37,334 nt of DNA from an uncultured Acidimicrobiales bacterium (GTDB taxonomy: Bacteria > Actinomycetota > Acidimicrobiia > Acidimicrobiales > SZUA-35): positions 1 to 37,334 of the forward strand of contig CALHBU010000248.1 in the NCBI GenBank assembly GCA_937930655.1. The letters run 5' to 3'. The notes under the pieces are model-generated. The model had not been told where the DNA came from. It saw only the letters and a program-made list of their open reading frames with translations, and did not search any database. The translations under genes and the position numbers were made by a program. Of the stretch, positions 1 to 37,334 are shown in pieces. How positions within the stretch are numbered: the stretch's first letter is position 1; each line of letters opens with the position of its first letter.

Positions 1-472
1 CGGTGCCCCCGGCATCGCTTTCTGCCCGCTGGTTCAGTAGGTAGAAGCCGATGGCGGCGATGGCCAATGGTGCGACGATCTGCCCATCGAGGCCGAAGGT
101 TATGGATCCGAAGGTGAACGAGACGGCAGCGAAGGTCAGAAGGCCGCCGACGACGAGGGAGGCTGGGCTGTCGTTCAAGGCGACGGGTCGAGGATCGCGG
201 TCGGTCTGGTCAGGCAGGAGAACCCACGCCGCCAGATAGAGGAGAATGCCACCACCACTGGCCACGATGGCCAAGAGGACGAAGGCGATTCGAACGAAGA
301 TGGGGTCGATCTTCAGGTAGTCGGCCACCCCGCCGGCCACGCCGCCCAGTGAACCGTCGACTCGTCGACGCAGCCGCCGAATCAAGGGCACTCCGGTTGG
401 GGGAGGGTCAGTGTCAGGTGAGGGACCGAACGATTGATTCGGCGGTTCCTCGGTAAGGGGGTCTTCGGTCAT
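1..472 (-). CDS. PspC-domain membrane protein, truncated at the left window edge (absent from the supplied ORF track)
   Basis: Reverse-strand reading from the CAT at 470-472 gives MTEDPLTEEPPNQSFGPSPDTDPPPTGVPLIRRLRRRVDGSLGGVAGGVADYLKIDPIFVRIAFVLLAIVASGGGILLYLAAWVLLPDQTDRDPRP..., a PspC motif (GGVAGGVADYL..DP..VR) with a following TM; open to the edge. Confidence 0.88.
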   Translation of the reverse strand, partial: MTEDPLTEEPPNQSFGPSPDTDPPPTGVPLIRRLRRRVDGSLGGVAGGVADYLKIDPIFVRIAFVLLAIVASGGGILLYLAAWVLLPDQTDRDPRPVALNDSPASLVVGGLLTFAAVSFTFGSITFGLDGQIVAPLAIAAIGFYLLNQRAESDAGGT

Positions 473-538
473 GAGACAAGTGTCGATCTAACCAGCCAAA
501 CCTTCGATGGGGGGTTCCACCGATCTTTGGCCCGAGAG

Positions 539-567
539 CTCAGGGTACGCTCAGGGTTGTACCTGAT
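539..567 (+). promoter_or_regulatory. Candidate regulator-binding site A: CTCAGGGT-N3-CTCAGGGT-N3-ACCTGAT
   Basis: CTCAGGGT at 539-546 and 550-557 (11-bp phase), ACCTGAT at 561-567 (next 11-bp phase); 37 bp upstream of the kinase ATG at 605. Same elements occur at 2508-2547. Confidence 0.55.
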
Positions 568-604
568 GCTCGAACCAGCGGTCTCGTGCGATCATGGGTA
601 GCTC

Positions 605-1858
605 ATGGTCAGTGCCCCCACCCAGTCCGCAGGCAGCGGGTCGTCGCATTGGCAGATGCCTGTGCCGGACAGCATCGACCGCATTCTTGGTGGGGTCTCG
701 GGTGGAATCGCCCGAGAAGTCGGTCTGGAGACAATTTGGATCCGGTTGTCGTTTGTGGTCCTGTTCGCCATCGGTGGCTGGGGAGGGCTCCTCTACCTGG
801 TGGCCTGGGGCTTCATGGCCCAGATGGAGTACCTCGGTCGGGGGCCGGCGACAGAACCGGTCCCCAAAGGACGCTCGGGACGGCGGAGGGGGATCGGGGC
901 CGGGTTGGTGGTTCTTGCTCTCATCGTCTTCTTCGGCGGCTTGCCAGGAGTGGGGTCAGATCTGATGTGGCCGCTCGGCGTGCTCTTTGCCGGGATACTC
1001 CTGGTTTCTCGACAGGTTGGAACGGCTCGGCTGGCAACCACGGGCGGACGATTTGGCACGCTGCAACTGATCGGTGGGGTCGTGGTGGCTCTGGGCGGCA
1101 TCACGTTGCTTCTGTTCTCGACGTTCGACTCGGGGAACTCCGTCGGAATGGCGGGCATCAGCATCATCGCTGGTGTGATGGTGGCGATCGGCCTGGTCGC
1201 TCTCTCTGCACCGTGGTGGTGGCGGATGGTTCGGGACCTGGACAAGGAACGTCAGGCCCGGATCCGCTCCGACGAGCGGGCCGAGGTCGCCGCCCACCTC
1301 CATGACTCGGTTCTGCAGACCCTCACGTTGATTCAGAAGCAGGGTAACGACCCTCAAACCATGCGGAATCTGGCCCGTCGCCAGGAGCGGGAGTTGCGGA
1401 ACTGGCTCGATCCTGACCGGGCTGACCGATCGGGGCAGAGTGTGCGAGGCCAGTTGGACGAGATGGCCACCGAGGTCGAGGACCTTCACGGTGTGCCAGT
1501 GGAGGTCGTGGTGGTCGGTGACTGCCTGGTGAACGAACCGGTGGCGGCTGCCCTGGCCGCAGCTCGAGAAGCAGCGGTGAATGCAGCCAAGCATTCGGGC
1601 GCGGCGCGAGTGGATGTCTACGCCGAGGTTGCGGAATCGGGCCTCGAGCTGTTCGTGCGAGACACTGGCATCGGTTTCAACGTCGAGGCCATTGCGGCCG
1701 ATCGCAGAGGAGTCCGGGAATCGCTGCAGGGCAGAATGGCTCGAGCTGGTGGATCTGTCACCATCTACAGCGAGCCGGGGGCCGGTACCGAGATCGAAAT
1801 CTCGGTACCCCGTCCCGAAGCAAGCAACCCGACAAACGAAGGACCTAGCGACCAATGA
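605..1858 (+). CDS. PspC-domain sensor histidine kinase (NarL/LiaS type, HisKA_3 + HATPase)
   Basis: N-terminal PspC motif (ILGGVSGGIAREVGLETIWIRLSFVVLFAIGGWGGLLYLVAWGFM), TM segments, HLHDSVLQTL phospho-His box, DTGIGF ATP lid motif; ATGA overlap with the downstream regulator. Confidence 0.92.
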   Translation: MVSAPTQSAGSGSSHWQMPVPDSIDRILGGVSGGIAREVGLETIWIRLSFVVLFAIGGWGGLLYLVAWGFMAQMEYLGRGPATEPVPKGRSGRRRGIGAGLVVLALIVFFGGLPGVGSDLMWPLGVLFAGILLVSRQVGTARLATTGGRFGTLQLIGGVVVALGGITLLLFSTFDSGNSVGMAGISIIAGVMVAIGLVALSAPWWWRMVRDLDKERQARIRSDERAEVAAHLHDSVLQTLTLIQKQGNDPQTMRNLARRQERELRNWLDPDRADRSGQSVRGQLDEMATEVEDLHGVPVEVVVVGDCLVNEPVAAALAAAREAAVNAAKHSGAARVDVYAEVAESGLELFVRDTGIGFNVEAIAADRRGVRESLQGRMARAGGSVTIYSEPGAGTEIEISVPRPEASNPTNEGPSDQ

Positions 1859-2496
1859 CCTACCAACCAACGGTGGTCCTGGTGGACGACCACGACCTTG
1901 TGAGGGCCGGTGTTCGAGCCGAACTGGGCAACCGGGTGCATGTGGTGGCCGAAGCCGGCGATGTTCACGAGGCAGTCGATGCCATCATCGATCGTCACCC
2001 CGATGTTGTTCTGCTGGACGTGCACTTGCCGTCGGGCACCGGCGCCGATGTCATCGCCGGGGTCCTGGCTCGTGGCGGGGAAACCAAGTTCTTGGCTCTC
2101 TCGGTCTCGGATGCCCCAGACGATGTCATCTCGGTGATTCGGGCCGGAGCCCGGGGCTATGTGACCAAGGCCATCAAGGGAGAAGAGTTGGTCGATGCGG
2201 TCATTCGCGTTGCTGAAGGCGACGCCGTCTTTTCCCCTCGTCTCGCTGGCTTTGTGATCGATGCCTTCTCGGCCGCCATCCCTGAGCCGGTCGACCCTGA
2301 GCTCGATCTGCTGTCTCCCCGTGAACAGGAGGTCATGCGGCTTCTGGCCCGGGGCTACGCGTACAAGGAGATAGCCCGTCGCCTGACGATCTCTATCAAG
2401 ACGGTCGAGACCCACTCGTCTAGCGTGTTGCGAAAGCTCCAGCTCTCCAGCCGACACGAGCTCAGCAATTGGGCCGCACGTCGTCGCATCGTCTGA
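1855..2496 (+). CDS. LuxR/NarL-family response regulator
   Basis: REC motifs VLVDDHDLVRAG, VVLLDVHLPSGTG, K in YVTKAIKGEEL; LuxR HTH LSPREQEVMRLLARGYAYKEIARRLTISIKTVETHSSSVLRKL. Confidence 0.95.
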   Translation: MTYQPTVVLVDDHDLVRAGVRAELGNRVHVVAEAGDVHEAVDAIIDRHPDVVLLDVHLPSGTGADVIAGVLARGGETKFLALSVSDAPDDVISVIRAGARGYVTKAIKGEELVDAVIRVAEGDAVFSPRLAGFVIDAFSAAIPEPVDPELDLLSPREQEVMRLLARGYAYKEIARRLTISIKTVETHSSSVLRKLQLSSRHELSNWAARRRIV

Positions 2497-2538
2497 CCCC
2501 TAGTCTCCTCAGGGTGAGCTCAGGGTTGGTTAGGGGTC
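2495..2538. repeat. 8-bp inverted repeat GACCCCTA...TAGGGGTC spanning the regulator stop codon and enclosing the CTCAGGGT repeats
   Basis: GACCCCTA at 2495-2502, TAGGGGTC at 2531-2538, 28-nt spacer; perfect complement. Confidence 0.45.
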
Positions 2539-2547
2539 ACACCTGAT
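2508..2547 (+). promoter_or_regulatory. Candidate regulator-binding site B: CTCAGGGT-N3-CTCAGGGT-N3-(TTAGGGGT)-N3-ACCTGAT
   Basis: CTCAGGGT at 2508-2515 and 2519-2526, degenerate copy TTAGGGGT at 2530-2537, ACCTGAT at 2541-2547; every element on an 11-bp phase; 34 bp upstream of the likely ABC ATPase ATG (2582). Confidence 0.55.
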
Positions 2548-2581
2548 TCCGGGCCGCCGCTTGGTCATTGACACTGGCGGC

Positions 2582-3397
2582 ATGGACCGAAACACGCAAA
2601 CAACTCCGTCTCCCGTCGCCGACCACCGCCTTCCCCTGATCTCAGCCCGGGGTGTCACCAAGACCTATCGAAGCGGTGACGTCGAAGTGCGGGCCCTCGC
2701 CGGTATCGATCTCGATATCGATGCCGGGGAGTTCCTCGTCATCATGGGTCCTTCTGGCAACGGCAAGTCGACCCTGCTCAACTGCCTTTCCGGTATTGAT
2801 GAGATCGATGCCGGCTCGGTTGTGATCGATGGCGAGGACATCCACCAGCTGTCGGACCGGGCTCGAACGGCCCATCGGGCTGCTCGGATGGGCTTCGTGT
2901 TTCAGAGCTTCAATCTCATTCCCGTCCTTAGCGCTGCCGAGAACGTCGAACTGCCCCTTCTCGCGGCTGGCGCCAAGCCAAAGACGGCCAGGGCTCGAGC
3001 TGAGGACTTGCTGGAACGAGTGGGCCTTGGAAGTCGGGCCGGTCACCGGCCAAATGAGCTCTCCGGTGGTGAGCAGCAGCGGGTTGCCGTCGCTCGTTCA
3101 CTGGTTTCGGAACCAGCGGTCGTATGGGCCGATGAGCCGACCGGCAATCTTGACAGCGAGACCGCAGCCCAGATCCTCCAGCTCTTCCGGGAGGTCAATC
3201 GCAGTGGCCAGACGATGGTGATCGTCACCCATGACCACACGATCGGCGCCAACGCTGACCGGTTGGTGGAGGTCAGGGACGGTCGTGTCGCCAGCCAGGT
3301 TCGACAGACCGAGCCAGTGATGGATGTTTTAACAACGGCCTCGTCTCAGCTGGGCTCAGCCGAACTGGTCGAGTGCGCCGAAGGAACGATCCAATGA
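2582..3397 (+). CDS. ABC transporter ATP-binding protein, MacB/LolD family
   Basis: Walker A GPSGNGKST, signature LSGGEQQRVAVARSL, Walker B VVWADEPTGNLDS. ORF opens at 2561; ATG at 2582 preferred. Confidence 0.93.
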   Translation: MDRNTQTTPSPVADHRLPLISARGVTKTYRSGDVEVRALAGIDLDIDAGEFLVIMGPSGNGKSTLLNCLSGIDEIDAGSVVIDGEDIHQLSDRARTAHRAARMGFVFQSFNLIPVLSAAENVELPLLAAGAKPKTARARAEDLLERVGLGSRAGHRPNELSGGEQQRVAVARSLVSEPAVVWADEPTGNLDSETAAQILQLFREVNRSGQTMVIVTHDHTIGANADRLVEVRDGRVASQVRQTEPVMDVLTTASSQLGSAELVECAEGTIQ

Positions 3398-6225
3398 CCT
3401 TCCTCGCCCTCATAGTTCTGGCCGTGCTTGTGCCACTAGCTCTGTTCGATCTCCTCTTCGCCCCAACGGTCCGCCGGTTGGGTTTACGCAATGTTGTCCG
3501 TCGACGAGGAGAAGCCGCTCTGGTTATCGGTGGCTCCATGCTCGCCACTGCCCTCATCGTCGCCTCCATGGTGGTGGGGGACAGCTTCGGCTCGTCAATT
3601 CGCAACCTGGCCCAGGACGGTTGGGGACCCATCGACGAGCTCGTCATCGTCGAGGACTCCGACCTCTTCGATGCCACGTACGCCACCGTGCGAGACGAGG
3701 TGAGCCCCATAGATGGTGTTCAGCAAGTTCGCCGGGCCGACGTAGCTATCGGTGGGCTCGGCCAGGGAGCAGCGGCCGAACCGAACATCAACCTGTTTGC
3801 TGCCGACCTATCCGATCTCAGCTCCTTCGGTGGCGATGCGTCGGCCACCGGCTTCGGATCGTTGAGCGAGGACCTTGCTGCTGATGAGATTGTTCTGAAC
3901 AGTCGCCTCGCTGAGTCTCTGAACGTGAGGGAGGGTTCGCTCCTGGACGTCTACGCCGAAGGAACGAGCCACCGCTTCACGGTGGCTGCTGTTGTCGAGC
4001 CTGCCGGTATGGCCGGGCTCATGGAAGCAGTGGTCGGTTCTGGGGTGCTCGATGTCGTCCTGCCATCGACTGGCGACAGCACCATCCAGTCATTCGTCAT
4101 CGTGTCGAACGCCGGCGATGTCTATGGAGGGGCGGAAAGAACCGATTCGGTTGTTGAGTCGATGGAAGTCGCCCTCGGGCTTGAAGGCCCACGACAAAGC
4201 GACGTCGGAGACGAGCCAATCCAGATTGAGGCCGTCAAGCAGGGCCTGCTTGAGGACGCTGAGTTCGAAGCAGCGGACACCAAGAGCTTGTTCGGGACCA
4301 TCGGCGGCTTCAGCGTGGCCGCCGGCATCTTGCTGGTGATCAACCTGTTCGTCATGCTGGCCGCCGAACGCAAGACCGAACTCGGCGTGTTACGGGCGGT
4401 TGGTATGAAGCGGGGTCACATTCTCCGCTCCTTCGCTCTTGAGGGTTTCGTGTACGGGGTCTTGGCCGCATCTGTCGGTGCTGTGTTGGGCATCGGGGTC
4501 GGCGCACTTGTGATGCGATGGTCGGCCAACACCCTCGACAACGGTGATGGCTTTGCTCTTTCCCTCTCTGTGGTGCCGGGAAGTGTTCTGGCCGGTGCTG
4601 CCATCGGCCTGGCCATAAGCCAATTGACCGTGGTGCTCACCAGCGTTCGTATCACCAAACTCAACATCGTTGCCGCCCTGAAGGATCTGCCTGATGTGAT
4701 CGGTGCCGAGCAGCGGCGTCGCACGCTGTGGTTCGGCCTTGCCGCCATGGCATTGGGAGCCGGGCTGTTTGCCGCCTTCAACTCAACGCCGTTCGTCGCC
4801 ATGATCGCTCCGGTGATTCTGATCGTCGGTGCTATCCCGGTTCTCGGCCGGTTCCTGCCGGCTCGGCCGGTGACCATCGTGCTCAGCGCTGTGGCTATCG
4901 GCTGGCCGGCCATGGTCCTCGGCCTGATGCCAGACACAATGAACGATCCCGACATCAGCATCTTTCTCCTTCAGGGCATCCTGATGGTCGGGCTGGCCAC
5001 CGTGCTGGTAGCCGCCCTTCGACCGCTGTGGTTGGCCATCGCCGGTGCTGTCAGCGGTGGCGGCGTCGCCATGCGACTGGGGTTAGCCCATCCTTTGGCC
5101 CGGCCCGCTCGAACCGCGTTGCTCGTCGCCATGTACTCACTGGTGATCTTCACCGTCACCTTCATGGCGGTCATGAACTCGGTGTTCAGCGCCTCGACCC
5201 CAGACATGGCCACCCGAGCAGGCGGCGACTACGACTTCGTAGTCGACAGCAACCCTGGCTCGGGCCTGACAGCCGCTGAACTGCAAGCCAGGAACGACAT
5301 TGACACCGTGGCCACCGTTCTGCGAGGAGGCATTCAGTCGGTCAGAACTACCGACGACGGCGACGAGGAAATCGACGGTGCCGCCGCATCGTTTCTCCCG
5401 GCCGACTTCAACCAGGTCGCTCCGCCCGAGCTCGTCGCTCGCTCGTCCGAGTACGGAAGTGACGAGGAGGCGTGGGAAGCAGTGCTCGCCCCCGACGCAA
5501 ACCTGCCCGCCGTTGTCGTACCTGACTGGTGGGAGGCGGACGCAGGAGCGACGATTCAACTGTTGGATAGCAACGGGAACGAGGTGGATGCGGTGGTTGC
5601 TGGCATCACCGACCTCCAATGGCTGGTCGATGGCGGGGTCTTGCTCTCGGCCGATCTGGCCCCGACGTTCGAGCCCGATGTCCTGTATGTCCGTTTCTAC
5701 GCAGTGGTCGCCGATGGTGTTGATCCTGACCAGGCGGTTCGAGCCTTGGAGTCCGATGAAATCCGACGCGGTGTTGATGCGAGCTCTTTCCTGGCTGAAG
5801 CTCAGGCCGAGGCTGCTGGCCAAGAGGCATTCATAACCATCCTTCAGGGGTACCTGGGCTTCGGGTTGCTCATCGGCATCGCTGGGCTCGGCGTGGTGCT
5901 GGCCCGAGCGATTAGGGAACGTCGGCGCCAGATCGGCATGATGAGGGCCGTTGGCTTCAATGGCTCGACTATGCGATCGGCGTTCGTCTTCGAAGCCCTC
6001 TTCATCGGTGTTCAAGGCGTGGTCCTGGGAATCGGCCTTGGCCTGTTGAGTGCCTGGCAGACCCTGACCCGCTCGACCGCATTCGAGGAAGGGCTGACCT
6101 TTGCTGTGCCGACACTGTGGCTGATCGGCCTGGCCGCGGTGTGCGTCGTTGCGTCATTGGGCGCTTCGCTCGCACCGGCTATCCGGTCGGGGCGAATCGC
6201 TCCGGCGGTCGCGCTGCGCCACTGA
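3394..6225 (+). CDS. ABC transporter permease, MacB/FtsX-like, two FtsX domains
   Basis: ATGA overlap with the ATPase; FtsX-type repeats (ERKTELGVLRAVGMKRGHILRSFALEGFVYGVLAA and ERRRQIGMMRAVGFNGSTMRSAFVFEALFIGVQGVVLG). The ORF-track start at 3373 is probably too early. Confidence 0.92.
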   Translation: MTFLALIVLAVLVPLALFDLLFAPTVRRLGLRNVVRRRGEAALVIGGSMLATALIVASMVVGDSFGSSIRNLAQDGWGPIDELVIVEDSDLFDATYATVRDEVSPIDGVQQVRRADVAIGGLGQGAAAEPNINLFAADLSDLSSFGGDASATGFGSLSEDLAADEIVLNSRLAESLNVREGSLLDVYAEGTSHRFTVAAVVEPAGMAGLMEAVVGSGVLDVVLPSTGDSTIQSFVIVSNAGDVYGGAERTDSVVESMEVALGLEGPRQSDVGDEPIQIEAVKQGLLEDAEFEAADTKSLFGTIGGFSVAAGILLVINLFVMLAAERKTELGVLRAVGMKRGHILRSFALEGFVYGVLAASVGAVLGIGVGALVMRWSANTLDNGDGFALSLSVVPGSVLAGAAIGLAISQLTVVLTSVRITKLNIVAALKDLPDVIGAEQRRRTLWFGLAAMALGAGLFAAFNSTPFVAMIAPVILIVGAIPVLGRFLPARPVTIVLSAVAIGWPAMVLGLMPDTMNDPDISIFLLQGILMVGLATVLVAALRPLWLAIAGAVSGGGVAMRLGLAHPLARPARTALLVAMYSLVIFTVTFMAVMNSVFSASTPDMATRAGGDYDFVVDSNPGSGLTAAELQARNDIDTVATVLRGGIQSVRTTDDGDEEIDGAAASFLPADFNQVAPPELVARSSEYGSDEEAWEAVLAPDANLPAVVVPDWWEADAGATIQLLDSNGNEVDAVVAGITDLQWLVDGGVLLSADLAPTFEPDVLYVRFYAVVADGVDPDQAVRALESDEIRRGVDASSFLAEAQAEAAGQEAFITILQGYLGFGLLIGIAGLGVVLARAIRERRRQIGMMRAVGFNGSTMRSAFVFEALFIGVQGVVLGIGLGLLSAWQTLTRSTAFEEGLTFAVPTLWLIGLAAVCVVASLGASLAPAIRSGRIAPAVALRH

Positions 6226-6262
6226 GGCAGAGCCACTGCGCCACTGGGGAACGTGCGTCGAG

Positions 6263-6300
6263 GGCTCGAACATGGCTACGTTCGCAGCCATGTTCGAGCC
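6263..6300 (+). promoter_or_regulatory. Perfect 15-bp inverted repeat (8-nt loop) over the nudC-like translation start region
   Basis: GGCTCGAACATGGCT (6263-6277) / ACGTTCGC loop / AGCCATGTTCGAGCC (6286-6300). Candidate start codons at 6272 and 6290 lie in the two arms. Confidence 0.6.
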
Positions 6301-7099
6301 TCTGGTCAGTCTCCCCGAGAATTCACCCGCCGTCGAAGGTCGCTGGTTCCTGGTCGATGAGCGTCAGCAAATCCTGTTGCTCGACGGGCAGATTCCGGTC
6401 GGCTCCGAACCGCCGGTCGGCAACGGCACCTCAACGCAGCACCTGTTGGGCGTCGACGATGGCACACCGATCTGGGCCGTTCGCGCTTCGTCAGGGTTCG
6501 ACGACCCTGAAGACGCCGAATGGGTGAACCTCCGGGCCCTCTTTGGTCGGATTCCCGAACCCGAATGGGCGTTGGCCGGTCGGGCGTCGCAGGTTCTGAT
6601 GTGGGACCGAGACCATCAGTTCTGTGGCCGCTGCGGAAGCAAGAACCAGCCGCACCCCAGCGATCGGGCGTTGGTGTGCCCTGACTGCAAGCTCATGTCC
6701 TTCCCCCGAATCTCGCCGGCGGTGATCATGCTGGTCGAACGAGACGACGGCAAGGCGCTTTTGGCCTGGGGAGCACAGTTCCCTGGAAGGTTCTTCAGCG
6801 CCCTTGCCGGCTTTGTTGAGCCGGGAGAGAGCCTCGAAGAATGCGTGGCCAGAGAGGTGAAGGAGGAAGTCGGCATCGAGGTCGACAACATCCGTTACTT
6901 CGGCAGCCAGCCCTGGCCGTTCCCTCATTCCATGATGATCGGCTTCCAGGCCCGCTACGTCAGTGGCGACCTGGTGCTACAGGAAGAGGAGATTGTCGAG
7001 GCCGGATGGTACGGACCCGACGACCTCCCACCCGTGCCCAAAGGTGGGATGTCGATCGCCGGATGGCTGATCGAAGACTGGCTGAAGCGAGTGAGCTGA
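6272..7099 (+). CDS. nudC: NAD(+)/NADH pyrophosphatase, NudC-like Nudix hydrolase
   Basis: Zinc ribbon CGRCGSKNQPHPSDRALVCPDC followed by FPRISPAVI and Nudix box GFVEPGESLEECVAREVKEEVGIEV; SQPWPFPHSMMIGF matches the NudC SQPWPFP motif. Start may be 6272 or 6290. Confidence 0.92.
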   Translation: MATFAAMFEPLVSLPENSPAVEGRWFLVDERQQILLLDGQIPVGSEPPVGNGTSTQHLLGVDDGTPIWAVRASSGFDDPEDAEWVNLRALFGRIPEPEWALAGRASQVLMWDRDHQFCGRCGSKNQPHPSDRALVCPDCKLMSFPRISPAVIMLVERDDGKALLAWGAQFPGRFFSALAGFVEPGESLEECVAREVKEEVGIEVDNIRYFGSQPWPFPHSMMIGFQARYVSGDLVLQEEEIVEAGWYGPDDLPPVPKGGMSIAGWLIEDWLKRVS

Positions 7100-7114
7100 G
7101 ACTCTCGAACCGGG

Positions 7115-7315
7115 CTATTCCTTGGACGCGACAGCGTTTGGCGTGACGTTCATCTTTGGCTCGTACTCGGCTGCCTCCACTGCTGACTGGTCCTTACCCT
7201 GGCTGGCCCGCATCTCCGTCCGGCAGGACTCACACGGACCGTAGAAGCGCTCGGTCACCGACTGTTCACAACGGGGGCATGTCAGTTCGATATCCGGGGC
7301 GTCGGGGATGGTCAT
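7115..7315 (-). CDS. Small zinc-ribbon protein of unknown function
   Basis: MTIPDAPDIELTCPRCEQSVTERFYGPCESCRTEMRASQGKDQ..., two CxxC pairs; start at the CAT 7313-7315. Confidence 0.7.
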   Translation of the reverse strand: MTIPDAPDIELTCPRCEQSVTERFYGPCESCRTEMRASQGKDQSAVEAAEYEPKMNVTPNAVASKE

Positions 7316-7358
7316 GTCGGCCAAGGTACTCGTTCCTACCGACTGGTACGGTCTGAGC

Positions 7359-8546
7359 GTGGCTTCACTGGTGCTCGAAGATGTCAACAAGATTTATCCC
7401 AATGGCTATCAGGCCATCACCGATCTGAATCTGGAGATTGAAGACGGTGAGTTCCTGGTGCTCGTAGGCCCATCGGGCTGCGGCAAGTCGACTGCTCTAC
7501 GAATGATGGCCGGGCTCGAGGAGATCTCGGGCGGCAAGTTGTCGATCGGCGATCAGGTGGTCAATGACGTACATCCGAAGGACCGCGACATCGCCATGGT
7601 CTTTCAGAACTACGCCCTTTACCCCCACATGACGGTGGCCGAGAACATCGGGTTCGCCCTGAAACTGGCCAAGGTGCCAAAGGCCGAGATCGCCGACCGA
7701 GTGGCAAAGGCGGCCAGCATTCTGGACCTCACCGAGAACCTCAGTCGGAAGCCAGGTCAGCTGTCCGGTGGTCAGCGCCAGCGGGTGGCGATGGGACGGG
7801 CCATCGTCCGTCAACCCAAGGCCTTCCTCATGGACGAGCCGCTCTCCAATCTTGACGCAAAGTTGCGGGTCCAGATGCGGGCTGAGATTGCTGGTCTCCA
7901 GCGGAACCTTGGCGTCACGACCGTGTACGTCACCCACGACCAGGTGGAAGCCATGACCATGGGGGACCGAGTGGCGGTGCTCAAGCGGGGCCTCCTCCAG
8001 CAGGTCGATACGCCCCAGAATCTCTACGATGCTCCCGACAACGTGTTCGTTGCTGGCTTCATCGGGTCGCCATCGATGAACCTGATGGTTGGCAAGCTCG
8101 GCACCGATATGAAAAGTCCCACCGTCACCCTCGGCAGCCAAACACTTGCCGTCGACAAAGGCCTGGTCGACTCCAAGCCAGCCCTGGCGGCCTACGCCGG
8201 TCGCGAGCTGGTGGTCGGTGTCCGGCCCGAGGACCTCTCCGATGCTGCCATGGAACCGGAAGCTCCCGCTGACCGCCGACTTCAGAGCACGCTAAGCCTG
8301 ATGGAGTCGCTTGGTTCGGAGATCATCGCCCATTTTCCGCTCGACGTGGAGCCGTTCGCCATCATGGACGCCGAGTTCGAGGGTGAGGATGCGGTCGAAG
8401 CAGTCAGAGTAGAAGGCAAGGCTGTGTACGTCGCCAGGGTCAGCCCTCGGTCGAACATCGCTATCGATCAAGAGGTCGAGATCGTTGTCGACACCGCAAG
8501 GCTTCATTTCTTCGACACCGCGTCGGGACAGGCCATCCGGGACTGA
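7359..8546 (+). CDS. ABC transporter ATP-binding protein, sugar-importer MalK/UgpC/MsiK-like, orphan
   Basis: GTG start; Walker A GPSGCGKST, LSGGQRQRVAMGRAIVRQPKAFLMDEPLSNLDAKLR, VTHDQVEAMTMGDRVAVL, C-terminal TOBE-like region; no permease genes adjacent. Confidence 0.92.
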   Translation: MASLVLEDVNKIYPNGYQAITDLNLEIEDGEFLVLVGPSGCGKSTALRMMAGLEEISGGKLSIGDQVVNDVHPKDRDIAMVFQNYALYPHMTVAENIGFALKLAKVPKAEIADRVAKAASILDLTENLSRKPGQLSGGQRQRVAMGRAIVRQPKAFLMDEPLSNLDAKLRVQMRAEIAGLQRNLGVTTVYVTHDQVEAMTMGDRVAVLKRGLLQQVDTPQNLYDAPDNVFVAGFIGSPSMNLMVGKLGTDMKSPTVTLGSQTLAVDKGLVDSKPALAAYAGRELVVGVRPEDLSDAAMEPEAPADRRLQSTLSLMESLGSEIIAHFPLDVEPFAIMDAEFEGEDAVEAVRVEGKAVYVARVSPRSNIAIDQEVEIVVDTARLHFFDTASGQAIRD

Positions 8547-9247
8547 TGCTTCGTCTGCGGCAAGTTGCAGTTGTGGCGGCCGATCTCGCCACCGCTGAGG
8601 CTGACGTTGTGAACACGCTTGGCCTCGCTCGGTGTTACCAGGATCCTGGCGTCGGGGCGTTCGGCCTCCACAACGCGCTCTTTCCCATCGGCGATCAGTT
8701 CCTCGAGATTGTTTCACCAACGGCCGAGGGCACGACGGCTGGCCGATTGCTGGAAAAGCGACACGGTGATGGTGGTTACATGGTGTTGTTCCAGACCGAT
8801 GATCTGGCCGGCTTCCGTAGCCGATTCGACCAGCTCGGCATGCGAGTAATCCACGAAGCCATCGACACAGGAATCGTCGGTCTTCACCTTCATCCCAAGG
8901 ACATCGGCGGTGCAGTTGTCTCTGTAGACGAAACCGAGGACCCGGCCGAGTGGACCTGGGCCGGCCAGAACTGGCGAGCCTTCGACCGGCCAGCCGTGGT
9001 AACCGCTCTCGCCGGAGTGGAGATCCAAACCGACGATCCTGATACCACCGCCGCTCGATGGGCGGCCATGCTCGATCGGCCCGTCGTCGAGAGAGCCATC
9101 AACTGCGACGACGCCACGGTTCGATTTGTAGAATCGGCTGACGGTCGGGGCGATGGCGTTGGGGCTTTCGACGTCGTCAGCGTCGACCCGAAAAGGGCCG
9201 GAACGAGCGAGGTAGTTGTCGGCACCAGGGTGAACTTCGTACTCTGA
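8546..9247 (+). CDS. VOC (glyoxalase-like) superfamily protein
   Basis: Two betaalphabetabetabeta-type repeats (LRQVAVVAADLATAEADVVNTLGL...; VTALAGVEIQTDDPDTTAARWAAML...); TGATG coupling to the upstream gene. Confidence 0.7.
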   Translation: MLRLRQVAVVAADLATAEADVVNTLGLARCYQDPGVGAFGLHNALFPIGDQFLEIVSPTAEGTTAGRLLEKRHGDGGYMVLFQTDDLAGFRSRFDQLGMRVIHEAIDTGIVGLHLHPKDIGGAVVSVDETEDPAEWTWAGQNWRAFDRPAVVTALAGVEIQTDDPDTTAARWAAMLDRPVVERAINCDDATVRFVESADGRGDGVGAFDVVSVDPKRAGTSEVVVGTRVNFVL

Positions 9248-9305
9248 GAGTCCGCAACGACTGCCTGTCGGTTACCTATCTGCCAACAGGGCGGGGAGAG
9301 ATTTC

Positions 9306-10052
9306 TTGTCATCTGGTTCGCTGCTCATCCTGCTGGTGGTCAACGCTGCACTTGTCGTTGTCGCGATCGTTGGCTGGATGCTGGCGTGGCGTCGGTCGGC
9401 ATCAACGCAACAGCAGAAGGCAACGGCCAAGGCCGACACCGTTGCTGACACCACCGCTGCGAGCGATGACCACCAAGAACGAGACTCCATACGAGAGCTG
9501 CGCCGCGAGCTTCGGGCCGAGCAGAGCCTTCTTGATGGAGTAGCGGCGGCCAACGGAGTCTCCCCTCGCGACTTCCGACGCTCATTGGCAACCCAGTATC
9601 TCCATGCAGCCGACCCCTACCGGTGGCATCACCAGCAGGGGGTTGTCGACACCGAGGAGACCAACGCCAACGGCACAGACTTCTCAACTGGCACCGAGTC
9701 TTTCAATGGGCAACAGGCTCCTGACAGTCAGGTAGCCCGCCAGTTGGCCGAAAAGGAGGCTGAGTTGGAGAAGACCCGCCTCGCGTTAACCGAGATCCGA
9801 TGTCGGGTCGAACACCTGCTCGAACAACGGCGGCGTCAGCTTCCCACCATGCCGGGCGACGTCATCGATCTTCGAGAAGAGGTGGCTGAGTTGCGTTCGC
9901 AGATGGCCGACCGGGCCATTGAGGCCGATCGGCTGCGAGCGACCATCAACCAGCGAACGCAGGCCGAGCCAGAAATCAGCGCCATCGTTGACCAGCTCAC
10001 CGTTCTTCGGGAGCGAGTTCTGGAACTACGGCCGTCCGACCAGGCGAGGTAG
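9306..10052 (+). CDS. Membrane-anchored coiled-coil protein, unknown function
   Basis: TTG start; N-terminal TM (LLILLVVNAALVVVAIVGWMLAW) and long charged heptad-like region. Confidence 0.6.
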   Translation: MSSGSLLILLVVNAALVVVAIVGWMLAWRRSASTQQQKATAKADTVADTTAASDDHQERDSIRELRRELRAEQSLLDGVAAANGVSPRDFRRSLATQYLHAADPYRWHHQQGVVDTEETNANGTDFSTGTESFNGQQAPDSQVARQLAEKEAELEKTRLALTEIRCRVEHLLEQRRRQLPTMPGDVIDLREEVAELRSQMADRAIEADRLRATINQRTQAEPEISAIVDQLTVLRERVLELRPSDQAR

Positions 10053-10059
10053 GACAGCG

Positions 10060-11334
10060 TTGACCTCTGCTCCTCCTCGGAAGGTGCAACCCCTCCGCCA
10101 CCGACTCGATGTCACAGCACCGGTACCGGGCTCGAAGAGCCACACCAATCGGGCCTTAATCTGTGCCGCCCTTGCTTCCGGTACCAGTCAGCTGTCGGGG
10201 GCACTGTTTGCCGACGACACACTGGCCATGGTCGACACGTTGCGAGAGCTTGGGTCCGACATCGTCACCGAGCCCGACGGTGCTTCGATGCTGGTGTCGG
10301 GAACAGGTGGACGTCTTCGGCCAGGCCCTACGGTTCTGAATGTCCGCCAATCAGGAACCACCGGTCGCTTCATACTGCCGCTCCTGACGTTGGGCGATGG
10401 ATACTACGAGCTCGACGGCGATCCCCAGCTCAGGAGCCGACCCTTCGGCGACTTGGTCGATGCTCTTGGCTCGCTCGGCGCAAAGATCGAGGGAACTCGG
10501 TTGCCGTTGAAAGTCACCGGAGGAACCCTCGATGGCGGGCAGGTGTCGGTGAGCGGCTCGGTTTCGAGCCAATTCCTCTCCGGCCTTCTTCTTGGCGCCC
10601 CCGGCGCAGCCAGTGAAGTAGAGATCACGGTGGACGGAACGCTCGTCTCTCGCCCCTATGTCGATCTCACGTTGTCGACCATGGCGACGTTCTCGGCGGT
10701 TGTGGAACGCCACGACTATCAACGTTTCGTCGTGGCCCCTAACGGTTACCAGGCAGCCTCGGTGCTGATCGAGCCCGATGCGTCTGCTGCCTCCTACTTC
10801 TTCGGCGCCGCCGCCATCACCGGCGGTCGGGTGACCGTCGATGGGCTGGGCACCAACACGGTGCAGGGCGACATGGCGTTCGTCGACGTCCTTGAGCGCA
10901 TGGGCTGCACGGTGGAGCAGAGCGAGTCCCGCACCACAGTGATTGGCCCTACTCAGCTGAAGCCGGTCTCCGTTGACATGGCAGATTTCAGCGATACGGC
11001 ACAGACTCTCGCCGTCGTTGCGACCTTCGCCGACGGACCCTCCGAGCTTCGGGGAATCGGCTTTATCCGCCACAAGGAAACCGACCGGGTCGGCGCGGTG
11101 GCAACCGAGTTGGCCCGTCGTGGCATCGCCGTTGATCAAACCGACGATTCGTTGGTTGTTCATCCCGGGTCGCCGACTCCCGGCGTGATCGAAACCTACG
11201 ACGACCATCGAATGGCGATGAGCTTTGCCCTCCTGGGTCTTTGTCATGCCGGTATCGAGATCGCCGATCCCGGATGCGTCGCCAAGACGTTCCCGGACTT
11301 CTTCTCGGTTCTCGACAGCCTCGCAGCACCATGA
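10060..11334 (+). CDS. aroA: 3-phosphoshikimate 1-carboxyvinyltransferase (EPSP synthase)
   Basis: VPGSKSHTNRALI, RQSGTTGRFILPLL, IRHKETDRVGAVATEL, YDDHRMAMSFALLGL; probable TTG start at 10060 (the 9919 start would overlap the upstream gene). Confidence 0.94.
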   Translation: MTSAPPRKVQPLRHRLDVTAPVPGSKSHTNRALICAALASGTSQLSGALFADDTLAMVDTLRELGSDIVTEPDGASMLVSGTGGRLRPGPTVLNVRQSGTTGRFILPLLTLGDGYYELDGDPQLRSRPFGDLVDALGSLGAKIEGTRLPLKVTGGTLDGGQVSVSGSVSSQFLSGLLLGAPGAASEVEITVDGTLVSRPYVDLTLSTMATFSAVVERHDYQRFVVAPNGYQAASVLIEPDASAASYFFGAAAITGGRVTVDGLGTNTVQGDMAFVDVLERMGCTVEQSESRTTVIGPTQLKPVSVDMADFSDTAQTLAVVATFADGPSELRGIGFIRHKETDRVGAVATELARRGIAVDQTDDSLVVHPGSPTPGVIETYDDHRMAMSFALLGLCHAGIEIADPGCVAKTFPDFFSVLDSLAAP

Positions 11335-12368
11335 GAGCGGTCCTGCTTACTGGAGAGCAGCAGACCAGTCTGGTGGAGTTGGATGAACCAACGTTGTTGT
11401 CGGGCGCGCTCATTGTCGAAGTCCTTCGATGCGGTATCGGTGGCTCGGACGTCGAGAGCTTCCTCACCGGTCGCCTGCCAGCACCAGCCTGGTTCGGACA
11501 TGAATGGACGGGACGTGTTGTCGCGGTGGCCGACGATGTTGCCGGACACTTCGAAGGCGAACGGGTTCTCGGCGCAGCACCGCCACCCTGCGGCGGATGC
11601 CGACCCTGCCGGTCAGGCCTTGGCAGTCACTGCGCGGTGGTGCTCGACATGATCATCGGTGCCGATCCGCTGGCTAGCAACCATGGGGCCTTTGCCGAGC
11701 GCATCCGGGTCGATGCTCGTCGGGTCCATCGAGTGCCCGAGGGTATCGACGAAGACGGAGCGGCGTTGGCCGAGCCGGCGGCTGTTGCCACCCATGCGGT
11801 GGCCCGAGCCGATGTGGCTATGGGGGACATCGTGGTCGTCGTCGGTGCCGGAACCATTGGATTGTTAGTGGCCGAGATCGCCCGCCTGTCTGGCGCTGGC
11901 GCCGTGCTGGCCGTCGATCCTCATGAGGGCCGACGCGAGCTGGCCTGTGACCTTGGCGCCGACGCCGCTCTTGCCCCTGGCGCTGATGTTGCTCGCTGGT
12001 TGGCCGACAAAGGCCATGGGCTGGGGGCCGACGTCGCCTTCGACTGCGCAGCCGGTGCTACCTCGCTTGTAACCGCGTCGGCGTCTATTCGGCGGGGTGG
12101 CACCGTGGTAGCGGTGGGTGTCAGGCAGTCGAAAAACGTCATGACCGCACCTGACATTCTCGAGAGGGAGGCCGATCTGCGGGCTGCCCTGGGCTACCAG
12201 GTGGCCGATGTGCGCCGGGCCCTTGATCTAATGGCAGACGATCGTCTCAAGGTTGGGCCGATCATCGACCCTGAACCGGTTCCGCTCAGCGGACTGGATG
12301 GTGTGCTCAGAGCCTTGGCTGCCGGTGGCCGAGACCGACAGAAACGGTTGGTCCAACCGGCGCTCTAG
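11331..12368 (+). CDS. Zinc-dependent alcohol dehydrogenase family (MDR) protein
   Basis: ATGA overlap with aroA; FGHEWTGRVV, structural-zinc-like CGGCRPCRSGLGSHC, Rossmann VVGAGTIGLLVAEIARLSGA. Confidence 0.85.
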   Translation: MRAVLLTGEQQTSLVELDEPTLLSGALIVEVLRCGIGGSDVESFLTGRLPAPAWFGHEWTGRVVAVADDVAGHFEGERVLGAAPPPCGGCRPCRSGLGSHCAVVLDMIIGADPLASNHGAFAERIRVDARRVHRVPEGIDEDGAALAEPAAVATHAVARADVAMGDIVVVVGAGTIGLLVAEIARLSGAGAVLAVDPHEGRRELACDLGADAALAPGADVARWLADKGHGLGADVAFDCAAGATSLVTASASIRRGGTVVAVGVRQSKNVMTAPDILEREADLRAALGYQVADVRRALDLMADDRLKVGPIIDPEPVPLSGLDGVLRALAAGGRDRQKRLVQPAL

Positions 12369-12382
12369 CCCCCTTCTGGGGC
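12368..12382. terminator. Possible short bidirectional terminator hairpin between convergent genes
   Basis: GCCCC-CTTCT-GGGGC in the 21-nt gap between convergent CDSs; only 5 bp, no U-tract. Confidence 0.25.
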
Positions 12383-12389
12383 GTACCCT

Positions 12390-13835
12390 CTAGGGCGCCA
12401 GCTGCTTCAGAAAGCCGGTTGCCCAACAGACCGCGTCGTCCTTGGAGACCGAGCGTCGCATCGTGCGCATGCGTCGCCGAGCCTCGTCGGCCTTCATATC
12501 GACCGCTTGGACAATGGCCGTTTTGAGACCATCGATGTCGTAGGGATTGACTAGCAGCGCCGTTTTGAGCTGATGGGCGGCGCCCGCGAATTCCGAGAGC
12601 ACCAGGACCCCGGACTCGTCGTGGCGGGCCGCCACGTACTCTTTGGCCACCAGGTTCATGCCATCCCTGAACGGTGTGACCAGCATGACATCAGCTGCCC
12701 GGTACATAGCCAGTAGCTCGCTGAAGGAGCGGGTCCGGTGAATGTAGTGGACGACGGGATAACCGACTCTTCCGAAGTCGCCGTTGATCTCGCCAACCAG
12801 ACGCTCGACCCGTTCCCGCAGGCTGACATACGCCTCCACCTGATCTCGACTGGGTTCGGCGATCTGGATCATGCTCACCTGTGATGCGTGGAGGCGTTCT
12901 TCAGCCAGGAGCTCCTTGAAGGCCCGCAGTCGTACATCGATGCCCTTGGTGTAGTCCAGACGATCCACGCCCAGAAGCACGGTATGTGGTTGACCGAGCT
13001 GGGCCCGCAGGTCGCGTGATTCTTCGGTGACGTCGTGATCGCGAGACGCAGTGTCGTAGCGCTCGTAGTCGATGCCAATGGGGAACGACCGAACGCTAAC
13101 GGCTCGGCCTTCGACGTCCAGAGTGTTCTTGCCGGTTCGTGTCGCTTCGCCGAGGCTGACTGCCAGTCGATGAAAATTGCCGGCGTCATCTGGAGACTGG
13201 AAGCCGACCAGGTCAGAGCCGAGAATCCCGGCAGTGAGTTCGCGCCGCCACGGAAGCTGGGAGAAAAGTTCGGGCGACGGAAAGGGGATGTGGAGGAAGT
13301 AGCCGATTCGTAGATCGGGGCGGAGTGCTCGCAGCATGCCGGGCACCAGCTGAAGCTGGTAGTCGTGAACCCAGACGATGGCGCCCTTGGCCGCTTCTTT
13401 GGCCGCATGCTCGGCGAAGCGCTGGTTGACCTTTCGGTAGCCCTCGTACCAGTGGCGGTGGAACTCGGCAGGCTGGATCTTGTCGTGGTAGAGCGGCCAT
13501 AGCGTGCCGTTGGCCATGCCCTCGTAGTGGAGTTCGCGCTCTTCTTCGGAGAGCCGGACCGGCACCAGTCTCATCCCGTCGTGATCGAATGCCGAGGGAG
13601 TCCGCCGAGCCTCCTCGCCGGTCCAGCCCAGCCAGGCGACATTGTCGAAATCGGCCATCGCCGGTTTGAGAGCGGCCACCAACCCGCCGGGGCTGGTCAT
13701 CCACCGCGCTTTTCCGCCCGGTGTCTCGGCCCGGGCTACAGGAAGCCGGTTGGCGACGATGACCAGAGAAGCTTGTTTGTTATTGCTCGGCTTTCGTTTT
13801 GGTCGACTCGCTGGGCTGGTTCGAGTAGAGGCCAT
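12390..13835 (-). CDS. otsA: Alpha,alpha-trehalose-phosphate synthase (GT20)
   Basis: [96 protein letters not shown]. Confidence 0.94.
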
Positions 13836-13877
13836 GTCCCTCAGTATCACCCCTTGGGCCGGCAAAGGGGGCGAAGG

Positions 13878-15353
13878 TCAGACCAGAGAGAGCGTTCCGG
13901 TGTCGGAGACCTCGGCGGCCCGACCAACCCCTTCGACGGTCATCAGTTCGTGCATGAGGTCGGTATCGTTGCTATTGCTCCATGTCCGGTCGCCGCTGGG
14001 GGTTCGGACAGATGCCAGCGCCTGGTCGGGACCACCAGCACCGTGCATGACGGTGTAGGCCTCGACGGTGCAGGGCCCAACGTAGGATTCGTTCAAGGTC
14101 GTGGCCGGGACGGCATCGACCGCTTCCTGGACGTTCTCAGCCACAAACGGCTTGTCCGAAGGCTCGGTGGAGTACAGGCCGAGCGCGTGCTTGGTCAGGT
14201 AGCCGCCGTTGGCGGTGACCAGACCTACCGAACCAGGGTCGTCCCGAAGTGTGCCAGCCATGGTGGCGATGGAATGGGTGACGTAGTTGTTAAGTGGTCC
14301 TCCGGCAAAGGTCAGACCGCCGGTTTGGGTCAGTTGCCGGTCGAGACCGATGCCGAGCTCGGTCGCCGAAATCTGTACCGCTGAGGGGAAGCACGAGTAG
14401 ATGTCGATGTGGTCGACGTGATCAACATCGGTTTCGGCCAACTCGAACAAGCGACGGCCGGCCTCTTTGATAGCGGGCGAGGAATGCAAGTCTCGCCGAG
14501 TCGAGACGGTGTAGGTGTCGTGAGCATCGGTTCCGACGTGGGGGAAGACCCAACGGTCCCGGGGAACCCCGGCCGCTTCGGCCGCCTCGGCCGAGCACAG
14601 CAACAAGGCTGCCGCCTGATCGAGATTCCAGTTGGAGTTCATGGACTTGGTGTACGGGAACCCGACCATCCGGTTGTTGGAGCTGGCCGTCATGATCTCG
14701 TCAGCCGACATTGGCGTTCGGAGCCAGGCGTGGGGGTTGGCGACGGCTGCCTGGTTGAAGGTTTCCCACAGCTCAGCCACCCGGCGACGATGATCGTCCA
14801 GTGATTCACCTCTGCTGTGGCGGAATGCCGATTCGAAGATGGGATAGAAGTTCACTGGCATTTCGAGACCGCGCTCAAGCTCGAACGGTGTCGACATCTG
14901 CACCTCGGACTGGAACCGCTCGTCGGGCTCAACACCCTCTTGGGTGGTGAGGTCCCGGGGAATCCCCGCTGCTTTCTTCTTGCGGCGACTCCAGATGGTC
15001 TCGCCACCGGCGATGGCCACAACCGATAGCTCGCCGGCCTGGATACGGGCCGACATGGCGTTGACGAACGACTGCGGGGTGTTGCCACCGGTGGCCGACA
15101 ACAGTGTTTTGGCCCCGGGAGCTCCTACCGCGTCGGCGATGAGTCGGGCCGGGTCGGAGTAGGCCCAGGCGCCGTCGACAACGCCGATGGCATCAAGCTT
15201 GGAGAGGAGTGACGGTGCCCCAGCATCGGCGGCGGCACCTTCGACGACCGCCTGCACCAGCTTGACGGCTTCGACGGCGTCGGCGAGATCGTCAGGCCGC
15301 TGCGTGATCTGGGAGACACCAACGAGGACGGGAGTACGGGGATCGATGCTCAT
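13878..15353 (-). CDS. Acetyl-CoA acetyltransferase family / thiolase-like (TLP1/SCP-x-like) protein
   Basis: RTPVLVGVSQITQR, HIDIYSCFPSAVQISATELGIGLDR, GGPLNNYVTHSIATMA; position expected for the nucleophilic Cys motif reads GGNTPQ. Confidence 0.75.
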   Translation of the reverse strand: MSIDPRTPVLVGVSQITQRPDDLADAVEAVKLVQAVVEGAAADAGAPSLLSKLDAIGVVDGAWAYSDPARLIADAVGAPGAKTLLSATGGNTPQSFVNAMSARIQAGELSVVAIAGGETIWSRRKKKAAGIPRDLTTQEGVEPDERFQSEVQMSTPFELERGLEMPVNFYPIFESAFRHSRGESLDDHRRRVAELWETFNQAAVANPHAWLRTPMSADEIMTASSNNRMVGFPYTKSMNSNWNLDQAAALLLCSAEAAEAAGVPRDRWVFPHVGTDAHDTYTVSTRRDLHSSPAIKEAGRRLFELAETDVDHVDHIDIYSCFPSAVQISATELGIGLDRQLTQTGGLTFAGGPLNNYVTHSIATMAGTLRDDPGSVGLVTANGGYLTKHALGLYSTEPSDKPFVAENVQEAVDAVPATTLNESYVGPCTVEAYTVMHGAGGPDQALASVRTPSGDRTWSNSNDTDLMHELMTVEGVGRAAEVSDTGTLSLV

Positions 15354-15369
15354 GGTGAGCCAGGCTAGG

Positions 15370-15777
15370 TCAGCCTAGATGGCCAAGCGAAGCGCCGAGG
15401 AACAGGATGACCAGGGCGGAGACGGCGCCGACGGCTCCGGTGAGTGCAACCACTGCCCGCTTCTCGCTTTGGCTATGGGTGAAGGCCGAAAAGCCGGCAA
15501 CGACGACCAGCAGAATCTTGATGCCGAGTGTGGCGTTGTAGCCAGAGGGCAACTGATCGGGCCCGGCCAGCAAGTTCCAGATGCCGGTGATGAACGCCAA
15601 GCCGAAGGCCGGCCACGCCACCTTGGCGAAGCCATTGGCTGCGGCCTTCGTTGCCTCGGGGCCGATCTTGCGTAGTCCGGGAACCATGCCGGCTAGAACA
15701 AACTGCCCGCCGACCCAAACGGAGGCGGCCAGGAGATGAAGGAAGATGCGGATGGTGTCAAGCGTTGGGCTAAGCAC
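15370..15777 (-). CDS. CopD-like small integral membrane protein
   Basis: LDTIRIFLHLLAASVWVGGQFVLAGMVPGLR and four predicted TMs including GIKILLVVVAGFSAFTHSQ. Confidence 0.65.
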   Translation of the reverse strand: MLSPTLDTIRIFLHLLAASVWVGGQFVLAGMVPGLRKIGPEATKAAANGFAKVAWPAFGLAFITGIWNLLAGPDQLPSGYNATLGIKILLVVVAGFSAFTHSQSEKRAVVALTGAVGAVSALVILFLGASLGHLG

Positions 15778-15839
15778 AATGTCGATTCGGTTGAGGCGAC
15801 TGGATGTTTGATTGGAAGTCTGGCTGGATGGCTGGTCGG

Positions 15840-16475
15840 TCAGCGACCGAGGATCTTGCCGAGCAAGCCGCCCAGCCCACCCTTTTGACCACCGGCTGAG
15901 CCGCCGCCACCAGCTGCACCACCGGCCATGTCCATGACATCGTCGATGACGCTGCCGTCGCCATCAGCATCGAGGATCGAAGCGAGCCCGCCGAGACCCG
16001 GTGACTTGGTCTCCACCTGTCGTCTCTCGTCGTTGAGCATGGAGCCAAGACCGGCGTCGTCGAGACTCTTGGTCTGCTTTTGCTTGGCCAGGTAACCCAT
16101 GACGAGCGGTGCGAGAAGAGGGAGCAGCTTGGTGATCATGGAGAGATCGACACCGGTCTGTCCGGCGAGCTTCTGCTCGACCGGCGCTCTTTTCTGACCG
16201 AGAACATGACCGAGAATTGCTTCGCCTGGACCGCCGGTGAGGATGCTGCCCAAGTCGCCGAAGACCGAGTCGTTGTGTTCGTTGAGGGCGTTTGAGAGTG
16301 ACGCCGCCCCCGCCGGGCTTTTAGCATTGTTGGCTAATCCGCCAAGGATGGCGGGGAGTGCAGCCGAGATGAGAGGTCCCATGGCGCCTTCGTCGGCGCC
16401 AATGGCGCTGGCGAGTTGACCTGTGCCACCACTGCTGTTGAGTTGATCCATGATGCCGTCGAGCAGTCCGGACAT
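15840..16475 (-). CDS. DUF937-family protein
   Basis: LLDGIMDQLNSSGGTGQLASAIGADEGAMGPLISAALPAILGGLANNA...; Gly-rich C-terminus. Confidence 0.75.
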   Translation of the reverse strand: MSGLLDGIMDQLNSSGGTGQLASAIGADEGAMGPLISAALPAILGGLANNAKSPAGAASLSNALNEHNDSVFGDLGSILTGGPGEAILGHVLGQKRAPVEQKLAGQTGVDLSMITKLLPLLAPLVMGYLAKQKQTKSLDDAGLGSMLNDERRQVETKSPGLGGLASILDADGDGSVIDDVMDMAGGAAGGGGSAGGQKGGLGGLLGKILGR

Positions 16476-16511
16476 GTTGGTCTCTTTTCACTAGGGAGTC
16501 TTGGACGCTAG

Positions 16512-18764
16512 TCAAGATCTACAGGGTTGACCACGAAGCCGTCCGCATCCGACTGGCTGGTTGGGTGGATCCAAGGATGGAACAAGAGGAAGCAGGATCG
16601 AGGATGCGCTTGTGCCGCCGGTGTGGACGCTCACATCGGCGGTTTGGTCGAGTACCGCAAACGTCCACTGGGGCTTACTTCTACCCGGGGTATCAACCGA
16701 AAGTCTCAGCCTCGAACCGGGGCGGATCACGTGGGCAAAGGGGAGAATCTCGATCCGGGCCAGGACCACCTCACCATCGGTGAGCAGGTCGACGTCTTCT
16801 TCCCGATGAGAGGGTGCTGGTCGGAGCTCGGTGGCGTCGTCTTCCAACGTTCGTCGGGACAGCCGGAGCCACCCGGTTTGGATGTAGATCTCGTCTCCGT
16901 TGGAGTCGATCTCGGAGAGTGTGACCTCGACATCGGCGTCGTCAGCAACCTCGCCGTCGTCTCCAGCCGAGACTGACAGATACAGATCGGCGCTGGCCGG
17001 CCCGACGAAGACAGCCTCGTCCTCGAAGCGATCAGAGGTGAAGACGGCAGCACTGCTGGGCCTGGCCCACTGCCAATCAGGATCGTTGGTCCAGATGGTC
17101 GAGAGGTCGCCAATGGTTACGCCCGACCCTTCTTCGGGGTCAGTGGTGAACGACCGTATGCCGGCACTGCTGGGAGCCTCGGACCGCATGCGACCGGCAT
17201 CGGTCAGGTGAAGCCGGAGCGGTTCTACCTCACTGGGTGGCCATTGGTCGAACGTCGCACTGAAGCGAGACACCGGTAGTTGCGGTTGGGTAGCTCCGAG
17301 CTCAAAGAACACGAGCACCGAGGGTTCCGCCTCGTACTCGGCTCTCGCTTCGGCGAGCGTGCCCTGCCTCGTCGGCACTCCGGGGAAGGGAACTGACTCT
17401 CCAAAGACCGTTGACAGCCCAGCTCCGATGAGCAGCCGGGTGACGACGTCGAGGCCCTCGGTCGTTTCGCCGACATAGAGGTTGTAGAACTCAACGAGCG
17501 GGCCAAGGACCGAAGGTCCGAGAGGGTCGACGTGGAGTCCGTTGTAGAGGTGCGCTCGGACAACCGGAGCGGAGTCGAAATGACCCAGTAGGGCAGGAAA
17601 GCGCCCGCCAGTCTGTTCGTCCTGCCAGGCACCGGCCAAAAAGACGGGCACCGCGATGTTCGCGATCTCCGGCGAGCGGGAGGTGGTCAGCTCGTTGCGG
17701 AACGGGGTCTCCTTGATGCGCTGAATCAAATCTGGATTGTGAACTCGGAGTTCCTGGTTGCCGTCGCATTGGGTGTCGCCCGCCTCGACTCGCTGTTTTG
17801 TCCACGATTGGCCAAACGCCTGCGCTCGCTCAGTGACCTGGGCCGACCATGTCTCGCCGAACCCGTTGTTGTAGATGCCGCCCGGGTAGAGCACCGATTC
17901 GACTGAATCGATGACTGACAGGGGAGCGATAGCCGCCAGCGACGGGGGAGCGGTTGCAGCGACGTGCAGCTGCATGATTCCCGGGTAGCTGATGCCGTAC
18001 ATTGCAACGTTCGACGACCAGGCCTGGGCCGCCACCGTCTCTATGACGTCGTAGCCGTCGAGACCCTGGATTGGTTCGAAGGCATCGAATGATCCGCCGC
18101 TGCAGCCGGTGCCGCGGACGTTTACCTGGACCAGGGCGTAGCCCAATGACGTGATGAGGAAGCGCCCGGGGTCGTCGGCGTTGGGGTCCGATGGGCTGTA
18201 GCCCGAATACTCGACCAGGGTGGGGTAGGGGCCGGCACTCGCCAGTCCTGGCAGCGAAACGTAGGCCGACAGCGTGGTGCCGTCCCTGACAGTGATGTAG
18301 TTGAAGCCCGCTTCCAAGCGCTGCTGCTCATAGTGGTCGGCCGCCGGCGGACTGTCGCCTGGAAGCTGTACTGGCGGGGCCGCAGCCACCGCCGCACCGT
18401 CCTGCCAAACCTCGAGCTCCACCTCGATGCCGGTGGGAAGGCCTCGGACAATCGCTGATCCGTCGTCGGCCACGTCGCTTCGTCCGACCTCCCGATGGTC
18501 AGGGTCGAAGGCCACCAGCTCAGTGCCGGGCTCCGCTTCGAGAACCGTGAGCTGTTGAAATGAGGGAACAATCTCGAGCCCTACCGGGGGAAGGGTGGTG
18601 GGAGGGAGTGTTGTCGGAGGGGCGGTCGTTGGCAGAGCGGTTGTTGCTGAGGTGGCTGAGGTGGTTGAGGCTGAGGTGGTTGAGAACGACTGGTTGGAAC
18701 CATCGGTACACGCTCCAACACAGAGAGCTGTCGCGACAACGCAGTGGAGCCAACGGGACGACAT
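16512..18764 (-). CDS. CocE/NonD-family serine hydrolase (X-Pro dipeptidyl-peptidase-like), predicted lipoprotein
   Basis: Signal with lipobox-like LCVGAC, Ser/Thr/Pro linker, ALVQVNVRGTGCSGGSFD, nucleophile motif MYGISYPG, C-terminal jelly-roll-like region. Confidence 0.85.
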   Translation of the reverse strand: MSSRWLHCVVATALCVGACTDGSNQSFSTTSASTTSATSATTALPTTAPPTTLPPTTLPPVGLEIVPSFQQLTVLEAEPGTELVAFDPDHREVGRSDVADDGSAIVRGLPTGIEVELEVWQDGAAVAAAPPVQLPGDSPPAADHYEQQRLEAGFNYITVRDGTTLSAYVSLPGLASAGPYPTLVEYSGYSPSDPNADDPGRFLITSLGYALVQVNVRGTGCSGGSFDAFEPIQGLDGYDVIETVAAQAWSSNVAMYGISYPGIMQLHVAATAPPSLAAIAPLSVIDSVESVLYPGGIYNNGFGETWSAQVTERAQAFGQSWTKQRVEAGDTQCDGNQELRVHNPDLIQRIKETPFRNELTTSRSPEIANIAVPVFLAGAWQDEQTGGRFPALLGHFDSAPVVRAHLYNGLHVDPLGPSVLGPLVEFYNLYVGETTEGLDVVTRLLIGAGLSTVFGESVPFPGVPTRQGTLAEARAEYEAEPSVLVFFELGATQPQLPVSRFSATFDQWPPSEVEPLRLHLTDAGRMRSEAPSSAGIRSFTTDPEEGSGVTIGDLSTIWTNDPDWQWARPSSAAVFTSDRFEDEAVFVGPASADLYLSVSAGDDGEVADDADVEVTLSEIDSNGDEIYIQTGWLRLSRRTLEDDATELRPAPSHREEDVDLLTDGEVVLARIEILPFAHVIRPGSRLRLSVDTPGRSKPQWTFAVLDQTADVSVHTGGTSASSILLPLVPSLDPPNQPVGCGRLRGQPCRS
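18646..18685 (+). repeat. Short imperfect tandem repeat (GCTGAGGTG/GTTGAG units) in the Thr/Ser linker of the CocE lipoprotein
   Basis: gctgaggtg gctgaggtg gttgag gctgaggtg gttgaga; encodes STTSASTTSATSATTA on the minus strand. Confidence 0.6.
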
Positions 18765-18880
18765 CAGCTGAGTGTGGCAGCACGCAACAAAGAACCATCT
18801 TTAGAGCGAACTATCCCCCCACCACTGAAAGTGTCCGCTACACTACCCAGCGGGCGGAGTTGGTGCCGATTGGAAGACCC

Positions 18881-21442
18881 GTGGCTCCAGCTCGTTTTTT
18901 GTCGTTTCCCGCCAGTCCGGCGTTTCTTCGTCGATTCAGCATGCTGCTGTTGTCGTCGACGTTGGTCCTGCTGCTGGCTGGTTCTGCGTTGGCGTCTATC
19001 GACAGCCCGCGCCCGATGATGGCCGAAAGTCTGGCCGGAAACGGATGGGAGCCTTCCGAACTTCCAGACGTTGCGGTCGTTGTCAGCACTGATGGCAACG
19101 GTGCCGGAAAGTCGGTTATCGGTGCCAATGAGACGCCTCGTACCCAGCGGCTTGCGGCCGAAGGTCTCGAACAATCGATCGTGCCCCAGCTTGGCCAACT
19201 CCCCGGTGTGCTATCGGTGACGGCTGAGGATGTTTCACCCGGCCGAGTCGCCCTGTTCATCTCTATCGACGACGCCAACCCTGATCTGACGCTCAAGCTG
19301 ATCGAGACCACCATCCAACGGGCAGCTCCCGAACTGGCAATCGCCGTCGGCGGTCGGGCAGTGGCTGATCGTGACCTCCTTGATCGGCTGAATCGAGGCA
19401 CGCTGGTTGCGGTTGTGCCCGTTCTTGTTCTTCTCACCATCCTCGCCGCCGCTTCGTTCGGACCCAGGTTCGGGCTCGGCACGGGTGCCGCAGTAAGTAC
19501 GGCCACCTTGCTCAGTGGCATCATCGGATCCCGCATGGTCGGCCCCTTCGACGGCTCACTGGGCTCCACTGCTCTGCCGGCGGTGCTGGTGAGCCTCCTG
19601 GTTGCCACTGTGCTCTGCTTCCGGCTTCTCGACTGGTTCAAACAACCCGAGGGTGACGATCAGGCCCAGATCATTCAGAACGCAGTCCGCCACCTTCTCC
19701 CTGAAGCTCTTCTTCTGTTTGCCGGGCTCGTTCTGACTGCTGTCGTTCTCGGTCTCGCTGGTCCCGGTCGAACACCGGCAACGGTGGTTGCAGTTGGTGC
19801 GTTCGTTGGCGCCCTCATTACCTTTGCTGTCCTCCCCGCCATTCTGGTGGCTTTGCCTCCGGTGCCCGACGAGGACGACTTCCGAATGTTCCGGCTCCAT
19901 GTGCCTGATGGCCGTGACTTTCCAACAGCAGTGCTGGCCGGTTTTGCGTTGTTTCTCCTGGCTATCGGCCTATTTGCGGTTCGAGTGCCGAGCTCGGAGC
20001 TCATGGACGAGTCCTCATTACCAGAGGGCGTCATGTCCCGAAGGGTCTCTGAACAATTGGCTGGACTCGGGGGCGACCCCACCAGCGCGGTGCTGGTGAC
20101 TGCCAACGCCGAGTCCTCCGACCGTGACCTGACGGCCTGGGCCCGTAGCGCCTCCCTTCTGCCCGGCGTCGGTTGGGTTGAAACGGCCGTTGGCCGGTAC
20201 ACGGCTGGAGAATTGGTGACCCCCGCTGCTTCTGGAGCCACCTTCCAATCCGACGACGGACAGCTCATCATCGTCACGCCCAACGTGACGGCACGATCGG
20301 CGGCTGCCCAGGCGCTGGTTGTTGACCTTGCTGCCATCGAGGCGCTCGAGGTTGAGCTCTCCGGAGCACCGGTCGATGCCCAACGAACCGCAAGCGATGC
20401 CCTCTCCCATTTGTGGTTGTTGGTGCTCTGCCTGGCCCTGGCCGGTGGAACCGCGGTGTACATCCTCACCAGCGATCTCCGCCTCGCAATGACCACGGTG
20501 CTCTTGAGGGTGCTCGGAACATCAGCCCTCCTAGGGGTGTACACGATGGTTTCGGGGTCAGCGAGCGCAGTCGAACTTCACGTGGCTGCACTCACCATGA
20601 GCGTCGGTGTTGGATTGTTCGAGCTCGGATTCATCCGCCGCCTGACCAGCCCAGCGGCACAAACCGAAACCGACATGATCAACGAGCTCCTCGAGCCATC
20701 GCCCCGCCCCGACCCGGTCGGCGCCGCCTTCCGGCAAGAAGGCCGGGCCGCCATGCTTGGTCTTGGCATCACGGCCTTGACCGGACTCGGCTTTCTGGCC
20801 AGCGATCTGGAGATGGCCCGACGGCTTGGAGTGGCCATTGCCGCCGGCGTAGTGATCGAGCTGCTGATCGGTATCTGGATGCTCCGACCGGTTCTCATGG
20901 GCCGGTTCGCTCCCGGCGCAACATCTGTCGCCCAACGCAGAAGCGCCCGTCTGGCGCTCAACACACTCGACGAAGAGGAGACCCTTGTGGTTAACGAAGA
21001 CGAATTGCTCGACCCGGCTTGGCGACGTGTGGTCGCTGGCCTTCTCCGGGCCGAGTTCGCCTTTCAGAACGATCCGACTAGTGCCGAGCTCACCACCGTG
21101 TTTGTCGAAGACACACCGGTCTTTGGTGAGCTTGCGGCGCACAACCGACGACTCAGGGAAGCGGGTTTCCGGGTCACTGGTCAGGGCCCGAGACTGTTGA
21201 AGGTTCGTGCCGTCAACAGTGGCTCACCGGTCACGTTGGCCATCACGGTGGACCACCCCGAACGGAAGCTGGTTGATCGAGACGGACGCCTCCTCGGCGT
21301 GCGGCGAGCTGAACGCCGCGACGGCATGCTTTGGTTGGTTCAGGACCCGTCCGGTCGTTACCGCATCGCCGAAGCCGTCGACCTCGGCACCGGAGACATC
21401 GAGACGGTCGTTGCGGAGACTCCTGTCCCGCTGAATGCCTGA
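18881..21442 (+). CDS. MMPL/RND-superfamily-like membrane protein with C-terminal soluble domain (divergent)
   Basis: Two TM bundles each preceded by a large loop (PQLGQLPGVLSVTAEDVSPG... ; SEQLAGLGGDPTSAVLVTANAE...), typical of MMPL architecture; 150-aa C-terminal alpha+beta domain. Start uncertain (GTG 18881, 18863 or TTG 18860); the 18560 start of the ORF track overlaps the divergent CDS. Confidence 0.65.
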   Translation: MAPARFLSFPASPAFLRRFSMLLLSSTLVLLLAGSALASIDSPRPMMAESLAGNGWEPSELPDVAVVVSTDGNGAGKSVIGANETPRTQRLAAEGLEQSIVPQLGQLPGVLSVTAEDVSPGRVALFISIDDANPDLTLKLIETTIQRAAPELAIAVGGRAVADRDLLDRLNRGTLVAVVPVLVLLTILAAASFGPRFGLGTGAAVSTATLLSGIIGSRMVGPFDGSLGSTALPAVLVSLLVATVLCFRLLDWFKQPEGDDQAQIIQNAVRHLLPEALLLFAGLVLTAVVLGLAGPGRTPATVVAVGAFVGALITFAVLPAILVALPPVPDEDDFRMFRLHVPDGRDFPTAVLAGFALFLLAIGLFAVRVPSSELMDESSLPEGVMSRRVSEQLAGLGGDPTSAVLVTANAESSDRDLTAWARSASLLPGVGWVETAVGRYTAGELVTPAASGATFQSDDGQLIIVTPNVTARSAAAQALVVDLAAIEALEVELSGAPVDAQRTASDALSHLWLLVLCLALAGGTAVYILTSDLRLAMTTVLLRVLGTSALLGVYTMVSGSASAVELHVAALTMSVGVGLFELGFIRRLTSPAAQTETDMINELLEPSPRPDPVGAAFRQEGRAAMLGLGITALTGLGFLASDLEMARRLGVAIAAGVVIELLIGIWMLRPVLMGRFAPGATSVAQRRSARLALNTLDEEETLVVNEDELLDPAWRRVVAGLLRAEFAFQNDPTSAELTTVFVEDTPVFGELAAHNRRLREAGFRVTGQGPRLLKVRAVNSGSPVTLAITVDHPERKLVDRDGRLLGVRRAERRDGMLWLVQDPSGRYRIAEAVDLGTGDIETVVAETPVPLNA

Positions 21443-21490
21443 ACAGGCTTATAGCCTTCCAGGTGTTCGCATCTGTTGAAGGGACAAACC

Positions 21491-22894
21491 ATGGAGATCG
21501 CCGATTCGGTGCTTGACTTGATTGGCAACACGCCAATGGTCCGTCTGCGGCGCGTCGCCGCTGATCTGGCCTGTCCGGTGGTAGCCAAGGTCGAGTTCAC
21601 TAACCCTGGAGGTAGCAGCAAGGATCGTCCTGCGGTCGCCATGATCGACGCGGCCGAAAAGGCCGGTCTGCTGAAGCCCGGTGGCACCATCATCGAACCA
21701 ACGTCGGGCAACACCGGTGTTGGCCTGGCCATCGTCGCCGCCCAGCGGGGCTACAAGTGCAAGTTCGTCGTCACCGACAAGGTCGGCGTCGAAAAGGTCG
21801 ACCTTCTCAAGGCCTACGGTGCCGAGGTCGTGGTCTGTCCTGTCGCAGTACCGCCCGAGGACCCCCAGAGCTACTACTCCACGGCCGCCCGACTGGTCGA
21901 AGAAACGCCAGATGCCTTCCGGCCGAACCAGTACGACAACGCCGAGAATCCAGCCGCCCACACCGCATCGACCGGTCCTGAGATCTGGCGGCAGACCGAC
22001 GGAAAGATCACCCACTTTGTCGCCGGCGCCGGAACCGGCGGCACAATCTCCGGGGTTGCCGCCTACCTGAAGTCGCAGAACCCCGACGTGCAGATCGTGG
22101 CTGCCGACCCCGAAGGATCGGTGTATTCCGGAGGCTCTGGTCGTCCCTACCTGGTCGAAGGAGTGGGCGAGGACTTCTGGCCAACCACTTACCACCCCGA
22201 GTTGGTCGACCGAACCATCCCGATTAGCGATCAGGAGTCTTTCCTCACCGCCCGTCGTGTGAGCCAGGAGGAAGGGCTTCTTATTGGCGGTTCGTGCGGA
22301 ACTGCGGTGGCAGCTGCGTTGGAGGTCGCCAAAGACCTCACAGCAGACGACCTCGTTGTGGTCCTCATCCCCGACAGCGGCCGTGGCTACCTGTCTACCG
22401 TCTTCAATGACAAGTGGATGGCTCGCTTCGGTTTCCTCAGCGAGGCCAGCGGACCGGTCGTTGGCGATGTGCTGGCGGCCAAAGAGGGCGACATCCCATC
22501 GCTCGTTTATGTCCAGCCAACCGCCATGGTCCGAGAGGCCGTCGACCTGATGCATCAACACGGCGTCTCGCAGCTGCCGGTGGCCAAGAACGACATGCCG
22601 TTGGCCGCCGCCGAGGTTATGGGCTCTATCGACGAACTTCGCATCATGGAAGCAGCCTTCAACGCTGATGGCGTGCTGGATCGGTCGGTCAACGACGTCA
22701 TGAGCCCGAAGCTGCCGACCATCGGCATCGGCCAGCCAGTCGAGATGGCAGTGCAGCTGCTGGACCTCGCACCAGCGCTGTTGGTCCTCGACGGCGGGCG
22801 TCCCCGCACTGTTCTGGCCCGAGCCGATCTGTTGTCGTTCCTTTCTCTCGACACCGTCGCTGCAACTGGCGATGCCGCATCCCCGAAGGGCTGA
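21491..22894 (+). CDS. Cystathionine beta-synthase (PLP domain + C-terminal CBS pair)
   Basis: DLIGNTPMVRL, EFTNPGGSSKDRPAVAMI (PLP Lys), PTSGNTGVGLA, GAGTGGTISGVAAYLK, C-terminal tandem CBS motifs. Confidence 0.93.
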   Translation: MEIADSVLDLIGNTPMVRLRRVAADLACPVVAKVEFTNPGGSSKDRPAVAMIDAAEKAGLLKPGGTIIEPTSGNTGVGLAIVAAQRGYKCKFVVTDKVGVEKVDLLKAYGAEVVVCPVAVPPEDPQSYYSTAARLVEETPDAFRPNQYDNAENPAAHTASTGPEIWRQTDGKITHFVAGAGTGGTISGVAAYLKSQNPDVQIVAADPEGSVYSGGSGRPYLVEGVGEDFWPTTYHPELVDRTIPISDQESFLTARRVSQEEGLLIGGSCGTAVAAALEVAKDLTADDLVVVLIPDSGRGYLSTVFNDKWMARFGFLSEASGPVVGDVLAAKEGDIPSLVYVQPTAMVREAVDLMHQHGVSQLPVAKNDMPLAAAEVMGSIDELRIMEAAFNADGVLDRSVNDVMSPKLPTIGIGQPVEMAVQLLDLAPALLVLDGGRPRTVLARADLLSFLSLDTVAATGDAASPKG

Positions 22895-22896
22895 GC

Positions 22897-24057
22897 ATGA
22901 CCGAAGATTCCTCAGAAAAGAGCGGCTACGGCTTTGCCACCAGGGCCATCCACGTCGGACAAGACCCCGAGCCGGTCACCGGAGCCGTTACGGTGCCGGT
23001 GTTCCAGACATCGACCTTTGCCCAGGAAGCGGTCGGTAAACACAAGGGATACGAGTACGCCCGCACCGGTAACCCCACCCGAACGGCGCTCGAATCTGCC
23101 CTGGCGTCGCTGGAGGGAGCCGCCTTCGGTATCGACTTTGCATCGGGCCTGGCCGCCGAAGACGCCATCCTGCGGATGCTCGTGCCCGGCGATCACATCG
23201 TGATGGGAAACGATGCATACGGCGGCACGTTCCGACTCATCTCCAAAGTCTTCGCCCCTATGGGCATTACCTGGTCGGCTGTCGATCTCACCGATCCCGG
23301 CGCGGTAGCCAGCGAGTGGCCCGAGAACACCAAGATGGTATGGGTCGAAACCCCGACCAACCCACTCCTGAGCGTCGTCGACATTGCCGCCGTGGCTGCT
23401 GCAGCAACGGCCAACGAGGCACTACTGGTGGTCGACAACACGTTTGCGACGCCGTACCTCCAACAACCGTTGGCCCACGGCGCCGATCTGGTTGTCCACT
23501 CGACCACCAAGTACCTGGGTGGGCACAGCGACACCGTCGGTGGCTTTGTTGCCACCAACAACGCCGACTTCGACAGCCATCTCCGCTTCATCCAGAACGC
23601 GGTTGGCGCCGTTCGCGGCCCGTGGGACTGCTACCTCACGCTGCGGGGCGCCAAGACACTGGCGTTGCGCATGGACCGACACAACGAGAACGCGGCCGCT
23701 GTTGTCGATCTTCTCACTTCACACCCGGCGGTCTCTACCGTGCTCTATCCCGGGCTTGCATCCCACCCGGGACATGAAGCCGCCGCTCGGCAGATGTCCG
23801 GCTTTGGCGGGATGGTGAGTTTTCGAGCGGCCAAGGGTCGCGATGCCGCGGTGCGAATCATCGAAGCAGCTCGGCTCTTCACCTTGGCTGAGTCGCTGGG
23901 CGCCGTCGAGAGCCTCATCGAACATCCCGGGGTCATGACCCATGCGTCGGCCGAGGGCTCACCGCTGGAGGTGCCAGACGACCTGGTCCGATTGTCGGTA
24001 GGTATCGAAGACCAGGCCGATCTTCTGGCCGATCTGGAACAAGCGCTCGAGGCATAG
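22897..24057 (+). CDS. Cystathionine gamma-lyase / gamma-synthase family (Cys/Met metabolism PLP enzyme)
   Basis: GFATRAIHVGQDPEPVTGAVTVPVFQTSTF, YEYARTGNPTRTALE, VVHSTTKYLGGHSDTVGG. Confidence 0.93.
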   Translation: MTEDSSEKSGYGFATRAIHVGQDPEPVTGAVTVPVFQTSTFAQEAVGKHKGYEYARTGNPTRTALESALASLEGAAFGIDFASGLAAEDAILRMLVPGDHIVMGNDAYGGTFRLISKVFAPMGITWSAVDLTDPGAVASEWPENTKMVWVETPTNPLLSVVDIAAVAAAATANEALLVVDNTFATPYLQQPLAHGADLVVHSTTKYLGGHSDTVGGFVATNNADFDSHLRFIQNAVGAVRGPWDCYLTLRGAKTLALRMDRHNENAAAVVDLLTSHPAVSTVLYPGLASHPGHEAAARQMSGFGGMVSFRAAKGRDAAVRIIEAARLFTLAESLGAVESLIEHPGVMTHASAEGSPLEVPDDLVRLSVGIEDQADLLADLEQALEA

Positions 24058-24065
24058 GAGACCAC

Positions 24066-24983
24066 GTGGCTGAACGCCTGATCGCTGTCGAACCAAAATC
24101 AGGGCGTTATGAGTCGCTGGAGCAGGCGGTTATCGAGGGAGGTGGTGAGCTGGCTTCTCCTAGTGATGCCCACGGCCTGGTGTGGGCCGATCCAACCCGC
24201 GCCGCCGACCTACCGGCGGTCCTGGCCACCGGCCCTGCCATCGAATGGGTGGCGTTGCCCTATGCCGGCATCGAGCCCTACCTCGGCTACCTCGACAACG
24301 ACCGGGTATGGACGTGCGCCAAGGGGGTTTACGCCCGACCGGTCGCCGAGCATGCGCTCATGCTGGCGCTGGCCGGTCTTCGCGGTCTCACCACCTTTGC
24401 CAGGGCAAGCACATGGAGCAGGCCAGAAGGGCACAATCTGCTCGACGCCAAGGTCGTCATCTTCGGCGGAGGCGGCATCACCAGTGAATTGGTTCCGATG
24501 CTCGAGCCGTTCAGGTGCGATATCACCGTGGTTCGACGGTCGCCCGAACCGTTTCCCGGTGCACAACGCACCGTCACCCCCGACCAACGCCTCTCGGCAC
24601 TTGCTGGGGCCGATCTCGTTGTCCTGGCCCTCGCCCTGACCCCCGAAACCGAGGGGATCATGAGCACCGCCGAGTTCGAAGCAATCGCCGATCATGGTTG
24701 GCTGGTCAACGTCGCCCGCGGCGGACACGTCGACGATGAGGCTCTTTTGCATGCGTTACAGACCAACTCCATCGGAGGAGCGGGCCTTGATGTCACCGTG
24801 CCCGAGCCGCTCCCGGATGATCATCCATTCTGGTCCGAAGACCGCATTCTGATTACTCCTCATATCGGCAACACACCCGAGATGGGCATACCTCTCTTGT
24901 CAGCCCACATTGTGTCCAACGTCCGGCGTTTCGTAGCCGGTCAGCCGTTGGATGGCCTTGTCGACACCACCGCGGGCTACTAA
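24066..24983 (+). CDS. D-isomer-specific 2-hydroxyacid dehydrogenase, NAD-binding
   Basis: GTG start; VVIFGGGGITSELV, LVNVARGGHVDDEAL, LDVTVPEPLPDDHPFW, ITPHIGNT. Confidence 0.87.
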   Translation: MAERLIAVEPKSGRYESLEQAVIEGGGELASPSDAHGLVWADPTRAADLPAVLATGPAIEWVALPYAGIEPYLGYLDNDRVWTCAKGVYARPVAEHALMLALAGLRGLTTFARASTWSRPEGHNLLDAKVVIFGGGGITSELVPMLEPFRCDITVVRRSPEPFPGAQRTVTPDQRLSALAGADLVVLALALTPETEGIMSTAEFEAIADHGWLVNVARGGHVDDEALLHALQTNSIGGAGLDVTVPEPLPDDHPFWSEDRILITPHIGNTPEMGIPLLSAHIVSNVRRFVAGQPLDGLVDTTAGY

Positions 24984-24988
24984 CCAGC

Positions 24989-26353
24989 GTGTCTCGGCGG
25001 CGGGCTCTCGTCCTGGCGCTACTTGTTGTTGCCGGCTGTGGTCGGTCCGACCCGCGTCTTGAAGGGCCGCTACCAACACTTCCTGTTTCGCCAGTCGAAC
25101 TGGTTGAGGTGACCACTGATGTCGGCGTCACAGCTGAGTCCATCAGCATCGGCATCCTCGCCGACTTGTCCGGCCCCCGGGCGATCATCGATGTGCCCGT
25201 GGTGGACGCCTACAAGTTGTACTGGGCTGAGGCGAATCGGGCCGGTGGCGTTGGCGGGCGGGTTGTAGAGCTGACCGTTATCGATACCAGTTCCGATATC
25301 GAGGCCCACCGGGCGGGCTATCGAGAACTGGTAGACGATGTCGGCGTGGTGGCCATCGGCTATTCGTCGGGTACCGGAACTACCCAGGCGGTCGGTCCAC
25401 TGGCCAGCACCGATGGACTGTTGGTGGTGTCCGGTTCCCGCCACTCGTCGATGATTAGCTACGACGCCGTTCTGGCCCCGCACACCAGCCTTTGTGTAGA
25501 GGCCATGAATGCCGTCTCCTGGCTCGACCAACGGGTCCGAGCTGTCACCGATGATCAGATCCGGTTGGCCATTGTTGGCGACGGCACCCCTGACGCCGAC
25601 GATGCGGTGGCCGGAGCCCGGCTGGCGGCAGTGGCACTCGACCTGCAGGTGGTTATCGACCACACCGGTACCGGCGACTTGGCTGCCCGTCTGGAGAACT
25701 CGAACGCCACCGGCGTTTTCGCTGCCGGCGAGCCGGGCTTTCTCGAGATCGCCATGTCCAGCTCTACCCAGGCTGGCACCGCGGATGGCTCACCGGCTAC
25801 CTGGACCGGTAGTTCGCTCAACCTTGACGTGTACGGCTCGGGTTCGGCCTCAGCATCAGCTCTGATCAGTGAGAACTATTTCCATCCATGGTCCCTCTCA
25901 GTATTGGGATCAGGCAGCGACGATGTCGACCGAGTCGCCGAGGTCCTGGCCGCGAGCACACCATTGGTGTCCAACTGGTCGTTGACGGGCTGGGCCAGCG
26001 CATCTTTGTTGTTCGAAGCACTCGACGGGGCTGCGTCAAGGGGGGACATGCAGCGGCAAACCGTCCTGGAGGTGGCCGGTTCCAACCGGACTCGCTTCGA
26101 TGGGCTGGCCCCGGACCAGACATGGCGTGGTAATCGAGCTGACCGAATAGTCAGAGAGACGGTGATCTACGACGTGGTTGATTGGGGCCAGCCAGAGGTC
26201 GTCCAGTTGGTCCCGGCCGGGGGTCCGGATCCGTCCGAGGTAGCGGTCTCTCATCGGCAGGAAGGGGCGTGCCTTGCCCCACCGGTACCCCCGCCAGCAA
26301 CCTCACCCACAGAAACCACGACACCGGATACTGTCCCTTCGTCGGACGAGTAG
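24989..26353 (+). CDS. Type-1 periplasmic-binding (branched-chain amino acid ABC-like) lipoprotein, orphan
   Basis: GTG start; LLVVAGC lipobox; SISIGILADLSGPRAIIDVPVVDAYKLYWAEANRAGGVGGRVVELTVIDTSSD; no ABC permease/ATPase adjacent. Confidence 0.8.
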   Translation: MSRRRALVLALLVVAGCGRSDPRLEGPLPTLPVSPVELVEVTTDVGVTAESISIGILADLSGPRAIIDVPVVDAYKLYWAEANRAGGVGGRVVELTVIDTSSDIEAHRAGYRELVDDVGVVAIGYSSGTGTTQAVGPLASTDGLLVVSGSRHSSMISYDAVLAPHTSLCVEAMNAVSWLDQRVRAVTDDQIRLAIVGDGTPDADDAVAGARLAAVALDLQVVIDHTGTGDLAARLENSNATGVFAAGEPGFLEIAMSSSTQAGTADGSPATWTGSSLNLDVYGSGSASASALISENYFHPWSLSVLGSGSDDVDRVAEVLAASTPLVSNWSLTGWASASLLFEALDGAASRGDMQRQTVLEVAGSNRTRFDGLAPDQTWRGNRADRIVRETVIYDVVDWGQPEVVQLVPAGGPDPSEVAVSHRQEGACLAPPVPPPATSPTETTTPDTVPSSDE

Positions 26354-26428
26354 CCCCTGTCGATAGCCCAGTTTCCGCCCTCAGCTTGGCACTCTTCAGG
26401 TTTCGGGCCGGTTGGCCGATGGAACGAA

Positions 26429-29020
26429 GTGCGTTACGCGGCTCTTACTCGTGTGCTACCCGGTTCTGTCTTACTTTTGGGCCTGTTGCTGACACTGATC
26501 GTCAGCACCAACGTGGCGGCCAGGAACGAGCGAGCCACTGCCCAGGCCAGGCAGGCCGCCAACACGGTGGTCCTGACCCATGCCAGAGCATCTGAGTCAG
26601 AGCTTCACAACGTTGCTGATGAAGTCGACCGACTGGCTCACTCCCTTCGGGTACTGACCGAGATCGGGGACATCGACATTGAGTCAGCCGTTACTGCTGA
26701 AGTCGACGCACAGCTGTCGCTCGAGCGGCGTTCAGCGATTCTTGCCGTCTTCGTTCAGTCGGGCGTCGATCAGGTCATGATTTTCAGCGACGATTCGATC
26801 GCAGGCAGAGACTTCCCGTTGGTGCCAGCCGGACTGGACTACATCGATGGCGGTATCTGGAACGGCTCGCTCTCGTACGGAATCGACACCAGCAGCCGGG
26901 CGGGCGCCGAGATCGTGATCTTGGTCGATCGAGATGCTCTGCAGGCGGCGATCCAACCATCTTTTGCTGACGGCTTCAGCGCCACCCTTTACGATCTTCC
27001 TGGGCAGGAATCGGGCAGCGAGACGGCAGTTCATGACGGTCTCGAGTCCATCGGCGGTGTTCTGTGGGACCGTCAAGCCGGGAGCGCCGTCTCGCGGCAG
27101 GACGCCGAAGTTCTCGGCCACTCAGTGTCGATCGAGGTAGAGGCCGCGAACGGTGCACTTTGGCTACCGTCGTCAGGGGTGGCGTGGAGCGTGCCGTTGT
27201 TTGGGACGCTGTTATCCCTGCTGGCTGCTGCTGCCGCCATGGTGACCGTCCGTGTTGTTTCCCGGGCCGAACTGGAGCGTGACGAGGCCGACCTCGCTCG
27301 CGATGCCGCTGCCGCGAGATTCCGGGCCAGCTTCGAGCGAGCGCCCATCGGCGTTATCGAGCTGGATGCCAACGGCACCATTGTCGCCGCCAACCCTCGT
27401 TTCGCCAGCCAACTTGGATTCGCAGCCGAAGAATTGCTCGAGACCGAGCTGCTGGATCTGGTCGACGGAGAGGATCGTCCCGAGGCTCAAGAGCTTCTTT
27501 GGGCCATGTTGGAGGGCGAAACTGATGGAGAGCAGACCGAACGTCGCTATCGGAACCGAAATGGGGGCGCCGTCTGGGTTCGAGAGTCCATGAGCGTTTT
27601 GGTCTCCGAAGACGGCTCCCACCATGTGCTGCTCCAGGCCGAGGACGTCAGCGACGAACGACGAGCAAGGGCCGAACTTCACCGCAAAGCGCTCTTTGAC
27701 GACCTCACCGGGCTTCCCAACCGTTCCAATCTCATTGCCAGGGTTAACCGGGCGCTCGACGCCGATCGGCCCGCCGACGATGTTCTGGCTCTGATGTTCG
27801 TAGATCTCGACAAGTTCAAGAACGTGAACGACACACTTGGCCATGAAGCTGGCGACATCCTGCTCATAGAGGTAGCTGAACGCCTCCGACGAGCGTGTCG
27901 AGCCACTGACACCGTCGCTCGTCTGGGCGGCGATGAGTTCGTGGTGCTGTGCGAGGGGCTACCCAACGACGAGGTCGCAAGCCAGACCGCAGAACGATTC
28001 GCAGAGACGCTACGCGAGCCGATGTTCATTCGCGATGTTGAGGTGCCGGTGAGCGCTTCCATTGGTCTTGTCGTTGAAAGCGGGGCCGCCAGCTCCAGCG
28101 ATCTTCTGCGCCAAGCTGATCAGGCCATGTATCGGGCCAAGACGTCGGGCCGGAATCAACTGATCCGCTTCGATATCGACGAGGGCACCCGACGTCGTAC
28201 CGACGAACCGGATACCGTCAGTGCCCACGATCTTCGGTCTGCTATAGACAACGGGCAGCTCCTAGTCCATTACCAACCGGTTGTTGATACCGGAACACTC
28301 GAGGTTGTTGGGTGCGATGCCTTTATTCGATGGGCCCACACCGAGCGAGGCCTTCTAACCGCCGGCGAGTTTCTTCCTGCCGTAGAGAAACACGGCATGG
28401 TCGAGGAACTCGACCGTTTGGCCCTGGCCGAGGGTGTTGCGACTCTGGCCGAGTGGGCCGAAGACGAGCGTTCGTCGTGGTACATGATCTTCAACCTTTC
28501 GCCGGTGAACTACGACAATCGAGAGTTCGCGGGCTCTGTTGCCACACTGATAGAGGAGGCAGGGGTTGACCCATCTCGAGTCATTCTCGAGCGGCACGAG
28601 ACCTCGTTCCTCACTCAAACTCCCACTGCTGTCATCGCCACACGGGAGCTCCGTTCACTTGGCGTGCGGATATCGCTCGATCACTTTGGCACCGGCTCGT
28701 CAACGCTGAACGAAATGTCGATGCTCGAGTTCGATGTTCTGAAGATCGACCGCTCGTTCGTTCGAGATTCCGGCCATCAGCAGACCTACGTTCTTGAGGC
28801 ACTCGGCAATATGGCTGACGCGCTCGACCTGAAGGTAATTGCCGAAGGGATCGAAACCGAGACCGAACTCCGGGTGGTCCAAAAAGCAGGACTGGCCTTC
28901 GCCCAGGGCTACCTCCTCGGCAAGCCGGTGAGTGAGGCTCAGTTCGTGGCCGGCGACTTTGGGAGAGCGGAGAGCGTTGCTGCTCTCAGCTCCTCGGAGC
29001 CGACAGGCTTGGTCAAGTAG
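26429..29020 (+). CDS. Membrane sensor PAS-GGDEF-EAL protein (predicted active diguanylate cyclase, degenerate EAL)
   Basis: Two TMs bracketing an ~230-aa extracytoplasmic region, PAS (FRASFERAPIGVIELDANGTIVAANPRFASQLGF), DDLTGLPNRSNL...RATDTVARLGGDEFVVL, EAL-type C-terminus (VHYQPVVDT...LKIDRSFV...AEGIET...AQGYLLGKP). Confidence 0.93.
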   Translation: MRYAALTRVLPGSVLLLGLLLTLIVSTNVAARNERATAQARQAANTVVLTHARASESELHNVADEVDRLAHSLRVLTEIGDIDIESAVTAEVDAQLSLERRSAILAVFVQSGVDQVMIFSDDSIAGRDFPLVPAGLDYIDGGIWNGSLSYGIDTSSRAGAEIVILVDRDALQAAIQPSFADGFSATLYDLPGQESGSETAVHDGLESIGGVLWDRQAGSAVSRQDAEVLGHSVSIEVEAANGALWLPSSGVAWSVPLFGTLLSLLAAAAAMVTVRVVSRAELERDEADLARDAAAARFRASFERAPIGVIELDANGTIVAANPRFASQLGFAAEELLETELLDLVDGEDRPEAQELLWAMLEGETDGEQTERRYRNRNGGAVWVRESMSVLVSEDGSHHVLLQAEDVSDERRARAELHRKALFDDLTGLPNRSNLIARVNRALDADRPADDVLALMFVDLDKFKNVNDTLGHEAGDILLIEVAERLRRACRATDTVARLGGDEFVVLCEGLPNDEVASQTAERFAETLREPMFIRDVEVPVSASIGLVVESGAASSSDLLRQADQAMYRAKTSGRNQLIRFDIDEGTRRRTDEPDTVSAHDLRSAIDNGQLLVHYQPVVDTGTLEVVGCDAFIRWAHTERGLLTAGEFLPAVEKHGMVEELDRLALAEGVATLAEWAEDERSSWYMIFNLSPVNYDNREFAGSVATLIEEAGVDPSRVILERHETSFLTQTPTAVIATRELRSLGVRISLDHFGTGSSTLNEMSMLEFDVLKIDRSFVRDSGHQQTYVLEALGNMADALDLKVIAEGIETETELRVVQKAGLAFAQGYLLGKPVSEAQFVAGDFGRAESVAALSSSEPTGLVK

Positions 29021-29346
29021 CCGTCCAACCCGTTCACCCGAGGATCGCCGAAGTCTTCTCGGCGGAGCTCGCCGGTGAGAAGGACGAAGGGTGGCCGCGA
29101 GGCGGGGAGTGCCTCGAGCAGGTCTAGGCCGCTTCCTCCCGGCATGATGTAGTCACACAGGATGAGCGCAAGCGCAGGTCGGTACATCGCCAGCGCAGCT
29201 TCAGCGGAGTCGGCTTCCTCAGTAGCGAAGCCTTGTTGCTGAAGCATGTGACATAGGACTAGCCGTGACACCGGGTCGTCATCAACGACCAGAACCGTGA
29301 TGTCGGCTTTTTCGACTCGGTCGCTCCCCATTGCGCCGCTCACCAC
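28939..29346 (-). CDS. Stand-alone response regulator receiver (REC) protein
   Basis: VLVVDDDPVSR, LILCDYIMPGGSG, FVLLTGE, GYLTKPVGSEEL; no output domain. GTG start overlaps the upstream STAS stop; alternative ATG at 29331. Confidence 0.9.
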   Translation of the reverse strand: MVSGAMGSDRVEKADITVLVVDDDPVSRLVLCHMLQQQGFATEEADSAEAALAMYRPALALILCDYIMPGGSGLDLLEALPASRPPFVLLTGELRREDFGDPRVNGLDGYLTKPVGSEELRAATLSALPKSPATN

Positions 29347-29681
29347 TGAGCGAGGAGGTCGTCCATGGATGTGGCGAAGGTGAAGACCTTGTCGAAGCTG
29401 GTGAGTTCGAGGATTCGCTTGGCGTCAGCCGACCGCGGCCAGACCAGACGAAGATCGCCTCCTGCTGCTCTGGCGTCCTTCATGCCCTTGACCAGAGCGG
29501 CCAGCCCGGCTGAGTCGAGAAACTCCAGTTCGCTGAGATCGATGGCGAGGTTCACCTGACCGTCCTGAAGATGGTCGTTGAACAGCTGCCGCAATTCGGT
29601 TGCCTCCAGGGCGTCAAGACGGCCTGACAAACGAATGGTCAGAATGTCGATCTCATGGCTTCCGGTGCGAACGTCCATCAT
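29340..29681 (-). CDS. STAS-domain anti-anti-sigma factor-like protein (STAS-1)
   Basis: IRLSGRLDALEATELRQLF...LAIDLSELEFLDSAGLAALVKGMKDARAAGGDLRLV; Ser of the DS(x)GL motif present. Start shortened from 29774. Confidence 0.9.
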   Translation of the reverse strand: MMDVRTGSHEIDILTIRLSGRLDALEATELRQLFNDHLQDGQVNLAIDLSELEFLDSAGLAALVKGMKDARAAGGDLRLVWPRSADAKRILELTSFDKVFTFATSMDDLLAQW

Positions 29682-29718
29682 GGTTGTTGATCGACCACGT
29701 TCAGCCGCTTCTTTAGCG

Positions 29719-30126
29719 CTAGTGGAACGCGGTTGAGTCGAGCGAAAACCGCAGCGTCCAACGGTTCTGATCATCCTGTCGGCGATAGTCGATTGCGGTG
29801 GCGATCTGCTCGATGATCATGAGCCCATACCCCCGCACCTGTGGTTCGGTCGGTGGAGAAACCTGGTCTGCCTCGAAGGGCAGACCGGAGTCGGTCATCA
29901 CCACAACGAGTTCGTCGCCATCGATATCGGCGCTGAGCTCTAGACCCGACGACTTGGCATGATCAATGCTGTTGTTGGCCAACTCGTGCACCGCCAGCTC
30001 AATTTGGCCCCGGACAGGTGCCGCCACCTCGTCCGGCAACGGGGCGAGACGTTCTGAGAGCCACGGCCCGATAGTCCGGAGTGCCAGGTGGTTCGATTCC
30101 AGAAGAAGGACGCTGGAGTCAGCCAT
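29719..30126 (-). CDS. RsbW-like ATP-binding protein (anti-sigma regulatory factor / HATPase_c_2)
   Basis: QIELAVHELANNSIDHA N-box, DSGLPFEAD, RGYGLMIIEQIAT. Confidence 0.9.
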   Translation of the reverse strand: MADSSVLLLESNHLALRTIGPWLSERLAPLPDEVAAPVRGQIELAVHELANNSIDHAKSSGLELSADIDGDELVVVMTDSGLPFEADQVSPPTEPQVRGYGLMIIEQIATAIDYRRQDDQNRWTLRFSLDSTAFH

Positions 30127-31339
30127 GAGCGTCAGTCTCCACTGCGGTCGCCCGGATGATCAGGAGTGTGCGGTCATCAGTTTGTTCAGCGGTGCCTGCG
30201 TAGGATTCGAGCCGCTCGAACACCAGACCACCGAGTTCGGTTGCGGGAAGATTCGAGTCGACGAGAAGATCAAGCATTCGTTGTTCGCCCCACATCTGAC
30301 CGGCAGGATCCTCTTGCTCAGTGAAGCCATCCGAACTTACGACGAGGCGGGAGCCAGGAGGTGCAGCTAACACTGTGTCCTCGACGGGACCAAGATCGGA
30401 CAGCGGGAGGACGCCGATCGGAGGAACGACCGAGTTTATGGAACGGGGGCCGCTGTCGTCGATGTAGAAGATCGGTCCATGACCGGCGCTGGCGATGGAG
30501 AGCTGTCGAGAACCGGCATCGTAGGAGCCCGCCATAAGCGTCACGAAGAGGCCGGCGTCGGCTAGGTACTTGTGCACCCAGTTGTCAATGGTCTCGAGAA
30601 CAGCGCCGGGACCTGCAGTGCCCGCTGACTGGAAGGCGGCCGTTGCTGCCGAGATCACCGTTGTCATCATCAACGCGGCCGGTAGTCCCTTTCCCGAGAC
30701 ATCTCCGGCAACGAAGTGCAGGACATCGTCCAGCACCGCGAAGGTGAAGAGATCGCCTCCCGCCGCTCGGGCCGGGTCAGAGCGGGCGAAGACGTCGACA
30801 CCGGGTAACTCCGGTCGCCAGGTCGGAAGCGCCAGCTGCGCAAGTTCCGATGCGGTGTCGTGATCCCGCCTGGCAACTGCGCCTTCCAGCGTCTCGTGAT
30901 GGTGGCGGGAGGTTTGTACTGCGCCCAACGCCATGCTGGCGATAGCGGTCAGCAGCTTGTGGTCGGCTGTGCCGAACGTTCGGTTGTCCCGGTGGGCATA
31001 GAGGCTACCGGTGAGCCTCCCGTTGCTCACCTCGACGCTGGTCCTGTTCGGTGCCCTGCCAACGGGTGCCCTGTCGTGGCTCTCGTCGTCGTGACGTCGC
31101 ATCAGTTGATCGGTCGAATGGACCTGGTCACCATCGACGCTGAAGGTCAGGAGGTCAGCGGCCAGGAGATCGCGGGCCTTTTCGAGGATGGCGGCAACGG
31201 CCTCCGACTCGTCCAGCGACTCGGTGGTGATCGAAGCCAACTGGTACAGCACCAGCAATTGCTCGTTGACCTCCACCAGTGCTGCTGTCAGCGACTGCAT
31301 CGGGTCGACATGCGTGGTCATGTCTGACAGTTGGCTCAC
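30119..31339 (-). CDS. GAF-SpoIIE (PP2C-type) serine phosphatase
   Basis: GAF-like N-terminus, FARSDPARAAGGDLFTFAVLDDVLHFVAGDVSGKGLPAALMMTTV, SDGFTEQEDPAGQMWG; GTGA overlap with upstream STAS, 8-nt overlap with the downstream RsbW-like gene. Confidence 0.92.
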   Translation of the reverse strand: MSQLSDMTTHVDPMQSLTAALVEVNEQLLVLYQLASITTESLDESEAVAAILEKARDLLAADLLTFSVDGDQVHSTDQLMRRHDDESHDRAPVGRAPNRTSVEVSNGRLTGSLYAHRDNRTFGTADHKLLTAIASMALGAVQTSRHHHETLEGAVARRDHDTASELAQLALPTWRPELPGVDVFARSDPARAAGGDLFTFAVLDDVLHFVAGDVSGKGLPAALMMTTVISAATAAFQSAGTAGPGAVLETIDNWVHKYLADAGLFVTLMAGSYDAGSRQLSIASAGHGPIFYIDDSGPRSINSVVPPIGVLPLSDLGPVEDTVLAAPPGSRLVVSSDGFTEQEDPAGQMWGEQRMLDLLVDSNLPATELGGLVFERLESYAGTAEQTDDRTLLIIRATAVETDAHG

Positions 31340-31704
31340 TCGATGGTGAAGGCGAGATCGAGCCTTGTTAGCTCGAGAATCACTCGAACCGGGTCAGAAG
31401 GAGAGACCAGGATGAGGTCACCGTCTCGTTCCCGACAGTGCTTCATTCCTCTGACCAGTTCGGCCAGGGCCGTCGAATCGATGAATTCAACCTCGGCGAG
31501 AGAGACCAAGACCCGGGTGGCCGCGCCGCTGCCCGATCCGTCGAGGATCTGGCCCAGGATGGCTCGGAAGGTGTCTACTTCATGGGCGTCGAAGCGTCCG
31601 GCGAGCCGCAGTTCTACGGCATGGCTGGCGGTTGACTGCTCGGATGGAAGTGGGAGTTGCGTGATGTCCACCGGATGACCTCGGATCGACTGCGGGGTAT
31701 TCAC
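31336..31704 (-). CDS. STAS-domain anti-anti-sigma factor-like protein (STAS-2)
   Basis: LRLAGRFDAHEVDTFRAIL...VLVSLAEVEFIDSTALAELVRGMKHCRERDGDLILV; GTG start. Confidence 0.88.
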   Translation of the reverse strand: MNTPQSIRGHPVDITQLPLPSEQSTASHAVELRLAGRFDAHEVDTFRAILGQILDGSGSGAATRVLVSLAEVEFIDSTALAELVRGMKHCRERDGDLILVSPSDPVRVILELTRLDLAFTIE

Positions 31705-31746
31705 GTGTCCAGTCGGCAGCTACGGTCGCGTGTTGAAGTAGATCGC

Positions 31747-32547
31747 TCAGCGCTGGTCGATGCGAGGGTGATTGTCCGACCCATATCGACCTCGTAGATC
31801 GTTCCAACGAATGATGGCCAGATCCCGCAGGAACTCAACTGCCACCTTGCCAGCATCGACCTTGGACCCCGGTGCATCTATCCAGGTGACGGGTACCTCG
31901 GTCGTCCGGAATCCGAATTTTCGGGCCAGGTACAGGATCTCCAAGTCGAAGGAGAATTCATCGATCACCTGCCGCCTGAACAGACGCTCAGCAGCGTCGG
32001 CGGTGAACATTTTGAAACCACACTGGGTGTCGGAAACCGGCAGTCGGAACAGGCCCTTGACCAACAAACTGAGTCCACCACTGAACACTTTGCGGGACAG
32101 AGATTTGTTGGCAACGTCGGCCCCGTCGGCGGCTCGGGAGCCGACAACAACGTCGTAGCCGTTTTCCAGTTCGGCTACCAGCGCCTCGAACTGTTCGATG
32201 GGCGTTGACTGATCAGCGTCGGCGAAGAGGATGACCGAGCCTCGGGCCTGGAGCACGCCTCGCCGGACTGCGCTGCCCTTGCCGCCGTTCTGTTCGGCCA
32301 GCAGCAGGCGGAGGTTGACCAGCTCCAGATCTCTAACCAGTTCAGCGGTTGTATCGGTCGAGCCATCGTCGGCCACGATCAGTTCCCACGGCTCGCCCAG
32401 CGAACTCATATGAGTGGCAATGGCGCCGATGGTCGGAACGATCCGCCATTCTTCGTTGTATGCCGGTATGACAACCGAATAGAGGGGCTCAACCTCGAGC
32501 GGGACCTCGGCCCACACTCGGTAGGCGTCCAGGGTTCTGTTGGTCAT
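31747..32547 (-). CDS. Family 2 glycosyltransferase (dolichyl/polyprenyl-phosphate glucosyltransferase-like)
   Basis: YSVVIPAYNEEWRI, LIVADDGSTDTT, VILFADADQSTPIEQFEAL, DVVVGSR, DTQCGFKMFTADAAERLF. Confidence 0.92.
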   Translation of the reverse strand: MTNRTLDAYRVWAEVPLEVEPLYSVVIPAYNEEWRIVPTIGAIATHMSSLGEPWELIVADDGSTDTTAELVRDLELVNLRLLLAEQNGGKGSAVRRGVLQARGSVILFADADQSTPIEQFEALVAELENGYDVVVGSRAADGADVANKSLSRKVFSGGLSLLVKGLFRLPVSDTQCGFKMFTADAAERLFRRQVIDEFSFDLEILYLARKFGFRTTEVPVTWIDAPGSKVDAGKVAVEFLRDLAIIRWNDLRGRYGSDNHPRIDQR

Positions 32548-33887
32548 GTCTGTTCTCCCGGAGTGTGGGTGAGATGGCTGCCCGCAACCGCGGCGAGAAG
32601 CAACGCCATAGCGATCACTTGCATGCGAATGAGATCATCGGTCGCATTGCGGCCGAAGAAGAGCAGGACGGTCTGGAACACGCCACCGGCTAGCAACACC
32701 AGGGCTTCTCGAATCCGGCCTGTTGACAGGTGGTGGCTGACGATCAGGTTGGCCATAGCGAACATGGCAGTAGCAAAGGCGTACCAGGCGAGCGGACTCG
32801 AAACACCGGCAAACTCCGGCCCGAAGACTCGTCCGAGCACGGTGCCGCCCAGGAAATAGGCCCCACCGACGAAGCATGCTCCCATGACCGCCACAACAGC
32901 CAGGCCGCTGTGGAGAAGGCCATCGGTGCTCTCGCCTCGTTCTTTTCGCTGGGCGGCCGCAGGGAACAACGTGGTGGCCACCGACCATGAAAGAAAGAAG
33001 ACCGCCCGGCCAACGAGCGCAATAGCCGCGTAGACACCAGCCGTCTCGGGTTCGAGGAAGCGTTTGGCCATCAGCACGTCGCCGTTGTTGATGATGATTT
33101 GGCCCAACAGCAGAAGAGCAACCGGGAGGGTGTACGAAACGAGCTCGGCTTTGGCGTCGGCTGACATGGTGGGCTTTGGATCCCCACTCCGAGGGCGAAG
33201 CACACCTGTTCTTCTCATTCGGCTGGTAATGAGTTGCACGTGGCCCCACGTGACGATGAACGACGCGGTCAAACCGATGGTCGCTCCGATAACACCGAAG
33301 CCGGCGGCGACCAGGCCGATGCCAAGGGCAACCCGAGCCACCATCTCGACCACGAATGTCCAGGCCAATGGTTGGAACCGCAGCAGCCCCTGGAGGACTC
33401 CGCGGCCCACCGCCTGGGCTAGGTAGAACGGCATACCGAAGCCGAGAATGGCGAACGGCCACGCCGACGCAGAGTTGAAGAACTCGCTCCACCATTGAGA
33501 GCCGAGCATCAAGGCGGCCGCAACCGCGGTGCCGGCAAGGATTGCCATTCGCTGCAGTTTCTGCGCCAGCGCGACCGTGGCCGACGGATCGTTGTTGACC
33601 GCATTGATTCCCGCGAAACGGGCCGCCATCAACTGAAGACTGATAGCGATAGCGGTGACCAACAGCATGATGGTGACCATCAGGTTGGCGTCGGCGAACT
33701 CAGCAGGCGTCAGCCATCGACCAAGAAAAACGTTGAGGAGGTAGTTGCCGGCGTTGGCGACAAGCATCGCCAACCCGAGCGCAGCACCACCCGAGACCAA
33801 CGCCTTGCTATCGCCTCCCGCCGGTGAGTCGCTGGCGGCGGCCGCTTGCTGGCTCGGCCTCGAGCGGGTCCGTAGATCCGTCGTCAT
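32544..33887 (-). CDS. Polysaccharide biosynthesis / oligosaccharide flippase (MATE/Wzx-like)
   Basis: Many TMs; GLAMLVANAGNYLLNVFLGRWLTPAEFADANLMVTIMLLVTAIAISLQLMAARFAG; ATGA overlap with the GT2 gene. Start at MTTDLRT preferred. Confidence 0.85.
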   Translation of the reverse strand: MTTDLRTRSRPSQQAAAASDSPAGGDSKALVSGGAALGLAMLVANAGNYLLNVFLGRWLTPAEFADANLMVTIMLLVTAIAISLQLMAARFAGINAVNNDPSATVALAQKLQRMAILAGTAVAAALMLGSQWWSEFFNSASAWPFAILGFGMPFYLAQAVGRGVLQGLLRFQPLAWTFVVEMVARVALGIGLVAAGFGVIGATIGLTASFIVTWGHVQLITSRMRRTGVLRPRSGDPKPTMSADAKAELVSYTLPVALLLLGQIIINNGDVLMAKRFLEPETAGVYAAIALVGRAVFFLSWSVATTLFPAAAQRKERGESTDGLLHSGLAVVAVMGACFVGGAYFLGGTVLGRVFGPEFAGVSSPLAWYAFATAMFAMANLIVSHHLSTGRIREALVLLAGGVFQTVLLFFGRNATDDLIRMQVIAMALLLAAVAGSHLTHTPGEQT

Positions 33888-33891
33888 CGAT

Positions 33892-35097
33892 TCACGAGTC
33901 AGACGACAGTCGCCCGAGGTGCATGAGATGCCAATCAATCACTTCGGCCATTGGAATCCCGGTTGCTGCCAGATAGTTACGCTCGCCATGTTCAGCATTG
34001 AGGGTGGGGTCGTCCAGAAGTTTGGCGAGCGCATCGGCCAGGCTCATTGCGCTACCCGGTTCGAAATACTGTCCGATGAACCCTTCTTCCTCGATCACCT
34101 CGACGAAGTCTCCAATTGCCGGGAGCACAGCACTCCGGCCATAGGAACCAGCCTGATGAAGCACGCCCGAACTGCCGGTTGTTGACGTGTAGGGGAAGGC
34201 GGTGACCGTGGCGTTTCCGAACAAGCCGGGAACATCGTCTTCCTCCACGTAGCCGGTGAAGGTGACGTTGTCCATGTCCTGACAGCCTTCTTCGACCGAC
34301 GCTAGGTACCCCTTTGAATTGGGGCTATCAGTTCCGGCGATCACCAATTCAAGATCGGTGTAGCCCCGGCCGGCGAGCTCTCTAACGGCATCGACCAGCA
34401 CATCGACCGTCTTGTAGGTGCCCCACTTACCGAAGGCGAGAATCTGCCGTGGCCCCTCGTCGGGCGGTCCGAACTGGGGCTCGTCGATTTCTTCAAAACT
34501 GCCGTGTGGGGCCAGCAGCGCATTCTCGGCTCCGTAGCTCGACCGGAGAAACTCGACGTAGCGGGGAATGGTCAGCGCCACATAGTCGGTCTTGAGAATG
34601 GCGCGGGTGAGTGCCCGACCGGCGAGTTCCATCCCTTTCGCCACCAGCTTTGAGTCGGCGAATCCCGCATCTTGCATGTCGACGTTGTCGGCCAGGTTAT
34701 GAAGAATCACGGCCGTCGTGACGCCGGCTCGTTTGAGCAGGGCCGGAATCAGGAGGCCAAGGCCACCGGCAACTTTGCTGTCCCCAAAAGTGGCGAACTG
34801 AAGATTTACCAACACCGCATCGACATTGGCCTTCTTGACTGCTCGGACCAGACGAAACGGATTGGTCAGTGCGTTGAACTCCCACGAAACCACCGCGTCG
34901 ACCTTGGCGGCAGCCGTGGGGTCAGCCAAGGTGATCGGTGGGCCGGCATCGGTCTCATCGGCAAAGACGACCACGCTGTCGACCGATTGGTTGGAAGCCA
35001 AATGGTTGACCAGGTGGAAGCCGAACTCGTTCAGGCTGTTTCGGCCCGGAGGAAAGGCGGTGATGACGCCGATCCGACGTGGTGTAGCTCTGTTCAT
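33892..35097 (-). CDS. Family 4 (GT-B) glycosyltransferase
   Basis: RIGVITAFPPGRNSLNEFGFHLVNHL, AVILHNLADNV, ILAFGKWGTYKTVDVLVDAVREL, FTGYVEEDDVPGLFGNATVTAFPYTSTTGSSGVLHQAGSYGR. Confidence 0.88.
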   Translation of the reverse strand: MNRATPRRIGVITAFPPGRNSLNEFGFHLVNHLASNQSVDSVVVFADETDAGPPITLADPTAAAKVDAVVSWEFNALTNPFRLVRAVKKANVDAVLVNLQFATFGDSKVAGGLGLLIPALLKRAGVTTAVILHNLADNVDMQDAGFADSKLVAKGMELAGRALTRAILKTDYVALTIPRYVEFLRSSYGAENALLAPHGSFEEIDEPQFGPPDEGPRQILAFGKWGTYKTVDVLVDAVRELAGRGYTDLELVIAGTDSPNSKGYLASVEEGCQDMDNVTFTGYVEEDDVPGLFGNATVTAFPYTSTTGSSGVLHQAGSYGRSAVLPAIGDFVEVIEEEGFIGQYFEPGSAMSLADALAKLLDDPTLNAEHGERNYLAATGIPMAEVIDWHLMHLGRLSSDS

Positions 35098-35156
35098 TGT
35101 TCTCTGTTCCGACGTCTTGTGCGCCAGCCGTTGTCGACCCGCTGCTAGAGGTGTCG

Positions 35157-35174
35157 GCAGGTCTTGCTACCTGC
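35157..35174. repeat. 6-bp perfect inverted repeat GCAGGT-cttgct-ACCTGC between the kinase stop and the GT4 start
   Basis: Read directly; lies in the 110-nt gap between two same-strand genes. Confidence 0.4.
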
Positions 35175-35207
35175 TTGAACAGTGATCTCTGACGAACAGC
35201 CGAAGGG

Positions 35208-36104
35208 TCACCGGTTGGTTGGTAGGACGAGGGTCGCAACGGTGTGCCCACAGCCGTCGTTGGTGATGGTGAGCCTGCCATCGAGTGCCTCGGCCAGTTG
35301 TTGGCACAAACCGAGGCCCAGTCCGAGGCCTTCAGAAATTCGAGCCGCACTTGCATCAAGCATGGTGAAGTCGTCAAACAAGCCTTCGATGCGGTCGGCA
35401 TCGATGCCGGGTCCGGCATCGGTTATCTCAAGCCGCAGTTCCTCCCCCGAGATTGAGATGTCGAGGTTCACCGTTCCTCGATCGCCGTGGGTCACCGCGT
35501 TGTCGAGCAACTCATCCAGAATCTGAAGAACGCGACGTTCATCGAGGTTCACGACCCGTGCCTCATGAGAGGAGCTCACCGCCAGCAGATGACCGGTACG
35601 CATGGCCGTCAGTTGCCACCGTTTGCGAATCGAATCGGCGAGCTCACCTAGCTCGACAGGCTCAAGCTCTGGCGTGACATTGCCACTACCGAGTTCTACT
35701 AAATCGAGGAGGCGGGTGAGTAGTTGTCGGAGCCGGTCAGCTGAACGTGTAGCTGTCGCCAGATAGTCGGCAGCCTGCGTCCCTTCGACATGGGGTGTGA
35801 GAAGTTCCAGCATGCCGAGAAGTCCATTGAGGGGGGTGCGGGTTTCGTGACTCAAGGTCGACAGAAAACGTTCTCGGCTGCTGGAGGCGACGGCTAACTC
35901 TCGAAGCGTTTGTTCAAGGTCGGCGGTGCGTTCAGCTACCCGTCGATCGAGCTCCTGATTCACCAGCCACAGTTCCCTCATTCCGCGGTCGGCGATCTCT
36001 TCGGCCTCCCGCCGGGCCCTCCGTTCGCGTTCAAGCCGCCGCTCCAAGCGAGCGATGCTACGGGCAGCGTCGGCTGCTTGATCAGGGCTCTCGGTACTGG
36101 TCAT
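35208..36104 (-). CDS. Soluble sensor histidine kinase, putative H-NOX partner
   Basis: No TM; coiled-coil N-terminus (ERRLERERRARREAEEIADRGMRELWLVNQELDRRVAERTADLEQTLREL), H-box FLSTLSHETRTPLNGLLGMLELL, N-box ILDELLDNAVTHGD, DAGPGID, EGLGLGLGLCQQLAEAL; 7 nt downstream of the H-NOX stop. Confidence 0.92.
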   Translation of the reverse strand: MTSTESPDQAADAARSIARLERRLERERRARREAEEIADRGMRELWLVNQELDRRVAERTADLEQTLRELAVASSSRERFLSTLSHETRTPLNGLLGMLELLTPHVEGTQAADYLATATRSADRLRQLLTRLLDLVELGSGNVTPELEPVELGELADSIRKRWQLTAMRTGHLLAVSSSHEARVVNLDERRVLQILDELLDNAVTHGDRGTVNLDISISGEELRLEITDAGPGIDADRIEGLFDDFTMLDASAARISEGLGLGLGLCQQLAEALDGRLTITNDGCGHTVATLVLPTNR

Positions 36105-36111
36105 GCCATCG

Positions 36112-36660
36112 CTAGTCAGCGATCGCCATTTTCACGGCTCGTACGTCGAAGACGGTGATCTCCTCACCATGGCCGCTCACGATGCGTACGTCGACGTCCT
36201 CGCCGAAACGCTGGCCGGCACCGAGGATGAGGCCTTCGGCCAGGACTCCGAGCCGTCGACTCGATCGATAGGTGATTCTGAGTACATCGTCTGGCCGATC
36301 TTCGAATTCGAACTCCGGTGGCTTGGCATCGGGGTGAAGCTTTAGAACCTCGGGATGAATGATGTCGTTGACTCGTCGGAGGAAGTCGTGAGTGCCAGCA
36401 GCTTCGTCCACCAGTTCGGGGTACCGGTCGGCCAGATGGGGAAAGGCATGTTGGCCGAGGGTCCGCACCAGTTCGTCAGGCCCAAGCCCTGTCATGGGGC
36501 AGGCAGCACCGACCAGGGCTGTCAGGTCGGAATCCGGATAGCTGCCCAAGGAGGTGTAGTGGCCGTCGATCTCGGCGGCCTCCAAGAGGTCGTCCCACAC
36601 ATCCTCTGAGTACAAACCAACGACTGCTTCTTCAACTGCGTTGAAAATGACGCCCTTCAT
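36112..36660 (-). CDS. H-NOX heme nitric-oxide binding domain protein
   Basis: MKGVIFNAVEEAVVGLYSEDVWDDLL, YPDSDLTALVGAA, FLRRVNDIIHPEVLKLHPDAKPPEF (proximal His), YRSSR (YxSxR heme motif), GLILGAGQRFGEDVDV. Start supported by an AAGGAG Shine-Dalgarno 5 nt upstream (plus-strand CTCCTT 36666-36671). Confidence 0.93.
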   Translation of the reverse strand: MKGVIFNAVEEAVVGLYSEDVWDDLLEAAEIDGHYTSLGSYPDSDLTALVGAACPMTGLGPDELVRTLGQHAFPHLADRYPELVDEAAGTHDFLRRVNDIIHPEVLKLHPDAKPPEFEFEDRPDDVLRITYRSSRRLGVLAEGLILGAGQRFGEDVDVRIVSGHGEEITVFDVRAVKMAIAD

Positions 36661-36665
36661 TCTGA

Positions 36666-36671
36666 CTCCTT
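36666..36671 (-). promoter_or_regulatory. Shine-Dalgarno AAGGAG for the H-NOX gene
   Basis: Minus-strand AAGGAG-TCAGA-ATG; a 14-bp region TGCTGGGACCAGCA (36675-36688) with 6-bp complementary arms lies just upstream. Confidence 0.7.
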
Positions 36672-36724
36672 GGATGCTGGGACCAGCACGGTGGTGGCCT
36701 TGTGTCGGTGTTCCTGTCGGCTGT

Positions 36725-37334
36725 TCATTGATTGTCTGTGAGTAGACGCTCACGGCGGTCAGTCAGGCTGGTAGCGGCCGAGTCGGCCATGACGTCCAAT
36801 TCAGCGGCCAGAGTCTGGAGTTCGCCAGGATCTGCAGTCGTGGTCCGACTAGCCATCTCAAGGGCGGCACAGTTCTGAGCGAGATCGGTTGCTCCCAGCA
36901 TCAATGCCGTTGATTTGAGTGTGTGGGCCGAGCGGGAGATGGTCACGTGGTCGTCGTCGCCAAGAGCCTCGTGGATGACGGTTCGGTGCCGGGTGAGCTC
37001 GTCGAGGAACGTGCTGATCACCGTTGCGACCACCGACCGGTCGCCCAGGTCGGCTACCAGTTGATCGATGGTCGCATCGTTTATCGACCCCGTGCTCTCG
37101 GCGCCGGATGGCTCAGATCCCCACTTGCTGATCATGTCGCCGAGATCGGTCAGAGAAATAGGTTTGGCCAGATAGTCGTTCATGCCGGCGTCGAGGCAGG
37201 CCTCCCGGTCGCCGGAGGTAGCGCTGGCGGTCGTGGCGATGATCACCATCGGGTTGTCTCCGGTCTCGTTGCGCCTGATACGGCGGGTGGTTTCGAGACC
37301 GTCTATGCCCGGCATGTGCCAGTCCATCAACACC
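36725..37334 (-). CDS. REC-HPt protein, probably the C-terminus of a hybrid histidine kinase; truncated at the right window edge
   Basis: REC phospho-acceptor region LMDWHMPGIDGLETTRRIRR, YLAKPISLTDL; HPt motif ISRSAHTLKSTALMLGATDLAQNCAALE; reading frame open to the edge. Confidence 0.88.
   Translation of the reverse strand, partial: VLMDWHMPGIDGLETTRRIRRNETGDNPMVIIATTASATSGDREACLDAGMNDYLAKPISLTDLGDMISKWGSEPSGAESTGSINDATIDQLVADLGDRSVVATVISTFLDELTRHRTVIHEALGDDDHVTISRSAHTLKSTALMLGATDLAQNCAALEMASRTTTADPGELQTLAAELDVMADSAATSLTDRRERLLTDNQ

Follow-up and report, generated by a model that had tools for sequence, protein, structure and literature searches.

Gene content of the locus

The window, by which we mean the whole stretch of 37,334 nucleotides that was analysed, is the complete contig C248 of a metagenome-assembled genome (MAG) that is 81% complete. 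One end of it is occupied by a run of eleven genes on the minus strand, in which an H-NOX gene lies between two genes for histidine kinases. The features of this run are listed below in the order of reading, with the E-values of the supporting models in brackets.

36725..37333, minus: C-terminal part (REC + HPt) of a hybrid histidine kinase (Pfam Response_reg 2.8e-15, Hpt 3.8e-14)
36112..36660, minus: H-NOX (heme NO/O2-binding) protein, 182 aa (Pfam HNOB 1.2e-36)
35208..36104, minus: soluble orthodox histidine kinase, 298 aa (Pfam HisKA 2.1e-16, HATPase_c 4.3e-21)
33892..35097, minus: GT4-family glycosyltransferase (Pfam Glyco_trans_1_4 6.2e-18)
32544..33938, minus: polysaccharide flippase-like membrane protein (Pfam Polysacc_synt_3 4.3e-11); 47 bp overlap with the GT4 gene
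31747..32547, minus: GT2-family glycosyltransferase (Pfam Glycos_transf_2 8.1e-28); 4 bp overlap with the flippase gene
31336..31704, minus: STAS-domain protein with a DSTAL phospho-acceptor-type motif (Pfam STAS 2.6e-13)
30119..31339, minus: SpoIIE-type PP2C serine phosphatase (Pfam SpoIIE 5.4e-37)
29719..30126, minus: HATPase_c_2 serine-kinase/anti-sigma-like protein (Pfam HATPase_c_2 9e-15)
29340..29681, minus: second STAS-domain protein with a DSAGL motif (NCBIfam ant_ant_sig 4.1e-17); start set at an internal ATG of the open reading frame 29340-29774
28939..29346, minus: stand-alone receiver, REC (response-regulator models, best 1.1e-12)

The run spans 8.4 kb and its genes overlap or are closely spaced, the largest gap being 110 bp. 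After the soluble kinase the same-strand order is GT4, flippase, GT2, STAS, SpoIIE, HATPase_c_2, STAS and REC; the gene at the position of the stand-alone REC in the related locus L003 is likewise matched by Pfam Response_reg. None of the eleven genes encodes a DNA-binding regulator (SypG-like activator), and a sigma factor was likewise not observed among them. A PAS-GGDEF-EAL gene on the plus strand (window 26429-29020) is convergent with the run and, as called, shares 82 bp with the REC gene at 28939-29346.

The soluble kinase, whose gene starts 7 bp past the H-NOX stop codon, is composed of an N-terminal charged coil (RLERRLERERRARREAEEIADRGMRELW), a HisKA domain (His86) and a HATPase_c domain, and has no receiver of its own. 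Its coil is strongly conserved in the orthologues and resembles the coils of H-NOX-adjoining kinases in Vibrio and Pseudooceanicola. The gene for the hybrid kinase, upstream of H-NOX, is truncated at the end of the contig; its complete orthologues (L003, L005, L007, L008 and L011) have the composition PAS-HisKA-HATPase-REC-HPt and measure about 650 aa. The REC Asp and the HPt His of the hybrid kinase are conserved.

The H-NOX protein and its distal pocket

The H-NOX reading frame starts with an ATG at 36660, which has an AGGAG-type ribosome-binding site close upstream, and its stop codon ends at 36112. The Pfam HNOB match covers residues 2-159 of the protein and positions 1-162 of the 163 in the profile (126.6 bits versus a cut-off of 25.5), and none of the NCBIfam models matches. 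Homologues that are 70-84% identical were recovered from ten other Acidimicrobiales MAGs in the species collection, which together with the E-values excludes a chance match to HNOB. In a phmmer search against the PDB the top match was S. woodyi H-NOX (6ocv, 4.7e-24), and the nearest solved chains are the H-NOX proteins of S. woodyi and S. oneidensis. A structural comparison corroborated the family assignment made in the sequence-only reading: with the AF2 model (mean pLDDT 83) as query, each of the 50 matches listed by Foldseek was a chain of H-NOX or sGC, and the TM scores of ~0.8-0.88 against many H-NOX structures indicate that the H-NOX fold is present. That reading had also pointed to the proximal His (IIHPEV), the YRSSR and the PP as conserved, and an alignment with the Caldanaerobacter H-NOX bears this out (heme ligand His102; Tyr131, Ser133 and Arg135; and Pro115, respectively). 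The protein is a genuine member of the H-NOX family with an architecture like that of known nitric-oxide sensors. It stands alone with its 182 aa and is not fused to a membrane chemotaxis receptor. The Pro after the heme His (HPEV) was considered as an actinobacterial signature and rejected, since it is found in a Bradyrhizobium H-NOX too.

The residues of the distal pocket were read from an alignment with the O2-binding H-NOX of Caldanaerobacter (Thermoanaerobacter) tengcongensis (Tt), the chain sequence of which was checked. Trp9, Asn74 and Tyr140 of Tt correspond to Val, Ala and Leu in the window H-NOX. The Leu at the Tyr140-aligned position had been predicted before; the argument that was built on it, namely that lack of this hydrogen-bonding Tyr goes with discrimination against O2, fared both better and worse than proposed. 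Considering that Trp9 and Asn74 are replaced besides Tyr140, the O2-stabilising network is absent and the pocket lacks a distal hydrogen-bond donor, a stronger case than was claimed, and with all three residues replaced NO selectivity is a sensible prediction. Nevertheless, the lack of Tyr140 discriminates weakly, because Tyr occurs in 0 of 50 actinobacterial H-NOX (rows having the Tyr140 column, the misaligned L014 row being excluded), because Tyr140 has been published as a mark of the membrane-bound, chemotaxis-fused H-NOX of obligate anaerobes only (PMC8738867), and because a Tyr added to full-length sGC brought no gain of O2 binding (PMC9592903). Within the same 50 sequences Leu takes this position in 38, and Trp9 and Asn74 likewise occur in none. 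The state without Tyr140 is the default, and NO selectivity of the window H-NOX is what one would predict. Most likely the protein is a soluble ferrous-heme protein that binds NO as a five-coordinate nitrosyl and excludes O2, its heme loading and choice of ligand being what we infer here.

Several other actinobacterial H-NOX (e.g. L013, L034, L043, L056 and L058) carry three Cys residues at ~138/163/171, presumably the zinc/redox motif that PMC8738867 discusses. Members of the window clade lack this motif and have one Cys or none, the single Cys of the window H-NOX being Cys54. The motif is also present in a Bradyrhizobium H-NOX, so that its absence from the window clade looks like a loss.

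Source organism and distribution of H-NOX

The actinobacterial origin that had been suspected from the letters is supported by two observations: the ten close H-NOX homologues all come from MAGs named 'uncultured Acidimicrobiales bacterium', and the cystathionine beta-synthase encoded on the same contig is nearest (83%) to that of a same-genus genome, above the other relatives searched. The contig is actinobacterial and belongs to the Acidimicrobiales; mis-binning was considered and rejected on the basis of this 83% identity to a same-genus genome. Moreover, a genome from this order that consists of one 4.8-Mb contig (L034) has the same hybrid kinase-H-NOX arrangement with the matching kinase coil downstream, and therefore the occurrence of H-NOX in Acidimicrobiales is not a binning artefact.

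HNOB matches were found in 10 of 397 genomes of the phylum, 16 of 395 of the class and 23 of 39 of the window's family, numbers that represent samples and not censuses and of which the class count takes in one match below the curated cut-off. In the tree, the window H-NOX falls in a clade of 26 rows (support 99/94) made up mostly of same-family sequences. The earlier remark that no characterised actinobacterial H-NOX is known holds as far as characterisation goes, but the proteins had already been noticed: a 2022 review names members of the Acidimicrobiaceae, Nocardioidaceae, Micrococcaceae and Mycobacteriaceae with H-NOX (PMC8738867). Its authors also state that they knew of no report of a putative NO-sensing H-NOX from a Gram-positive species, and they describe the field as open (PMC8738867). 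Considered alone, the window H-NOX adds a new member to a known family, in a lineage that this review already lists (PMC8738867).

Some individual homologues deserve mention. The H-NOX nearest to that of the window (84%; L002 7823-8359 / L018, G079) belongs to a genome that was assigned to a different family and whose cystathionine beta-synthase is just 68% identical, which may reflect horizontal transfer or a mixed bin. In a divergent H-NOX (L039, G032; 32-34% identical to the window) the proximal-His column holds a Glu and the His lies one position earlier, which is either an alignment shift or an altered heme ligand. The H-NOX match of L014 (G062) lies within an 827-aa open frame that represents a fusion protein or merely an open upstream frame.

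Conservation of the gene neighbourhood

The gene neighbourhood, which was missing from the sequence-only reading, is where most of the information lies; the sensor is of an ordinary kind, and what is newer is the gene block around it. Among 29 H-NOX loci of relatives (L012-L040), 22 have a REC-HPt hybrid directly upstream and a histidine kinase directly downstream (one of these, L029, ends at the contig end before the soluble kinase), three more have the histidine kinase downstream only, and four (L013, L014, L016 and L039) have neither. The downstream order GT4 ... STAS, SpoIIE, STAS is identical in L003-L008 and L010, in the parts that could be matched. In eight loci a divergent open reading frame of 1061-1308 aa adjoins the hybrid kinase (L003 4553-8206, minus; same position in L002, L004, L005, L007, L008, L010 and L011); the L003 copy has no Pfam match.

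The association between H-NOX and GT4 was inventoried in the 39 genomes of the family. Both genes were present in 22 genomes, neither in 16, and H-NOX alone in one; GT4 thus occurred in 22 of the 23 genomes with H-NOX and in 0 of the 16 without it (Fisher p=4.5e-10, without phylogenetic correction). The cut-off that was used to define GT4 presence (E=1e-60) is not critical, as there were no matches between 1e-60 and 1e-115. H-NOX and GT4 were concordant in all six genera in which the presence of the two varies (6/6), although such co-occurrence carries less weight for neighbouring genes, which a single deletion can take out together. The two are found on different contigs in some relatives of the genera g10 and g4, which implies that a single operon is not universal; the co-occurrence in these genomes is the stronger evidence.

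A putative route from nitric oxide to surface polysaccharide

Starting from the observed domains, conserved catalytic residues, gene order and family-wide co-occurrence, we lean, with restrained confidence, towards a role in which NO-bound H-NOX would restrain a phosphorelay that controls the making or export of surface polysaccharide, via the kinases and the partner-switching genes. The sign of the regulation, the route of the phosphate and the output are deduced from domains, residues and context. Binding of NO to H-NOX would most likely alter how strongly the soluble kinase, whose gene lies 7 bp downstream, phosphorylates itself, and by analogy the effect would be inhibitory. Because the soluble kinase has no receiver of its own, the REC-HPt part of the upstream-encoded hybrid kinase probably takes over its phosphate, and the HPt would hand it on to an output receiver; the stand-alone REC that closes the run is one such possible output of the phosphorelay. 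The STAS/PP2C/HATPase partner-switching genes and the glycosyltransferase and flippase genes of the run are the likely outputs, so that NO would tune the making or export of surface polysaccharide, with H-NOX probably signalling to the cell when its outer polysaccharide is to be produced. A copper nitrite reductase as an internal source of NO was looked for and dropped, since the genome (the 81% complete MAG) contains no match.

The SpoIIE, STAS and HATPase_c_2 genes in the same run are canonical anti-sigma regulators, and one of the STAS proteins is recognised by the NCBIfam model ant_ant_sig. These genes could thus direct the NO switch formed by H-NOX and the kinases towards a general stress or sigma-factor response, with the glycosyltransferases as mere neighbours. 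We regard such an output as rather unlikely, given that GT4 tracks H-NOX throughout the family, even with the two on different contigs, and that a sigma factor was not seen in the run. Signalling through cyclic-di-GMP might be suspected as well, as many proteobacterial H-NOX act on enzymes of its metabolism (PMC8738867), GGDEF-EAL genes lie near some actinobacterial H-NOX (L013, L046 and L047), and the GGDEF-EAL gene at 26429-29020 converges on the run. However, that gene is on the opposite strand and beyond the run's end, and its position is not conserved, no GGDEF-EAL match having been found in the loci L002-L011; on the latter ground the link was rejected, and of all readings we consider it the least probable.

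It is also improbable, to a degree well beyond that of the stress response, that O2 or CO is the ligand sensed by the H-NOX, or that the protein no longer holds heme and serves solely as a partner of a kinase or as a redox sensor. Absence of Tyr140 alone is no proof of O2 exclusion (PMC9592903), and some H-NOX can respond without heme via a zinc/Cys site (PMC8738867), but the set of heme ligand residues is intact here and the three O2-stabilising residues of Tt are gone. Redox sensing through a zinc/Cys site was rejected for the window H-NOX, which has Cys54 only, the 138/163/171 motif being missing from the whole window clade.

The reading of an NO-controlled polysaccharide output provides a concrete, conserved gene set in Acidimicrobiales and a testable route from NO to polysaccharide. 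More tentatively, as a possibility that we rate below an even chance, the locus may constitute a self-contained actinobacterial NO-to-exopolysaccharide unit, in which H-NOX acts on a receiver-less kinase and this in turn on a PAS-bearing hybrid REC-HPt, while the run also contains the partner-switching and polysaccharide genes. The literature searched, with subscription papers mostly outside it, yielded no description of such a split between a receiver-less kinase and a hybrid REC-HPt together with partner-switching and polysaccharide genes. If true, Vibrio-type wiring from NO to biofilm would also exist in Actinobacteria, with the kinase work divided over two proteins, the unit would combine NO with a second input, and the system could be the first in Actinobacteria for which an NO response of H-NOX is shown.

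Comparison with known systems

The nearest worked-out parallel is the HnoX-HahK-SypF-SypG/SypE-SypA system of V. fischeri, to which the window locus appears to correspond in function. In that organism HnoX acts as an inhibitor of HahK, which passes its signal on via the HPt of SypF as well as via LuxU, and the syp polysaccharide is controlled by partner switching of SypE/SypA (PMC12369376, PMC10120452). Both systems have an H-NOX with an adjacent kinase and an HPt-bearing hybrid kinase, and at the level of domain types they share STAS and PP2C/serine-kinase partner-switching parts and polysaccharide genes. HahK, however, has a receiver of its own, whereas the adjacent kinase in the window does not. 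Moreover, hnoX-hahK is a two-gene operon, while the kinases, partner switch and sugar genes of the window lie in one run; SypE is a single serine kinase-REC-phosphatase, where the window has separate SpoIIE, HATPase and REC proteins; and a transcriptional activator like SypG has no counterpart within the eleven-gene run.

The H-NOX/HnoK pair of Shewanella oneidensis offers the closest fold (4u99, TM 0.88, 29-30% identity) and the same placement of H-NOX beside a histidine kinase, but its published output consists of cyclic-di-GMP enzymes, reached via a phosphorelay and HnoD, and no such genes are conserved at the window locus. The actinobacterial H-NOX of sequence-network group 3 (PMC8738867) belong to the same phylum, with Acidimicrobiaceae named among them, and share the conserved proximal His; the conserved 3-Cys (zinc/redox) motifs that are described for groups 2-4 in PMC8738867 are, in contrast, lacking in the window clade. 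The O2-binding H-NOX of Caldanaerobacter tengcongensis has fold and heme motif in common with the window protein at 22% identity, yet it is fused to a chemotaxis receptor and possesses Trp9/Asn74/Tyr140, where the unfused window protein has Val/Ala/Leu.

Finally, on plasmid p202 of Pseudooceanicola algae (L064, 2574-7323) genes for H-NOX and an HK-REC-HPt protein are divergent from REC-SpoIIE, STAS and HATPase genes. One HK-REC-HPt hybrid here replaces the two kinases of the window, and GT4 and flippase genes are absent within the stretch read. The likeness lies in the adjoining H-NOX, coil-bearing HK, REC-SpoIIE, STAS and HATPase genes, an arrangement that supports a recurring link.
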